Below, one piece after another: positions 1 to 64,000 of a stretch of DNA of 64,000 nucleotides. The notes beneath the pieces were generated by a model. It was given only the letters and a program-made list of their open reading frames with translations. It had not been told where the DNA came from and did not search any database. The stretch is from Sphaerochaeta associata. GTDB taxonomy: Bacteria; Spirochaetota; Spirochaetia; Sphaerochaetales; Sphaerochaetaceae. Numbering within the stretch: position 1 is the first letter of the stretch; each line of letters opens with the position of its first letter. Location: assembly GCF_022869165.1 (NCBI RefSeq), contig NZ_CP094929.1, positions 2,790,001 to 2,854,000 of the forward strand, read 5' to 3'. The position numbers and the translations under genes were made by a program.

Positions 1-132
1 GCTTCATTTACCCAAGAGAACTGCTCAGTAGCATGGCTTACCAGCACATCTTTTTAATGCACCGTCAAATACTTGTCCTTGTTTCCAACCCAGTTTTTGT
101 ATCCGTTGTTGTATTGTCTCTACCACACCCAT
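1..132 (-). pseudogene. 5' part of a third gene in the TIGR04255/HTH operon, partial and frameshifted
   Basis: An ATG at 132, behind an AGAAGGGATA ribosome-binding site and 13 bp after the preceding minus-strand stop, opens a frame beginning MGVVETIQQRIQKLGWKQGQ. It stops at 25-27 after 35 residues. From the run of five T at 51-55 (AAAAA on the coding strand) a second frame reads KDVLVSHATEQFSWVNE and stays open to the window edge. This looks like one coding sequence with a one-base shift at the homopolymer. It could be a true frameshift, a programmed slip or a sequencing error. The product is not recognised. The gene continues outside the window. Confidence 0.5.
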
Positions 133-145
133 TATCCCTTCTCTT

Positions 146-847
146 CTAAGAAAGAAGCTGATCAAGATTATAGGCGAAGGTTTCTTCCGAAGCCTTCTTT
201 GTTGCAGCCAGTCTGTCTAGTTCTTCCTTTTTCCTGCGAGATCGATCCAACAACTCTTCCAAGACCTGGATAATGGTACTACGTTGTTCAACAACAGCAT
301 TTGGAGAGGAAATCACTTCGAACAAAGAGGCATTCAGCTTTGCGATGTGATGATGCAAATACAACTGGACAGTATCCTCAGAAGAAATATCAGAAATTTC
401 GCATACTAATTGGAACAATTGCTCAATCCGCTTTTTATTCGCACCTGAGGGCTCCATCGTCCTATTCAACCACCCGTAGATGGTAACACGGCTCACTCCG
501 AATATTTGAGCCCATTCAGTCTTTCTGAACTGAAAGAACCGATGGAGATGCTTGAATTGTTCATAGATATCAGTAACAAGTGACTTCTGTTTGGCTTTAG
601 ATACCATGACAGCATCCGTAGAAGTTTTTTGAGAAAAAATCCAGTACGTATTTGGAATCATCTTATATGCAGTACCGGCCATAAAGGTTTGTTGTAAAAT
701 ATTTTCATCTACCAGCTTATTTGAATCTTCAGAAAAATAAATAACTTGAACATTCAAGCTGCTACAATTACTTACATTTTTATAGGACCTTGAAGGTGCA
801 AATCCTATGCAGGTAGTCTGTGTTGCATCGCCGGTTGTCATGACCAT
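146..847 (-). CDS. helix-turn-helix protein of the TIGR04255 operon
   Basis: The protein has 233 residues. A helix-turn-helix is visible near residues 110-130 (WAQIFGVSRVTIYGWLN), preceded by a long N-terminal region without a recognised fold. The C-terminal 60 residues are charged and likely helical (EELLDRSRRKKEELDRL), possibly a coiled coil. The start at 847 is chosen because GGAGG lies about 10 bases upstream; it overlaps the end of the upstream TIGR04255-like gene by 10 bases, so the two are translationally coupled. A DNA-binding regulator of its own operon, or an antitoxin-like partner, would fit, but the function is unproven. Confidence 0.75.
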   Translation of the reverse strand: MVMTTGDATQTTCIGFAPSRSYKNVSNCSSLNVQVIYFSEDSNKLVDENILQQTFMAGTAYKMIPNTYWIFSQKTSTDAVMVSKAKQKSLVTDIYEQFKHLHRFFQFRKTEWAQIFGVSRVTIYGWLNRTMEPSGANKKRIEQLFQLVCEISDISSEDTVQLYLHHHIAKLNASLFEVISSPNAVVEQRSTIIQVLEELLDRSRRKKEELDRLAATKKASEETFAYNLDQLLS

Positions 848-1659
848 AATTGCTTAGCCTCCTCTGTAATGAGAGAAGTAAAAAAAACATTCTCAATCAC
901 TGTATGTAAAGCAATAAAAACCTCTTTGCTCTTTGGCACAATCGCGTCCTTAGCACCATTTTGAAACACAATGAAATGGTCCAGATCAGCATAGGTAACC
1001 AAGGGCCCAGAAGAGACATAATCTATTACTCCGCGAGGATCGCGAATAATATCTTCTGGATACTTTCTCCCAGCTGCATTCTGGTATATTCGTACAAGTA
1101 AGTTACTTGTCATTTTCACTTCAGGAAGCCTTACCATCCTTTGGAGAGCCCAAGTCAACAATCCATTATCCGCCCAATGTACATCATCCGGGAATGGACA
1201 TCCTTGGAATTCCGGCTTGATTGCAGCTTGCCAGGTCAACTCAGGCTTCTCTTCAATGGTATTAATAAATCGAAGACCCAATCCATTGATCAAGGAAAAA
1301 TCAACAAGTTCATCAATCTTGTTCATGAGTTGCATGAAGGTAGCGAGTAAATCCTCGAATGAATAATCAGCCAAATCAAACACTTGAAAGGTAAGTTTCT
1401 CCGTATCAATAAACAGTGTTCTTTGATAATCAGCCGAAGCGAATACCCATTGCACAACAATAGTTTTCTCAACCTCTCCGTTTTGGCCAATTTTCAGCAT
1501 ATCTCCCCGCATTTTTGTAATCTGCGGGAAACCGACTTTTCGGCAATAATCTTGTATTGCTGGAATATACTTATCAATTTCCAAAATTGGTGCATACTGC
1601 ATTTGGAAGAGAACCACTGACAAAGGTCCGTTGGGAAGTTCTTGTTTAATTGTAGCCAT
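838..1659 (-). CDS. TIGR04255-like family protein
   Basis: The protein has 273 residues. Its N-terminus (PNGPLSVVLFQMQYAPI), its length and the internal QWVFASADYQ region resemble the sporadically distributed TIGR04255 family, whose biochemical role is unknown. There is no signal peptide or membrane segment, so it is probably cytoplasmic. It is the first gene of a minus-strand operon and overlaps the helix-turn-helix gene by 10 bases. An AGTAAGG sequence precedes the ATG. The family assignment rests on recall of the N-terminal pattern, not on a search. Confidence 0.65.
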   Translation of the reverse strand: MATIKQELPNGPLSVVLFQMQYAPILEIDKYIPAIQDYCRKVGFPQITKMRGDMLKIGQNGEVEKTIVVQWVFASADYQRTLFIDTEKLTFQVFDLADYSFEDLLATFMQLMNKIDELVDFSLINGLGLRFINTIEEKPELTWQAAIKPEFQGCPFPDDVHWADNGLLTWALQRMVRLPEVKMTSNLLVRIYQNAAGRKYPEDIIRDPRGVIDYVSSGPLVTYADLDHFIVFQNGAKDAIVPKSKEVFIALHTVIENVFFTSLITEEAKQLWS

Positions 1660-1899
1660 TGCCTTACTCCCTACTATTACTTTACGCTAAACTTTACACA
1701 ATTACAAGGAAAATGCATATCTTCTCACCAAACCGCACCTATGACCTACGGGCACTCGTGTCATGATCAATGCACCACCGAAAACATCATCATAGGTACC
1801 ACGGTGAACTGTCCTTTTTGATGGTATTCCGTCAGAAATCCATCTTATTACGATAGATATTTTCTTTCTTCCAGCTTCCCATCCGGTTACAATTGCTCC

Positions 1900-3021
1900 A
1901 TGGATTATCAGACAACCAAAGAACGCTGCATCGCCTTTGATAAGAGCTATCAGGAAGTTGAACGCTTTGCCATCGAGTGGGGCATGGCTGCGACGCATGT
2001 ACGCAGTGTAATCGATGAAATATTTGCATTGGCCACCGAAGTCAAAGGACTACGCTCACTGGCGGGCAACAATGCTTCGGCTTTCATTGTCTCCGAGCTA
2101 TTCCAAAACCCAGAGCATATCCAGCAATTGATCGACCAGCGTCGATCTGCTTTGACTGGCGATGCGATGTATGTCCTTCAGCACTGGATTGAAAACCCTT
2201 GGTTTTGGTGCTACTACCAAGTCAAGGAAGAGATCGCCCATGATTTTTGGAAAATCCAGGATCTCCTGACAGGCAAACAGCATCTCTATTACTCGCCCTA
2301 TATCAGGGATTTACAGGATCGTGCACAGAGAAAGGATATTTGCTGCTTCAATCCGCTGTTCTCAAACGGAACCTGCCTTCAGTACAGCAGAACCATCAAG
2401 GCCTTCTTGTTTCCTGTTTCCGATTTTCATTACTTTTGTAACACGATAGCACCGAATCAGAGCCTGAAAGAAATCCAGAGCAAACACTACCCGACATTCC
2501 TTCTGCTGGACTTGCTCATGGGCAGCCCGATCAAGATGCATGCAGGTTTGGAAATCGGTTTCATCTGGCAGTCGTGTGCGATACCGAACTTTTCCATAGG
2601 AAGGTTGCAAGGAGTTTGGGAAGGCAAAGCCATCTGTTCGATTGAACAGTACGCATTATCGCAATTCGATGAAAGCATGATCGATCTTCCCAATGCAGAG
2701 CTCTTCATTACCGCACCAGATGCCATGAGAGGCTCCCTGTTCTGGAACAGCAGAACTGCAGAGGCAGGCCTCCATACCAATTCGAAGGAAGCCTATTCAT
2801 TGTATGCAGAGCTCCTGCAAAGGGCCTATCCTGGCTTGAAGCTTCCCAAAGAACCCGAAATCTTCATCAGCCAGCCTTTGCAACGCATCATCAGTGAGAG
2901 AAATCTTGCCCGCCCGTGGAAAGCTTTTGAATTAGTTTCAAACATCTGGGGATGGGCCAATACCAAGTCTATAACGCCCTTGGGCATACCTGATGAAGGA
3001 GAAGAACTGGATGCATACTGA
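1900..3021 (+). CDS. hypothetical protein, first gene of an overlapping cluster
   Basis: The protein has 373 residues and is soluble, with no signal peptide, and rich in aromatic residues and cysteine. I do not recognise a domain. No convincing ribosome-binding site precedes the ATG at 1900. The frame is closed by a stop at 1819-1821 with no good alternative start, so the N-terminus may be truncated. The 3' end overlaps the next gene by 11 bases, which points to a co-translated unit with 3011-3616 and 3613-4371. Confidence 0.7.
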   Translation: MDYQTTKERCIAFDKSYQEVERFAIEWGMAATHVRSVIDEIFALATEVKGLRSLAGNNASAFIVSELFQNPEHIQQLIDQRRSALTGDAMYVLQHWIENPWFWCYYQVKEEIAHDFWKIQDLLTGKQHLYYSPYIRDLQDRAQRKDICCFNPLFSNGTCLQYSRTIKAFLFPVSDFHYFCNTIAPNQSLKEIQSKHYPTFLLLDLLMGSPIKMHAGLEIGFIWQSCAIPNFSIGRLQGVWEGKAICSIEQYALSQFDESMIDLPNAELFITAPDAMRGSLFWNSRTAEAGLHTNSKEAYSLYAELLQRAYPGLKLPKEPEIFISQPLQRIISERNLARPWKAFELVSNIWGWANTKSITPLGIPDEGEELDAY

Positions 3022-3616
3022 AGCCCTTGATGACCGAAGGTATTTCTTGGACAAGCCTGTCGATGAGAGCACCTCCAAATTGGTAGTGACCTTCTTGCGT
3101 AATTTGTTTAAAAAAATGGAAGTTGATTCACAGATATCCCTCACTACAAAGCTATCAAAGATCCGCTATCTTAAGACAGGTGCAGCACTTGGAAATCTGA
3201 ATGCGGAATATCTGAATACCGACCTGTCGGAATTCCCAGAAGGAACCCCAATTCTTGCCATCTGGAGTTCTACTTGGGATTGTGAAGAAGTCAACTACTA
3301 TGCAGAAGGTTCAGAGTCGGGTACTCGATATGATGATGTGTTCCTCATCGATGCCAGAGTACTCGAAGAGGCTTGCAAAACCGATAATCCTCAATGGGGC
3401 TACCACCTGGATCATCATGACATCGAAGCAATAGAAGGTGATTTCAAGGAGATTGGGTTGCCTGATGAAGGCTATCACACCTACATCAATTTTGTGCTTT
3501 CAGGCTTGGTTTACTCGTATGATGGTGATGTGGATGTTGAGTATGCAAAGCAAGCTCATCCGATCATCCGCGATTACATTGCAAGCCAGATTGCCATGCA
3601 TAGGGAAGAGGAATGA
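3011..3616 (+). CDS. hypothetical protein coupled to amidohydrolase
   Basis: The protein has 201 residues from ATG 3011, chosen because GAAGGAG lies 9 bases upstream; an ATG at 2993 is in frame but lacks such a site. It is acidic, with many Asp and Glu residues (LDHHDIEAIEGDFKEIG, YSYDGDVDVEY). No family is recognised. The HH-D cluster around residues 137-142 could bind a metal, but that is only suggestive. It overlaps the upstream gene by 11 bases and the downstream amidohydrolase by ATGA at 3613-3616, so the three are very likely translated together. Confidence 0.75.
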   Translation: MHTEALDDRRYFLDKPVDESTSKLVVTFLRNLFKKMEVDSQISLTTKLSKIRYLKTGAALGNLNAEYLNTDLSEFPEGTPILAIWSSTWDCEEVNYYAEGSESGTRYDDVFLIDARVLEEACKTDNPQWGYHLDHHDIEAIEGDFKEIGLPDEGYHTYINFVLSGLVYSYDGDVDVEYAKQAHPIIRDYIASQIAMHREEE

Positions 3617-4371
3617 AAACCCCCATCCTCCTGCACATTCCGCACAGTTCGCTCAATATTCCGAAAGCTGTTCGAGATAAGCTTTGTATATCCGATGCTG
3701 AACTGGAACGTGAATTGTTGAGAATGACGGACCGGTACACTGACATTTTGTTCGGCCTGCCGACAATCACCAGCCATTCAATCATCTATCCAGTCAGCCG
3801 GCTGGTTGTTGATCCCGAGCGGTTTGAGGATGATGCAATGGAACTGATGGCCGCCATTGGCATGGGTGTCATCTATACCGCGACATCACAGAGAACACTC
3901 CTGCGTATCCAGCCGGATGCGTGTGAACGCACCAAGCTCTTGGATGCCTATTACCACCCCCATCACCGCCGATTTACTGAAGCAGTTGCTGAATTGCTCA
4001 ACGAGGCTGGGCAAGCCCTGATCATCGACTGCCATAGTTTTGCAAGCAGGCCATTGCCGTATGAACTCAACCAGGGTATGGACAGACCGGACATCTGCCT
4101 TGGAACCGATGCCTTTCATACTCCGAAATGGTTGCTTGATTCAGTAACAAAAGCTTTTCTGAAGCTGGGGTATTCAGTAGCTATCAATCATCCGTTTGCA
4201 GGAACGATCGTACCGCTGCCCTACTACACTCAAGAAGCACGCGTGCTTTCGATTATGATTGAGATCAACCGAAAGCTCTATATGCATGAGGATACAGGGG
4301 AGAAAGGGCCCTTCATTGCCCGTGTCAAGGATGACATTGCTACGGTAGCAAGCCAAATAGTTCAAACGTAA
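3613..4371 (+). CDS. N-formylglutamate amidohydrolase family protein
   Basis: The protein has 252 residues. Family hallmarks are HIPHSS at residues 8-13, an internal DCHSF motif, NHPFAGTIVP and EINRKLYM near the C-terminus. These match the zinc-dependent N-formylglutamate amidohydrolase fold (HutG-like). In histidine breakdown such enzymes release formate from N-formylglutamate, but no hut genes are nearby and relatives of this fold act on other amides and esters, so the substrate is open. It is coupled by ATGA overlap to an unknown acidic protein and followed after 9 bases by a small ORF. There is no signal peptide; the enzyme is cytoplasmic. Confidence 0.85.
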   Translation: MKTPILLHIPHSSLNIPKAVRDKLCISDAELERELLRMTDRYTDILFGLPTITSHSIIYPVSRLVVDPERFEDDAMELMAAIGMGVIYTATSQRTLLRIQPDACERTKLLDAYYHPHHRRFTEAVAELLNEAGQALIIDCHSFASRPLPYELNQGMDRPDICLGTDAFHTPKWLLDSVTKAFLKLGYSVAINHPFAGTIVPLPYYTQEARVLSIMIEINRKLYMHEDTGEKGPFIARVKDDIATVASQIVQT

Positions 4372-4380
4372 GAGGTGTAT

Positions 4381-4641
4381 ATGACCATCGCAACGTATAA
4401 AGATGAGGACAAGACACTGTTTAATCAGATGAAGAACCAGACATCCGGGACATGGCACTTCCTGCTTACCGGAGAGTGGTCTCAGTCACCGTATCACCAA
4501 GGCAAGGTAGCGTTCCATTACCGGAATACAAACAGCAAGAAAAATTGGGCAATCCTCTCCATAGGCTTTCCCAAGCGCATTGCAGTGGCTGCAACCTTTA
4601 ACCAACTTACGAAAATCGAAGAGGCGTATGAGCGAAGTTGA
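4381..4641 (+). CDS. small hypothetical protein
   Basis: The protein has 86 residues, starting at ATG 4381 with AAGAGGTGT just upstream. It is basic and Trp-containing, with no recognised domain, signal peptide or membrane segment. It lies 9 bases behind the amidohydrolase and appears to be the fourth member of the same transcript. A further short frame starts inside its 3' end at 4628. Confidence 0.6.
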   Translation: MTIATYKDEDKTLFNQMKNQTSGTWHFLLTGEWSQSPYHQGKVAFHYRNTNSKKNWAILSIGFPKRIAVAATFNQLTKIEEAYERS

Positions 4642-4741
4642 CTACTATGCGCAGTGTGCAACCTCAAGAGACATCGTTCACAGCGAAAGAGAGAAAGCAA
4701 AACTCAGGATCAATGCACATTCTTCCAATACAAAAACCTGA
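4628..4741 (+). CDS. possible 37-residue ORF overlapping the cluster end
   Basis: ATG 4628 lies 14 bases before the previous stop and opens a 37-residue acidic-then-basic peptide starting MSEVDYYAQCATSRDIV. Its composition looks more protein-like than other local frames. It could be a real small gene, or the start of a longer gene lost by frameshift, since another frame stays open to about 4965. Evidence is only position and composition. Confidence 0.3.
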   Translation: MSEVDYYAQCATSRDIVHSEREKAKLRINAHSSNTKT

Positions 4742-5359
4742 GACAAAGCTTCAGGTTCATAAAGAAGTACGTTTCCTTCGGCAAGCACTACCTTTCGGAA
4801 CCACTTCCTACAGCCAAGGTGCGATACGTAAAAACCATTCACAGCTCAGCAGATGCTGTCTCTTGGCCCAAAACCTGCATCATCGCAATCACTGATGGTC
4901 CTGCCACCAAAGAGCAGGACTCCTGCTCTATATCGAGAATAAGGGTTGTAGGGATAGTATTATGAGAGTTGAGTGAAGTTTTCCCAAGCAATCATATCCT
5001 TGACTTTTACATCCCTTTGGGAAAATTCTATCCGTCTCTTATCTCACATTTGCAAATCACTCCACTATTCGGAAGAAACTCCCAATGGTACAAAGAAAGA
5101 GCCAATACTGAAACGATATGGATTCAGATGCTGTGAATTTAATGATTATATTGGCGAAGGGCGCAGGATTAACCACTGTTCAGATTTGTTAACTATCGAT
5201 AAATCCAACCGATTCAAAAACCTAATATATCAATCGTAAAATTGGGATAGCTCTCATGCTATGAAGTATGAAACTTAACAAGTGAAAGCCTGGTTTATGC
5301 CCAAAAATTCGCAAAAGTTAGCAACAAATGCGACGAATTGCGTACAAACATAACAATTT
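4742..5359. other. intergenic stretch without a supported gene
   Basis: Short frames exist (to about 103 residues) but none has a good start or convincing composition. The last part, about 5300-5359, is AT-rich and holds an AATTCG / CGAATT pair, possibly an operator upstream of the sugar transport promoter. Confidence 0.4.
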
Positions 5360-5388
5360 TTGCATAGCTGGATGCATTATTGTATGTA
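5360..5388 (+). promoter_or_regulatory. possible promoter of the sugar ABC operon
   Basis: TTGCAT at 5360-5365 is separated by 17 bases from TATGTA at 5383-5388. The -10 match is imperfect. If it is used, the leader before the permease start at 5536 is about 140 bases. Confidence 0.35.
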
Positions 5389-5535
5389 AGACTAAGTAAT
5401 AGATTTTCTGCTGAAGTTTTCCATTTGGTGCGCTTTGCAAGGAATCAGAACATCGCTGATGTAATATTGTGCTCGAACAAATTTGTCATATTAACTGAGA
5501 TCTGGATGTTTGATTTCTCAGGCTTGGAGGTAGGA

Positions 5536-6486
5536 ATGGAAATTATTAATAAAACAAGAAACATGAAAATTCCCATTATCAATAAGCATCTACTACGGAA
5601 CTACTGGAAAAATAAATACTTATTTCTCCTGCTATTTCCTGGTATAGTTTGGTATATCATATTTAAATACTTTCCTATCTATGGGTTATCACTAGCATTC
5701 AAGGATTTCAGTTTTCGCAAAGGAATTTTCGGCAGTGCTTGGGTGGGGCTGAAGCATTTTATTTATCTCTTTTCATTGTCTGGTTTTAGAAAAGCTTTTT
5801 TAAATACCTTGATTATAAACTTCTATCAACTGGTTTTTTGTTTTCCTGCTCCCATCATCTTCGCCCTTCTACTTAATGAAATCATTCATATAAGATTCAA
5901 GAAGATTGTACAGACGATAAGTTATCTTCCTCATTTCCTATCATGGGTCATTTTAGCAGGAATGTTCATGCAACTGCTTTCACCATCCACCGGTGCGCTC
6001 AACCAACTACTTGGTTTCTTTGGAATAGGCCCTTTTTACTTCCTGGGTGATCCCAAGTATTTCAGAGGTACTCTAGTTCTGACAAACCTATGGAAATCGA
6101 TAGGTTGGAACTCCATTGTATATCTGGCCGCCTTATCCAACGTCGATACACAGCTGTATGAAGCTGCCCGCCTAGATGGTGTCAATAAATTCCAAGAAAT
6201 CATTCATGTTACGTTGCCATCAATCGCAGGCATTGTAACAGTCATGTTGATCTTCCAGATGGGCAAGTTGTTCGGCGATAATTTTGATCAAGTCTTCAAC
6301 CTCTACAATGCTGCCGTCTATGAGGTCGGAGATGTTCTGGGTACGTATACCTATCGAATGGGACTGAGGGATATGCAATACAGCCTGTCGACCGCTGTCA
6401 GCCTCGTAACCAACGTCATATCTTTTTCGCTGGTGATACTTACTAATGCAGTTGCGAAAAAAATCAATGATTATGGAATTTGGTAA
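5536..6486 (+). CDS. sugar ABC transporter permease, LplB-like
   Basis: The protein has 316 residues from ATG 5536, which has GGAGG 4-5 bases upstream; the longer in-frame extension to 5380 lacks a ribosome-binding site. About six membrane segments are visible, the first at residues 26-46 (LLLFPGIVWYIIF). The inner-membrane permease signature is EAARLDGVNKFQEIIHVTLPS. With the next two genes it forms a carbohydrate ABC importer of the LplABC / aldouronate type (CUT1). No ATPase gene is nearby; such systems often share a distant MsmX-like ATPase. The substrate is inferred from the downstream GH105-like enzyme. Confidence 0.9.
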   Translation: MEIINKTRNMKIPIINKHLLRNYWKNKYLFLLLFPGIVWYIIFKYFPIYGLSLAFKDFSFRKGIFGSAWVGLKHFIYLFSLSGFRKAFLNTLIINFYQLVFCFPAPIIFALLLNEIIHIRFKKIVQTISYLPHFLSWVILAGMFMQLLSPSTGALNQLLGFFGIGPFYFLGDPKYFRGTLVLTNLWKSIGWNSIVYLAALSNVDTQLYEAARLDGVNKFQEIIHVTLPSIAGIVTVMLIFQMGKLFGDNFDQVFNLYNAAVYEVGDVLGTYTYRMGLRDMQYSLSTAVSLVTNVISFSLVILTNAVAKKINDYGIW

Positions 6487-6500
6487 GGGAGGGGGTCACA

Positions 6501-7385
6501 ATGAAAATTCGTAGATCTACTGGTGAAAAGATATTCCTGACTGTCAACTATGTAACCATGATTGTGCTCTGCCTCACTATGATTTTTCCCTTTTGGAATC
6601 TTTTTGCAAAATCATTTGCTGCTGCAAGCGTTCCTACATCCAGATTTTATATGTGGCCGTCAGAAACAACTTTGGACAACTATGCCAAAGTATTCGCAAA
6701 CAAGAATATATGGATCGGGTTTGCGAATACGTTTTTTAGAACCATCATTGGGACGTTCCTGTCGTTGATCATGAGCATCCATGTAGCGTATCCCCTTTCA
6801 AAAAGATACCTACCGAACAGGACACTCTGGACGTCCTTCATTGTCTTCACCATGTTTTTTTCCGGTGGAATGATCCCCGATTACATCCTGGTACGATCTC
6901 TCGGCCTGTATAACAGCCGATGGGCGTTGATCCTGCCGATTCTGCTGAACACTTTCAACATGATCATCATCAGAAACTATTTCATGAGCATTCCTGACAG
7001 CCTCGAGGAATCTGCAAAGATCGATGGGGCGAATGACCTTCTGATTTTGTACAGAATCATCATTCCACTCTCATTTCCAATCATTGCGACTGTTGTGCTT
7101 TGGACTGCCGTGACTCATTGGAACGCATGGTTTGATTCACTCATCTACATCAGTGATGGAAACAAGCAAGTGCTTCAAACCATTCTAAGGAGGATTGTCC
7201 TGGAAGGAAGCCTTCAACTGATGGAACTCCAAGGAGGAGCCATGGGCATGGATACGGCCAATGTGAACTCTGAGACGATCAAGGCCGCCACTGTCATTGT
7301 TGCAACAGCGCCGATTTTAGTGGCATATCCATTTCTGCAGAAATACTTTGTAAAGGGCATTCTTGTGGGTTCATTGAAAGGATAA
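6501..7385 (+). CDS. sugar ABC transporter permease, LplC/YtcP-like
   Basis: The protein has 294 residues. ATG 6501 is preferred over an in-frame start at 6480 because GGGAGGGGG lies directly before it. The protein has about six membrane segments and the permease loop EESAKIDGANDLLILYRIIIPLS. The C-terminus PFLQKYFVKGILVGSLKG is typical of the CUT1 MalG/LplC group. It starts 14 bases after the first permease and forms a heterodimer with it in the inner membrane. Confidence 0.9.
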   Translation: MKIRRSTGEKIFLTVNYVTMIVLCLTMIFPFWNLFAKSFAAASVPTSRFYMWPSETTLDNYAKVFANKNIWIGFANTFFRTIIGTFLSLIMSIHVAYPLSKRYLPNRTLWTSFIVFTMFFSGGMIPDYILVRSLGLYNSRWALILPILLNTFNMIIIRNYFMSIPDSLEESAKIDGANDLLILYRIIIPLSFPIIATVVLWTAVTHWNAWFDSLIYISDGNKQVLQTILRRIVLEGSLQLMELQGGAMGMDTANVNSETIKAATVIVATAPILVAYPFLQKYFVKGILVGSLKG

Positions 7386-7548
7386 TCCCACCGATAAATA
7401 CACATTGCAACCACCAAAGGAGGAAAAACTGAGCTTGTAAGTCTTTATGGCTTGCTTTAAAAAATCCTAGGCAAGTATATAGCTTATTGTATCTTTTTAA
7501 CGTCCTTTAGACGTTTATTAAATGTATTTTCAAAAGCGAGGTAAGAGT

Positions 7549-9099
7549 ATGAAAAAAGGAATGAGTTTCTTAATGGTTCTCCTAAGTGTTTCCATCCTGT
7601 TTGCTGCCGGTACATCGGAAAAAGCAACCGACAAGAAGATGAACATCACTTGGACGGCTTATCAGATGGCTCCAACAAATGCCGATGCACCCATGGTCAA
7701 GTACTATGAAGAAATGTTCAACGTGGATTTTGATGTATGGAACATTGATTACCAGCAGTACACGGAATTATTGAACATTAGGCTAGCAGCAGGCGAAATC
7801 CCTGATATGTTCATGGTCATGAATCCTGTCGATCTTTCAAAGTATGTTGAACAAGATCTTCTTGCTCCCATTCCACTTGAGAAAATCAAGAAGTTCATGC
7901 CAAACACCTATGCTGCCTATCAGAAGGATTTCTCGAATGAATTTGCATTGGGTCAGATTGATGGAAAGATTTACGGACTTGCTTCAGTTTCCACTGGCAA
8001 CGTGTACCGACTGCCCATCACCTACAACAAGAACTGGCTGGACAAGCTTGGTCTGGAAGTTCCTACCAACATCGATGAGTTTGAGAAGGTCATCTATGCT
8101 TTCGCCCATGGCGATCCCGATGGAAATGGAAAGAAGGACACCTATGGCTTGTCGATGGATGGTCTGAACTTGCTATGGGGAATGTACGGTATGGTACCTC
8201 TTCAGGACTACTTCAGCATCAAGAACGGCAAAATTGCCTACCTGCCTATCGAACCCGAGATGAAGGAAGCTCTGGCGTATGCTCACAAATGGTATAAGGA
8301 TGGCGTCCTAGATCCGGAATTCATCACTGGTGAGAACACTGGTGGATATTGGGCAATCAGCCACAGTTTCATCAACGGCCGCGTCGGTATGACCGTCAGA
8401 GGCAACTATTACCATTGGCTCTTCCCTGGTGATTACAACGAATATGACAATGGTCAGGCAATTCCCAACCAGGTTGGTGCAGTTGCCAAGGAACTCCTTG
8501 CAATCAATCCCGATGCAAAAGTTGCTTTCGGCCAACCCCTGAAGAATAAAGACGGAAAGCAGGGTGGAATCCGTGGATATCACATGCTGTCACGTTTCTA
8601 TGGCATCGGAGCCGACGTTCCTGAAGAAAAAATGGACAAGATCCTGCAAATTCTTGACTACATGAGCGACAGCAACCCTGACAAGGATGCATGGGCCGTT
8701 GCTCGATACGGAATTGAAGGTGAGTCCTGGAGATGGTTGGAAAAAGATCGTGAAACCATCCTGAAATTGGGTGAATACAAGGATAGAGAAGGTTTCCGCT
8801 TTGAGAACGGCAACGTGTTCTGGTGGACAAGCGGATCACTTCCGAAGAGTCGTCAGGCTGAATGGGGTACAAAGATGGGATTTGACCAGAATGGCATCTA
8901 CTCAGTATTCCCAATCTCTCTTGAGGCAATGAACAGATACAATGCTCAACTCCAGACATTCAGAGAACAGACGTACATCCAAATCATTACAGGGTCCAAA
9001 CCTCTTGCTTATTTTGACACGTTTGTCGCCGAGTATCTCAAGACTGGTGGAAAAGAAGTATTGGACGCTGTCCAAGCTTGGTACACAGCAAACAACTAA
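7549..9099 (+). CDS. sugar ABC transporter substrate-binding protein, LplA-like
   Basis: The protein has 516 residues from ATG 7549 (GAGGTAAG upstream; the frame also reaches an ATG at 7522). A signal peptide MKKGMSFLMVLLSVSILFAAG is followed by TSEKA, the non-cysteine cleavage pattern common in spirochaete binding proteins. The rest matches large family-1 extracellular solute-binding proteins (EIPDMFMVMNP, YNKNWLDKLGLEVPTNIDEF, DGNGKKDTYGLS). It delivers an oligosaccharide to the two upstream permeases. A 163-base gap with a small AACGTC hairpin separates it from the permease gene, possibly tuning its higher expression. Confidence 0.9.
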   Translation: MKKGMSFLMVLLSVSILFAAGTSEKATDKKMNITWTAYQMAPTNADAPMVKYYEEMFNVDFDVWNIDYQQYTELLNIRLAAGEIPDMFMVMNPVDLSKYVEQDLLAPIPLEKIKKFMPNTYAAYQKDFSNEFALGQIDGKIYGLASVSTGNVYRLPITYNKNWLDKLGLEVPTNIDEFEKVIYAFAHGDPDGNGKKDTYGLSMDGLNLLWGMYGMVPLQDYFSIKNGKIAYLPIEPEMKEALAYAHKWYKDGVLDPEFITGENTGGYWAISHSFINGRVGMTVRGNYYHWLFPGDYNEYDNGQAIPNQVGAVAKELLAINPDAKVAFGQPLKNKDGKQGGIRGYHMLSRFYGIGADVPEEKMDKILQILDYMSDSNPDKDAWAVARYGIEGESWRWLEKDRETILKLGEYKDREGFRFENGNVFWWTSGSLPKSRQAEWGTKMGFDQNGIYSVFPISLEAMNRYNAQLQTFREQTYIQIITGSKPLAYFDTFVAEYLKTGGKEVLDAVQAWYTANN

Positions 9100-9175
9100 G
9101 AGAATTATCTTCTCATAATTCTAACACCAGTGGGCTGTAAACACTATGACTTGAAGATTAGCGTCGAGCGAAGGA

Positions 9176-9202
9176 GGATCGGATACCATCAATATCCGAT
9201 CC
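9176..9202. terminator. hairpin between binding-protein and MFS genes
   Basis: Arms GGATCGGATA (9176-9185) and TATCCGATCC (9193-9202) pair perfectly around a 7-base loop. No T-run follows, so it may be an attenuator or mRNA-stabilising hairpin at the 3' end of the highly expressed binding-protein gene. Confidence 0.5.
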
Positions 9203-9359
9203 GACGATAACTTCCCCGCGTTTATGCTGAAGATAATGAAAGAACTGTGTTTTCAGACCACTGGATCAATATCGACTGGATATGTTCGTCATGCTGCGAT
9301 ATTGGACTGTCTCAAATCGTAGAGGTCAATGAGTAAAGAAAATGTTGTGGAGGTCAGTG

Positions 9360-10592
9360 ATGGGCATTAAAGATATACGAGCAAGACAAAACTATACTCT
9401 CTTTATCATACTATACTTCTTTATCTATATGGGGGATGTCCCCGGCGGAACATACTTGCCTTTATACTTGAAATCAATAGGATTGCAGGAAGCATCCATT
9501 GGGGCAATTTTGGCCATTGCACCAATGATGGCAATGTTCGTCCAACCATTGTGGGGAATAATCACCGATATTTCTAAGTCGAAGAATTCAGTACTGATGA
9601 TCATGCTCTTGGGGGCAAGCCTATTTTTCTTCTTGATCCCGCATATACCCAATTCATCAATTGCACTGTTAATTGGCCTGATAGTCTTATATAACATTTT
9701 CCGAAGCTCAACGCATGGAATCACCGATACCATTGCATTAGAATACCTGGATACAGTCAAAGCCAAATACGGGCTTGTAAGAATGAGCGGTACGGTAGGC
9801 TATGCGATGATGTCAATAATTGCCGGAATCATAGCAGCAAAACGATTAGAGAATATCTTCTGGCTCTTTGCCGTCCCTTCCGCTTCAGCTGCAGTATTGC
9901 TCCTGATTCTTCCGAATGTTGAAGGTCATTATAAGAAAAACTCTCCTGTCAATTTCACGTCACTGTTCAAACAGAAAGAACTATTATTGCTGACCGGAAT
10001 CGGACTCCTGTTCCAGTCTACATCAGGATTTTTCCATTCGTTTTATTCGATCTATTTCACCAATGATTTGGGTGGAAGCTTACAGATGCTCGGAATCATC
10101 ACTTCATTTTCAGCTTTCGCGGAAATCCCATTTCTCATATTCTCTGACAGCTTGGTCAGAAAGTTTGGTATCCGCTCACTCATGCTTTGCGCCTGTTTCA
10201 TCGGGGCTGTCCGATGGATACTCACTGCCTTGGTTTCGACGCCTGAAATGCAGTTCTTTGTTCAGCTTCTGCATGGAATGAACTCCATAGTCTTCATGTT
10301 CTGTATGGCGGTCTACATCAACCAAAGCGTTCCCAAGGAAATCAAGGCATCCGGACAGACTTTCTATGCTTTTCTTGTAGGAATCGGCTCTCGAGTCATT
10401 GGAAGCTGGATTGGAGGCATCCTTACTACCTACATCTCAAAAAAACTAATTTTTCTTGCCAATGGATTGCTTTTATTGGCAGTTCTTGTAGCGATTTCAT
10501 TCCTTATGCGAAAACATCAAACTAAAAGAATTAGAAATACTCCAAAAAACGAGGTAAGCGATTATGGAACGGTATCATCAATATCTCATTGA
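9360..10592 (+). CDS. MFS transporter (MFS_1-like, oligosaccharide porter type)
   Basis: The protein has 410 residues starting at ATG 9360 with GGAGGT 6-7 bases upstream. About twelve hydrophobic helices span the sequence and the conserved loop WGIITDISKSKNSVLMIMLLG follows helix 2. The overall pattern resembles the LacY/RafB/nucleoside-symporter-like MFS_1 group in the inner membrane. It lies in the same orientation as the ABC genes and overlaps the next gene by 29 bases, so it is probably a second import or export route for the same sugar. Confidence 0.85.
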   Translation: MGIKDIRARQNYTLFIILYFFIYMGDVPGGTYLPLYLKSIGLQEASIGAILAIAPMMAMFVQPLWGIITDISKSKNSVLMIMLLGASLFFFLIPHIPNSSIALLIGLIVLYNIFRSSTHGITDTIALEYLDTVKAKYGLVRMSGTVGYAMMSIIAGIIAAKRLENIFWLFAVPSASAAVLLLILPNVEGHYKKNSPVNFTSLFKQKELLLLTGIGLLFQSTSGFFHSFYSIYFTNDLGGSLQMLGIITSFSAFAEIPFLIFSDSLVRKFGIRSLMLCACFIGAVRWILTALVSTPEMQFFVQLLHGMNSIVFMFCMAVYINQSVPKEIKASGQTFYAFLVGIGSRVIGSWIGGILTTYISKKLIFLANGLLLLAVLVAISFLMRKHQTKRIRNTPKNEVSDYGTVSSISH

Positions 10593-12201
10593 AGGGGCGG
10601 AACAGAGGATCCAGTACTTTCTGAAATACCAGACTGTAAATGTCAATGACAGGAATTTCGGTGGAATCGGTATGTATGAAAAAAACTATCCTCAAGCAAA
10701 ATCCACCATTTACAGAATGACACCAGCGTTGTGTTGTTATGTTAATCCAACAAGCAGTTACTTTGAAAACCAGGAACTTCTTGAGCGAATATATCTCGCA
10801 TTGAGATACATCATGAGCAAGCAGAGAGAGAGCGGTTGCTTTGATTTGGAAAACTGCAATTTCGATTCTGCTCCCGATACAGCTTTTTGCGTAAAGCGCT
10901 TGCTTCCACTGTATCGTATTGTGGAAGGATATCCTGCTTTGAATACTGAGTCGGTACTGGTGATGCTTCGTCAGATCATTGAAAAAGCACTTGAAGGCAT
11001 TTCCAACGGTGGATTCCATACTCCAAACCATCGATGGGCAATTGCATCAATTCTAGCCGATGGCTCAAAACTGCTGGATATGCCTAAATATATGGATAAA
11101 GCGAAGGAATATCTTGCCGAAGGTATAGACTGCAACGAGTTTGGTGAATATTCCGAGAGAAGTGCCATCACCTATAATGCTGTCAACAATGCTGCCATGC
11201 TTACACTATATCAGGCTACGGGAGATGAAAAATTCCTGGACTATGTTCGTCGGAATCTGAAAATGATGCTGACGTATATGGAAGATGACGGATCGATCTT
11301 CAGTGAGAATTCCACAAGACAGGATAAAGGCGCCAAAGCATACGGCCGCGACTATTTTTATCAATTTTTGTATGTAGCTGCTCGTGACACAGACCCGATA
11401 TACGGGAAAGCAGCCAAACGAATTCTGGATGACAATAAGAGAATGAATCTCCGTAAAGCGCCTGATTGCCTACACTACATCATGCTGGATGAGAAAATGT
11501 ATAATTACACTTTCACTGATTCCGGATTTTTGGATTCCTATGAGAAACACTATAAATCATCAGGGCTGGTTCGGTTCAAACAAGGGAAGATGTCCTATTC
11601 CTTGGTTGAGAATTCACCAAAAGCTCTTTTCTTTAATACCGGGAGTTTTGGTTTCTACCTGAGAGGCTCAATCGGATATTTTGATAAGAGGCATATCCTG
11701 CTCAATGAGCTATCTCGTACTCAGGATGGATACAAAAGCACGTTCCATGCTGATGGATGGTACTACTTGCCATTGAAGAAAGTCGATCGGGAAATCATCA
11801 ATTTCTTCGAAGTGGATAATTCGCAACGGGATAAAATCATCAAGAACACCATTGATATTGACATAGAAGTGATCAACAGACAAAACGGTTTTGATATCTC
11901 TTTTACTTCAAAAGGTATAGATGAGGTCAGCGTGTTGTTGGAATGGGTGATACCTGAAGGTTGCGAAGTAGAGAACGATGCTTTCTACTGCATCTCCCAA
12001 CCTGGTGGAGCAATCATGGTTCGACAAGGTTATGTCAAGGTACGTAATGGTAATGACTCATTCTCCTTCGGCCCCATGGGAGTTTCAAAATACATCATGA
12101 AAGGTAATTACGGAAGTGAAGCAAGAAGCGAATCGAGTTTTACCCTTTGCACTGTCATGACAACTCCTTTCAAGAGGATTTTTAAAGTCAGATCTCTGTG
12201 A
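10564..12201 (+). CDS. putative (alpha/alpha)6-toroid polysaccharide lyase-like protein
   Basis: The protein has 545 residues with no signal peptide, so it is cytoplasmic. The N-terminal two thirds are helical, with toroid-lyase-like stretches NGGFHTPNHRWAIASILA and GEYSERSAITYNAVNNAAML; the C-terminal third is beta-rich. The layout recalls heparinase/alginate-lyase-type enzymes, and the His, Tyr and Asn residues in these stretches are candidates for catalysis. I do not recognise a specific PL or GH family. It overlaps the MFS gene by 29 bases and precedes a GH105-like hydrolase, which supports a role in uronic-acid oligosaccharide breakdown. Confidence 0.6.
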   Translation: MERYHQYLIEGAEQRIQYFLKYQTVNVNDRNFGGIGMYEKNYPQAKSTIYRMTPALCCYVNPTSSYFENQELLERIYLALRYIMSKQRESGCFDLENCNFDSAPDTAFCVKRLLPLYRIVEGYPALNTESVLVMLRQIIEKALEGISNGGFHTPNHRWAIASILADGSKLLDMPKYMDKAKEYLAEGIDCNEFGEYSERSAITYNAVNNAAMLTLYQATGDEKFLDYVRRNLKMMLTYMEDDGSIFSENSTRQDKGAKAYGRDYFYQFLYVAARDTDPIYGKAAKRILDDNKRMNLRKAPDCLHYIMLDEKMYNYTFTDSGFLDSYEKHYKSSGLVRFKQGKMSYSLVENSPKALFFNTGSFGFYLRGSIGYFDKRHILLNELSRTQDGYKSTFHADGWYYLPLKKVDREIINFFEVDNSQRDKIIKNTIDIDIEVINRQNGFDISFTSKGIDEVSVLLEWVIPEGCEVENDAFYCISQPGGAIMVRQGYVKVRNGNDSFSFGPMGVSKYIMKGNYGSEARSESSFTLCTVMTTPFKRIFKVRSL

Positions 12202-12207
12202 CTAAGA

Positions 12208-12233
12208 AACCTTGTTTGATGTCAAACAAGGTT
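12208..12233 (+). terminator. strong hairpin after the toroid-protein gene
   Basis: Arms AACCTTGTTTGA (12208-12219) and TCAAACAAGGTT (12222-12233) pair perfectly over 12 bp with a 2-base gap, 6 bases after the stop. There is no downstream T-run, so termination may be incomplete. Confidence 0.6.
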
Positions 12234-12710
12234 CAGCAAGGACAGGATGATTTAGTACTAAGAAATTAGCGGTATCGTACTATTCTCAACTTGAAGACTC
12301 TTGTTCTTTGATTACTCTTCTTTTTGGAGAATGGAGGTTCTCGGAAACTAAAAATATGAATATTAGTCGGAATGAAGCAAAAATTGATTTGAATCTATCC
12401 TTATTGCTTTAGAAAAATGCAATCAGATACTGAAGAATTGACTGCGCTTCACACAAATCGAACGATATCCGGTAGTTCTTTGTATGATGCGGCAAAACAA
12501 CAAATCAAGATGACAACTTCATGCTGTTTATTTGCGGTTATCTAGACTTTACAAGTATGTAATTTATTAACTGGAATAAACAATCAGCAAACTGGATTTA
12601 GTAAAATTCCATCAGCAATCCAATAGCCAAGGATTATTAATGGATCCATAAAAAACACTTTTGAAAAGTATACTATACATTTTAATCCAAAAGTCTTAGG
12701 AGCTATAAGA
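12234..12710. other. AT-rich intergenic region
   Basis: No supported gene is present. The region separates the ABC/MFS/toroid block from the GH105-like gene and presumably holds its promoter, since an AGGAG ribosome-binding site sits just before 12711. I could not pick a single convincing -35/-10 pair. Confidence 0.4.
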
Positions 12711-13829
12711 ATGACGAATGAGAAAAGTATAATACAGCAAAAAATCACAAAATTACTGGATCATTTTAAAACCGTTCTCTATGTGACTGATGATACATTC
12801 TTGCACAATATGCAAACCAACAATTTAGCAGGTGATGATATTTCTCTCTATCAATTTTGGGAATGGCCACAAGGCGTCGGGCTGTTTGCTCTTTGGTCCC
12901 TCTTTCAACAGACAAAAGACTTACATTGCTTGGAATTATTGAAATCTTATTATGATGAAAGAATCTCCATCGGGCTTCCCGATAAAAACATCAATACGAT
13001 GGCACCTATTCTTGCTTTATCATATGTAGCAGAATACACGGGGGATGAAAAGTATCTTGAAATTTGCCTTGAATGGGCTGATTGGGCTGCAAATCAATTG
13101 GCACGTACAAATGAAGACGGATTTCAACATATCACTTCAGATACGTTGAACAACCAAGAACTCTGGGATGATACTCTATTAATGACTGTCTTGGCTTTGG
13201 TTAATATTGGAAGAATTATCAAGAACGACTCATACATCCAAGAAGGTATCTACCAATTCCTTGTACATGCAAAGTACTTGGTTGATAAGAAAACCGGTTT
13301 GTGGTTTCACGGTTTCACTTTTAATGGAAAACACAATTTTGCAAATGCATTGTGGGGTCGCGGCAATTGTTGGGTTACTATTTCCATACCTATTCTGTTG
13401 GAGATGATTGAACTTCCGCCAAGTACAAAGAAATATCTATGTACGTTACTAAACGAACAAGTAAAATCATTAGTCGATCATCAAGATGCATCAGGAATGT
13501 GGCATACTTTATTGGATGACCCAACTTCATATATTGAATCAAGTGCGACGTGCGGGATAGCGTATGGAATCCTAAAAGGAGTGCATACAGGAGTATTGTC
13601 TCCATCGTTCTCTGAATTTGCTATGAAGGCTATCAAACCAATACTTCAGAATATAACTGATAATGGAGAAGTACTCCAAGTATCGTATGGAACACCTATG
13701 GGACGTGAAACGAAAGAGTTTTATAAACAAATCCCACTTAAACCCATGCCGTATGGGCAAGCGACAGCAATCCTCTTCTTGATGGAGGCACTGATTGAAC
13801 TAAAACAGGTTCCCAAGCTTTATGACTAG
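12711..13829 (+). CDS. GH105/GH88-type unsaturated uronyl hydrolase
   Basis: The protein has 372 residues with no signal peptide, so it is cytoplasmic. Motifs of the YteR/YesR group are visible: WEWPQGVGLFALW, WDDTLLMTVLAL with the catalytic-type Asp, GLWFHGF, and NALWGRGNCW. This family removes the 4,5-unsaturated uronic acid left by polysaccharide lyases on pectin-like or glucuronan-like oligosaccharides. With the upstream ABC importer, MFS porter and toroid protein it suggests import and intracellular degradation of lyase products. The exact sugar cannot be read from sequence. Confidence 0.85.
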   Translation: MTNEKSIIQQKITKLLDHFKTVLYVTDDTFLHNMQTNNLAGDDISLYQFWEWPQGVGLFALWSLFQQTKDLHCLELLKSYYDERISIGLPDKNINTMAPILALSYVAEYTGDEKYLEICLEWADWAANQLARTNEDGFQHITSDTLNNQELWDDTLLMTVLALVNIGRIIKNDSYIQEGIYQFLVHAKYLVDKKTGLWFHGFTFNGKHNFANALWGRGNCWVTISIPILLEMIELPPSTKKYLCTLLNEQVKSLVDHQDASGMWHTLLDDPTSYIESSATCGIAYGILKGVHTGVLSPSFSEFAMKAIKPILQNITDNGEVLQVSYGTPMGRETKEFYKQIPLKPMPYGQATAILFLMEALIELKQVPKLYD

Positions 13830-14150
13830 GGATTATATTATGTTTCAAGCAACTCATTGCCTTATAAATCATAGCCAGGAAAGAATTATGTAAGCTTTAA
13901 CCTAAAGCAATCAACAGTAAGAATGAACAATTATTGCTCGTCTGACCACCCTCTTGAAACCGTATATTCTGCTACATATACGGTTCTCGCCTATATAAAA
14001 CGGAATAACGGTGATTCGTGAATACATCAAACAAGGTTGTTAAACTTGTTGGCTTGAGAGTGTCATCACGTTTATTCTGGAAGTTTTATACTTTTTCAAA
14101 AACCCCTCGTTTCAATAAAGTCTACCATCCATACCAAAAACAAATCTCAA
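13830..14150. other. intergenic region with a hairpin
   Basis: No gene is supported in these 321 bases. A perfect 8-bp stem, CCGTATAT (13960-13967) with ATATACGG (13976-13983), lies between the convergent hydrolase and beta-CASP genes and may act as a bidirectional terminator. Confidence 0.45.
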
Positions 14151-14763
14151 CTACTCATTTTCCTTGTTCAGCAATCCGGCCAGCAAAGTTAGAATTTCTG
14201 ATGCATTCTGATTATCCAAATGCAACGAGAAATTCAGGAGAATACCATCATCCGATTTCTGCACGGTAATCCCACTTTGACTGAGTTTAAGCATTTTGGC
14301 CCCATCACACTCACAAGCATCAAGCGCTACGGCCTCAAGAGAATCAAGCTCGACTTTCCCGCCAGTAGCAAGCCGATACCATTGTCTCGTGTCTGTCGGA
14401 AGAACAATCCTGCGACCGCTTGATTTTTGCTCAATCGCATCCTTGAGTGCATTCCTCGCATCCTCACTACCATGTAGGAGAAATACTGTCCTATTGTTCT
14501 CCCTAGTTGGCATGGTTGCATAATCCACCAACTGTGACTGATCAGCATGACCGGAATAGTACGGGCCAATATCAATGATACGACACCGAATGTCTGCTAA
14601 TCGCAGGCTCTTCCCATCATTCATAATAACTCTCTTATTATATGCATCGTCATCTGTGAACTCTCCCAAGTGTTGAAGCAGATACCCATTGCTTTCAGGA
14701 CTCTGATAGCCGGTAAGAAGGATGATTGCTTGTTCATCGGTAAGTACATCCTTTAAAATAGTA
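14151..14763 (-). pseudogene. beta-CASP metallo-hydrolase, C-terminal fragment
   Basis: This is the 3' part of a gene split by an IS1595-type insertion. Joining 15907 to 14755 through one copy of the 8-bp target duplication gives the continuous reading VLTILKDVLTDEQAIILLTGYQ, split here into segments, then LGEFTDDDAYN. It carries the beta-CASP C-terminal motifs LTGYQSPESNGYLLQHLG and IDIGPYYSGHADQSQLVDYA. The fragment has no start signal of its own; the apparent ATG-type start at 14669 is internal. Confidence 0.85.
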
Positions 14764-15906
14764 GGCTGTTTTTAAGAATCAGTGACTACGACACTCTGTG
14801 TCACACTTGATGCAATACACTGTCATCAGGAGGCAGCAAATATGCCACAGATGACAGCAGAGACACTTGTCGAGCGGATGAAAAGGATTCCTGAGTTCAT
14901 TCTCAGCAGGATTGTCGAAATACTCGACTCCTATGACAAGGAAAGCACCGTTGCTGAAGGGATCCTGTTTGAACGTTGCCCAAAATGTGGAGTGGCCCAC
15001 CCGAGGATCATAAAGGGCGGTAAGACATCCACCGGCAAGCAGATGTTCAGGTGCATGGATTGCCAGCGGCGGTTCACCGCCGACTATGGCACCTACTCAT
15101 TCTATTCCCACCAGAGCCCCGAAGCCTGGAATGGGCTGATAAAGATGACGATCACCGGCGAGACCTTGGAAACGATCTCGAATGTCCTGGGTGTAAACAT
15201 CGCCACGGCATTCAGGATGAGGCACAAGCTCATGTGTTCGCTGGAGGACGAGGAAGCCTCGGCCAGAATCTCTGACCAGGCGGAGCTTGACGAGAAATAC
15301 CTTGTCAAAAGCCACAAGGGCGAGAGGATGAAGCATGTTGCAGGAAAGAAAAGAGGGACTCCTTCTCCCAAGAGGGGCATTTCCCATGACCAGGTCTGCC
15401 TCCCCTCAGGAGTGCAGAGGGGAGGAGGCTCCTATCTCAGATCCATTAACATGGCCAGGCCTACATCGGAGGAGATCATGAACCTGCACCCGCACATTGA
15501 GAAGAAGACCTATATATGGACCGATGACTGCCCGTCTTACAACAAGCTGATCGCGGCTCTTGAAAGCGACAGCAAAGTGGTCTCGAACTACAAGGACTAC
15601 GACAGGGTCAATCATCTCAACAACGTCTACAGCTTTCATTCCCTGATTGAGCGATGGTACAACAAGATGGGTGGGGTTGCCTCCAAGTACATCAACAGGT
15701 ATGCAGCTCTCTTCAATATCAGGTTCCAGGTTGGCAGGATGGATCCAAGCGAGGCTCTTCTGCTGGTCAAATCAAGGTTGAGAGGAATCAAGGGCAACAG
15801 CTTTGTGACAATCGAAAGGCTCAAGCAAGAAAAGCTGTTCAGCCCGCCTGAATTGAGATGGGAAGCAGGGCAAACGGCATGAAGTCACTATTTGTTAAAA
15901 ACAGCC
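14764..15906 (+). mobile_element. IS1595-family insertion sequence
   Basis: The element is 1143 bp with imperfect terminal inverted repeats of about 26 bp. The left end begins GGCTGTTTTTAAG and the right end, read inward, GGCTGTTTTTAAC; both go on to a shared AGTGACT core. It is flanked by an exact 8-bp direct repeat AAATAGTA (14756-14763 and 15907-15914), the duplication length usual for IS1595. It carries one transposase gene and interrupts a beta-CASP hydrolase gene in the opposite orientation. Sharp ends and intact transposase suggest a recent insertion. Confidence 0.95.
14842..15882 (+). CDS. IS1595-family transposase
   Basis: The protein has 346 residues from ATG 14842, preceded by AGGAGG (14828-14833). 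An N-terminal zinc ribbon has CPKC at residues 46-49 and CMDC at 71-74. A DDE-type catalytic domain follows, including TDDCPSYN and HSLIERWYNKMGG, as in the ISXO2-like group. The frame is complete and spans nearly the whole element. Confidence 0.93.
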   Translation: MPQMTAETLVERMKRIPEFILSRIVEILDSYDKESTVAEGILFERCPKCGVAHPRIIKGGKTSTGKQMFRCMDCQRRFTADYGTYSFYSHQSPEAWNGLIKMTITGETLETISNVLGVNIATAFRMRHKLMCSLEDEEASARISDQAELDEKYLVKSHKGERMKHVAGKKRGTPSPKRGISHDQVCLPSGVQRGGGSYLRSINMARPTSEEIMNLHPHIEKKTYIWTDDCPSYNKLIAALESDSKVVSNYKDYDRVNHLNNVYSFHSLIERWYNKMGGVASKYINRYAALFNIRFQVGRMDPSEALLLVKSRLRGIKGNSFVTIERLKQEKLFSPPELRWEAGQTA

Positions 15907-17348
15907 AAATAGTAAGCACATTCCCCTTATCCACCATACCGGAAGAAGTAAGAACAATCGATGTCGGAAAGCCTTGTTCACGCCTCTTGAACGGTAGCTG
16001 CAAGTCTTTGGGGCAATCAGGCAATAGGGTTCCAAGCTTATTCCATATAACGTCTTCATCTTTCATCAATTGAAAAAGTTCCAAGAAATCATCGGACAAA
16101 TACTTTGTTTTCACTTCCTTTTTCACAGATAATGTATCGGCACAATGATCTCTGTACACCTGATTAATGGCCCCCATCAACGGAGAATGCAGGGTAATCG
16201 GAACCTGCTTGGCCTTTTTCATCTCCTTCATTGGATATTCATTATCGAGATCGACAAGTGCTCTCTGAAACTCAGGGACAAGCGATTGATACTCTATATC
16301 TGCATCACTGAAGGAGAACTCAGCCTGCATATGATTGCGCCAGAGATTACAAAATGCTTGCCATTTAACTCTTGCCATCGAATAATCGCATGACGGAGAA
16401 TTTCCAATACTCGTATGCAAACCATCCAGGCGTGCGTTCAGCTCCTTCTGTGAAAGCCAGGATGCAACTTCTGAAACAGGCCGTCCATTCTTTTCTGCAA
16501 TATCAAAGACAAACGCCAAGGTTTCATTGCTGAGCTTACTCTTCTTAACCAATCTGTACGTATTATTAAAAATCGGTAGATCATGAATTCTATTGCTTTC
16601 CAGAAGGAATTTCAGATCAATCAGTATCTGTTGAGCTCGATCGAGCGAAAAAGCTGGGATTACAAGCATCGATTCCGTATCAATAGCATCGTTGACAATC
16701 TCTTCCAGACGCTTCAATCGATTCTGATGAAGTGAATACTGTTTATCGCGCCGCCGATTGCCATATGTCGATTCCATGATAATGAATTTATCTGCCCCTT
16801 CACTGAATGGAAACTGGACGTTCTTGAATAAACATCCCGGAGAAGCCCCTCTTGATGTCGGTCCCAAATCACCGCTCGCATACAAGTACATCCACTTCTT
16901 TTTCTCATTCGGCCATCCCTCTTCATAATCATTTTCAGTCCAACGGAAAACATACGAACAGGAACCCAAAATATGCGATGTTCTCAACGCAGTAAATTGA
17001 ATATCTGCAGAGAGCGCAATATAAGTCTTCGAGAACAAAAAACCTCCGTCCTTATCAATTAAGAACCACCTACTCTCAAACAATTGTAGAATCTCTTGCA
17101 CTTTCTCTTTGCTGTAACCCTGAATTTTGAGTTGATCTTCCAACATCACCTTACTGATAGCTGCTGTCGCTTTTGTAAAATAGAATTGACCGGAGAAACC
17201 GGATTCAAGAAGAAGAGGAATCCTCCCGATATGATCGGCATGGGCATGGGTTATAAAGACTACATTTACAGAAGTAGCAAGCTTCTTGATTTCTGCATCC
17301 AGAGTCTGTACTGGGTCATTTTGAACAAGTCCAACATCAATAAGATAA
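15907..17348 (-). pseudogene. beta-CASP metallo-hydrolase, central fragment
   Basis: This is the main body of the broken gene, about 480 codons between the two insertions. The metallo-beta-lactamase motif THAHADHIGRIP is intact, followed by SHILGSCSY, YASGDLGP, MESTYGNRRR, IPAFSLDRAQQIL and TSSGMVDKGNVL. These mark an RNase/mRNA-3'-end-processing-like beta-CASP enzyme. Without the N-terminal strand and the C-terminal HADQ motif it is unlikely to be active. A GTG at 17356 within the IS110-type element could in principle start a truncated product. Confidence 0.9.
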
Positions 17349-17374
17349 CGCAACACAAATAGAATGACTACTGT

Positions 17375-17640
17375 AAGGACCAGAGGCGCACTCTAGTCTT
17401 TACAGCTGGAGGTTCGATGATATTCTTAACTGACGGAGTTAGGAAGCCGGTGGCCGAGTGTCCTAGTTTGTAAGATTCTGGTACATCCAGAAATCTTGTT
17501 ACACAAAATACTCCAACCCGGTCATCGAAGTCTATCGTAGGGCATGTCGGGGAGGCTTTTGCCTCCCGATATGACCCTGTAAATAAAAATGGTGGATTAC
17601 GAACCACGCCTATACAGCCTTCCAGCTTCGAACATCCAAA
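17375..17640 (+). ncRNA. candidate bridge-RNA region of the IS110 element
   Basis: Several hairpins occur in the leader. TTCTTAACT pairs with AGTTAGGAA (17423-17445, one G-U). AAGATTCTGG pairs with CCAG plus AATCTT (17472-17497). TCGGGGAGGC pairs with GCCTCCCGA around TTTT (17548-17569). IS110-family recombinases are known to use an element-encoded bridge RNA, from the 5' or 3' non-coding end depending on subgroup. Boundaries and function here are inferred; the 3' end also has a hairpin (CAAGCC / GGCTTG, about 18912-18937). Confidence 0.4.
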
Positions 17641-17654
17641 AAGGAGGTGCTGCC

Positions 17655-18872
17655 ATGCCGATGAACATGCAGTACGAACGGGCATTCGGGTTGGATCTCT
17701 CGAAGAAGACCTTCCACGGATGCATGCTGGACGGACCCGATCTGGGAAACCGTCATTTCTTCACCGGGGAGATGGGACCGCAGGGCAAAGCCAAGCTTGC
17801 AGGTAGGCTTTGCGAATGCGACCTGGTGCTCATGGAAGCGGGGACCTCATCGTTCTCGCTGGCGAGGTTCCTGTTGGAAAACACCGAGGCGGAAGTGGTC
17901 GTGCTCAATCCCGCCAAGCTCTACAACATTTTCAACAGTACCCTCAAGACGGATAAGTCGGACAGCGAGAAAATTGCCAGGATTGCCAGGACCATGCCCA
18001 GGGATGAGTGGCCTACAGTCTCGATTCCGACTAAGGAGGAGCAGGCTGAGCGGTCAACAGTCTCCCTTGAGGTGTTTCTCGCCCAGGAGATCACGATGCT
18101 GGTCAACCGTCTGTATGCCCTGTTCAACTCGATGGGACATCCCTTCATCAAGAAGTCAGACCTAAAGACGGAGGAAGCAAGGTTGACTTTGGCCAACAGA
18201 CTGTTGTGCGAGGAGGCTCTTGCCATGGAACAGGCAATCATGCTCTCCAACCAGATTGAGCATGTGGCCGATCAATTGGAGCAATGCAAGCAGAGATTGA
18301 GGGATATCTGTCTTTCCCACCCAAAAGAGGCACTTTCCCTGCTCTCGTTGCCTGGAGTCGGCCTGATGACGGCAGCATCCCAGATTGCCTTCCTCAATGA
18401 TGGTTCCCGTTTCAATTCCCCCGACAGCTATGTGAACTATGTCGGGCTCTCAGAGAGGAGGTTTGATTCAGGAACAAAAGTAAGCAAGGGTCATATATCC
18501 CACATGGGCAACAAGTGCATCAGGAGGAACATTATCCAGGCAGCCTGGGTGGCCTCAACCAAATTGAAAGGTAATCCACTCTCAATGAAATACAAAGATT
18601 TGATATTGAGAGGGAAAAACAAACCTGTTGCTGCGGTCGCGATTGCCAAGAAGATGATTCAGCTGAGCTATATCCTAGTCAAGAGCAACGGAATCTACGA
18701 GTTCACCAAACAGCAGGGTCTGGGGGCTTTCCGGAGAAAACTCCAATACCACAAGCTTACACAGTTGCTTGATTTTCTGCCCGAAATCACGAAGAGAGAA
18801 ATGGAGGAGATTGATAGGACAAAAAGGAAAGAGGCAGCTGCAACTACCTCTAGTCCAAAGAAATTTGCATAA
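17655..18872 (+). CDS. IS110-family transposase (DEDD recombinase)
   Basis: The protein has 405 residues from ATG 17655 behind AAGGAGG. The N-terminal RuvC-like DEDD domain shows GLDLSKKTFHG, LMEAGTSS and KTDKSDSEKIA. The C-terminal Tnp_20 domain has LPGVGLMTAASQIAFL and the serine-containing KGHISHMGNKCIRRNIIQAAW region. The domain order and length are standard for IS110-type recombinases, and the frame is complete. Confidence 0.93.
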   Translation: MPMNMQYERAFGLDLSKKTFHGCMLDGPDLGNRHFFTGEMGPQGKAKLAGRLCECDLVLMEAGTSSFSLARFLLENTEAEVVVLNPAKLYNIFNSTLKTDKSDSEKIARIARTMPRDEWPTVSIPTKEEQAERSTVSLEVFLAQEITMLVNRLYALFNSMGHPFIKKSDLKTEEARLTLANRLLCEEALAMEQAIMLSNQIEHVADQLEQCKQRLRDICLSHPKEALSLLSLPGVGLMTAASQIAFLNDGSRFNSPDSYVNYVGLSERRFDSGTKVSKGHISHMGNKCIRRNIIQAAWVASTKLKGNPLSMKYKDLILRGKNKPVAAVAIAKKMIQLSYILVKSNGIYEFTKQQGLGAFRRKLQYHKLTQLLDFLPEITKREMEEIDRTKRKEAAATTSSPKKFA

Positions 18873-19017
18873 GCTTTGTAACTAAAGTATAGCACTGTTC
18901 TCGGAATCTGCAAGCCACCGAGTGGCGGCTTGTGTGCGCCATCAAGTTTAGCATTATCTATGACTAATAAGTTAAAAGTTCCGTTCCTTGAATTTAGGGC
19001 TTGACAACAGTAGTCAA

Positions 19018-19116
19018 ATAAAACTCGCCTGTATTAAATTCCAATAATGTTGCTGATCCTGTCACGCATCCCATAGCACCTAAAAACCGGACTCTTGCTA
19101 CTCGTTTAGCTTCCAT
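19018..19116 (-). pseudogene. beta-CASP metallo-hydrolase, N-terminal fragment
   Basis: ATG 19116 follows GGAGAT on the minus strand and encodes MEAKRVARVRFLGAMGCVTG, then a further stretch ending FNTGEFY, before the IS110-type element interrupts it. FLGAxGxVTGSxxLLE is the usual first strand of metallo-beta-lactamase/beta-CASP enzymes. Joined to the two other fragments (removing 4 bp and 8 bp duplications), the total is 2142 bp, an exact 714-codon frame. Confidence 0.88.
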
Positions 19117-19385
19117 TGTATCTCCTTCCGCACATGGTCAAAAGAATAAAGTCATACAAGCCTGTTTGCAATAAAATCTTCACTCGTAGACATACTTATT
19201 TTGAATTTTACAATTATTCCTCAAAGCCAATAACTATAAATACGTTTATGTACTCTTCTCCTCAAGCGACAATACAATACCTGCCTTCATACCTATCCAT
19301 GCTGCTCGCTACAGGCAGGATTTACACATTGCCTGATACTAACCTTCATGATTCGGGCCATATTTGGAAGAACCCATTGTTTTCC

Positions 19386-20432
19386 TCATCGGACAAAATA
19401 CGCATACACCCCTCCAGCTGCATCCAAGGCGGCTGACACCCAGTCATACAGACACTGAATTGCTTCTCTGACCTCCAAGAAATCGGCTTGCTCGAACTCC
19501 TTGAAGAGTTTCGGCCAAGTAGCATACTCCGAGTAGGGTTCATACGTGTCTTTACACAGTTCCACATAAAGAGTCTTCCAATCACGGTGAGCAAGAATAG
19601 CTCTCCAAACTTTAAGAGATGAATTTAGAGACTCCTTGCTGTTGTAATACGGCTCGTTCTCCCAATCAGATGTTTTAAAGGCATGGTGAAACAGCTTCCC
19701 GGTAGCCCAGCGTTCAAAGCTTCCAAACATCAGATCCAAGCATAGGCAATACCTCTTTTCATTCCCATCAATGCTCAGCACCTTAGCATCGTCTTGACCT
19801 ACAAAGAGTACGTATTCCGTATATGGCGGCATCGCCAATCGTGGGTCCATCTTAAACCAAGGATGTCCGCTATACCGCCAATCAAGACCTTGGATGAACA
19901 AATGAAGAGTCTCAAGACATAAGTACCCTGTAACACTACTCTGGAAGAACACCAAACCAAATGCATGCAGACCCTTTGACCAATACCCATCCAAGGAATC
20001 ACTCACCGGTACTTCGTTCGGAGGGAAGGCATGCAAGCCCGAATCGGTGCATAGAGAAATCACCCGCTCAACACGTAAGCCTACATCGATTGCAATTTTG
20101 AGGCTTCTCAACGTATCAATAATTGAGCCATCACCGACAGGGAAACTCCAATCCAACAACTGTTCGATGGTGAAAGACTCTTCTCCAGCAGCATCCTCAA
20201 TCCATACCAGATGTGCGGTAGTATCATGAAAGGTTGAAAAGACATTATCGGGTCCCGTAGTAAGGAGCAAGCCATCATCGACTAGCATCCACTGGGTATC
20301 CCCAATCCTTCCATAGCATTTGATCACCCTGCCCTGCAGTTCTACGATTTCCATGAGAAACCGTGCAACATCATGGGTGCACGTACACGCTCCCTCCAAA
20401 CGGGATTCGCTGGCAGTAATTGCGTTAAACAT
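19386..20432 (-). CDS. hypothetical protein
   Basis: The protein has 348 residues. ATG 20432 is chosen because GGAGG lies 8 bases upstream; the frame also reaches a TTG at 20447. It has no signal peptide or membrane segment and is rich in Trp and aromatic residues. No family is recognised. It lies upstream of, and in the same direction as, the beta-CASP gene, but 269 bases apart, so an operon is possible but not shown. Confidence 0.75.
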   Translation of the reverse strand: MFNAITASESRLEGACTCTHDVARFLMEIVELQGRVIKCYGRIGDTQWMLVDDGLLLTTGPDNVFSTFHDTTAHLVWIEDAAGEESFTIEQLLDWSFPVGDGSIIDTLRSLKIAIDVGLRVERVISLCTDSGLHAFPPNEVPVSDSLDGYWSKGLHAFGLVFFQSSVTGYLCLETLHLFIQGLDWRYSGHPWFKMDPRLAMPPYTEYVLFVGQDDAKVLSIDGNEKRYCLCLDLMFGSFERWATGKLFHHAFKTSDWENEPYYNSKESLNSSLKVWRAILAHRDWKTLYVELCKDTYEPYSEYATWPKLFKEFEQADFLEVREAIQCLYDWVSAALDAAGGVYAYFVR

Positions 20433-20598
20433 GTGTATATCCTCCAATAAATGGAGGACTATCAGGATGAGGGTTCGTGAGTCTGAAAGGTAATCATGGA
20501 AATCATACTAACAAGTGATGTAAAGAGTGTACAGGAAAAAACAATCGATACGACCACCCAACAATGCCTTAATTTTGCGTTTTGAGTAAAAGAGTCGC

Positions 20599-21738
20599 TT
20601 AGCTACGCCCAGAAGCCCCATACTCCACCCTCGGAACCTTCTTCTTCATCTTCTTCTCTATCACCTTGAAATGAGCTTCCTCTGAAGGACTGACAAACGT
20701 AATGGCTTCACCGGGCCTTCCTGCACGGCCCGTTCTCCCGATTCTATGAATGAAGTTTATGGGAGAACGAGGCAGCTCATAGTTGATCACAAAGGGAAGG
20801 AACTCAATATCGATTCCCCGGGACAATAAATCGGTGGTAACCAACACCCTGAGGTATCCCTGCTTGAAGTCGCTGAGCAGGTCTGTTCGTGCTCCCTGTG
20901 TCTTTCTGCTGTGAATCGACCTGGCCTCAATGCCATTCTTTTGTAATTTCTCCACCACCCTGTCAGCCCTTGCTACAGAAGAAGTGAAGACCAATACCTG
21001 ATTCATATCCCGGCTCTTGATAAGGTGCCGCAGAAGCGGTCCTTTCTGTTCCTCTGCGATAAAATATGCACTTTGTTGGATGCAATCCAACTCAACTGCT
21101 TCCTCTTCGATTTTAATCACCAAGGGATCATGCAACAGAACTTTCTCCAATGCCTGAATACGATCATTCAACGTTGCAGAGAAAAGCAGATTTTGGCGGG
21201 CCTTGGGAAGCAACGCAAAAATCTGGTCCATCTCGTTCTCAAAGCCGGCTGTCAACATTTTGTCCGCCTCATCAAGCACCAACATCTCTGCCGAAGACAA
21301 AGAGACTGCGTTGAGGGAGATCAACTCCAACAATCTGCCCGGAGTGGCAACAAGAATGCTGACATTGTTCATAGCCATCATTTGAGGATTGATCGACACC
21401 CCGCCAAAGACAGCCAGGGTCTTTATCGGCAATCGCGCTTCATATACGTACGTGGCAAACACGGAATGAACCTGAGCAGCAAGCTCTCTGGTGGGAACCA
21501 GTACCAGAGCCTGGATATGCCTGCTCTTCATAACCACTTTCTTTTTTTGTATATGCATAAGGATGGGCAATACATAGCCAAGGGTCTTGCCCGACCCTGT
21601 CTTGGCAATACCAAGCACATCCCTCTTGCTCAGGACTGCTGGAATTACTTCTGCTTGAATTGGATAGGGCGTTGCGATATGTTCTTTCTGTAGCGCAGCA
21701 CAAAGAGATTCCGAGACTCCCAAAGAGGTAAATGACAT
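20599..21738 (-). CDS. DEAD-box ATP-dependent RNA helicase
   Basis: The protein has 379 residues. Helicase motifs in order are the Q motif region (PYPIQAEVIP), motif I AKTGSGKT at 45-52, PTRELA, TPGRLL, motif II DEAD (LVLDEADKML), SATL, and HRIGRTGRAGRPG. Only a short tail follows (KKVPRVEYGASGRS), so it is a minimal RhlE/SrmB-like helicase that remodels RNA in the cytoplasm, for example in ribosome assembly or mRNA decay. The specific role cannot be assigned. Confidence 0.93.
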   Translation of the reverse strand: MSFTSLGVSESLCAALQKEHIATPYPIQAEVIPAVLSKRDVLGIAKTGSGKTLGYVLPILMHIQKKKVVMKSRHIQALVLVPTRELAAQVHSVFATYVYEARLPIKTLAVFGGVSINPQMMAMNNVSILVATPGRLLELISLNAVSLSSAEMLVLDEADKMLTAGFENEMDQIFALLPKARQNLLFSATLNDRIQALEKVLLHDPLVIKIEEEAVELDCIQQSAYFIAEEQKGPLLRHLIKSRDMNQVLVFTSSVARADRVVEKLQKNGIEARSIHSRKTQGARTDLLSDFKQGYLRVLVTTDLLSRGIDIEFLPFVINYELPRSPINFIHRIGRTGRAGRPGEAITFVSPSEEAHFKVIEKKMKKKVPRVEYGASGRS

Positions 21739-21901
21739 ATAAGCTTGATCCTTTCATGCTACGTGTATAGCTATAGTATTGATAGGAATCATATGCCATC
21801 GCCTCCTGAGAGTACAGGGGTGCCTAAGTTTGCTGATTACCAGAATCGAATCATGAAATCACGGTTTAAGAGAAAAAAGTATATGTTTTTCGGAAGTTTT
21901 T

Positions 21902-21950
21902 TCTCTATAGAGATAAAACTCTACACTCATTGCATTCTTAATGCTATACT
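21902..21950 (+). promoter_or_regulatory. palindrome and -10 box of a probable leaderless ATPase gene
   Basis: TCTCTATAGAGA (21902-21913) is a perfect palindrome. TATACT at 21945-21950 ends 6 bases before the ATG at 21957, and no Shine-Dalgarno sequence is present. The transcript may therefore begin at or next to the start codon. The -35 match (TACACT at 21922) is weak. Confidence 0.5.
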
Positions 21951-21956
21951 ATCTCT

Positions 21957-23180
21957 ATGAATACTCAAGAACAACCACTGATGCCCAGAAAAGAGTACTT
22001 GAAGCAACTGATTGCCTGGCGTGAGAAGCATCTTATCAAGGTAATCACCGGAGTCAGACGTTGCGGCAAATCGACATTATTCTCCCTCTATATCAAGTAC
22101 CTCAAACAACAAGGTGTGCGGGATAGACAGATTATATCGATCAACCTTGAGGACATCGAATTCGAACATCTTCTCGATTACCACTCACTGTATCGATACA
22201 TCAAGGAACTGTTGCAGAATGATTGTTTCACCTATGTTTTCATCGATGAAATCCAACAATGTAAGGGCTTTGAAAAGGCCGTCGATAGTCTCTTCATCAA
22301 GAACAACGTTGATCTGTATATTACAGGGTCGAATGCCTATATGCTCTCAGGCGAGTTGGCTACATTACTTTCCGGAAGATATGTAGAAATACAGATGCTT
22401 CCCCTCTCCTTCAAGGAGTATCTTGAGTTCTCCCATGCAAGTTTGGATAACCTCACTCCTTCATTCAATCGCTACTTGAAGCAGGGTTCGTTTCCCTATG
22501 TTCCAATGCTGGAGCAACAAGATTCTATTATCAGAACCTATATCGAGGGCATTTACACAACCATCCTGATCAAGGATGTAGCCCAACGCAAGGCCATCAC
22601 CGATGTTTCCCTCCTTGAACGCATCATCAAGTTCTTGGGAAGTAGCATAGGGAGTCCCATCTCTGCAAAAAAAATCTGTGACACTCTCATCTCCAGTGGC
22701 AGAAAAGTTTCAGTCAATACGATAGATATCTATCTTCAGGCATTGCTGGACAGTTACATTTTTTACAAAGTGGACCGGTATGACATCAAAGGAAAAAATT
22801 TTCTTAAAACTTTGAGCAAGTACTACATAGTCGACTTGGGACTACGAAACAACCTGCTTGCGAGTTCAGAATCGGATATCGGACATCAGATTGAAAATAT
22901 TGTATATCTGGAACTCATCCGGCGCGGATATCAGGTATCCATCGGCAAGCTGACGGACAAGGAAGTCGATTTTGTGGCAAAGTCCCAAGAGGGGCTCTCC
23001 TATTTTCAAGTATCGGCCTCGGTCCTCGATGAGAATACCCTCAAACGCGAACTTGCTCCGCTCCAAGCGATACGAGACAATCACCCAAAAACACTACTCA
23101 CCTTGGACGAAATCGGTGCGGGCAGCAACTACGAAGGCATCCAACAAAAGAACTTGTTGCAGTGGCTTGTCACGAGCTAG
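21957..23180 (+). CDS. AAA_14/DUF4143 ATP-binding protein
   Basis: The protein has 407 residues. Walker A GVRRCGKST is at residues 32-40 and the Walker B-like YVFIDEIQ at about 95-102, with sensor TGSNAYML. The C-terminal DUF4143 half contains the restriction-endonuclease-like GKLTDKEVDFVA and FQVSASV. These proteins are widespread, often in accessory regions, and their role is poorly defined. The start codon lies only 6 bases after a -10 box, so the mRNA is probably leaderless. Confidence 0.92.
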   Translation: MNTQEQPLMPRKEYLKQLIAWREKHLIKVITGVRRCGKSTLFSLYIKYLKQQGVRDRQIISINLEDIEFEHLLDYHSLYRYIKELLQNDCFTYVFIDEIQQCKGFEKAVDSLFIKNNVDLYITGSNAYMLSGELATLLSGRYVEIQMLPLSFKEYLEFSHASLDNLTPSFNRYLKQGSFPYVPMLEQQDSIIRTYIEGIYTTILIKDVAQRKAITDVSLLERIIKFLGSSIGSPISAKKICDTLISSGRKVSVNTIDIYLQALLDSYIFYKVDRYDIKGKNFLKTLSKYYIVDLGLRNNLLASSESDIGHQIENIVYLELIRRGYQVSIGKLTDKEVDFVAKSQEGLSYFQVSASVLDENTLKRELAPLQAIRDNHPKTLLTLDEIGAGSNYEGIQQKNLLQWLVTS

Positions 23181-23365
23181 ATGATGATTGACCTTCTATT
23201 GGCATACCATGTGTTGGTTTTTGTTGGTGCAAAGGGTCGCACATTTGAAATTTTGAACGCTCAGTGATTTAACATAATTGTATTCGATTTTTCTTTATAT
23301 CCAATACTTTGAGTAGTATACTCTATCAGATTGTTCTATTAATGCTCAAAGGAGAATACAAAAAC

Positions 23366-23896
23366 GTGAAAAGAAATTTTCTTTTGTCTCTGCTTGTGCT
23401 CGCTCTCGTCCTTGGATTATTCACCGGGTGTGAACAAGAGCCTTCGCTCCCAAGAATCGCAGCCACCTTGAAAGGATACAACGATGAAATAACAGCCTTG
23501 ATTGTATCGCACGTATCAGGCAACGCACCTGAGACCTTTACAGAAGGCACAATGGATACAGTAGATGTGGGATTTACCTGCAGAGTTGATTACTCAGACA
23601 CCGATGCACTCGATCTGGAAGTGTTCCTACATCATTGGACTGCAGCTGATGGAACCAAAATCAGTGGGTATTTACAAGTGGAAATCGAGTATTATGCAAC
23701 CCCGGTCTCTATATCCAGCATACATACCAATCGTACCACAATATATTTCGATCGTACGTCGGCAAGCTATGATGCAGACGTATTCGACGGGGATGCATCT
23801 TCAGAAACATTTATCGTTGAACTAGACCTGTTCAGGTGTCTTTCCCTGATTGTAGACGGAAAAACGCTGATATCAAGTACTGTCAACCTAAAGTAA
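23366..23896 (+). CDS. small lipoprotein, paralogue 1 of 3
   Basis: The protein has 176 residues from GTG 23366 with GGAG about 11 bases upstream. A lipoprotein signal peptide ends in FTGC, with lipid-bearing Cys22. The mature part shares with two other genes in this window (33117 and 33871) the motifs YFDRTS-SY, DGDAS-E-F and IVDGKTL near the C-terminus. It is probably anchored to the membrane facing the periplasm or the surface. No known family is recognised. Confidence 0.85.
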   Translation: MKRNFLLSLLVLALVLGLFTGCEQEPSLPRIAATLKGYNDEITALIVSHVSGNAPETFTEGTMDTVDVGFTCRVDYSDTDALDLEVFLHHWTAADGTKISGYLQVEIEYYATPVSISSIHTNRTTIYFDRTSASYDADVFDGDASSETFIVELDLFRCLSLIVDGKTLISSTVNLK

Positions 23897-24166
23897 TTAT
23901 TCTGCCAAAGCTTGCATACCGTGCATTGTTTGAAAACCGGTTTGCAGGCAATTGGAAATGGTGGTTTTCCTAGTTGTCCATCCATCCCGATCCATTAGCT
24001 TGAAGGCACATAAGCGGATGGACTATTCCCAGGCAGATTTCGTTCATATACATTGAAGCATCCGATCACTTGTAATCCCTCCCTCTTTTCTCCCATGTAC
24101 TACCCTATTGTGGGAGATAAACAATCCATGTGGGAGAAAACTGCTAGCTAAGTATGCATGGACACA

Positions 24167-24198
24167 GAAAGCCCGTCCTTCTATCCGGACGGGCTTTC
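24167..24198 (-). terminator. terminator of the pyruvate dehydrogenase operon
   Basis: GAAAGCCCGTCC (24167-24178) and GGACGGGCTTTC (24187-24198) form a perfect 12-bp stem with an 8-base loop, 12 bases after the end of lpdA. The A/T-rich ends of the stem suggest a bidirectional rho-independent terminator. Confidence 0.85.
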
Positions 24199-24209
24199 AT
24201 TCCATGCTC

Positions 24210-24453
24210 TTACTTGTTCAGCGTATCGGTGGCAGTCCCTTCTGCAAGCTCTGCGGCAAGGGCGAACGTCTCACTGAGGGTCGGGTGGGGATGGATGCTC
24301 AACCCTACGTCCTGGGCGCTGGCTCCCATCTCAAGGGCAAGCACAGCCTCGGAGATAAGCTCACCTGCATTCCTGCCGCAGATTCCGGCTCCCAACAGGC
24401 GCCCTGTCTTTTCGTCATAGAGAGCCTTGCTGACTCCCTCTGAAGCCACTGCG
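24210..24453 (-). pseudogene. lpdA: dihydrolipoamide dehydrogenase, C-terminal fragment
   Basis: This is the last 80 or so codons of lpdA, separated from the rest by an IS21-type element. It contains [20 protein letters not shown] and the catalytic His-Glu motif HPHPTLSE of the dimer-interface domain. It has no native start. Joining to the N-terminal fragment through one copy of the 7-bp duplication CACTGCG gives [17 protein letters not shown] in frame. Confidence 0.93.
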
Positions 24454-24566
24454 TGTGTTTTGTCAAGCAAAAATCCTTGGTCTAATCACCAGGGAATCCC
24501 GTGTCTAATCACGGGAAATTCCCGGGTTTTATCATCTGCACAGGAATCTATGCAGATATCCAGAAA

Positions 24567-24932
24567 CTATGGCTTGTAATCAGGGACATCCTCATATTCA
24601 TCCTCAATCACAAAGATCACGTTTGGATCCGTTTCCCCATGCAGCTGATGTGCAATTTTACCTTTCAGGTAGGCAAGCTTGTTGCCCAGGTAAGCCATCT
24701 CGTTCTCGATCTTGTCCAAGCCGTACAACAGTCGAAGCCTTCCTTCAGGGCTTTGGTACTGCATTACTATCTTTCTGGCCTGCTCATGCAGGTCCTGTTC
24801 CGAGTATTCATGCGGGCTGGGTTCTATCCCCAACCGGTCCAATATGATCTGCTCGAGCTCCTCGGTGAATTTTGTACCGTCGTATCGGTAACACGAACGC
24901 AATTCACGCAAGTATTGTTTGTCAACGACCAT
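24567..24932 (-). CDS. accessory ORF of the IS21 element
   Basis: The protein has 121 residues from ATG 24932, with GGGGGTGA directly upstream; it overlaps the istB end by 11 bases. It is acidic and helical (LEQIILDRLGIEPSPHEYSE, NEMAYLGNKLAYLKGKIAHQ), with likely coiled-coil character. Classic IS21 elements carry only istA and istB, so this may be a passenger or an accessory transposition factor. No family is recognised. Confidence 0.7.
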   Translation of the reverse strand: MVVDKQYLRELRSCYRYDGTKFTEELEQIILDRLGIEPSPHEYSEQDLHEQARKIVMQYQSPEGRLRLLYGLDKIENEMAYLGNKLAYLKGKIAHQLHGETDPNVIFVIEDEYEDVPDYKP

Positions 24933-25713
24933 GTTCGTCACCCCCTTTCGACCGCTCGGATGCGGTCTTCCGCATCAATGCATGCTCCATCCGGTAGCTC
25001 TGCCCCTCGAACACAAGCAGGTGCCCATGGTGGATGAGCCTGTCGATCATTGCTGCAGCCATCTGCTGGTCGGTGAAGATGCCACCCCACTTGGAAAACT
25101 CGAGGTTCGTCGTAAGAATGAGGCTTTTGCTCTCGTAGCTGTCGCTGATGATGCGGAACAGGAGCTGGGACCCCTCCTTGTCCACCGGTACGTACCCCCA
25201 CTCATCAAGAATGAGCAGATCCAGTCTGCGTATGTCCGACACCAAGCGTTCCAAGACTCCGTTCTTCCGTGCCTCGGCCAGTTTCAGCACCAGCTCGGTC
25301 ACCGTATAGAACCGGGCTGCAAGGCCCATCTCGCAGGCCTTCATCCCCAGTGCTATGGCCATATGCGTTTTCCCGGTTCCCACCGGTCCATAGCAGACCA
25401 GGTTGGTCTTCCTGCCAATGAATTCGCAGCCTTCCAGTTCCACCCTGGTAATGGAAGGCGGCAGGCGCACATGAGAATAGTCGTAGCCTTCCATGCTCTT
25501 GGGCATGGGAAACCGGGCCCGGTTGAGCAGCCTGGAGCGTTTTGAGCGTTCCCGGCTCTCCACCTCCATTGACAGCACGTCATGCAGGAACTCTTCCTGC
25601 CTCGGCGTTGCCTGCTGGCACAACGCTACCAGTTGTTGGGAAAGGAACAGTTTCCGGCACATGTCCGATATCTCTTCCCTACGTTGGATGCGGATGGTTG
25701 AAGTCATCATCAT
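24922..25713 (-). CDS. istB: IS21 helper ATPase
   Basis: The protein has 263 residues. Walker A is GPVGTGKTHMA and Walker B LLILDEWGYV, in a DnaC-like AAA+ ATPase. IstB assists target selection and stimulates IstA. Its start overlaps the istA stop by 4 bases (ATGA), the usual arrangement. Several in-frame ATGs at the start leave its exact first codon open by two residues. Confidence 0.95.
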   Translation of the reverse strand: MMMTSTIRIQRREEISDMCRKLFLSQQLVALCQQATPRQEEFLHDVLSMEVESRERSKRSRLLNRARFPMPKSMEGYDYSHVRLPPSITRVELEGCEFIGRKTNLVCYGPVGTGKTHMAIALGMKACEMGLAARFYTVTELVLKLAEARKNGVLERLVSDIRRLDLLILDEWGYVPVDKEGSQLLFRIISDSYESKSLILTTNLEFSKWGGIFTDQQMAAAMIDRLIHHGHLLVFEGQSYRMEHALMRKTASERSKGGDEHGR

Positions 25714-27173
25714 GGCTGCACCCTCCGTTGTTCCAGAAGCTGGTCGTACAACGAAAGGTCGGGACCGGCGTCCAGGTCGGTTTGGTCCCCGAACTCCGCC
25801 ATCCTCGCCGCAAACACCATTGCATCGCTGAACGGGGCGTTGCCGGGGTTCCTCAGCACCAGGTCGAACGCATCAAGTGCTCTTTCGAAGCTGTAGCGCT
25901 CGCTCAGCAGGTTCATCGTTCGCAGGGCATCCTTCAGCGATTCCCTGTCCAGCGCATCGAGATAATCGCGTACGGGGGAGGACACCATCTCCCTCACACC
26001 GCTGTTGGGCCACGCTCCCACATTTCTCATGAGTACGGCCATGGAGGTTCTTGGGTCGACGCTGTCGGACCGCTCCTTGCCGAATTTGCGGACGTGGCTC
26101 ACCAGGATCTTGCGCTTCTCGTCATAGATGTCGACGGTGTGGGCCCGGATGCCCACCAGCACTTCGCTTCCCCGGTATTCGGGACGGGTTGAGTAATGGT
26201 GGTTGCCGTCAATCTCCACCTTCCCGTACCCGTCGGCCTTGGCGTACACATACCGACAGACATCAAAACGGTGTCGGGGCAGCGGCAGCAGTGCCTCGCG
26301 GTCCTGTTCGAAAAGCTCGCCTATGATTGTGTTCTTCTTGTAATGGGTATTTCCCTGAAAGCTCGTCGCCTGCTCCAGCAAGCCCTTGTTGTATTGCTGC
26401 AGGTCGTCGAACTCGGGCAGGGGAACGAACCGGTTCCTGCGGACCGTGCCGATTTTATTCTCGACGCACCCCTTTTCCCATCCACTACCCGGACTGCAGA
26501 ATCGTATGGAGAAGCCGTAGTGAGCCCTGAATTGGGCGAAGAGCTTCGCTTCCCGTATCTCCTGCCCGATGCGACGACCTGCTCCGGTGGCATTGTCTAT
26601 CACAACCAGGGGGAAGACTCCGCCGATGAACTCAAAGACGTCCTGAAAGCCCTGGCAGATGCATTCGCTGGTCTCTCCGTTGAACATCTGGGGAAAATCC
26701 GCATTTGAATTCGGAAACACGCAGACAAGATAATGCTTGCGCTGCTTGACGCCTCTTTCATAGCAGTCCGCCTCGCCGAAGTCCCCCTGGGCCTCACCCG
26801 GATGCCATACCAGCTCCTGGCAGGCCCTGTAACTCGAGCGTTGTGCACGTGTTTTCCTCACATACCGCGATACCGTTGGGTAGGAGCAACCGAATTCCGG
26901 ATGCAGCTCCACCAACCTGTCATAGACGCGCTGGGCGGTATGGCGCTGTTTCGAATTCTCCTTTTCATCGTTGGAAAGCCATCCGTCTATCTGCGGCTTG
27001 TAGGGGTCCAGCTTGCTGGGCAACCCCTCCTTCTTTTGAGGCGGCTTCGGTGAGAAGTCTTCCATGCAGAGGTACTTCCTCGCCGTCTTCTCATCGACCG
27101 ATACTTCCCTGGCAATCCTTGCCACTGAGTATCCCTCTTTCCTCAAATCTCTGATACAATTGATTTGGGACAT
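25710..27173 (-). CDS. istA: IS21 transposase
   Basis: The protein has 487 residues from ATG 27173 (AGGAG 11 bases upstream; a GTG at 27182 is also in frame). An N-terminal helix-turn-helix (GYSVARIAREVSVDEKTARK) is followed by the DDE integrase core with QGDFGEADCYE, VVIDNATGA and the GWEKGCVENKIGTVRRN region. It acts with IstB on the element ends. The frame is complete. Confidence 0.95.
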   Translation of the reverse strand: MSQINCIRDLRKEGYSVARIAREVSVDEKTARKYLCMEDFSPKPPQKKEGLPSKLDPYKPQIDGWLSNDEKENSKQRHTAQRVYDRLVELHPEFGCSYPTVSRYVRKTRAQRSSYRACQELVWHPGEAQGDFGEADCYERGVKQRKHYLVCVFPNSNADFPQMFNGETSECICQGFQDVFEFIGGVFPLVVIDNATGAGRRIGQEIREAKLFAQFRAHYGFSIRFCSPGSGWEKGCVENKIGTVRRNRFVPLPEFDDLQQYNKGLLEQATSFQGNTHYKKNTIIGELFEQDREALLPLPRHRFDVCRYVYAKADGYGKVEIDGNHHYSTRPEYRGSEVLVGIRAHTVDIYDEKRKILVSHVRKFGKERSDSVDPRTSMAVLMRNVGAWPNSGVREMVSSPVRDYLDALDRESLKDALRTMNLLSERYSFERALDAFDLVLRNPGNAPFSDAMVFAARMAEFGDQTDLDAGPDLSLYDQLLEQRRVQP

Positions 27174-27339
27174 GTTGAGCACTTCTCCTTTCTCCTTTAA
27201 TGTATTTGTTTCTACATCAAAGGTTACTTTCCAAAGGGCAGCTTCTCAACTGTCCCTTTGAACAATCCCGGGAATTTCCCGTGATCAGACCAAGGAAGAT
27301 GAAGTGATCTTTCTAGGGATTTTTAGTTTACGCTACACA

Positions 27340-28509
27340 CACTGCGCTCAACGCCCTGCCGTTTGCCATCCAGGGGAAGGACCCCTTCTTGAAGGCTATC
27401 CCCTTCTGTTTGGCTTCTGCTTCGGTCAGACCGATCCAGGCAACCTCAGGGCTTGTATAGGCAACCGAGGGAATACCCATCGGAGTGAAGGCCGACGCAT
27501 GACCTGATGCCACCTCTGCAGCCACCTTGCCTTGGTGGCTGCTCTTATGGGCAAGCATCGGGTCTCCCACGACATCACCAATGGCAAAGACATGGGCGAC
27601 ATTGGTTCTGAGCTTCTTGTCCACCTCGATCCAGCCGCGCGTATTCGTCTTGATCGACGTATTCTCCAGTGCAATGCCATCGGAGTTGGCCTTTCTTCCC
27701 ACAGCCACCAGCACGGCATCGGCTTCGATGGTTTCAGGAGCCTTTTCGCCTTTCAGATGGAGAACGAGGGCCTCCTTTTTCGCCTCCACCTTCTCAACTT
27801 TCGTCGAGGTGTAGATCGCCTCATACTGCTTCTTTAGCTTTCTCACCAACGGCTGCTTGAGATCGGCATCGGCAGGAGGAATGAGGGAGTCCATCATCTC
27901 AATGATGGTAATCCGAGAGCCCAGGGCGTGGTACATGGTAGCCACCTCAAGGCCGATGATTCCTCCCCCGATGATCGCAAGACGCTTGGGAATGTGCGTA
28001 AGCTCCAGAGCCTTCGTAGAGTCCCAAACCCGTTCATCCTCATAGGGAATGCCCGGGATTTGCACCGAGCGCGATCCCACGGCGATGATCAGGTCCTCAA
28101 AGGTGAGCTTCAGCTCCTCCTTGTCGGTAACCACCTTAAGACCGGTATCGGAGAGAAACGTACCGGTTCCCACGATGCGCTCGACCTTCCTTGCCTTGCA
28201 CAGCGAGTCCAGCCCGCCAGTAAGGGTGCCTATCACCGAATCGCGATGGGCCCGGATTTTCTCCAAATCGAAGGTGGGCTTGCCAAAAGAAACTCCAAGA
28301 GGAGCAAGTTTTTCGGCATCCTCGATTACCTCGGCAAGGTGTAGCAGAGTCTTGGACGGGATGCAGCCGACATTCAGACACACTCCTCCCAACACCGGGC
28401 TCTTTTCGATGAGTGTCACCTTCCTGCCCAAATCAGCGGCACGGAACGCTGCACTATACCCTCCGGGTCCTCCTCCGAGGACCACAAGGTCAGCTTTCTT
28501 CTCTTGCAT
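27340..28509 (-). pseudogene. lpdA: dihydrolipoamide dehydrogenase (E3), N-terminal fragment disrupted by IS21
   Basis: This fragment holds 390 codons: FAD-binding GGGPGGYSAA, redox-active disulfide CLNVGC (Cys44 and Cys49), NAD-binding GGGIIGLE and AIGDVVG. It ends after GRALSAV, then four codons of IS sequence lead to a stop at 27328. The C-terminal dimer-interface domain with the catalytic HPHPTLSE is cut off, so the product should be inactive. It lies 14 bases behind aceF as the third gene of the pyruvate dehydrogenase operon. The intact gene would encode 468 residues. Confidence 0.95.
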
Positions 28510-28523
28510 CTCTCTACACCTCC

Positions 28524-29825
28524 TTAGAGGAGCACCCGACGCAAATCACCCAAAAGGGAGGCGAGATACGTGGTAAAGCGAACTCCGTCGGCACCATCGA
28601 TGACCCTGTGGTCATAGGCTACGGAGAAAGGCAGGATGTCGCGGGCGACAAACTCCTTGCCGTTCCAAACCGGCTTTTTGGAAAGCCGTGAGACACCAAG
28701 AATGGCAACCTGCGGAGGATTGATCAGAGGCGTGAACGCCGTCCCCCCGATTCCTCCAAGGCTTGAGATACTGAACGAACCACCTGAAAGATCTTCGGGC
28801 TTCAGTTTTCTCTCCCGGGCTTTCTGGCTCAAGGAGGCAAGCTCGCGTGCAATGTCTGTGACACTCTTAGTATCGGCATCCCTGAGAACCGGGACGATCA
28901 AGCCCTCGGGAGTGTCCACTGCAATACCGATATGGTAGTAATGCTTGAGAATCAACTCACCGCCGTCCTCATCAAAGGATGCATTCATCTGGGGGAACTT
29001 CTTCAAGGCTGCGACGACCGCCTTGATGATGAAAGCAAGGATGCTGATGCTCACAGGATCGTTGCTCTTCTTCATCTCCTCCTTGAGTGTTCTTCTCAGC
29101 TCTTCAAGATCAGTGACATCAGCCTCGTCATACTGGGTGACATGAGGGATGATCTGCCAGCTCTTCTGCAGATGAGGCCCGGAAATTTTCTGGATGCGGG
29201 TAAGCTTCCTGCGTTCGGTCTTCCCGTACTTTGAGAAGTCCTCAAGCTCAATCTTGCCGAAAGAGACCGAAGCTGTACCAATTCCACTGAGGGCTTTCTT
29301 CACCAAGGCCTGCACATCCTCATGCAGAATCCTCCCGTTGGGCCCGCTGCCCTTCACCAGTGCAAGATCGACTCCAAGCTCCCGTGCATACTTACGCAGG
29401 GAAGGAGTTGCATGGTAGACGGCACCTGGTGCCTGCTCATTGATGAACTCAGTGATACGATCCTGCTTCTCTGTCACTTCAACCGGCTTTTCAACCTCTT
29501 CGGCAACCTCGGATGCGGGTTCTTCCTTGGGTTCTGCGGGTTGCTCTTTCTCCGTTTCTTTGGCAGGGCTTTGTTCAACTTCCTCTGACGCGACCTCGAT
29601 TTCGGCCACCACACTGCCCTTGGAGACGGTGTCCCCCTCCTTGAGCAACACCTTGGTTATGGTTCCTGCATAGGGGGAGGGAACATCAAGAACGGCCTTC
29701 TCGCTCTCAAGAGCAACCACCGAGCCTTCAGAAGCGATGACATCGCCGACCTTGATGTACACATCGATGATTGGAACGTCTTCAAAATCCCCGATATCCG
29801 GGATGAGTATTTGCTTGATTGCCAT
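28524..29825 (-). CDS. aceF: pyruvate dehydrogenase E2, dihydrolipoamide acetyltransferase
   Basis: The protein has 433 residues. One lipoyl domain is at residues 1-80, with the modified lysine in [11 protein letters not shown] (Lys43). An Ala/Pro/Glu-rich linker of about 50 residues follows, then a subunit-binding domain ([24 protein letters not shown]) and the acyltransferase domain with the catalytic [11 protein letters not shown]. It transfers acetyl groups to CoA in the cytoplasmic complex. It lies 9 bases behind aceE. Confidence 0.95.
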
Positions 29826-29834
29826 ATTCCCTCC

Positions 29835-32498
29835 TTACCTCGTCAATGGATTGGGCTTGTCGACGTCGATGCCGTATTTCTTGATAGCCTCGCTGACACT
29901 CTTTGCAGGAATCTTGCCTTCGTCCGCGAGTCCCTTGAGCGCTGCAACGGCGATGTAGTACCGGTCGACTTCAAAGAATTTTCTCAACGCCTGCCTGAAA
30001 TCGGATCGGCCGAAGCCATCTGTTCCCAAAATGGTCACACGCTTGTTGGGGATCAGCCTTCTGATCTGCTCAGGGTACGCCCTGATATAGTCGGTGCTGA
30101 TTACAACCGGACCGTCATGATCTTCCAGAAGCTTGGTAAGGTAGGGTACCTTCGCTTTCGCCTCCGGGTGGGTCAGATTGTAACGCTCTGCCTCAACACC
30201 ATCGCGATGCAGTTCGTTGACCCCCAGGATGCTCCAGATATCCGCTTCCACCCCGAAGTCCGCTGACAGCAGCTCGGCCGCAGCGATGACTTCCCTCAGA
30301 ATGGTTCCGCTTCCCATCAGTTGAACAACAGGGCTCTTGGTCTTCTTTGCCTTCTTGAAGAGGTAGGCACCTTTCTTGATCCCTTCCTCGACACCCTTGG
30401 GCATCTCGGGATGGGTGTAGTTCTCGTTCATCAGTGTGATGTAGTAGAAGATATTCTCCCCTTCCTCATACATGCGCTTCAGCCCGTCCTGAATAATGAG
30501 TGCAAGCTCGTAGGAGAATGTAGGATCATAGGCCTGGCAGGTGGGATGGGTCGATGCCAAGAGCAGCCCATGCCCGTCCTCATGCTGCAGTCCCTCACCG
30601 TTCAAGGTGGTCCTTCCTGCCGTTGCTCCCAGCAAGAAGCCCTTCGCCCCGCTGTCCCCTGCGGCCCAAATGAAGTCACCGATGCGCTGGAAGCCGAACA
30701 TCGAGTAGAAAATGAAGAAAGGAATCATGGAAACCTGGTGGTTCGCATGACTGGTGGCCGCAGCTATCCAGGAGGAAATTGCTCCGGCTTCAGTAATGCC
30801 CTCTTCCAGGATCTGGCCTTTTGCATCCTCGCGGTACCAGAGGAACGAATCCTTGTCCACCGGCTCGTACAGCTGTCCGTCCGGTGCATAGATACCGATC
30901 TGCCTGAACAAGCCCTCCATACCGAAGGTCCGGGCCTCATCGGAGACGATGGGCACGATCCTCTCCCCTATGTGCTCGTCCTTTACCAGCTTGGTAAGCA
31001 GGCGAACGAAGGCCATGGTGGTGGAAAGCTCCCTTTCTCCACTCGAGGCAAGCATATCCTCAAAACTCGAGGGAGCGGGAACCGTCAGTTTCTCTCCATC
31101 CTTATAGCGGAAAGGAACCGGACCGCCCATCGCCTCACGGCGCCTGGCCAGGAACTTACCTTCCTTGCTTTCCGGGTCGGGCTTGATGAAGACCATGTTC
31201 TTTGCCTGCTCGTCATCAATGGGTACGTGGAAGTGGTCCCTGAAGGCAAGCAGGTCTTTCTCTTCCATGTGCTTCAGGTTGTGCGCCCCCATCGCACCTT
31301 CACCGCTGCCCATGCCGTAGCCCTTGATGGTCTTGAACAGTATGACCGTGGGCGTACCTTTTTGGTTCGATGCTGCATGGAATGCCTGATAGATTTTTCT
31401 GGGGTCATGGCCTCCACGACTCAACTGCCACAGGTCCTTGTCGGTCTTGCCTTCCACCAGTGACTCTAGGTAGGCATCCCCGGAGAAAAGCTTCTCACGA
31501 AGATAAGCCGGACCCTTGGCCTGCAAGGTCTGGAACTCGCCGTCCACCATGTGTGCGAGTTTTTGGATGAGAACCCCCTTGGTATCCTTCTCCAGGATGG
31601 AGTCCCATTCGGTTCCCCAGATGACTTTGATCACATTCCATCCGGCTCCCCTGAATTTTCCTTCCAGCTCCTGGATGATCTTGCCATTGCCGCGAACCGG
31701 CCCATCGAGGCGCTGCAAATTGCAGTTGACTACAAAGATGAGGTTGTCGAGTTTCTCCCTGGATGCGAGAGAGAGTGCTGCCAAGGATTCGGGCTCATCC
31801 GACTCGCCGTCCCCCATGAAGACCCAGACTTTCCTGTCGCCATTGTTCTTCAGGCCCCTTCCCTCCATGTATTTCATGAAGCGCGCCTGATAGATTGCCA
31901 TGGAAGGTCCAAGGCCCATGGAGACCGTCGGGAACTGCCAGAATTCGGGCATCAGATAGGGGTGGGGATAGGAAGAGAGCCCCTTGCCCTCCGTTTCCTG
32001 TCTGAAATGCTCCAGTTGGTCTTCTGTAAGCCTTCCCTCTATGAATGCACGGGCATACATACCCGGCGATGAGTGGCCTTGGAAGTAGATCAAGTCCGCA
32101 CCATGTTCAGACTGAGGCCCTTTGAAGAACCAGTTGAATCCAACTTCATACATTGCAGAGGAAGATGAGTAGCTGGCGATATGCCCGCCCAGCCCCTTCC
32201 CGCCTTCATTTGCCTTGGCTACCATCACCATGGCATTCCAACGGACGAATGCAGAAACATTGCGAGCAATAAGAGAATCTTCGGGTGGGATGACAGCCGG
32301 GTCGTTTATGGTTGTATTTATATAAGGGCTGATCACCCCGGGAGAGGTGACAACTCCTTTGCTTCGAGCGGCTTGGGTAAGCTCAGAAAGCAGATAATCA
32401 GCCTTCTGATCGCCTTCTTTCTGAATTACACCTTCTAGCGACTGCAACCAATCTTTGGTCTCTGCAGGGTCTGGATCATGAAAAATCTGTTTACTCAT
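29835..32498 (-). CDS. aceE: pyruvate dehydrogenase E1, homodimeric type
   Basis: The protein has 887 residues from ATG 32498, behind GGAGGAAATGT; an upstream in-frame extension to 32543 is unlikely. The length equals the E. coli AceE length. The thiamine-diphosphate motif is FMGDGESDEPESL ending in FVVNCNLQRLDG, and further family blocks include GHISSYSSSAMYEVG-like N-terminal and GEGLQHEDGHGLL C-terminal regions. It decarboxylates pyruvate and passes the acetyl group to AceF. It is first in the aceE-aceF-lpdA operon with a promoter at 32570-32598. Confidence 0.96.
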   Translation of the reverse strand: MSKQIFHDPDPAETKDWLQSLEGVIQKEGDQKADYLLSELTQAARSKGVVTSPGVISPYINTTINDPAVIPPEDSLIARNVSAFVRWNAMVMVAKANEGGKGLGGHIASYSSSSAMYEVGFNWFFKGPQSEHGADLIYFQGHSSPGMYARAFIEGRLTEDQLEHFRQETEGKGLSSYPHPYLMPEFWQFPTVSMGLGPSMAIYQARFMKYMEGRGLKNNGDRKVWVFMGDGESDEPESLAALSLASREKLDNLIFVVNCNLQRLDGPVRGNGKIIQELEGKFRGAGWNVIKVIWGTEWDSILEKDTKGVLIQKLAHMVDGEFQTLQAKGPAYLREKLFSGDAYLESLVEGKTDKDLWQLSRGGHDPRKIYQAFHAASNQKGTPTVILFKTIKGYGMGSGEGAMGAHNLKHMEEKDLLAFRDHFHVPIDDEQAKNMVFIKPDPESKEGKFLARRREAMGGPVPFRYKDGEKLTVPAPSSFEDMLASSGERELSTTMAFVRLLTKLVKDEHIGERIVPIVSDEARTFGMEGLFRQIGIYAPDGQLYEPVDKDSFLWYREDAKGQILEEGITEAGAISSWIAAATSHANHQVSMIPFFIFYSMFGFQRIGDFIWAAGDSGAKGFLLGATAGRTTLNGEGLQHEDGHGLLLASTHPTCQAYDPTFSYELALIIQDGLKRMYEEGENIFYYITLMNENYTHPEMPKGVEEGIKKGAYLFKKAKKTKSPVVQLMGSGTILREVIAAAELLSADFGVEADIWSILGVNELHRDGVEAERYNLTHPEAKAKVPYLTKLLEDHDGPVVISTDYIRAYPEQIRRLIPNKRVTILGTDGFGRSDFRQALRKFFEVDRYYIAVAALKGLADEGKIPAKSVSEAIKKYGIDVDKPNPLTR

Positions 32499-32569
32499 AC
32501 ATTTCCTCCGATGGTGAGTGTAGGTACTTGATAAGTTTAGCATTCAAATCAACATTTGTGACTTTATTT

Positions 32570-32598
32570 AATATACTACTAATTTGGTAGTATATCAA
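32570..32598 (-). promoter_or_regulatory. aceE operon promoter overlapped by a palindromic operator
   Basis: On the minus strand TTGATA (32598-32593) is separated by 17 bases from TATATT (32575-32570). A perfect inverted repeat, ATATACTAC (32571-32579) and GTAGTATAT (32587-32595) with a 7-base centre, fills the spacer and touches both boxes. This suggests direct repression of the pyruvate dehydrogenase operon by a dimeric regulator. Confidence 0.75.
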
Positions 32599-33116
32599 CC
32601 TACAATTACAGTTACATGAGAAAATTTGGAACATGGAATAGTATAAAAGTGTATTTCTGACAAAGAATTGATTATATGTAGTTCAAAATAAGGTTTTTTA
32701 CAATAAATAAAGCAGATCGCCCTCTGGCTGCAAAAAAACCATCCGGTTGATCAAGGCAATCAGATTAATCTTGGAGTTACACTGCGTGTGCATACTCGAA
32801 AACCCATACATTTTTGTTCGGCTGAACACCCAATCATTATGACTCACAGCCTATATAGCTTGACCGCTATCCGCAAGAGGGGTGTACGTCTGTAAAAGTT
32901 CAGCAGATTGTTGCTGTTACGCGCAACTCACCAACACCCTGGATGGAGGGGACTCCATCAAACCAATACCCCTTGTTCAGAATTACTCAAGATATCATCA
33001 TAGAAATTCCAAATCATACGTAAAAAAATGTCTTCGTATTTTGTATATTTATAGCACAAAAACCTCTATACTCAATCCGATTGCAATACACTTGCATTGA
33101 GGGAGAAGACCGTACG
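32599..33116. other. intergenic region, no supported gene
   Basis: The 500 bases between the divergent aceE promoter and the second lipoprotein gene contain only short, unconvincing frames. They should hold the lipoprotein promoter, but I could not single one out. Confidence 0.4.
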
Positions 33117-33650
33117 GTGAAAAGAAAATTCCTGCTGACTCTGCTTCTCGTGACGAGTATGCTTGGTGTGTTCACAGGATGTGAACAGGCGTCATCCCTT
33201 GTAGAAATTGTAACAACTGTACAAGAATACAACGCTGAATTATTACAGTTGATCCTGTCCCAAGCGGCTGGACATTCGTATGATTACTATACTGTGGGGG
33301 CGACAATCCCAGTAGACGAGGGAATAACCTGCACTGTTCGTGATACAGACTCTGAGGATACTACCTTTGATGTAAACTTGAACAACTGGGCGGCAAGTGA
33401 CCATACGTTGATCAGTGGGTATATGTCGGTCGATATTGAGTACTATTCATCATCAACTGTTATTTCCAACATCAATATGAGGCCGGCAATGCTCTATTTT
33501 GACCGTACTTCGGTTAGTTACGTATCAGAAGTGTATGATGGAGATGCAACTACCGAGGAGTTCACCTCCGATTCTGATGAGCTCATGTGCATTTCCATTA
33601 TTGTTGACGGAGAAACACTCCTATTCAATATTGTTGGTCTTTATAAATAG
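33117..33650 (+). CDS. small lipoprotein, paralogue 2 of 3
   Basis: The protein has 177 residues from GTG 33117, behind GGGAGA; this matches the GTG start and KRxFLL opening of paralogue 1. The lipobox is FTGC with Cys22. Shared motifs are NNWAASD, MLYFDRTSVSYV, DGDATTEEF and IVDGETL. The function is unknown. It is followed by a long hairpin (33666-33702). Confidence 0.85.
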   Translation: MKRKFLLTLLLVTSMLGVFTGCEQASSLVEIVTTVQEYNAELLQLILSQAAGHSYDYYTVGATIPVDEGITCTVRDTDSEDTTFDVNLNNWAASDHTLISGYMSVDIEYYSSSTVISNINMRPAMLYFDRTSVSYVSEVYDGDATTEEFTSDSDELMCISIIVDGETLLFNIVGLYK

Positions 33651-33665
33651 GTACTCGCAGTTGTC

Positions 33666-33702
33666 GAGTGTGTATCGAGATTCCAAAATCTGATACGCAC
33701 TC
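33666..33702 (+). terminator. hairpin after lipoprotein paralogue 2
   Basis: GAGTGTGTATC (33666-33676) pairs with GATACGCACTC (33692-33702) with one G-U, and the inner AGATT/AATCT continues the stem. There is no T-run. Confidence 0.55.
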
Positions 33703-33870
33703 TGCGTATATGTACTTTGCAAGGTTCCAATTCTCAGTAGAAGTCATAGATCCGTCCTGTTTCAAAGGTTTCCAAAGCCGGTAGAGAGAACCTAAAGGGT
33801 CCAGGCAATTCTGATACATGTATTTGTTTCATTTACTGCATTAAAGAATTTTAAAAAAGGAGCAATGTGT

Positions 33871-34404
33871 ATGGTGAAAATGAAGTTCGTAATGGTTCTG
33901 CTTCTCGTGATTATCATCCTCGGGACTTTTATAGGTTGTGAGCCTTTACCATCCCTACCAACAATCGTAACAACCATGAAGGGATATAACAATGAAATTG
34001 TTGCATTAATATTATCCCAAGTGGAAGAGGAATATTCACCCGATGATTTTCCTGAAGGTTCGACAATCCCCTTGGACGAGGGAATTACCTGTACCGTTGA
34101 CTACTCAGGAGCTGCTGATCTCGAATTGATACTTACTCTCAACAACTGGGCAGCCGGCGACGGGACCGAAATCAACGGATTAATGTCTGTGGAGATTGAG
34201 TATCAAGCTTCTCCAGTCGCTATTTCCAGTATCAGCGTAAGTCCGGCGATGCTCTATTTTGACCGTACCTCGGTTAGCTATGTAACCGAAGCTCTTGATG
34301 GAGATGCATCCAGCGAAGCATTTACCTCTGAAGAGCGCCTCTTTGTGTTCATATCTCTCATTGTTGACGGGAAAACCCTCATATCAAATTTGGTTGGTTT
34401 ATAA
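33871..34404 (+). CDS. small lipoprotein, paralogue 3 of 3
   Basis: The protein has 177 residues from ATG 33871, with AAAAGGAG 8 bases upstream; a GTG one codon later would match its paralogues. The lipobox is FIGC. It is closest to paralogue 2 in the C-terminal half (PAMLYFDRTSVSYV), and to paralogue 1 in the N-terminal half (KGYNNEIVALI). The pattern suggests local duplication followed by divergence. The function is unknown. Confidence 0.85.
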   Translation: MVKMKFVMVLLLVIIILGTFIGCEPLPSLPTIVTTMKGYNNEIVALILSQVEEEYSPDDFPEGSTIPLDEGITCTVDYSGAADLELILTLNNWAAGDGTEINGLMSVEIEYQASPVAISSISVSPAMLYFDRTSVSYVTEALDGDASSEAFTSEERLFVFISLIVDGKTLISNLVGL

Positions 34405-34425
34405 CTCTGGTTTGATTGCTGCACA

Positions 34426-34464
34426 ACAATGTGTATTGGGCCTCGATGCCTCAATACACATTGT
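34426..34464 (+). terminator. hairpin after lipoprotein paralogue 3
   Basis: ACAATGTGTATTG (34426-34438) and CAATACACATTGT (34452-34464) form a perfect 13-bp stem, with GGC/GCC pairing inside the loop. It lies 21 bases after the stop, between convergent genes, and may terminate both. Confidence 0.65.
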
Positions 34465-34531
34465 ACATACAATTTAAAAGGTAAATTCTCCCAAGTTATT
34501 GGTTTACAACAGTGCCGTTCACATAAACCAG

Positions 34532-36310
34532 TCACTTTGCTATGTACGAAAGGGAAATCGACCCTTTGCCTGCATGCAAGGCGATGACAGGAGAAGCCTG
34601 CTCGACAAACAGTGGTTTCATTCCTGTTTTCTGCTCCACTATCTGTGCAACAGAAATGGCCAGACTTGCATCGCCGATATATGACAGTCCATAGGCCTGG
34701 ATGCCCTGCTTTCGATATACCTTCATGAAACGCCCGACCAAGGCAGCGATGCTTCCTGTTCTGGATAAGCGCAAACCCAAAATGGCACCACCGCCTTCCT
34801 TGGAGAGCCCTACCACCGGCTTGAGATTCAGCTTGAGCAACAAGGAACCAAGCTTTTTGGGAATTCTCCCTCCACCAACCATCATCTTAAGAGATTGTAC
34901 CGATACCATGATGGTGGTTCTCTCCGCTGTTTCACGAATGCTTTGCGAAAGCGCCTCCCCCTTCACCCCTCTTGCAACAGAGCGCGCAGCCTCTTGTGCA
35001 ACAAGTCCTTGGGCGGAAGCATTGAGTTTCGTATCGATAATGGAGATGTCGGCGCCTTTATCCTGCAACGCCTTGGCTGCCAACTGATACGCGTTGTATG
35101 TACCGCTGAGCTTGGAAGAAACCGATAGTACCACAATATGTTTATAGTGCTGGGCAAGAAACTCAAAATGGCGCTGAATTTCACCGATTGAAGGCATCGA
35201 GGAGGACACCTTCTGGGCATTGCTATCCAGTATGTTCAACAACAAAGGAGAAGAAATTGTGATGCGGTCGAAATAGGAGGACTCTCCAATTTGTATGATC
35301 TGAGGAATCCTGTAGATTCGCAGCTCATCGACTACCTGCTGGGGAATGTCAGCCGAGGAGTCGGTGACAATGACCGTATCAGAATTTCGATTGGTTACGG
35401 CAAGCTGCTGCATGAACATATCATCAACCTTCTGCTCCTCGATGTGGGACAACAAGCCCAGCCGCTCAAACATCAAGGCAGGCTCGTCGGTATGCAGGTG
35501 AACCCGCATCTGGTCCTGATAGCTTCCCAATACCAAGGAATCACCAAGGTCCGTCACAGCATCCCGTACCTGCTGCTGTCGTCCTTGTGGAATACGAAGC
35601 AGAGCTTCCGTGCAATAACGATACCGACTATTCTCATGAGCATGGGCAGGCTCACTTGTACTTGAAGCCGCATGCACCAACAGGTTGGTTTCCGAAAATA
35701 CTCTCGCTGGGTTGAGCAGATACTGATCAACTCCTTCCAAAATGGAAACAAATGCCTTTGCACCGGCATCGACCACTCCTGCACGACGTAAAAGTTCCAT
35801 CTGGTTGGTGGTCTCCTTCTCAGCTTTCCTTGCAGCACGCAGTGCGCGGCGCAGCTGTATGGAAATAGGAATATCTGAGCCCTCAAAACGGGAAAGTTGA
35901 TCAGCCCAACTTCTCATAACGGTAAGAATCGTCCCTTCCATAGGTGTTTCAACTGCACGATAGGCTGCGGCCACCGCTTCTCTCGTCGCAGCAACAAGGG
36001 TTTTCAGCGTAAGCTCTTCGAACTCATTTGCGATAAGAGAGAACCCATGGAAGAATTGGGCGATGATCATACCCGAGTTCCCCCTGGCCCCGATAAGGGC
36101 CGTACGTGCGAAATTATTGGAGATATCGGAAACGGAACCCGATCCATCGGTATTTGAAAGAATTGACTTGAGCGTATGGGAGATATTCGATCCTGTATCA
36201 CCATCAGCAACAGGAAACACGTTGATGGTATTGATCGTATGCATGTTTTCCCTGAGGTTGTAGAAGCCGAATGTCAGAGAACCATAAAGGTCTTTTCCCG
36301 TAATGGTCAT
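34532..36310 (-). CDS. DhaL (DAK2)-DegV fusion, probable fatty-acid kinase
   Basis: The protein has 592 residues. The N-terminal DhaL-type kinase domain (about 1-200) has NVFPVADGDTGSN and GARGNSGMI for ATP-metal binding. A middle region of about 100 residues follows. The C-terminal part (about 315-592) is a complete DegV fold with VTDSSADIP, SSKLSGTYNA, MVGGGRIPK and ALHAGKGS, which bind a fatty acid. In Firmicutes FakA (DhaL) and FakB (DegV) are separate and make acyl-phosphate; here both are on one chain. The gene overlaps plsY by 4 bases, and PlsY uses acyl-phosphate, which supports the role. Confidence 0.9.
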   Translation of the reverse strand: MTITGKDLYGSLTFGFYNLRENMHTINTINVFPVADGDTGSNISHTLKSILSNTDGSGSVSDISNNFARTALIGARGNSGMIIAQFFHGFSLIANEFEELTLKTLVAATREAVAAAYRAVETPMEGTILTVMRSWADQLSRFEGSDIPISIQLRRALRAARKAEKETTNQMELLRRAGVVDAGAKAFVSILEGVDQYLLNPARVFSETNLLVHAASSTSEPAHAHENSRYRYCTEALLRIPQGRQQQVRDAVTDLGDSLVLGSYQDQMRVHLHTDEPALMFERLGLLSHIEEQKVDDMFMQQLAVTNRNSDTVIVTDSSADIPQQVVDELRIYRIPQIIQIGESSYFDRITISSPLLLNILDSNAQKVSSSMPSIGEIQRHFEFLAQHYKHIVVLSVSSKLSGTYNAYQLAAKALQDKGADISIIDTKLNASAQGLVAQEAARSVARGVKGEALSQSIRETAERTTIMVSVQSLKMMVGGGRIPKKLGSLLLKLNLKPVVGLSKEGGGAILGLRLSRTGSIAALVGRFMKVYRKQGIQAYGLSYIGDASLAISVAQIVEQKTGMKPLFVEQASPVIALHAGKGSISLSYIAK

Positions 36311-36945
36311 TTGTGCTCCTTGTCAGCCGAGTAGCTGAACTTTGGTTCTGAGTGATGTATGAGACGGTTGACGTTCGTCCTGTGGGTGAAGAGAATCAAC
36401 AAGGACAACAAGCACAAGAAGACCAATCGGGCATACTCAATCGGTTGACCTTGGATATGGGAACGTATCAGATAATAAGGAATGAGTACGACGTAGGTCG
36501 TAATGGATGCCAAGGAAACATACCGGGTACCGATCGCAACAGAAAAGAAAACAACCAGGCCGACAGGTATTGCCGATGGAAACAGGACAGCAATCACCCC
36601 CGCTCCGGTAGCCACCCCCTTCCCTCCTCTTTGTGAAGGAAGGTAGGGAGAAAAAACATGCCCTAAAATGGTAGCCATGCCAATACACAGAAGCGAAACA
36701 GCAGGCAGGGAGAAAAAGTCCAGAGCAAACAAGGAGGGGACCACTCCCTTGAGCAGGTCCAGCACCCCGACGGTGACGCCATAGCGAAACCCAAGAGTCC
36801 TGCTTGTATTGGTAGCCCCGAGGTTTCCACTACCCTTCTCGCGCAAGTCGATGTGTTTTCTCTTCGCAACAAGGTACGCGGTGGGAATGCCACCTAATAG
36901 ATACCCAAAAAGGCAGAGTGCAGCCGTTACGAGCAGGTTGCCCAT
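36307..36945 (-). CDS. plsY: glycerol-3-phosphate acyltransferase PlsY
   Basis: The protein has 212 residues from ATG 36945 (AAAGAGG upstream); the longer in-frame extension overlaps the previous gene and is not needed. It has five or so membrane segments with the family motifs GSGNLGATNTSRTLG and GGKGVATGAG. It transfers an acyl group from acyl-phosphate to glycerol-3-phosphate at the inner membrane, the first step of phospholipid synthesis. Start and upstream stop overlap as TGATG, and it overlaps the DhaL-DegV gene by 4 bases. Confidence 0.95.
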   Translation of the reverse strand: MGNLLVTAALCLFGYLLGGIPTAYLVAKRKHIDLREKGSGNLGATNTSRTLGFRYGVTVGVLDLLKGVVPSLFALDFFSLPAVSLLCIGMATILGHVFSPYLPSQRGGKGVATGAGVIAVLFPSAIPVGLVVFFSVAIGTRYVSLASITTYVVLIPYYLIRSHIQGQPIEYARLVFLCLLSLLILFTHRTNVNRLIHHSEPKFSYSADKEHK

Positions 36946-37709
36946 CAGGACCTCTTTCTCCAGGGAATAAACAAGGAGGTCTGACGCACATATTCCTGGT
37001 AGTAAGCCTCGTTTCCATACTTCTCTTTCCAGGAGGCTTCCAGGAGATTGACGCCGCTCACAAACAGCAGCAACAGGGTTATGAATACGGGCCCGAAGAC
37101 AACGAGATAATTGAACCCTCTCAGATAGGGAAGAACCATCACAAAAATTCCCCACCATACCAACACCTCACCAAAGTAATTCGGATGACGGCTATAAGCC
37201 CAAAGGCCGGAGGTAACGAGTCTCTTGGGGTTCTTCTTTTTAAAGGTGTTCTTCTGATAATCGGCAATCGTCTCGTAGACAAGACCAAATAGGGAGACAA
37301 CCAATCCTCCCACAAGGAAAGGATAATTGATCTGCAAGCCTTGCCGACCCATCGCAAACGTGACCGGTAACAAGATGATCCAAACGGCGGTTGCCTGCAA
37401 AAGCCAGAAGGTTCCGAATTTCACAAACGAATTACGCTTGTCATCGAACCGATGATCGACTTTGGTCGCAAGAATGCGGCTCAGCAGGTATGAGCCCAAC
37501 CGCACCGCCCAAAGCGACACAACAGCAAGCAGCAGTGTCTGCAAGAGGGCTTTCTCAGCATGTAGTACATACAGGTAGAGGACAGCAAGCAAGAAACTCA
37601 GACTATAGGAGAGGTCTGTTACCACATCGGTTTTTCGTATAAAGGCGTACACGAAGAACAGGGTGTTGATACCGAAGGAAATGACGAGGATTTCCAGAAA
37701 TAGATTCAT
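36945..37709 (-). CDS. DUF1295 integral membrane protein
   Basis: The protein has 254 residues from ATG 37709, behind TAGGAG. It has about seven membrane segments and the steroid-5-alpha-reductase/isoprenylcysteine-methyltransferase-like signature SGLWAYSRHPNYFGEVLVWWG. This fold often binds NADPH or S-adenosylmethionine; the substrate here is unknown. It is first in an operon with plsY and DhaL-DegV, so a lipid-related role is likely. Confidence 0.88.
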   Translation of the reverse strand: MNLFLEILVISFGINTLFFVYAFIRKTDVVTDLSYSLSFLLAVLYLYVLHAEKALLQTLLLAVVSLWAVRLGSYLLSRILATKVDHRFDDKRNSFVKFGTFWLLQATAVWIILLPVTFAMGRQGLQINYPFLVGGLVVSLFGLVYETIADYQKNTFKKKNPKRLVTSGLWAYSRHPNYFGEVLVWWGIFVMVLPYLRGFNYLVVFGPVFITLLLLFVSGVNLLEASWKEKYGNEAYYQEYVRQTSLFIPWRKRS

Positions 37710-37746
37710 GATGTCTCCTAGGGAAACTGTGCTTTGTGGACGTATG

Positions 37747-37778
37747 TTAATAATAATACTTATTATTAAGAAAGACAA
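37747..37778 (-). promoter_or_regulatory. promoter with overlapping palindrome upstream of DUF1295-plsY operon
   Basis: On the minus strand TTGTCT (37778-37773) and TATTAT (37755-37750) are 17 bases apart. A perfect palindrome with arms TTAATAATAA (37747-37756) and TTATTATTAA (37760-37769) covers the spacer and the -10 box, so a repressor site is likely. A related promoter sequence recurs at 40551-40590. Confidence 0.65.
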
Positions 37779-37997
37779 TCTACAGGCCTTTTCACGCTGC
37801 TGACTCCTACGTTTCTTTGGTAACAACCCAATTCGATATAGAGACTCGTTTATTTAGAATACAAGGTGATTTTCCCGCGATGTCAGAAAACCGCTTGTAG
37901 CTTTTAAAGGATTACTAACTTAGGGGATAGAAAACACTTCGTTATAGACCAATATATGACTTAATTATCAATTAATATCTTTTATTATTATTTATTG

Positions 37998-38026
37998 TTG
38001 TTATTTAATGATTATTGGTGTATATT
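37998..38026 (+). promoter_or_regulatory. promoter of the outer-membrane barrel gene
   Basis: TTGTTA (37998-38003) and TATATT (38021-38026) are 17 bases apart in a very AT-rich stretch. In the leader, CTAGGA (38074-38079) and TCCTAG (38084-38089) form a small inverted repeat just before the ribosome-binding site. The rest of 37779-38104 shows no gene. Confidence 0.6.
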
Positions 38027-38104
38027 GATATTAGGTACTTGTTATTCTGCATCCCCTCTGCTCATAAAAGATTCTAGGACAAATCCTAGGAAAAGAGAAA
38101 AATC

Positions 38105-38710
38105 ATGAAAAAAATGTTACTTGTGTTGGCAATCACATTGCTGACAACCGGACTGCTATTTGCAGCACCAAGCTGGTTAGGCGTCCAGGGCACAGCCTCT
38201 GTCAAACAGGAAACGGGAACTGAAGACCACACCATCATCCCTATCGGTTTGAATATCGCAGGAACCATAGGTATTGGCGATGCCCCGGTTGGAATAGGAT
38301 TCCAAGCTGGTTTTGCAAAGACAGCCATTCACCAAAGGGACGGAGAAGAGCTGGAAGTCGAGGACTATCCTTTGACATGGAATGTTGGAGCTGCCGCAAA
38401 ATTCAGGCTCAGCATGACAGATATGCTCGCTCTTGAACTTGGAGCGGGAATGATGTACGAGCGGTATGCGAGAACCGGCAGTATTCTGGGAACTGATTAT
38501 GTAATTAACTTCAATACGCTCAGTGCAATCATCGTAAGTGACCTGTTGATTCACGTATCAGATTCCTTTGCAGTTGTCGGAGGTGTAGACCTCGCATTCC
38601 CCCTCACCGAGCAGGGTACATACACTCTCGGAGGAAGCTCGACTACGGTAAATTATGATGTTGAAGGTTACACGATTACGGGTAAGATAGGCGTTGCTTT
38701 CGGCTTCTAA
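38105..38710 (+). CDS. outer-membrane beta-barrel protein
   Basis: The protein has 201 residues. A signal peptide (MKKMLLVLAITLLTTGLLFA) is followed by alternating hydrophobic strands and a C-terminal aromatic residue (GKIGVAFGF), typical of an eight-strand OmpA-like or OmpW-like barrel. It probably resides in the outer membrane. It is a single-gene unit with its own promoter and terminator. No specific family is recognised. Confidence 0.82.
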   Translation: MKKMLLVLAITLLTTGLLFAAPSWLGVQGTASVKQETGTEDHTIIPIGLNIAGTIGIGDAPVGIGFQAGFAKTAIHQRDGEELEVEDYPLTWNVGAAAKFRLSMTDMLALELGAGMMYERYARTGSILGTDYVINFNTLSAIIVSDLLIHVSDSFAVVGGVDLAFPLTEQGTYTLGGSSTTVNYDVEGYTITGKIGVAFGF

Positions 38711-38738
38711 AAGAAACATTACAATAAGTAAGGTATAA

Positions 38739-38780
38739 GCCCCACATTTTTCGGAGTTCTCCAGAAAGTGTGGGGCTTTT
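38739..38780 (+). terminator. rho-independent terminator after the barrel gene
   Basis: GCCCCACA (38739-38746) pairs with TGTGGGGC (38769-38776), followed by TTTT. It lies 28 bases after the stop codon. Confidence 0.85.
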
Positions 38781-38928
38781 CATACTGCTTGAGAAACTGC
38801 GATGAACACATAATCCAATTACTCCAAGGAAATCGAGGAAGGTCTTCATAAATCGGTGATAGTTTCATGATATGTAGGCTCATAATTCTCTGGCAATAGA
38901 GATCAATCATTATAATGTTGTCATATAA

Positions 38929-40556
38929 ATTACTCAAAGTTCGCATACTGCTAGGCCCTAGAATTTTGGATGAAAAGCAAAGGAAAAATTTGGAGATTAA
39001 TTAATAATTACATATAATATATAGACATAAGCTCGAATATCTCGTATAATGGATGTACTATAAACCTATACAAGACAAGGAGCTTATGCCTAACATGTTG
39101 AGGGATTTTACCAACAATACCGATGCCATTACAAGTCAAGTCAGTGTTTTTTCCCAGAGATTTAAAGTCGGAGCCATCCTTCGCCATTGTGGTGCACACA
39201 AACAAAAGGGCATAGAAGTCCGGAAGGTCTTCTCCTACCTGTGTACCCTGCTGTTCTGTGGAATATCCATGAACAGGGATCAAAAAACCCGCAAGTACGG
39301 GAACATGGTGAAAAAGGATACATGCCATCGGTTCCTCCAATCCATGAAGATGGACTGGAACCGGTTCCTTTCCCTGCTGGCCAAAGAGATCATCGACAAG
39401 GATTTCCGCCCGATATGCCGCAACGATTGCAAGGGAGTGCAAAAGCCTTTTTTCCTGGTGGCCGATGACAGCAGCTACTGTCGCAACAGGTCCAAGAAGG
39501 TGGAGCTGAGCGCCAAGAACTGGGACCATGCCCTCAAACGCTACTACAAGGGATTCAGGATGCTTACCCTTGCCTGGACCGATGGCGTATCGGTCCTTCC
39601 CGTATCTTTTTGCAATATGAGCACATGCGACGATACGAAGGTGCTCAGGGGATCCAAAGGGCTTACCGCCAAAGAAAAGGAAACCTTTGGCTTCAAGATA
39701 CGCAAGCTGGCAAAACAGAAGATGAACGACACGCTGCTGGACCTTCTGGATGTCGCTGCAGCGGCGAATCTCCAGGCCCGGTACCTGCTGTGCGACAAGT
39801 GGTTCGCCAACCCCGTCACCATCTTCGCCATCAGAGACAAGGGATACGAGGTGATCTGCATGCTGAAAAACTCCTCCACCTATTATCTCTACAAGGGAGA
39901 AAGGAGAAAGCTCAGCCAGATTTTCCGCATGTGCGCCAAGGAGGAGAGGCTCCAGCGCAAACTGGACCGAAAGGCCGGAAATGACGACTCGAAAGGCAGG
40001 AAATTCCTGTTCTCCGCTGCCATCTCACTGATCAACAAGGATGAGAAACCCAACCAAGAATCGAAAATCGTGTTCGTCAGGAACAGGAACAAGAAGAGTG
40101 AATACCTGGCGATTCTCTGCACAGACAACAGCCTGTCAGAGGACCAGATAGTTGAATATTACTGCAGCCGATGGGGGATAGAAACAATGTTCCATACCTG
40201 CAAGTCATTCCTGCGCCTGCAAAAGAGCACCCAATCGCTGGATTATTCAGAAATCCATGCCAGCACCGCCATAGTCATGTTCCAATATGCGATGCTCTCC
40301 TGGCTGAACCGCCAGAACTCTGATGAAATAGGTTTCGGTGAACTGTTCTACCAACTCCTGGAAGAGGTCCAAGATACTGCTCTCTTTCATGCCATTGAAC
40401 TGGTGTTGACATTGTTCGTCGAGACCCTCGCTTCTGAATATGCCATGCCACCGGGAAAGCTCAATGAAGCGATGAACAAATTCCTCAAGCAACTGCCTGA
40501 GAGGCTGAAAACCTGTCTGGATCTAGCTGCTTAGGCATGTGCGAACTTTGAGTAAT
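38929..40556 (+). mobile_element. IS4-family insertion sequence
   Basis: The element is about 1628 bp. The terminal inverted repeat is ATTACTCAAAGTTCGCA at the left (38929-38945) and its reverse complement at 40540-40556. No target duplication of the 10-12 bp usual for IS4 is visible, so the ends may extend further or a rearrangement may have removed one copy. It carries one intact transposase and sits in non-coding DNA. Confidence 0.85.
39086..40534 (+). CDS. IS4-family transposase
   Basis: The protein has 482 residues from ATG 39086, with AAGGAG just before it. DDE residues are in FLVADDSSY and LLCDKWFANP, and the family Y-R-E-K signature is YYCSRWGIETMFHTCKSFL. The frame is complete. Confidence 0.92.
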   Translation: MPNMLRDFTNNTDAITSQVSVFSQRFKVGAILRHCGAHKQKGIEVRKVFSYLCTLLFCGISMNRDQKTRKYGNMVKKDTCHRFLQSMKMDWNRFLSLLAKEIIDKDFRPICRNDCKGVQKPFFLVADDSSYCRNRSKKVELSAKNWDHALKRYYKGFRMLTLAWTDGVSVLPVSFCNMSTCDDTKVLRGSKGLTAKEKETFGFKIRKLAKQKMNDTLLDLLDVAAAANLQARYLLCDKWFANPVTIFAIRDKGYEVICMLKNSSTYYLYKGERRKLSQIFRMCAKEERLQRKLDRKAGNDDSKGRKFLFSAAISLINKDEKPNQESKIVFVRNRNKKSEYLAILCTDNSLSEDQIVEYYCSRWGIETMFHTCKSFLRLQKSTQSLDYSEIHASTAIVMFQYAMLSWLNRQNSDEIGFGELFYQLLEEVQDTALFHAIELVLTLFVETLASEYAMPPGKLNEAMNKFLKQLPERLKTCLDLAA

Positions 40557-40755
40557 AATACATCTCAATAAGAAAGACAATCTGTAGCTTCCCTATTTCA
40601 GCTGCATTGAGTTGGATTGGGTATGCTGCAACCAACCAGAACAGAATTACCTAGTTGAGCATATGGCAATGAGAACAAACAATTTCTCGTTCAGCCTATC
40701 GTGTTTACTATTTACTTTGCTTTACTTGTTTGGTTGAGTTGCTGATCGTCTAGGC

Positions 40756-41595
40756 TTACGAAAGATTGGCCAAGAATGCTTCAATCAGGGAATCCTGATA
40801 CGCTCCACGATAAGTGCCAGAAATGAGGCGATCGAGCATTTCCGTTCGGAAACGTGCCCAGGATTCCGCTTCATGACGCACCAAAATGGGAAAGTAGAGA
40901 ATGTTGTTTTCGCGGGCGGCAGCCAGATCGCCGGGAGCATCACCGACCATGACCACCTTCTCAGGATCGAATCCGAACTCAAGCATCTTTGCAATGCAAT
41001 AGGACTTAGTACCCACATCCTGTGCAAGAGAAACATCCATGTAATCCATAAGCTGATGCTGTGTCCACTCTTGGAGAACCGCTTCCGGATTGGCAGCCGA
41101 GATAATGCCGAGATTGGCTATCTCCTTGGCACATGCAAGCCCTTCCGTGATTCCTGGAAACGGCACCTTTACCTCTTCGGGAAGATTGGTGATTGCCGTA
41201 TTAACTGCAATCGACCATGCATATGCTTTCTTGAAAACCGTCTGTCCTGATGCCTGCATCTTTGCAAGTACCGTTGCATTGCTGAGTTCTTGGGCCGATT
41301 GTACCCAAGACAAGAACATTGAGGCACCTTCAATAGGCGTGTATGTCTTGTCTATCTCCTCAAGCAACATTCCAAGGCCAAGAAACCGATTGATGCCTCG
41401 GGACATGGAGAATAAATTCACCGTGTTCCATCGATCCAAAATCTCTTTTTCCCACCGCTGGAGCCCCCATTCCTTGACCAACATCGGCCCAAAGCATAGT
41501 TGATGCTTGCTATTCATGGTGTCCATGGCACAACCATCTGAATCGACACAAATGAGATAGTCTTTCGTCTTTATGAATTCATGCAAAGTTTTCAT
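40756..41595 (-). CDS. HAD-superfamily hydrolase
   Basis: The protein has 279 residues from ATG 41595, with AAGGATC upstream. Motif I is VDSDGCAMDTM with the nucleophilic Asp, motif III lies near KSYCIAKML, and motif IV is MVGDAPGDLAAA. A helical cap of about 120 residues is inserted after motif I. It is a cytoplasmic phosphatase or phosphonatase-like enzyme. It follows the ABC transporter genes on the same strand, so it may dephosphorylate the imported substrate. The cap lysine of true PhnX is not evident. Confidence 0.82.
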   Translation of the reverse strand: MKTLHEFIKTKDYLICVDSDGCAMDTMNSKHQLCFGPMLVKEWGLQRWEKEILDRWNTVNLFSMSRGINRFLGLGMLLEEIDKTYTPIEGASMFLSWVQSAQELSNATVLAKMQASGQTVFKKAYAWSIAVNTAITNLPEEVKVPFPGITEGLACAKEIANLGIISAANPEAVLQEWTQHQLMDYMDVSLAQDVGTKSYCIAKMLEFGFDPEKVVMVGDAPGDLAAARENNILYFPILVRHEAESWARFRTEMLDRLISGTYRGAYQDSLIEAFLANLS

Positions 41596-41694
41596 GTTTG
41601 ATCCTTGATGCTTCGGTAGGGCATACCGCAAATAGCCTCTGCAAAAAGCAAAGTGTATATAGTGCGAGTAGTGATGCTATGGTATTGGGAGCAT

Positions 41695-41749
41695 CCCTCT
41701 CCTGGCTTTCAGGAGAGGGGATTTTCCATCCCCGCAAAGAGGCGGGGAT
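41695..41749 (-). terminator. two tandem hairpins between binding-protein and HAD genes
   Basis: Stem 1 is CCCTCTCCTG (41695-41704) with CAGGAGAGGG (41710-41719); stem 2 is ATCCCCGC (41728-41735) with GCGGGGAT (41742-41749). Both are perfect. Neither is followed by a T-run on the minus strand, so they may protect the 3' end of the binding-protein mRNA and reduce read-through to the HAD gene. Confidence 0.55.
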
Positions 41750-41770
41750 ACAGATGAGTCAAAATGGGGC

Positions 41771-42964
41771 TTAGCGGAACTGGTACCAATAGTCCTGCAC
41801 ATCCTGAAGATTGTCATAGATGTACTCGTAGTTGAGATTCCAAAGCGGCATTGCCTGGAAGGGGATGTTTCCCTCAGCACCCTTGGTCTCTGGACGCACC
41901 GTCCATCCCCCGATGGTGTTGAACGGCTGGATACCCTTGCCATTGCCATTCTCATCACCCAGCATATAGCGGATGAGCAGCTGAGCCCCATACGGATGCG
42001 GAGCCTCATTCACTACAGCAACGAAGTTCATGAACGGCACCCCGGACATTGGGACCATGACAGCGGGATTGACATCGATATTCCAACCCTTGTCGGTCTT
42101 TTCCCGGTACTTGGAGGAGGGAGCATAACCGATGAGCGCAGAAGTAGTTCCTTCACCGACGGCTTTGATGACCTCGTTGTTTGAATCCATGATAATCGGG
42201 TCGTTTGCAAGCACCCGCTTGATCCACGCATGAGCGGCAGTGGGCTCATCCTTGGCAAGTACAATGTCTTTGCCATAACATGCCTTGTACGCAGAGGCCA
42301 TCTCATCGGCATGTTCGACCATCGTAGTGATGATTGCCATGTAACTGACGGTTCCAAGCGGGTTCTGGATGATGAACTTGCCTTTCCACTCAGGCTTGGT
42401 GATATCCCACCAGTTGCTGATCGGGCTCTCTTGATAAACACTGGTATTGTAGAACCACCAGTCGGTTTCAAAATACAGGGGTGTAAGATCCTTAAGGTAC
42501 TGGGGATCCACGTTGCCGAAGATGGATGCAGGCTGATAGTTGTGCAGAATGCCTTTGGCAAAGAATTCCATGAGGTATTCGCCGTTCTGTTCCTTTGAGT
42601 GGATAACGTCTGCGGTTCTGATACCTGCCTCATATTCCGTTCTCAGTTTAGTGGCCATGTCGTTGGAGCTGATATCATAGCTTTCTACCGTCATGCCGGG
42701 ATAATCGGCTTCGAATGCCGCCTTTACTCTAGCCATGCGGCTCGAGATTGAATAGACAACGACTTTGCCGCCTTCAGTCTCAAGCGCTTTTTTATAGAGC
42801 TCCTGACTGGATACGCCTTGGTTCAGACCTGCCTTTGCAGCCCAGTCATGAGCAAGCATAAGGCTGTCTTGTTGCTTTGGCTTTGCAGCTTCCTGGGAGC
42901 CTCCAGCAAAAATCGAGGTAAAAACCAAGAGAAACATCGTGACAATGAGCAACGTTTTTTTCAT
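41771..42964 (-). CDS. ABC transporter substrate-binding protein (AfuA/FbpA-like)
   Basis: The protein has 397 residues. A signal peptide ends at FAGGSQEAA, typical of spirochaete binding proteins. The mature part has the iron/sugar-phosphate/thiamine-type (family 6/PotD-like) layout with GGKVVVYSISSRMARVKAAFE, ISNWWDITKPEWKGKF and PHPYGAQLLIRYML. In related AfuABC systems the ligand is a sugar phosphate, in PhnSTUV 2-aminoethylphosphonate, and in FbpABC ferric iron. The HAD gene downstream favours a phosphorylated ligand. Confidence 0.88.
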   Translation of the reverse strand: MKKTLLIVTMFLLVFTSIFAGGSQEAAKPKQQDSLMLAHDWAAKAGLNQGVSSQELYKKALETEGGKVVVYSISSRMARVKAAFEADYPGMTVESYDISSNDMATKLRTEYEAGIRTADVIHSKEQNGEYLMEFFAKGILHNYQPASIFGNVDPQYLKDLTPLYFETDWWFYNTSVYQESPISNWWDITKPEWKGKFIIQNPLGTVSYMAIITTMVEHADEMASAYKACYGKDIVLAKDEPTAAHAWIKRVLANDPIIMDSNNEVIKAVGEGTTSALIGYAPSSKYREKTDKGWNIDVNPAVMVPMSGVPFMNFVAVVNEAPHPYGAQLLIRYMLGDENGNGKGIQPFNTIGGWTVRPETKGAEGNIPFQAMPLWNLNYEYIYDNLQDVQDYWYQFR

Positions 42965-42998
42965 TTTCTTCTCCTTTATATTGATGTACAGGTTCTAA

Positions 42999-44126
42999 TT
43001 ATTCAGCGTCCACAACCGCTCGCTTCACGAGCAGCTTGCTCGTACTGTCAAATACATTGATTTTTGCCGGGTCGAGAGTAAGATACACATCCTGATCGAC
43101 GTCGTAATGACGTAGGCCGTTCTGCTTCACCAGCAGTGTCTGACTGCCGACAGTAACATAGATGAGGGTCTCTGAACCTGCAGGCATCACCGACACAATC
43201 TTGGCAGAAATCAAACCGTCCGCCTTTTTCTTCTTGATGGAGACGATTTCCGGCCTGATACCCAGCACAGCCTTGAATTCACCTTTCGGGGCATCCGCCA
43301 CCAGCTGATCAAGGGAGCAGATCAACGTTCCAAGCTCGGATTGCACAGAAAAGGAATTGTTTGCATGCACGGCAGTTGCATCGACAAAGTTGATTTTGGG
43401 ATTTCCGATGAAGTCCGCCACACGCAGTGAACTTGGATTCTGATAGATTTCCATCGGGGTATCGACCTGGTCGAGAATCCCATTGAAGAACACTGCAATC
43501 CTGCTGGACATCGTCAGGGCCTCGGTTTGGTCGTGGGTGACATACACGATCGTCGTCCCCATCTCATGGTGCAAACGCTTTAGTTCGCTGCGCATCTCGA
43601 CACGGAGTTTCGCATCCAGATTGGAAAGTGGTTCATCAAGCAACAGCACCTGCGGCTCAGTGACAATCGCCCTCGCAATTGCAACCCGCTGCTGCTGACC
43701 ACCGGAAAGCTCGGAAGGATACCGCTCGGCGAATTCATCGATGCGCATTTGCTTGAGCACTTTTGTCACCCGCTTTTTGATATTATCCTTGGTTTCCTTC
43801 GCCACATCGAGGCCGAACGCGACGTTTTCAAATACCGTCATGTGCGGCCACAGTGCATAGGATTGGAAAACGAGGTTGAGATTTCGTTTTCCTGGTTCCT
43901 CATAGAATCGCTCGTTTGCGTTGATGATTTCTCGGTCTCCGATGCTCATCAAACCACCCTGGGGCTTTTCAAGTCCTGCAATGATTCTGAGTGTCGTAGT
44001 CTTTCCGCACCCCGAAGGACCAAGCAGCGTCATGAATTCTCCATCATTGATGGTTAAATTCAGATTCTTCAGGACATGGTTCTCACCATAATACTTATCA
44101 ATATTTAGTAATTGTATTGTACTCAT
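42999..44126 (-). CDS. ABC transporter ATP-binding protein
   Basis: The protein has 375 residues. Walker A GPSGCGKTT is at residues 36-44, the signature LSGGQQQRVA, Walker B LLLDEPLSNLDA and switch His VTHDQTEALT. A C-terminal TOBE-type domain follows (about 240-375). It is the ATPase subunit for the double permease next to it. Its start lies 15 bases behind the permease stop. Confidence 0.95.
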   Translation of the reverse strand: MSTIQLLNIDKYYGENHVLKNLNLTINDGEFMTLLGPSGCGKTTTLRIIAGLEKPQGGLMSIGDREIINANERFYEEPGKRNLNLVFQSYALWPHMTVFENVAFGLDVAKETKDNIKKRVTKVLKQMRIDEFAERYPSELSGGQQQRVAIARAIVTEPQVLLLDEPLSNLDAKLRVEMRSELKRLHHEMGTTIVYVTHDQTEALTMSSRIAVFFNGILDQVDTPMEIYQNPSSLRVADFIGNPKINFVDATAVHANNSFSVQSELGTLICSLDQLVADAPKGEFKAVLGIRPEIVSIKKKKADGLISAKIVSVMPAGSETLIYVTVGSQTLLVKQNGLRHYDVDQDVYLTLDPAKINVFDSTSKLLVKRAVVDAE

Positions 44127-44141
44127 TCTTACCCTCCCTGA

Positions 44142-45983
44142 TCAGAAGCCCTTGGACAAGTCGGCGTCTGTAAACGTATTGGCGAACCAGTAAACGAAGA
44201 AGACCATGGCAAACATGACGATGGTCACGGCACTTGACAGCTGGATGAGATTTTCCGACGTATAGGAGTACGCCATATACGGCAATGTCTGTTGGTTCGG
44301 CGTCATCAAGAGAACGATAAGGTCGAGCTCCTTGATGATATTGACGAACACCAGGATGAATCCGCTGAACATGCCTCCCTTGGAAAGGGGAAAGAGAATC
44401 TTCATAAAGCGTCGGAAGAATCCTGCATTGACCACCTGCCCTGCTTCTTCAAGCTCCACGCTGATCTGCAGCATATTCGATGTGCCGGCTCTGGATGCAA
44501 AGGGAAGATTTTTTACCACCGCGATGAGCACAAGGATGACAAAGGTGCCATACAGGGAGGGAATGACGGTAAAGGCATGACCAAAAAGCGTCAGCGTCTG
44601 AGATGTGGCGAAGAGTGAAAGATACATTGCTCCGAATGCAATCGAAGGAATCAGGTAGGGAATGAACACCAACTGCTCTACAAGCTTGCCAGAGAGCTTA
44701 GCCCTTCCCCGTGAATTTACATACCCGATGAACTGTCCGAAGATTGTTGCAAAGAAGGAAGTGAAGACCACCAATTTGATTGTATTCTTCACATAGGTGA
44801 AGAACTGGGAATTCTTGAAAATACCTGGCTCGCCTTGGTCGATGGTGGGCACCGAATCCCCAACCCAATAGTGGGTGGTAAGGTTGGAAAGACTATAATT
44901 TCCCGTCTCAAGCATGAATGACTGATACAGCAGCACAACCACAGGAATGACAACGGCCACCAACACAAAAAGCAACAGCACCACCACAATTGGTTTCTGC
45001 CACTTCCCTAGTGCTATCAGGTTGCTGCGCGAACCCTTGCCCCCGATTGTGCTGTAGGACTTTCGGGTTCCGATGAGCTTTTGGTTGAGAAAGATCGTTC
45101 CCGATGCAATGATGATGAGAATCAACGAGATAACATAAGCTACCCGGTTCTGCCCGTTCTGAATGGAATTATACAGCGTGGTTGAAACCGTGTAATAACT
45201 GATATTCAGTCCCAAAATCGAAGGAACGCCGAACGTACCCATGACTTTCGAGAAGGTCATGATGAATGCAGAGAGTATTGCAGGAAGTACTAAAGGAAAC
45301 GTGATTCTTGTGAGGATTGTCTTCTTGTTCGCCCCGATGATCTGTCCCATCTCCTCGAGCTCGGAACTCACCGACCGAAGCGATGCAGAAACCAGGAGGT
45401 AGGAATACGCATAATAGTGGATGGTCAACACCAGGATGATGGGAACAGGCCCATAGACAAACCAATCAGGTGCATTGATGCCAAGGTATGCGAGCAATCC
45501 CGGAGATCCTCCGGTACGGGTGTTTTTAAAGATGGTGAGCCATGCCATGGCTTTACACCAAGATGGGAGCATGTAGGGAACAATCAAGGCAATGGAAAAG
45601 AATTTTTTATGGGGGATGTCACTTTTGACCATCAGCCAAGCAAAGAGTGATCCGATGGTTACCCCTACAATTCCTGTACTCATTCCGATCAGCAGTGAGT
45701 TTGCCAGAGGTTGCCACAACATTTTCTTGGAAATGGCGCTAAAGAGCACTCTTTTCCAATAGTAGAGCGTCCAACTACCTACTGTCGCCCCTTCCACTCT
45801 CCGTACGTCAGCGGCAGCAAGCGTGAAGGTCTGCATGATCATCTGTCCCAACGGAATGATGATGAGATAGAACATCATCAATACTGAAATGGCCAACATA
45901 ACGTTGTACGGATTCTTAACTCCGCTGTAGAAAACATTCTTCGCTCTGCGCAGGCGTGAATAATCCTCGTTTCTCAAGTCCAT
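44142..45983 (-). CDS. ABC transporter double permease (AfuB/FbpB-like)
   Basis: The protein has about 613 residues from ATG 45983 (GGCGGA upstream; ATG 46004 is an alternative). About twelve membrane segments occur in two homologous permease halves. EAA-type loops are SSELEEMGQIIGANKKTILTRITFPL in the first half and SVELEEAGQVVNAGFFRRFMKILFPL in the second, quoted here as descriptions of matched loops. The fused form is typical of iron, thiamine and sugar-phosphate importers. It is first in the operon, divergent from an AraC regulator. Confidence 0.92.
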   Translation of the reverse strand: MDLRNEDYSRLRRAKNVFYSGVKNPYNVMLAISVLMMFYLIIIPLGQMIMQTFTLAAADVRRVEGATVGSWTLYYWKRVLFSAISKKMLWQPLANSLLIGMSTGIVGVTIGSLFAWLMVKSDIPHKKFFSIALIVPYMLPSWCKAMAWLTIFKNTRTGGSPGLLAYLGINAPDWFVYGPVPIILVLTIHYYAYSYLLVSASLRSVSSELEEMGQIIGANKKTILTRITFPLVLPAILSAFIMTFSKVMGTFGVPSILGLNISYYTVSTTLYNSIQNGQNRVAYVISLILIIIASGTIFLNQKLIGTRKSYSTIGGKGSRSNLIALGKWQKPIVVVLLLFVLVAVVIPVVVLLYQSFMLETGNYSLSNLTTHYWVGDSVPTIDQGEPGIFKNSQFFTYVKNTIKLVVFTSFFATIFGQFIGYVNSRGRAKLSGKLVEQLVFIPYLIPSIAFGAMYLSLFATSQTLTLFGHAFTVIPSLYGTFVILVLIAVVKNLPFASRAGTSNMLQISVELEEAGQVVNAGFFRRFMKILFPLSKGGMFSGFILVFVNIIKELDLIVLLMTPNQQTLPYMAYSYTSENLIQLSSAVTIVMFAMVFFVYWFANTFTDADLSKGF

Positions 45984-46156
45984 GTGAAAATCCGCCTTTC
46001 CCATACAATTTCTTGAGGTTGCAACAAAGCAGATACGAAAGAGGTTTCCTCCATTCTGCCTGTATTCAGAAGCATAGGGTGAAACACCTAAGAAGTAAAT
46101 TGCAATTCTTCTCAAAAAACATTGCATTTTGTCTCATTCTATCGTAGTCTGGGTAT

Positions 46157-46960
46157 ATGGGATTCGATGTCAGGCGTCAGCACGAGTTATTCAAGCACGT
46201 TGTTGACTTACAGGTTGATACCTCAAAAGCAAGCTTCATGCGCCACTGTCACCTCGATTATGAAATTAATTTCATCATGGAAGGAGACATCACGTTTTCC
46301 TTGGAGCAAGACACCTATCACATCGTACCACCTACCCTGCTGCTGATACAGCCAGGCCAACATCATTGCATCCTGACCAATACTGTTGGAGTTCCGTATG
46401 ACCGATACGTGTTCCGTTTCAATGAGACGGAGCTATCCAAAGATATCAATGCATCCCTGGAAACAATCGCTGCCGTCAGTGAAGTCAAGGATCAGAATTT
46501 GATTGATTTGTTTCTTCGCCTCGATCCGTACATATCCTGCATTAAACCTGAGTTTTACACTGAGTTCCTCAAGTCTGCGCTGACAGAAATCATCATCTAC
46601 TTATGCAGCAGCAATCCTAATCCATCCACCAAAGTAATGACGAATAAGGAGATTGAAACCATCATTACCTATATACATTCCAATCTTGAGTCCATCCTCT
46701 CGATCGACGACATCTGCCAGAACGTATTCATGTCCCGTGCGAAGGTGAATCGGCTTTTCCAAGAGCAATTCCATACCCCGCCGATGGCCTATGTAAGAGG
46801 AAAAAAATGCATATTGGCCAAGAAGCTGCTTCTTTCAGGATATCCTCTGACCGAACTCTATGAGAAATGTGGCTTCAGGCAGTATTCTACATTCTATCGA
46901 TCGTATCGTTGGTTTTTCGGGCATGCGCCTTCAGAAGAACTTGTTTCTTCAACCACCTGA
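46157..46960 (+). CDS. AraC-family transcriptional regulator
   Basis: The protein has 267 residues. An N-terminal cupin-like ligand domain (HCHLDYEINFIMEGDITFSL, PGQHHCIL) precedes the AraC helix-turn-helix pair (ILSIDDICQNVFMSRAKVNR and LTELYEKCGFRQYSTFYRSY). It is divergently arranged from the permease gene across about 170 bases, so it probably controls the transporter operon in response to its substrate. Confidence 0.92.
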   Translation: MGFDVRRQHELFKHVVDLQVDTSKASFMRHCHLDYEINFIMEGDITFSLEQDTYHIVPPTLLLIQPGQHHCILTNTVGVPYDRYVFRFNETELSKDINASLETIAAVSEVKDQNLIDLFLRLDPYISCIKPEFYTEFLKSALTEIIIYLCSSNPNPSTKVMTNKEIETIITYIHSNLESILSIDDICQNVFMSRAKVNRLFQEQFHTPPMAYVRGKKCILAKKLLLSGYPLTELYEKCGFRQYSTFYRSYRWFFGHAPSEELVSSTT

Positions 46961-47324
46961 AAGAGCGCCATTTTGTTCTCTGGTATCCGACACGTACCTC
47001 TTCCATCAATCCCTGCTACCTTGTGGGCTGTTCTTTCTATGGTTGCAACCATACCCTCAAGCATTTACTGTACAAGTGCTGTACGGTCCTTGCTAAGGTG
47101 CTTCAAAGCAAATTTTTTTATGTTCATTCTATACATATAAATAGATTCATAAGAAGATCCGACTGAAGCAAATAAAACCTTCAGGAATTCCGATGTTCCC
47201 AAATAGCGGAGCGGGTTCCTTGGGCAACAATTTTCAAGAATCCATCACTTCCAACCATGCTATACTATACGGGATGCCTGCCGGCCAAATCTCTTTTTCG
47301 AGAAATCTACTGAAGGGGATATGC
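46961..47324. other. intergenic region without a supported gene
   Basis: These 364 bases separate the AraC gene from the serine hydrolase lipoprotein gene. Frames in it are short and lack ribosome-binding sites. It should contain the hydrolase promoter; I see no clear hairpin or operator. Confidence 0.4.
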
Positions 47325-49298
47325 ATGAAACGGATTGTCAAGCTTGCAACTATCGGATTGGTATTGGTTGTTCTGGTCTCTTGTTCGCTATTCAGACCAA
47401 CACAGAAAGAACCGTTTGTAGACACCAAGCAAGCAGCCCGACAAATCGGAACCGCCCTTGTTACTGGAGACGGGGATGTAAGTGCAGTAAGCATTGCCAT
47501 CATGCACGAAGGCGCCATTGTCTACAGCCAGGGTTTCGGCTTACGGGATGTTGAGAACAACCTTCCCGTCGATTCCCATACCCGTTTTAATATCGGGTCG
47601 ATCAGCAAGATTTTCACCGGAGCCTCGATACTCCTGCTTGAAGATGAGGGCCTGCTCAAGCTCGACGACAAGGTGGTCGACCTGCTGCCGAACTTCACCA
47701 TGGCCGATGAGCGACACAAGGATATCACCGTTCGCATGCTGCTCAACCATACATCGGGGATGCCGGGAACGAATATGCGCAATGCGTTCTCTGATGAGCC
47801 CAGCAGTGTGTATCTTCAACAATCGATGCAGGAATTCGCCAATTCAAATCTCAAGCACGATGCCGGTGCCTTCTCCCCCTACTGCAATGATGGCTTTACG
47901 ATCGCACAAGTGCTTGTAGAACACCTTTCGGGAATCCCGTTCCCGCAGTTCCTGCAGGAACGGATTTTCAATCCGCTTGGCATGAATGATTCCTCCGTGG
48001 GTTTCCAGCCCCAAGAGGAGAACATGGCGTATGGGTACATCGAGCGTGCAATACGACTGCCAGTTGAGTATGCAAACATCACCGCTTCCGGAGGTCTCAC
48101 CTCAACAGCAGAGGACCTTTGCCGGTTTGTTGCAATTGCAATGGAGCCCACCCTTTTACGTGAAGAAGCCATCACCGAATACCTTCGTGCGCAACCACCT
48201 ACGTATCTGCTGCAAAGCGGGTACCCCCCTCTGCTCAGCTATGGCTTGGGCTGGGATTTCGTCTCTTGGGAACCCTACCGGTCTCAAGGCATCCAGGTAC
48301 TGGGAAAGACCGGCGGGACGTTGGAGTATTCGACAATGATTTTCTTCCTACCCCAGTCACAAAGCGCCGTGGTTCTTTTGTCCTCAGGGCATCTCGATCC
48401 CATCGGAACAACACTGCCCATCGTCGATGCTCTTTTGAAGGAAACCGGACAAATACCCGAAAAGACCAAAACAGAGAAGGCGAAAGCTCTAAAGACACAA
48501 CCGCTGCCTCCGGACATAGAAACCTACAGCGGATACTATTACGGAGGAAAAGGCCTGTTGCGGCTCAGTTTCGAACCACACACTTCGTCTCTCCGATTTG
48601 AAACCTATGACGGCTCGACGTTTGTAGAAACCGATACGTCTCGCTACATCGGGGATGGAATCTTTGAGAACCAGAGTGGAACATGGAATACGTTTGAAAC
48701 ATTGAACACAGTTCCCTGCCTCATGGAGATCAGAAGACCATACAACGTGGCTGGCATAGCCATGACCAAACTATCCACACAACCTTCGATCGAGCATTCC
48801 TTCACGCCAAGTTCCTATGTGCCGGCCAACCTCCCGGCCAACGACCTGTATTTTCCTGTCTTCACCGTTTCGTTCATAGAGGAACTGCCTTCCCATCTCA
48901 TCGTTGACAACGCAATCTATGCGATCACTGGACAAACAGAAACCTCCATGGTCCTGCCGGCTTTGCGCGACCAAGCTGCTCCTAGGCTCGATGAGAATGA
49001 TCATTTGATCATCGGCTCGTACATCTGTATGAATACCTCTGACATTCGGGCCTTGGAAAAGGGAGAAGCAATTACAATCGACGGTGATGAGAAAGCAGTC
49101 TTGAGAGAAATCACCGAACAAGGGACTTTTACCTGCACGGTACCAGAAGGGGGAAGAATCGTGGTACTCGGTCCCGATCTCTCAGACCTTGAGGACACAC
49201 TGTACAGTGGAAGCGATCAGCTTGAGATGGATATCTTCGGCTCCTATGTGGTCTTCATGGCTGACAGGCCAATGGTGTTCCAGCCGAGCATCACGTAA
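47325..49298 (+). CDS. class C beta-lactamase-like serine hydrolase lipoprotein
   Basis: The protein has 657 residues from ATG 47325 with GAAGGGG upstream. The lipoprotein signal peptide ends at VLVSC (Cys20). The penicillin-binding/beta-lactamase fold has SISK at 92-95 (nucleophile Ser92, Lys95), a YCN motif (Tyr-x-Asn) and KTGG. About 260 residues follow, mostly beta, with no known domain. Such proteins act as periplasmic D-amino-peptidases or esterases; lactam hydrolysis is not implied. The adjacent genes do not suggest a partner. Confidence 0.88.
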   Translation: MKRIVKLATIGLVLVVLVSCSLFRPTQKEPFVDTKQAARQIGTALVTGDGDVSAVSIAIMHEGAIVYSQGFGLRDVENNLPVDSHTRFNIGSISKIFTGASILLLEDEGLLKLDDKVVDLLPNFTMADERHKDITVRMLLNHTSGMPGTNMRNAFSDEPSSVYLQQSMQEFANSNLKHDAGAFSPYCNDGFTIAQVLVEHLSGIPFPQFLQERIFNPLGMNDSSVGFQPQEENMAYGYIERAIRLPVEYANITASGGLTSTAEDLCRFVAIAMEPTLLREEAITEYLRAQPPTYLLQSGYPPLLSYGLGWDFVSWEPYRSQGIQVLGKTGGTLEYSTMIFFLPQSQSAVVLLSSGHLDPIGTTLPIVDALLKETGQIPEKTKTEKAKALKTQPLPPDIETYSGYYYGGKGLLRLSFEPHTSSLRFETYDGSTFVETDTSRYIGDGIFENQSGTWNTFETLNTVPCLMEIRRPYNVAGIAMTKLSTQPSIEHSFTPSSYVPANLPANDLYFPVFTVSFIEELPSHLIVDNAIYAITGQTETSMVLPALRDQAAPRLDENDHLIIGSYICMNTSDIRALEKGEAITIDGDEKAVLREITEQGTFTCTVPEGGRIVVLGPDLSDLEDTLYSGSDQLEMDIFGSYVVFMADRPMVFQPSIT

Positions 49299-49301
49299 TA
49301 C

Positions 49302-49339
49302 AAAAAACTCCCCGGCTTTGTACGACCTACGATGCCGGG
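49302..49339 (-). terminator. rho-independent terminator of the DJ-1/PfpI gene
   Basis: On the minus strand CCCGGC (49339-49334) pairs with GCCGGG (49316-49311), followed by GAG and TTTTTT (49307-49302). It lies between convergent genes and may stop both. Confidence 0.75.
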
Positions 49340-49388
49340 TAGTCCCTCTTGATTCCCTACCAGCTGCATTTTCATCCTGCAAGCTGGA

Positions 49389-50015
49389 TCAACATTGCAG
49401 CGTCTGCATCAGGGCAAAGAATTGTTGTGGCTCACCGGTACTGAAATATGCATACCACGCTTCTAGTGTGCTCTCTTCAAACACCCCCAGGAGCTCAATA
49501 ATCTGTTTCGCCCATAAGAGCGAGGCGGTCGGACCTGCAGTAACAAGGTTGCCGTCCACTACCGACGCCTGGTCAACGTACAATGCCTGCCCTTTGTAGG
49601 AAGGACAAACCATCTCCAGAAACCCCGGTCCGTTGCTGGTATGCTTTCTGGCATCCAACAACCCTGCGTCGGCAAGGGCTGCCGTAGCTCCACAGATTGC
49701 ACAGACTGTTGCACCGACAGCAAGCAACTCTCTTGCTTTCTCGATGATCGCACCATGTTTCGTATCGCTCCATGTATCGGCACCCGGCAGGAGCAGCACA
49801 CTTGTTTTCTCAATTACCAACTCATCGAGCTGACAATCGGGAACAACCTTCAAGCCTCCCATCGTTGTGATCGGCCCCTTTGAGCAACTCACCGTTTTAA
49901 GGGATATCCGTTCAGCACCCTTTTTGAAAAAACGACTGCTGTGCAGTTCGGCAGTCACATACCCCGGTTCCCAGTCGGCCAACGTATCAAGCACATAGAC
50001 ATAGACAGTACGCAT
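49389..50015 (-). CDS. DJ-1/PfpI family protein
   Basis: The protein has 208 residues with GAGGAGG upstream of ATG 50015. The nucleophile elbow is ICGATAALADAGLLD with Cys108, and Glu near position 17 (ADWEPGYV) fits the acid residue of the family. Members are deglycases, chaperones or amidases. It is divergent from a WYL regulator with 97 bases between them, suggesting control by that regulator. Confidence 0.9.
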   Translation of the reverse strand: MRTVYVYVLDTLADWEPGYVTAELHSSRFFKKGAERISLKTVSCSKGPITTMGGLKVVPDCQLDELVIEKTSVLLLPGADTWSDTKHGAIIEKARELLAVGATVCAICGATAALADAGLLDARKHTSNGPGFLEMVCPSYKGQALYVDQASVVDGNLVTAGPTASLLWAKQIIELLGVFEESTLEAWYAYFSTGEPQQFFALMQTLQC

Positions 50016-50063
50016 AGCTCCTCCTCATGGATTGCTTTCTGTATTGTTCCACTGTACTGTGCT

Positions 50064-50089
50064 ATTGTTGACATCAGTATGGCAACAAT
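50064..50089. promoter_or_regulatory. inverted repeat between DJ-1 and WYL genes
   Basis: ATTGTTG (50064-50070) and CAACAAT (50083-50089) are perfect arms separated by 12 bases in a short divergent promoter region. They may be the binding site of the WYL regulator. TTGACA at 50068-50073 overlaps the left arm. Confidence 0.5.
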
Positions 50090-50112
50090 GAGAAAGTATC
50101 AGGAAACCAACG

Positions 50113-51039
50113 ATGAAAATCGACCGGCTTGTAAGCATTATCATGGTGCTCCTTGACAAGAATCGTATTGGAGCGCAAGCACTGGCTCAGATGTTCGAGG
50201 TATCACAACGCACCATATACCGCGATGTTGAGACCATCAACATGGCGGGCATTCCCATACGGTCGACACCAGGGGTGGGCGGTGGATTTGAGATTATGGA
50301 GGAGTACAAGCTGGAGAAGAAAGTATTTTCCAGTTCCGACCTTTCGGCCATCCTGATGGGGCTTTCCAGCCTGTCCTCCATGGTACGGGGTGAAGAAGTG
50401 GTGCAGGCCCTTGCGAAGGTAAAAAGCTTCATCCCAGCTGATCAAGCAAAGGAAATTTCCCTAAAGGCCAATCAGATATACATCGATTTGAGCCCTTGGC
50501 TGGGCAACAGGAATGTACAACCATACTTGGAACTCGTGAAAACAGCGTTGGAGCGGAACAAACTGCTCGCCTTCGACTACGTAGACCGTCATGGAACAAG
50601 GACCACCCGGACAGCCGAGCCCTATCAACTCGTGTTGAAGAACAGTCATTGGTATTGGCAGGGATATTGCCATACACGAAAGGATTTTCGATTGTTCAGG
50701 CTATCCAGGACACTGAACCTGCACATGCTCGGGCAGTCGTTCATTCCCAAGGAATACCCTAAGCCGCAGTTTGAGTATCCTGACTTCTTGGCACCATCAT
50801 ACACAACCATCACCATTCGGATTCATACGTCGGTCATGGACAAGGTACTCGAATACTGCACCTATGACCACTTCCAGCCTGACGGACCGGAGCACTACAC
50901 CGTTGCTTTTCCCTTCATCGAGAATGACTATTACTACCAGATCCTGTTCAGTTTTGGTACAGAGTGTGAATGCTTGGAACCACTAGATATCCGCACGGAA
51001 ATGAAGCGTCGCATAGAGGCCTTGGCTTCCTTGTATTGA
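50113..51039 (+). CDS. WYL-domain (YafY-type) transcriptional regulator
   Basis: The protein has 308 residues. The N-terminal helix-turn-helix (GAQALAQMFEVSQRTIYRDVE) is followed by a WYL domain (about 145-225: LAFDYVDRHGTRTTRTAEPY, SHWYWQGYCHTRKDFRLFRL) and a C-terminal extension. WYL domains sense nucleotides or nucleic-acid ligands. The gene is divergent from the DJ-1 gene. The triple palindrome that follows it might also be its target. Confidence 0.92.
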   Translation: MKIDRLVSIIMVLLDKNRIGAQALAQMFEVSQRTIYRDVETINMAGIPIRSTPGVGGGFEIMEEYKLEKKVFSSSDLSAILMGLSSLSSMVRGEEVVQALAKVKSFIPADQAKEISLKANQIYIDLSPWLGNRNVQPYLELVKTALERNKLLAFDYVDRHGTRTTRTAEPYQLVLKNSHWYWQGYCHTRKDFRLFRLSRTLNLHMLGQSFIPKEYPKPQFEYPDFLAPSYTTITIRIHTSVMDKVLEYCTYDHFQPDGPEHYTVAFPFIENDYYYQILFSFGTECECLEPLDIRTEMKRRIEALASLY

Positions 51040-51044
51040 GATTC

Positions 51045-51125
51045 TGTTCCTGTAACAGGAACATATTTGTGTTTTCGTTCCTGTACTAGGAACGTTAATA
51101 CGATTTCGTTCTTGACTCAGGAACA
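51045..51125 (+). repeat. three 19-bp palindromes with exact 31-bp period
   Basis: Copies start at 51045, 51076 and 51107. Copy 1 has arms TGTTCCTG and CAGGAACA around TAA. Copy 2 has CGTTCCT and AGGAACG. Copy 3 has GTTCTTG against CAGGAAC, with one mismatch. The 31-bp spacing equals about three helical turns, so a regulator could bind them on one face of the DNA. Copy 3 overlaps the -35 box of the ATPase promoter. Confidence 0.9.
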
Positions 51126-51140
51126 TTTGGTTTCTATCAT
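51112..51140 (+). promoter_or_regulatory. leaderless promoter of the AAA ATPase gene
   Basis: TTGACT (51112-51117) and TATCAT (51135-51140) are 17 bases apart. The ATG at 51147 begins 6 bases after the -10 box and no ribosome-binding site is present, so transcription probably starts at the start codon. The third palindrome covers the -35 box. Confidence 0.7.
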
Positions 51141-51146
51141 ACGTAC

Positions 51147-52343
51147 ATGACTATCCACCGTATTGCAGAACTTGAAGTTGCCATGAAACGACGTATTGCC
51201 TCGCTTCCAGCCAGGTTCCGTCCATTTGTCAGACATCGGGAGACGCTCCCCAGAACTACTATGCTTACCGGTCCAAGAGGAGTCGGAAAAACAACATTTC
51301 TTCTCTACCACGCACAAAAATTCTTTGAGACCCATAGAGAGAGGCTGCTTTACCTATCTGCTGATAATCCTACGCTTGGAAGTGAAGGTCTCTATGAAAT
51401 AGTTACATCCATTTTTCTTGCGGGCTACGCAGGTGTAATTATCGATGAAGTCCATTTCGCAAAAGACTGGAGCATTCATCTAAAGGCTCTCTACGATGAT
51501 TTCCCTAACCATACATTGTGGATAAGCGATTCATCATCCCTCTGCCTACGAATGGGCAAAGGCGACCTATCCCGCCGTTTTGTTCATATCGATATGCCCC
51601 TTCTCTCATTTCGTGAGTTCATCTATCTTGAGACTGGTACTGAGCATCCCACGTACAACCCATTCAACCCAAGCGGACAGCTGCCCTTGCAACCTTCCCC
51701 GAACGTCCTCTCTGCCTTTATGACATACAGGAGCATAGGCACTCGACCCTTCTACAGTGAAGGAGATTTTCATGATCGAATGCTCTCTATTCTGGATAAA
51801 ACACTCTACAGTGATATTCCATTCTTCTTACCCAGCATCAGCGATGGCAATCTACGATTAATGAAAGCGATAACCGGTACTCTGGCCAATTCATCCATTC
51901 CAAGACTCCAGGTACGTTCGTTGTGTACTGATTGGTCGGTAGGAGCCGATAAGCTGTATCAACTTCTGAATGTAATGGAAGCAGTTGACCTACTCCGAAT
52001 CATTCGCAAGGAACACGACACCAAAGCAAAAACAGCCGGTGAAAAACTGTTTTTTTCCGATCCGGCATTCTATACGGTGCTAGGAGGTAATATCGACAAT
52101 GCAAGGGAGGCCATGACGGCTATGCTTTGCACCGCCGGAGGTTTTCTCGTAGAAGCTGTAAAAGATGAAACCACAGGCGATTTTGTGTTGTCCAAACCCT
52201 ATGAGGCTGCGAGCAACCATATAAAAATTGAAGTGGGAGGCTCCTCGAAAAGTCTGAAAAAGGCTGATTTTGTCATCAGGGACGATACCGATTATCCAGG
52301 AGACAGAACCATCCCTTTGTGGCTGCTCGGTATGATGTATTGA
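51147..52343 (+). CDS. AAA family ATPase with DUF4143-like C-terminus
   Basis: The protein has 398 residues. Walker A GPRGVGKT is at 42-49, Walker B VIIDEVHF at about 97-104. The C-terminal half is DUF4143-like, with a possible nuclease-fold strand IKIEVGGSSKSLKKADFVI. It is a second member of the class seen at 21957, but diverged. It lies downstream of three phased palindromes and a promoter without leader, so it is tightly regulated. The function is not established. Confidence 0.9.
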   Translation: MTIHRIAELEVAMKRRIASLPARFRPFVRHRETLPRTTMLTGPRGVGKTTFLLYHAQKFFETHRERLLYLSADNPTLGSEGLYEIVTSIFLAGYAGVIIDEVHFAKDWSIHLKALYDDFPNHTLWISDSSSLCLRMGKGDLSRRFVHIDMPLLSFREFIYLETGTEHPTYNPFNPSGQLPLQPSPNVLSAFMTYRSIGTRPFYSEGDFHDRMLSILDKTLYSDIPFFLPSISDGNLRLMKAITGTLANSSIPRLQVRSLCTDWSVGADKLYQLLNVMEAVDLLRIIRKEHDTKAKTAGEKLFFSDPAFYTVLGGNIDNAREAMTAMLCTAGGFLVEAVKDETTGDFVLSKPYEAASNHIKIEVGGSSKSLKKADFVIRDDTDYPGDRTIPLWLLGMMY

Positions 52344-52369
52344 TGAGGCGTCTTGTCAGTCTCATATGG

Positions 52370-53194
52370 TTATCCTATCCTATTCTGAGACTCCTCCAAA
52401 TCTTTGAATCTCCTATACAACGTCGCCTTTGACAGCTTGGTGATTGCAAGAGCTTCGTCTAGTGTGATTCGGCCTGCTTTCAGTTTCTGTCTCACCTCAT
52501 CCAGCAGCGGCAGCGATACATCGATGGGCTTTCTTCCCGTGTAGACACCCCGTTCCCCGGATTCCATTTGGCCTCTCTTCTGTTGCACTCTGCGCTTGGT
52601 TGCAAGAAACTCATATTCGATCAAGTATGCTTTGATAAGGGTGCTGCGCTCCTGCTCACAGAAGCGTACGCCATGGATGTCTATCGGCAGCCTCATCCCC
52701 AAGAGCTGGAGGACCGAGAGTGCATGCCACTGCATATTTTTGTTTGAAAAGCCGGTGAAGTTGTTGAAACCATCCTGCTCAACGATCAACTTGTCACCGG
52801 TATAGATGGTGTCGGTGTTGATCAACCACTGCAGGCGGTTCAGGTAGTCCAGATTCGTTCTCTCTAGCTCCTCCTTGAGATTCACGCGGTTCGGTGAAGG
52901 GGTCCTCTCGCTGATGAATGTAGGAATTACCCCTACTCGGTAGTAGCGCTCGCGCCTAAGGTCCAGGTCGAGGCCGGGTATCCCACCCCAATCAACAGGA
53001 GTCAAGCCATCCACTACATCGTAGCAGGGAGCAAAGATGTACTAAAACGATTCATCCTCGAACAGCTCGTAGGTGATTTTAGCGACCTTGAACAAGGTCG
53101 TTTTGGTGTATGCGAAACAAATCTCTCCAGAAAGGCTGTAGAGCCGCTTCACATCCGAGGATATTGGAGTGGTGATATCTGTATTTCTTTTCAT
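52370..53194 (-). pseudogene. HTH-containing protein gene interrupted by an in-frame UAG
   Basis: A frame starts at ATG 53194 behind GGAGGAACTCC and reads 275 codons to 52370, with one in-frame TAG at 53044-53042 (codon 51). The sequence on both sides looks continuous (YELFEDESF, stop, YIFAPCYDVVDG). The C-terminus carries a resolvase-like helix-turn-helix (AGRITLDEALAITKLSKATL). No recombinase catalytic domain is visible. It may be a recent nonsense mutant or a read-through gene. A GTG at 53014 could restart a 214-residue product. Confidence 0.7.
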
Positions 53195-53331
53195 GGAGTT
53201 CCTCCACATAATTTCGTATAGGAAGCAAGGAGAATTTTCTCAACCCATGTCTGCAGTACCATAGAACGCATATTCTTGGGATGCTCGCCCCATCAAATGG
53301 TGAACACCCCGGAGTTCCCTTGACTCATCGT

Positions 53332-53736
53332 TCAGCATCCCGGCCTTCCACTTTTCTTGGCTCCGAACAGGTTGATGTTGCGACGTTTCCCAATCACCAG
53401 GCCCATGAGCTTGATGCACAGAAAGTAGAAGAGGACTGATTCGAGAGAGAATCTGATTTGGAATATCGCAATCTGAAACACATCAAAATAAGGGAGGAAC
53501 AAAAGTCCCAACACTTGGAGAGCAAAGGTCAACCGGGTATTCTTGAGATGTAGTTTTGTTGAAAACAAGGCCGCCAAGGAGAAGGAAAAAGCCAAACCCA
53601 AACAACCGCCAAGCAAGTTGAACGATGAATTCTGCGCGTACTGCAGGAAAGCATGAGAGGCAGCCAGACAATACAGCAAGCATCCTATTACAAGAAACCC
53701 ATCCTTGAACTGTTTTGGCCTATGAGCACCTGTCAT
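53332..53736 (-). CDS. small integral membrane protein
   Basis: The protein has 134 residues from ATG 53736, preceded by GGAGGGTGTC. Four hydrophobic segments are visible (for example FLVIGCLLYCLAASHAFL and LESVLFYFLCIKLMGLVIG), ending in a basic tail. No family is recognised. It is located between unrelated genes. Confidence 0.7.
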   Translation of the reverse strand: MTGAHRPKQFKDGFLVIGCLLYCLAASHAFLQYAQNSSFNLLGGCLGLAFSFSLAALFSTKLHLKNTRLTFALQVLGLLFLPYFDVFQIAIFQIRFSLESVLFYFLCIKLMGLVIGKRRNINLFGAKKSGRPGC

Positions 53737-53903
53737 GACACCCTCCTATACAAGTATCGATGCAACTATACGAATCAAATTACCTTATAGCCGATTATTC
53801 ATCACTTTAAGCCTCCTTGCAAGACATACACAGGCTAACACCTCCTGTTGAACGGAGCTCTGCCCTGCACTATACTTTTTTCGCTGTACCAATGGAGATG
53901 ACG

Positions 53904-54581
53904 ATGCAGAAGGCACAACCTTATGAACCACTTTGGCAGTACGTTGCCGGTAACGATGCACAATCTGTAACACTTTCCTTTTCGGAGATTGAGAGGGTGC
54001 TTGGGTTTCCCATCAACCATGCCTTCCTGAATTACAAGAAGGACCTTCACGCCTATGGTTGGCTCTGCCGCAACATCTCAATAAAAGGAAACCTCATCAC
54101 CTTCCTTCGCCTGCCTGAACATGCAACGGTAGTGCAAAAGGCTGGCTTCTCGGTCATCGGAAAGGAAGGCTCGACAGACGAAGGGGAAGGTTTTATCCAG
54201 AGGCTCTGGCAGGAAGCAAACAGCCAATTCGACACTGTAGCACAGCTGGCCAAGAAGGACGGAGATGAGAACCTCTGCGGCATCTGGGGTCTGATGACCG
54301 ACTTCAGCCGCTCATACAAACCCTGGACGGAACATTTTACCCGTGGACTCTACCTGGCAGGAGTAGAGTGCATTGACAATGCAATCGCCCCTGAAGGCTG
54401 GACACGCTGGACCGTACCTACGTTCGAATACCTGGCGGTGGAATGCTGGACCGAGAACATCTTTTCAACAACAATCGCCTTCATGAAGGAGAACAAGCTA
54501 CCCCTCGCCGGCTCTGTGCATGACTTTACAGAACCAAAGACAGGCAAGGCTTTCATGTTGTTTCCCATGCGAAGAAAGTGA
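53904..54581 (+). CDS. GyrI-like small-molecule-binding domain protein
   Basis: The protein has 225 residues from ATG 53904, with GGAGATG 7 bases upstream. The N-terminal 60 residues resemble a small domain with SFSEIERVLGFPI. The C-terminal 150 residues look like a GyrI/effector-binding domain (AGVECIDNAIAPEGWTRWTVP, TVPTFEYLAVEC, PKTGKAFMLFPMRRK). No helix-turn-helix is present, so it is a stand-alone ligand binder. Assignment is by pattern only. Confidence 0.7.
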   Translation: MQKAQPYEPLWQYVAGNDAQSVTLSFSEIERVLGFPINHAFLNYKKDLHAYGWLCRNISIKGNLITFLRLPEHATVVQKAGFSVIGKEGSTDEGEGFIQRLWQEANSQFDTVAQLAKKDGDENLCGIWGLMTDFSRSYKPWTEHFTRGLYLAGVECIDNAIAPEGWTRWTVPTFEYLAVECWTENIFSTTIAFMKENKLPLAGSVHDFTEPKTGKAFMLFPMRRK

Positions 54582-54598
54582 TTACATGCAGGTAGTCG

Positions 54599-55957
54599 CT
54601 ACGACCTTATCATGCTGGCGACAACTGTTTTTACCTGTGGGAGGCTCAATGCCCCGATTGCCACCGCTCCGATGAGGGCGGCGCCGAATCCCGCCCCGTC
54701 ATCAACCTGGGCAACAATGGTCGACCGGTTGAACTTCCTGTTCAACGCTTCTCTAAAGAGAAGGTTTTTGCGTACCGAGCTGCCGGTGGCAACAATACTT
54801 TCAACAGCAGCAAACACCTGCCCCGACTCAAGTCCGAACTGATACAGCTCATCAACAATTCCATCGATCGTACCAAGCACCAGGTTGCCGAACGTGAGGT
54901 TCTCCAAATTAACGGGGCCTATCGATCCTCTGATATTCGGCTCCTTCCTCGAACCGTTGAACCGGGTATCGACAGAGAGGGAGCCGGGAATACCCTTGTT
55001 TTTCCCTTCTTTCTTCATAAGATCGAACACAGCTTCATCAGAGATATCCATCCCTGCACTTCGTAGGATGGATGCTATGAGATCATGCAGCGTCTCATAC
55101 GCCTTGCCTGCTGTCAGGGTCGCGCCGACATGCAGATACCCCTGGCCGAGGAACGGCCTGAGCTCCATGGAGGAAGGACACTGTGTGTTGGTGCTGAACA
55201 AGGAGATCTGTCCGCTGGTTCCCATGCTTACCAAAGCCGAACGGAACCAATCGGAAACCAAACCGAAGAAGCCGGCTTGATTGTCCCCAACCGGGTAGGT
55301 GACGGCAACACTGTCTCTTGTGTAACCGGCCACTTCAAATGGTTTGCAGGAGCCGAGAAACTGCTTCTCCTTCGAACCCAGCACCTCGAGGAGAACTCGT
55401 TCTTCAAAGGTGGAGGAGATGGGATCGAAGGCCCCGAACGGACCAAGGCAGCTTGGATCGGACTTGTCGATGGGTTTTCCCACAAGACGACTTGTCACAT
55501 ACTCCAGAATGCCGCAGAAGCCTGCTGCATCCGAGGGAACCTTGCCCAGCCTTCGGTTGGCATAATGGGCCAGCAAGCCATACCCCGAGGGAAGCAACAC
55601 CCCGGTTTTCTCAAGCAGCAGCTGTTGGGAATCGATGCCATCCACCTGCTCCATTGCCCTTCGGTCGAGCCAAGTGTACAAGGGAGAGACCGCCAGACCC
55701 GAAGCATCGTAATACAGGATGCCATGCACCTGCCCGGTCACACAGATGGAGGCTATCGGAGAAGAAACCTTGGCGAGCAATGTCCTTACCGCCTGCTCTA
55801 TCGCATGGGGATCTTGAGCATACGAGTACAGCTCCCCTGTCTGCAATTGCGGATTAGCCAAGGAGATTGCAGGCAGCAACCTGCCCGCTTCAAGGTCCAA
55901 CACCACCATGGTAATATTTGTGGTTCCGATATCAAGTCCGACATGTACCATACCCAT
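54599..55957 (-). CDS. FGGY-family carbohydrate kinase (sedoheptulokinase-like)
   Basis: The protein has 452 residues from ATG 55957, with AGAGAGG upstream. The N-terminal phosphate-binding DIGTTNITMVVLD, VTGQVHGILYYD, TWLDRRA and the PVGDNQAGFFG region match FGGY kinases, as does the second ATP-binding half (SMGTSGQISLF, VATGSSVRKN). Sequence features near QVHG and GDNQ recall sedoheptulokinases, but xylulose or other sugars are possible. It is divergent from the two-component system and convergent with the GyrI-like gene. Confidence 0.85.
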   Translation of the reverse strand: MGMVHVGLDIGTTNITMVVLDLEAGRLLPAISLANPQLQTGELYSYAQDPHAIEQAVRTLLAKVSSPIASICVTGQVHGILYYDASGLAVSPLYTWLDRRAMEQVDGIDSQQLLLEKTGVLLPSGYGLLAHYANRRLGKVPSDAAGFCGILEYVTSRLVGKPIDKSDPSCLGPFGAFDPISSTFEERVLLEVLGSKEKQFLGSCKPFEVAGYTRDSVAVTYPVGDNQAGFFGLVSDWFRSALVSMGTSGQISLFSTNTQCPSSMELRPFLGQGYLHVGATLTAGKAYETLHDLIASILRSAGMDISDEAVFDLMKKEGKNKGIPGSLSVDTRFNGSRKEPNIRGSIGPVNLENLTFGNLVLGTIDGIVDELYQFGLESGQVFAAVESIVATGSSVRKNLLFREALNRKFNRSTIVAQVDDGAGFGAALIGAVAIGALSLPQVKTVVASMIRS

Positions 55958-56120
55958 ATACAACCTCTCTGCCTAAAGATAGCATACGGTACAATGTACA
56001 GGAAAAAAAGTGGATTCAACTGGCTTCTTCCCTACTTCCAACACCGTTTGCATGGACTTGTCCCCTTGTATACAGTAGAGTGACAGGGTCTGAATTCTGA
56101 TCTTGCTGCAAGGATGAGGT

Positions 56121-56855
56121 ATGCTGGATATTGCCATTTGCGACGATGACCCCACTCAGCTGGCACTGCTCGCAACATATACGAACGAATGGGTGCAAAA
56201 TTCCAACAACCCAGCCTTCGTCCATCAATTCCTCCATCCTGATGAACTCTTGCGCAGCTGCGAAAAACGTCGATACCACATCTATCTCCTGGACATCGTC
56301 ATGCCCATGATCCATGGAATCGAAGTAGGCAAGACCATCCGTGAGCACGATCAGCAGGCCGTCATCATCTACGCCACTTCAGAACCTAGTTTTGCCTTGC
56401 AGTCGTTTGCAACAAACCCTATCAACTACCTGCTCAAGCCCATCGACAAGGGCCGGCTTCATGCTACACTTTCCCTTGCGGCTTCAAAGCTTGACCCATC
56501 TGATGAGCATGTTCTCACCGTAAAAACCCATGCGGGAATACAAGTCATCAGACCCTCGGAAATTCTCTTTTGCGAATACTCCAAACACACAGTCATATAC
56601 ACCCTTACCGATGGCAGGACGGTACGGTCCAAAGTCATTCAGGGGACATTCTCCCGATACATTGAGCGTACACTGCATGACAAGCGTTTTATCAGGCCCC
56701 ATGTATCCTACGTACTCAACATGGACTATGTCGAAAGCTTTACCAAAACACGGTTCACCCTCCGCTCAGAGCACAACGTTCCCATCGTAATCAAGCAATA
56801 CTGCACGGTGCGGGATATCTACATGAATTACCTTTCATCGAAGGGGAAAACGTGA
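56121..56855 (+). CDS. LytTR-type response regulator (AgrA-like)
   Basis: The protein has 244 residues. The receiver domain has Asp8 and Asp9, phospho-acceptor Asp58 in LLDIVMP, and Lys106 in LLKPID. The LytTR DNA-binding domain spans about 135-240. These regulators bind direct repeats about one to two helical turns apart. It overlaps the sensor kinase gene by 4 bases (GTGA). Targets are likely among the downstream surface-protein genes, which is inferred from position. Confidence 0.93.
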   Translation: MLDIAICDDDPTQLALLATYTNEWVQNSNNPAFVHQFLHPDELLRSCEKRRYHIYLLDIVMPMIHGIEVGKTIREHDQQAVIIYATSEPSFALQSFATNPINYLLKPIDKGRLHATLSLAASKLDPSDEHVLTVKTHAGIQVIRPSEILFCEYSKHTVIYTLTDGRTVRSKVIQGTFSRYIERTLHDKRFIRPHVSYVLNMDYVESFTKTRFTLRSEHNVPIVIKQYCTVRDIYMNYLSSKGKT

Positions 56856-58141
56856 TACAGGACCTGATCAACAACATTCTTCGCGGCAGCGTTACCTCGG
56901 TGATGTATGTACTGTTGCTTTTCACCCTGACCAAGTCAAAATTCGGACGTAAAACCACCATTCTCATCACTGCGTTTGTATTCACCATAAACATTGCCAG
57001 CACCTTCTGGTTCTATGTGTATGGGGATCTTACCTCGCTCTCTCGTTTCACGATTGTAATGTTCATAGTGGTCGGAATCGCCATGAAACCTCTGACTAAG
57101 CAGAGTCTCATGCAGTGGAGTTTCACGTTTCTCACCAGCATCAACATAGCCATGATGGTCATCATACTCAGCTTCCATCTAGGCAAACTCTTTCCCGATC
57201 CCCAGAGTGCCAATACCATCCTCAGGTTGCTGCTCTACTTGTTGGTGATTTTCTTGTTCCAACGCTACCTGCTTTCACTCTATCGCTCGGTTGTCAACAA
57301 CTGGCCTATGTTCTCAGCCCTCATACTCTGCATTTTCCTCAACCTCTCCTATTACTTCTACGTTACCAGCGATATCCAAAACACCTTGCTCTCTTCCAGA
57401 TGGCCGCTCCTGCTTCTAATCCTCCTCTCCATTTCAGCCTATGGCACTGTGTTCTATTCACTGAAACGCTTCACCGCAATGCATGCCCTCGAAACAGAAA
57501 ACCTGAGGAACCAACATGAGAGGATTCTGCTCTCCCAAGCGGTCTCAACCATGACAGAGAGGTTGCAGCTCATGGAAAAAGTGGCCTACGAACACAGCCT
57601 TGTCTCCCATGACCGCAGACATTTCAACAGCATGCTTTTAGGCCTTCTTGAACAGGGCGAGACCGAAGAGGCCATGGCTTGTTTACGCACGCAGAATGAG
57701 AGTAAAACGAGCCCAAGCAAGGTCTATTGTGAAAACAAGGCTGTGAACGCCACGGTCAGTTATTACGTAGATCTGGCTGAGCAGAAAGGCATTCAAACAA
57801 ACACCAACCTTACGATAGCAGCACAAATACCTGTCGATTCACTGGAGTTGGCAATGGTGGTAGCCAATCTCTTGGAAAATGCCATTCATGGCGTCTTGCT
57901 GCTGCCCGAAGACCAAAGAAACGCCATCAACCTCACCTGTCATCAGGTTGGTCGACTCTTGCTTGAAATAACCAACCCCTGCGTTAAAACGGCAACTCTG
58001 GGACCTGACGGCCTTCCTTTCTCCCCTGATGAAGGACATGGTGTGGGAACCAAGAGCATTGCAGCCTTTGCAGCCAAACATGACGCAGAGTTGCTGTACC
58101 ATATTCAGGATGGGCTGTTCAGGGTGAGACTGCTCATCTAA
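56852..58141 (+). CDS. sensor histidine kinase, GHKL/AgrC-like
   Basis: The protein has 429 residues from GTG 56852. Six hydrophobic segments occupy about residues 10-205. The phospho-acceptor region is SHDRRHFNS (His253). ATP-binding motifs are LLENAIHG and GHGVGTKSIAAF. It is an inner-membrane sensor partner of the LytTR regulator. In Firmicutes such kinases sense peptides; no peptide gene was found here. Confidence 0.92.
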   Translation: MIQDLINNILRGSVTSVMYVLLLFTLTKSKFGRKTTILITAFVFTINIASTFWFYVYGDLTSLSRFTIVMFIVVGIAMKPLTKQSLMQWSFTFLTSINIAMMVIILSFHLGKLFPDPQSANTILRLLLYLLVIFLFQRYLLSLYRSVVNNWPMFSALILCIFLNLSYYFYVTSDIQNTLLSSRWPLLLLILLSISAYGTVFYSLKRFTAMHALETENLRNQHERILLSQAVSTMTERLQLMEKVAYEHSLVSHDRRHFNSMLLGLLEQGETEEAMACLRTQNESKTSPSKVYCENKAVNATVSYYVDLAEQKGIQTNTNLTIAAQIPVDSLELAMVVANLLENAIHGVLLLPEDQRNAINLTCHQVGRLLLEITNPCVKTATLGPDGLPFSPDEGHGVGTKSIAAFAAKHDAELLYHIQDGLFRVRLLI

Positions 58142-58314
58142 CTGCTTGTTGCTTTTTATGTAGAAACCGACGCCTTTTATGAATAACCTCTTTTCTGCCT
58201 GGTAAAATTTGCTAGGCTACCGTCCAAACTGTTTTTTCTGGATGACATCGCATGCCTGTTTTGTTTCTTCACAAGAATGCGTATGGATGTCAACCGAGTA
58301 AGAGGGGTCTCATC

Positions 58315-59382
58315 ATGACAGTAAAAGTTCGGACGGTAGCTTGCACAGCTCTCCTGCTTGTTTTCTCAGGTATATCAGTCTTCGCTTCCAACACTCCCCT
58401 ACGGCTTTTGATCAAACCCGTCTCCGACAGGGTTCAGTCAATCCGCTTCCAAACCGGAGTCGAGGAGACAGATATATGGACGGAGGTCTCTGCTTCCAAC
58501 CCCGCCCTGGTGCTTGAGACATTCGACAGCAACAAGGACAGGCTCTTCGTTCAGCAGTCGCAGGACAACCAAGTCTGGAGTTCAAGCTACGAATACCAAT
58601 ATGATTCATCAACCAAAAGCTGGAAGATCACACCGCTTCGGGTCGTTATAAAGCCCGCCTCCGACAAGATCCAGGCCATACGATTCCAAACAGGCGTCGA
58701 GGAGACAGACAAGTGGGCGCTTGTCCCTGCATCCAATCCCACTCTGGTGCTCGAGGCATTCGACAACAATCAGGACAGGCTCTTTGTGCAGCAGTCGCAG
58801 GACAACCAGAGCTGGAGTTCAAGCTACGAATACCGATACAGCACCTCGGACAAGAGATGGACGGTCACTCCAAGCGAGGCGGATTCGTCCAGCCTCGTTG
58901 AATCGCTGGACCTGAAGCTGTACAACCTCTACCCACTGAGCAAGAGTTCCACCTACTACTCGTATGTGATCGGGGCCGGGCTGAAAATGAACATGGCATT
59001 GAACAAGCAGGAGACCCTCCTCGGCTACGCTGAGGTTGCATACAGCAGAGGGCCGTCGAAATCCGACTGGGTAGACACCATGCAGGCGGTGAACCTGTCG
59101 GTGGGGATGGGATATCGGGTTGCCCTTGCCGACAGGCTGCAGCTGACACCTGAGCTCGGCTACGGCGTAGTGCTGCATCTGCTCAACGCAGACTTCGACC
59201 AGGATGGGACGAAGACATTCGAACCCTTTGTCGACCAGCAAATCCGCCTCTCGCTGAACATAGGCTATGAGCTGAATGAATCCTATACCCTTCTCGTCGC
59301 CCCGCTGGGCGTCGTGTTCTTCGAAAAGAACACCATCGGAACACTACTGGGAATCCAAACCAGCCTTCGATTCAACTTCTAG
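58315..59382 (+). CDS. outer-membrane beta-barrel protein with N-terminal duplicated repeat
   Basis: The protein has 355 residues from ATG 58315 (GAGGGG upstream). After the signal peptide (VFSGISVFAS) come two tandem copies of a 79-residue unit sharing RFQTGVEETD and DRLFVQQSQDNQ; the DNA copies are 237 bp apart. The last 170 residues form a barrel-like region ending in TSLRFNF, with terminal Phe. It is probably an outer-membrane protein with a repeated periplasmic or surface domain, and lies 9 bases ahead of the large lipoprotein gene. Confidence 0.82.
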   Translation: MTVKVRTVACTALLLVFSGISVFASNTPLRLLIKPVSDRVQSIRFQTGVEETDIWTEVSASNPALVLETFDSNKDRLFVQQSQDNQVWSSSYEYQYDSSTKSWKITPLRVVIKPASDKIQAIRFQTGVEETDKWALVPASNPTLVLEAFDNNQDRLFVQQSQDNQSWSSSYEYRYSTSDKRWTVTPSEADSSSLVESLDLKLYNLYPLSKSSTYYSYVIGAGLKMNMALNKQETLLGYAEVAYSRGPSKSDWVDTMQAVNLSVGMGYRVALADRLQLTPELGYGVVLHLLNADFDQDGTKTFEPFVDQQIRLSLNIGYELNESYTLLVAPLGVVFFEKNTIGTLLGIQTSLRFNF

Positions 59383-59391
59383 GGAACCATC

Positions 59392-62300
59392 ATGAAACAA
59401 CATACTACTGCTCTTCCACTTTTGCTTGTCATGCTTGCCATAGTCCTGCTCAGCTTCACCGCCTGCAGTGATATGATGGAAAAACTGGGGACTATAAGCC
59501 TTACCATCGTCCTGGACACCCCCGACGTGGCGGTGGCCTCCTATCGCATGGAGGGATTGCATGACAATCCCAACTCACGCTTCACCTTACACGACATCGT
59601 ACCGCCCCGCCATGTTCTTTCTTCCTTGAAAAGCGGGCTGTGGACCATCACCGTCACTGCCTTCGATGCAGCGGGCATGCAGTTGGGGATGGGCTCTACA
59701 AGTGTAGACATCCGGGAGGGCCAGATAGTCGAGACCACCCTGCTGGTCGTCTTCGACCAGGCTGTCCCCGCCTCCAGCGGTTTCACGTTCACCGCTCCTA
59801 CACGTTTTGACAGTGCCGACGGCAGGCTGGATGGAACAACGGCAGCCATGGAGTACAGACTCGCATCCGATCCGGCGGATGCCCCCTATACCGCCTGCAG
59901 TGAAGGCACGACCATCCTAGGCTCCGGGACCTATCTGGTCAGGTACGCAGCCGCACACGGCCTACGGGCAAGCGAGCCGCTTAGCGTTGGCGTGCCGCAC
60001 TATCAACCAATCCAGCTGACCATCGCAGACCCGACGCTGAATACCAGCAAAACCTATGACGGAACGCTCGAAATTGTTGGTGAGGTGGCTCCAGGAGCCT
60101 TGGTCGGAGTTGCCGGAACCGACAGCGTAACAGTTAGCGCCCGGGCAACGTATGACAACAAAGACGCAGCTAACGGAAAGATCATCACAGTCACCTATAC
60201 ACTCGAAGGGCCTGATGCAGGCAACTACATCAAGCCGGTCGATAAAGCAGTGGCGGGAGTAATTGAAAAGAAAGCTGTTGCCATCTCGGGAACAACCATT
60301 GCCGCAACCAAGGTATATGACCGCTCTCCATCAGTAGCAGTTACTTCACCAGGCTTGTTGGCAGGGGTAATTGGCTCCGATGAGGTAACAATTGCAGCAA
60401 CGGCAAGCTGTAGTGACAGCAATGTTGGAAGCGATAAGCCAGTTACCATCACCTACACCTTGGGGGGAAGGGATGGCGGCAACTATCAATTGGCGGATAA
60501 TCATTCCGAACAGACTTCCATTACGAAGGCCGTGCTGACAGCAACGGTGGAGGACTATTCCAAGACCTATGGCGATAATAATCCTTCCTATGCAGTATCT
60601 GTTTCCGGCTTCATCCCTGGTGAAGATGCCGATACAGCAGCAGGCTACACGGCCCCGTCTGCATCCTCCGCAACTGATGCCACCACAGTAATAGGTGTAT
60701 ATCCGATTACCATCGCAGGTGGAAGTGCAACCAACTACAGTTTTGTTACCAGTGATAGGGGAAATCTCACCATCAACAAAGCTACTATGGAAGGAAGTGT
60801 GTCTATTTCAGGTACTGCTGCCTATGGCCAGGACTTGAGTGCAGTATCCAACCTGACCAACACCGAGACACCCACCTACCAGTGGAAGCGTAACGGGGTA
60901 GCCATTAGTGGGGCAACCGACACCACCTATACCTTGGTAACTGCCGATATCAGAGCGACCATCACGGTGAGTGCTACTGCGACAGGAGCCAATTACCAAG
61001 GAACCAAAGACAGTGCAGCCACCCCGGCCGTCGCAAAGGCTGCCTACGCCATGGGTGATGTCACGTTCAATGATTACTCGGTATCGTACGATGGAAATCC
61101 AAAGAGCATTGAGATTACAGGTACACTCCCTTCAGGGGTGAGCGTTTCTTACAGTGGTAATGGACAAACAAATCCAGGAACGTATAGCGTAACCGCACAC
61201 TTCACCGGCGACAGTACAAACTACCTGTTGATTCCCAACAAAACAGCCACGCTTACCATCAACAAGGCAGTAATAAAAGGAAACCTATCCATTGCCGGGA
61301 CACCTACCTATGGGCAGGTCCTGACTGCAGTAGCAAGCCTGACCAACACCGAGACTCCCACCTACCAATGGAAGCGCAACGGGGTAGCCATCAGCGGGGC
61401 GACCGGCACCACCTATACCTTGGTAACTGCCGATATTGGAACAGCCATCACGGTAACCGCAACTGCGACAGGAGCCAATTACCAAGGAACTAAAGACAGT
61501 GCAGCAACCACAGCCGTCGCCAAAGCAACCTATGCAATGGGGGGGATTACGTTCAGCAATTACGCGATGACATACGACGGAAACCCAAAGAGCATTCAGA
61601 TTACAGGTACACTACCCTCAGGGGTGAGCGTTTCCTACAGTGGAAATGGACAAACAAATGCGGGAGCGTATACGGTAACCGCACGTTTCACCGGTAACAG
61701 TACAAACTACGAGACGATTCCAGACATAACTGCCACACTTACCATCGCCAAGGCGATTATGACTGGAAGCGTATCCATTACCGGGACCCCTACCTATGGG
61801 CAGGTCTTGACTGCAGTACCGAACCTGACCAACACGGGGACTCCCACCTACCAGTGGAAGCGCAACGGGGTTGCCATAAGCGGGGCGACCGGCACCACCT
61901 ATACCTTGGTCTCTGCCGATATAGGAACAACCGTCACAGTAACCGCAACTGCGACAGGAGCCAATTACCAAGGAACTAAAGAGAGTGCACCACCGCAAGG
62001 AGGCGTGATCACCCCGAAGCAACTCGGCATCCAGATTCTTGACCTACCATCGAACAAGGTATATGACGGGACCACTTCTGCAACAGCTCCCACATTCAAT
62101 CTTTATGGAAAAATCGGTTCTGATGATGTAACAATAACGGCAACAGCCACCTATGATACCCCTGCAGCGGGAACCGGCAAAAGGATTTCTATTGTCTACT
62201 CGCTTTCGGGACCCGACGAGGGCAACTACCTCAAGCCAACCGACACGCTTACAACAGCATCCTGCGCGATCATAAAAAAGCGGCTTACGATTAGTGCTCC

Positions 62301-63888
62301 TACCTTGGAAACTGTTGAAAAAACCTACGATGGGACAACCAATGTGCTGGGAAGTATCACAACAGGTACGCTCTCCGGCATATTGGAAGGAGAAGTTGTT
62401 ACCGTAGGAGCCAATGCAAGCTATAAGTCAGCCAATGTTACAACTGCAACGGGGGGATTCAATCCCATCACAGTGGTCTACTCACTAAGTGGTTTGAATG
62501 CTATCAATTACGACCCACCCGTCAACCAGCAACTTTGGGGAGCCATCGTAAAGAAACAAATAAGCGTCATCGGTACTGTCTTCCCTGCATCGAAGGTGTA
62601 CGATAAATCATCTACAATCACCATCACAGAATGGGGGACTTTATCCGGTCGGATTGCAGATGATGATGTAAGTCTGAGCAATGTCATTGCATATTATTCC
62701 GGTTCCTACAGCAGCAATGTAGGAGCAGACAAGCCTGTTACCATCAACTATACCATCAACGGCACTGATGCCTACAATTACTACCTGAATAATGACACAA
62801 GCAAGACTGCCTCAATTACCGCAGCAGTTCTGACTGCAACGGTGGGGGACTATACCCAGCAATACGGTTCCGCCGCCCCTACTTTCACCGTTAATGTCAC
62901 CGGCTTTGTTGGATCTGACAGTGCTTCCAATGTATTGGGATATAGTGCTCCTACTGCAACAGCAGGAACCAATTCCTCCTCTGCTGCAGGAACCTACACG
63001 ATTCGCATAGCAGGAGGCAGCGCCCCCAACTACAGCTTCAATACCACTGATACGGGAACTCTAACCATCCAGAAGCCCATAGGCCCTGCAATCAGCGGTA
63101 CCATAGAGGGATATTACCCCAATTCGAATGAAGATCAGACGATCATCAACGTCACCGGATTCTCGCCCAACCAAACGGGAATCGAGGCGGAAATTGCCTC
63201 CTTTGGCACCTTCATCCCTTATTATCCAGATTTTGCGATCGACAGTCGCGGCAGAACATTACTCGACTTGCCTTCCCCTGCGTCAACAACGACAAAGATT
63301 CGTTTCAGGGTGAAAGAGACAAGCACCCATGCACCAGGGCCTGCAACAGAGATTACGCTCGCCCCTCGACCGCTTGCAATCGGGGACTATTATGAAGGGG
63401 GTATCGTCGCTTATATCTCAACGAGCACCAATCTTGCTGAAGACACAGATGGGTTGATTGCGGCAAAGAGTGATGTTTTGCCTGCAGGAATAGCTTGGTC
63501 ATATGTGTTGTCTACGCAAATTGGAACTGCGAATAGTATCGGCATGGGATTTACAAACACCAATTCAATTGTTGATAGGCTAGGATCTTCAGCTTCATCC
63601 TATGCAGCTGGAAAGGCTCGCTTCTATACGGGAGGTGGATATTATGACTGGTTCCTACCATCGCGGGAAGAATTAGTTGAATTATTTAACAGCAGGATGG
63701 AAATTGGAAATTTCATAACAACTTCTGAGTCGTTTTATTGGAGCTCAAGTGAGAATGATATGATCAGAGTCCCAGCTGACATTACTAGAGCGTGGGCTGT
63801 AAACTTTGATTCCACTTTAACTTACGCAACAATGTATGCCAGTGATCAAACAACGGCATTACATGTCCGTCCAGTCCGATACTTCTAG
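59392..63888 (+). CDS. giant MBG/YDG-repeat surface lipoprotein with DUF1566-like C-terminus
   Basis: The protein has 1498 residues. The lipoprotein signal peptide ends at LLSFTAC (Cys25). YDG-type repeats (KTYDGT, KVYDRS, KVYDGT, KVYDKS) and MBG-type repeats alternate with units containing TYQWKRNGVAISGAT. Three copies of the latter lie exactly 486 bp (162 codons) apart at about 60871, 61357 and 61843. The last 180 residues (GDYYEGGIVAYIS, WFLPSREELVELF, HVRPVRYF) resemble the DUF1566/Lcl C-terminal domain. It is probably surface-exposed and adhesive. Confidence 0.9.
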   Translation: MKQHTTALPLLLVMLAIVLLSFTACSDMMEKLGTISLTIVLDTPDVAVASYRMEGLHDNPNSRFTLHDIVPPRHVLSSLKSGLWTITVTAFDAAGMQLGMGSTSVDIREGQIVETTLLVVFDQAVPASSGFTFTAPTRFDSADGRLDGTTAAMEYRLASDPADAPYTACSEGTTILGSGTYLVRYAAAHGLRASEPLSVGVPHYQPIQLTIADPTLNTSKTYDGTLEIVGEVAPGALVGVAGTDSVTVSARATYDNKDAANGKIITVTYTLEGPDAGNYIKPVDKAVAGVIEKKAVAISGTTIAATKVYDRSPSVAVTSPGLLAGVIGSDEVTIAATASCSDSNVGSDKPVTITYTLGGRDGGNYQLADNHSEQTSITKAVLTATVEDYSKTYGDNNPSYAVSVSGFIPGEDADTAAGYTAPSASSATDATTVIGVYPITIAGGSATNYSFVTSDRGNLTINKATMEGSVSISGTAAYGQDLSAVSNLTNTETPTYQWKRNGVAISGATDTTYTLVTADIRATITVSATATGANYQGTKDSAATPAVAKAAYAMGDVTFNDYSVSYDGNPKSIEITGTLPSGVSVSYSGNGQTNPGTYSVTAHFTGDSTNYLLIPNKTATLTINKAVIKGNLSIAGTPTYGQVLTAVASLTNTETPTYQWKRNGVAISGATGTTYTLVTADIGTAITVTATATGANYQGTKDSAATTAVAKATYAMGGITFSNYAMTYDGNPKSIQITGTLPSGVSVSYSGNGQTNAGAYTVTARFTGNSTNYETIPDITATLTIAKAIMTGSVSITGTPTYGQVLTAVPNLTNTGTPTYQWKRNGVAISGATGTTYTLVSADIGTTVTVTATATGANYQGTKESAPPQGGVITPKQLGIQILDLPSNKVYDGTTSATAPTFNLYGKIGSDDVTITATATYDTPAAGTGKRISIVYSLSGPDEGNYLKPTDTLTTASCAIIKKRLTISAPTLETVEKTYDGTTNVLGSITTGTLSGILEGEVVTVGANASYKSANVTTATGGFNPITVVYSLSGLNAINYDPPVNQQLWGAIVKKQISVIGTVFPASKVYDKSSTITITEWGTLSGRIADDDVSLSNVIAYYSGSYSSNVGADKPVTINYTINGTDAYNYYLNNDTSKTASITAAVLTATVGDYTQQYGSAAPTFTVNVTGFVGSDSASNVLGYSAPTATAGTNSSSAAGTYTIRIAGGSAPNYSFNTTDTGTLTIQKPIGPAISGTIEGYYPNSNEDQTIINVTGFSPNQTGIEAEIASFGTFIPYYPDFAIDSRGRTLLDLPSPASTTTKIRFRVKETSTHAPGPATEITLAPRPLAIGDYYEGGIVAYISTSTNLAEDTDGLIAAKSDVLPAGIAWSYVLSTQIGTANSIGMGFTNTNSIVDRLGSSASSYAAGKARFYTGGGYYDWFLPSREELVELFNSRMEIGNFITTSESFYWSSSENDMIRVPADITRAWAVNFDSTLTYATMYASDQTTALHVRPVRYF
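60781..61990 (+). repeat. 486-bp tandem repeats inside the surface lipoprotein gene
   Basis: Two and a half copies of a 162-codon unit. Marker sequence CCCACCTACC begins at 60871, 61357 and 61843, an exact 486-bp step. Copies 2 and 3 are more alike than copy 1, suggesting stepwise duplication and a potential for length variation by recombination. Confidence 0.9.
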
Positions 63889-63899
63889 CATACCCTCCC

Positions 63900-63923
63900 C
63901 CTGCCAGACATCTGTTTGGCAGG
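63900..63923 (+). terminator. hairpin after the surface lipoprotein gene
   Basis: CCTGCCA (63900-63906) pairs with TGGCAGG (63917-63923), 11 bases after the stop. There is no clear T-run. Confidence 0.5.
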
Positions 63924-64000
63924 AGGTGTCTTCCTATCTATTCTTCTATTTGATACCCGAGATTGCATCGGGTAATCTGGTTGTTCTCACACACTTCTCA

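Follow-up and report, generated by a model that had tools for sequence, protein, structure and literature searches.

Related systems

PADLOC PDC-S01 is a putative single-gene phage defence candidate, an AAA_14 ATPase with a PD-(D/E)XK domain, and this composition is predicted for the protein considered here. In the accessible text of two papers, PDC-S01 ranks fourth among defences in prokaryotes by how common it is (PMC12988326) and first in frequency among the individual loci of rumen genomes (PMC13356809); the same portions of text do not mention operator arrays for it. The literature on the AAA_14/DUF4143/PDC-S01 family is thin, and the parts available of the few papers found contain no mention of such arrays. 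As stated in the available part of one study, the Thermus thermophilus AAA_14/DUF4143 gene TT_P0211 was 6.6-fold upregulated with a plasmid, which was unseen without Argonaute (PMC4406477).

The window analysed, i.e., the whole stretch of 64,000 nt from Sphaerochaeta associata (NZ_CP094929.1, positions 2,790,001-2,854,000, forward strand), encodes an ATPase with a palindromic array in front of its gene. Over residues 15-314, the fold predicted for this protein is most similar to the archaeal Walker-type ATPases SSO1545 (2fna, Z 15.0) and PABY2304 (2qen, Z 14.5), with STAND proteins and Orc2 next in order; the C-terminal nuclease fold of the window protein lies outside the aligned range. We know of no operator arrays for SSO1545 or PABY2304, and in STAND proteins, which have a similar structure, the winged helix does not necessarily bind DNA. 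Orc1/Cdc6 and DnaA-type initiators, which are AAA+ proteins like the window ATPase and appeared among the Foldseek and VIA matches, bind repeat arrays; Orc1/Cdc6 has a winged helix, and one such protein has been solved on origin DNA (2qby). Unlike these initiators, each protein of the window family has a private motif before its own gene and a terminal nuclease fold, and the array is no origin. The WYL proteins BrxR and CapW repress some defence operons. The window locus resembles those systems in having a putative dedicated operator ahead of a defence-like gene, with a WYL gene adjacent, but this adjacency is not conserved with the array.

Palindromic array and promoter

The features of the upstream region are as follows:
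50113..51039, + strand, WYL-domain regulator gene, directly upstream of the array
51045..51063, no strand, palindrome 1, TGTTCCTGTAACAGGAACA; 17-bp core GTTCCTGTAACAGGAAC at 51046-51062
51076..51094, no strand, palindrome 2, CGTTCCTGTACTAGGAACG; 17-bp core GTTCCTGTACTAGGAAC at 51077-51093
51107..51125, no strand, palindrome 3, CGTTCTTGACTCAGGAACA; 17-bp core GTTCTTGACTCAGGAAC at 51108-51124; -35 box in its interior
51112..51117, + strand, -35 box TTGACT, inside palindrome 3
51135..51140, + strand, -10 box TATCAT, after a 17-bp spacer and 6 nt before the ATG at 51147
51147..52343, + strand, AAA_14/PDC-S01-like ATPase gene, 398 aa

The pitch between the three cores is 31 and 31 bp, and their coordinates bear out the 19-bp inverted repeats at 51045, 51076 and 51107 in 31-bp phase that the preliminary description had reported. 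When all equal pitches between 19 and 80 bp were scanned in the window, the top triple palindrome was this array (23/27 pairs; the next independent one scored 19). When up to 3 mismatches were allowed, the three-site pattern matched once in its own genome (reversed control pattern: none). The preliminary description had proposed looking for GTTCCTN5AGGAAC-type sites in front of ATPase genes of this class; in the 3.55-Mb genome, palindromes 1 and 2 were the sole exact occurrences, and they do precede the ATPase gene. Relaxed sites elsewhere in the genome were not enriched (206 vs. 351 for the reversed control pattern). A regulon of scattered motif copies was rejected, the exact site being unique to the array and relaxed sites unenriched.

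The promoter was as previously described, TTGACT and TATCAT separated by 17 bp and followed after 6 nt by the ATG at 51147, with no Shine-Dalgarno sequence ahead of it. The same layout was found in all 20 promoters examined from Spirochaetota, that of the window among them: a TTGAC-type -35 box within palindrome 3, a 17-bp spacer and a distance of 6-9 nt from the end of the -10 box to the ATG, without a Shine-Dalgarno sequence. In these promoters, site 3 hardly varies in its interior (TTGAC), unlike sites 1 and 2, whose interiors are variable. Such a site 3 is what would be expected of a repressor site doubling as a promoter, and the layout as a whole is that expected for a near-leaderless transcript. 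Met13 (51183) was considered as an alternative start; it is conserved in the Spirochaetota and Bacteroidota rows of the alignment, but not in the deep clade described below. Since Met13 is not conserved in this clade and the residues ahead of it align there as well, the ATG at 51147 was preferred.

Conservation of the array

Six genomes of the genus matched the three-site pattern with up to 2 mismatches, and none of these six matched the reversed control pattern. The array was kept upstream of ATPase orthologues with 80% and 79% identity (genomes G011 and G017, respectively) and upstream of a gene start running off the contig (G015). In G003 (locus L028, contig C12), the promoter and the three-site array are kept and the ATPase gene is cut to its last 81 residues. 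In G025, the array was kept in the same neighbourhood as in G011, and no ATPase match was found in that genome. There (L069, contig C67), the array is intact at 1501-1579, with an AbiEi-like gene upstream and a SulP-like gene downstream; a SulP-like gene also lies downstream of the ATPase in G011. To judge by this arrangement, the array without an ATPase resembles a scar left when the gene was lost.

A scan of 84,980 species genomes yielded 33 orthologous loci, and half-site scoring detected arrays upstream of most orthologous loci. This scoring was used for the deep clade, where a period scan without motif weighting was noisy. Arrays of Spirochaetota and Bacteroidota have the form GTTC-N9-GAAC with a pitch of 31-32 bp; those of Aquificaceae, Hydrogenothermaceae, Thermodesulfobacteriaceae, Acetomicrobium and other records have the form GTTC-N7-GAAC with pitches of 32 and about 40 bp. 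Between orthologous loci, the upstream flanks and genes differ (the gene preceding the array elsewhere is antiporter-like or another), the spacers have diverged and the half-sites drift across phyla, whereas the array and its pitch are kept. At the level of sequence, these comparisons confirmed that the three palindromes are real and conserved across several bacterial phyla. Together with the 20 promoters, this conservation supports the dedicated multi-site operator and near-leaderless start claimed earlier. Loss of the palindromes or their spacing in close relatives keeping the gene, which the preliminary description had named as counting against its reading, was not seen, except that no clear array was found at L006/L042, a diverged relative of 59% identity. 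The L006 and L042 orthologue adjoins AbiEi-like and AbiEii-like genes. No relative was found in viral contigs.

The ATPase and its family

The domains of the ATPase are as follows:
51255..51620, + strand, AAA_14 domain, residues 37-158, profile match
51891..52055, + strand, winged helix predicted at about residues 249-303 and proposed to read the palindromes; structure model, DNA contact putative
52059..52340, + strand, C-terminal PD-(D/E)XK-like domain, residues 305-398, structure model

Of the AAA/DUF4143 class named in the preliminary description, the AAA part held, with an AAA_14 (PF13173) match of 78.9 bits against a gathering cut-off of 27; the DUF4143 part did not, as the window protein had no Pfam match to DUF4143 (PF13635) up to E 1. 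DUF4143 was matched weakly by six of 30 aligned family members (best E 0.0012). The PADLOC PDC-S01 profile PDLC04787 matched residues 36-350 with E 4.3e-14, and four paralogues tested matched the PDC-S01 models far more strongly (E 1e-160 to 1e-64). By these profile matches, the window ATPase is a divergent member of the AAA_14/PDC-S01 family. The structure model (mean pLDDT 89.7) comprises a predicted AAA+ core, followed by a winged helix and a C-terminal domain with a nuclease fold, so that the fusion of an ATPase to a PD-(D/E)XK domain that characterizes PDC-S01 is represented by AAA_14 and the predicted C-terminal fold. In the PDB, the model of the C-terminal domain was matched best by restriction-endonuclease-like folds (EcoRV, Hjc and I-Ssp6803I), with Foldseek probabilities of about 0.9-0.98 but E values of 0.035 or worse, which speaks for the fold only. 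The usual ExK lysine is replaced in this domain of the window protein (EVGG).

Repeat arrays across the family

The genome contains about 16 AAA_14 genes, most of which, when inspected, had a differing upstream repeat: TTTACGATATATCGTAA in three copies, GGGTATAACCC in three, ATTCGATTATAATCGAAT in two, a 23-bp direct repeat in nine, and others. The self-similarity of 160 nt upstream was scored against dinucleotide shuffles, with z over 3 taken as significant. Significant repeats or palindromes were present in 90/119 family genes and in 15/135 control genes, 7 AAA_14-like controls having been removed (Fisher p about 8e-27, i.e., about 1e-26, with related genes treated as independent). The family genes comprised 60/80 positives from Spirochaetota and 30/39 from other phyla; their starts were predicted and the members are not independent of one another. 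The 29/119 genes lacking a significant repeat were scored with assumed start codons. In a separate set outside Spirochaetota, 11/20 genes had a significant repeat, and the misses include some window-family orthologues, owing to the assumed start.

By upstream self-similarity, most genes of the AAA_14/PDC-S01 family carry a private repeat array of fixed spacing. The earlier single-gene view was right about the array and missed the family-wide nature of the trait. Motif similarity between arrays rises with protein identity, and motifs differ widely within one pitch class. Copy number ranges from 2 to 9 across the family, and therefore no fixed stoichiometry is claimed; with such numbers, the idea of a hexamer (three palindromes as six half-sites) was not specifically supported. 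A Muribaculaceae MAG (G120, the genome of L048) has 48 AAA_14 matches in 2.8 Mb, many with their own arrays.

Pitch classes

Among the 119 family members, repeat-pitch peaks were observed at 32 bp (24 genes), 33 bp (18), 23/46/69 bp (9/11/8) and 40 bp (7); the same distances occurred in 0-2 control genes. A direct-repeat pitch class was callable for 65/119 members. On the tree of these 65 proteins, the classes required 6 changes vs. 19.6 with shuffled labels (0/200). As called from the upstream repeats, the pitch takes quantised values (23, 32-33 or ~40 bp) that track the protein tree. The 23-bp clade has iteron-like direct-repeat arrays of 3-9 copies, most of them at some distance ahead of the start. 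The recognition helix was considered as the putative most variable part of the protein within pitch clades; its variability was raised in the 23-bp clade but was not the highest, which is no more than suggestive. Nine annotated plasmid records were taken from a tblastn search with a 40-bp-class paralogue. The best direct repeat lay at 39-40 bp in four of them, with individual z values below 3; in a fifth, archaeal record a 40-bp direct repeat ranked second (z below 3). Of the other four records, one had a strong inverted repeat instead. The plasmid records L257, L258 and L259 (Selenomonas, Moraxella and Bacteroides relatives) had no significant repeat with the annotated start.

Proposed regulation and alternatives

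The preliminary description had left the regulator as either the upstream WYL protein or the ATPase itself. The ATPase is the best-supported candidate, by exclusion and by the link between clade and pitch across the family, which is drawn from sequence comparison. It is the sole constant among the orthologous array loci, and a search for another recurrent neighbour family across 39 orthologous loci found none. The ATPase is the likely reader because one host regulator could not plausibly read all the differing motifs. The pitch stays while the motif changes, which points to an oligomer of the ATPase as the reader. We consider it probable that the array serves the ATPase gene as its private operator, with the oligomer binding its own palindromes and repressing the promoter. 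The shape of the oligomer would set the distance between bound units, 31-32 bp or three helical turns in the window clade. Occupation of palindrome 3 would block the -35 box and so repress the near-leaderless promoter, and sites 1 and 2 would add cooperativity. Autorepression would likely proceed through the winged helix; we infer that repression of the gene is tight, and a defence role may lie behind it. Since each paralogue has its own motif, the copies in one genome would not cross-regulate. Against a private operator count the array persisting without an ATPase in G025, the 29/119 genes with no significant repeat, the L006/L042 relative and, as regards the winged helix as reader, the precedent of the STAND proteins.

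Alternatively, the array could have an architectural role or be a target instead of an operator: it would then be a platform for assembly, the boundary of a cassette or a nuclease target of the ATPase, and its overlap with the promoter would be secondary. The ability of the array to outlive the gene, the predicted nuclease fold of the C-terminus and the iteron-like position of the 23-bp repeats agree with this explanation. We nevertheless regard it as unlikely, given the fusion of site 3 to the -35 box in 20/20 window-clade promoters; a second, cassette-framing array on the far side of the gene was not noticed on non-systematic inspection either. Any operator can be read in trans, and a host factor distinct from both the ATPase and the WYL protein might bind the array; such a regulator would need to read the unrelated motifs of ~16 paralogues in one genome, and both the persistence of the array across phyla and a pitch following the ATPase tree make it improbable.

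Repression by the WYL protein would suit its adjacency to the array and the role of BrxR and CapW in some defence operons. Among the 39 orthologous loci, no WYL-like ORF lay in the 1 kb preceding the ATPase, and WYL-like ORFs occurred in the stretch fetched at three of them, all weak (E 1e-7 to 1e-3). Adjacency to the array is not conserved at these loci, and the array also persists behind an antiporter-like gene or others. The WYL protein is therefore unsupported as the regulator and a very improbable one. Short palindromes are common, and chance, or shared ancestry without function, might account for them; this is contradicted already by the conservation, as half-sites and pitch stayed while spacers and flanks diverged. 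The array is also the best in the window, and control genes mostly lack such repeats, which leaves this explanation a negligible chance.

If the array is a private operator read by the ATPase, a broader possibility may be offered tentatively: the family would be self-addressed, each ATPase-nuclease assembling on a private, clade-pitched array, and the assembly would serve as repressor and as a store of inactive enzyme released or activated by invading DNA. Given how frequent PDC-S01 is according to the accessible text of PMC12988326 and PMC13356809, private operators of fixed pitch would matter as a first handle on a very common, poorly understood ATPase-nuclease family. The arrays tell which DNA each ATPase probably binds, their pitch would predict subunit spacing in the oligomer, and they offer a simple reporter assay. 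They also suggest that dozens of paralogues can share one genome thanks to the lack of cross-talk between their operators.

Other genes in the window

The window contains a second AAA_14/PDC-S01 gene (21957-23180; E 4.6e-160 to PDLC04787) that is preceded by a strong inverted repeat. This gene, too, may be leaderless, since TATACT lies six bases ahead of its ATG. At 52373-53014 on the minus strand, a protein of unknown family is encoded, with a weak C-terminal DNA-invertase match (phrog_125, E 0.006).
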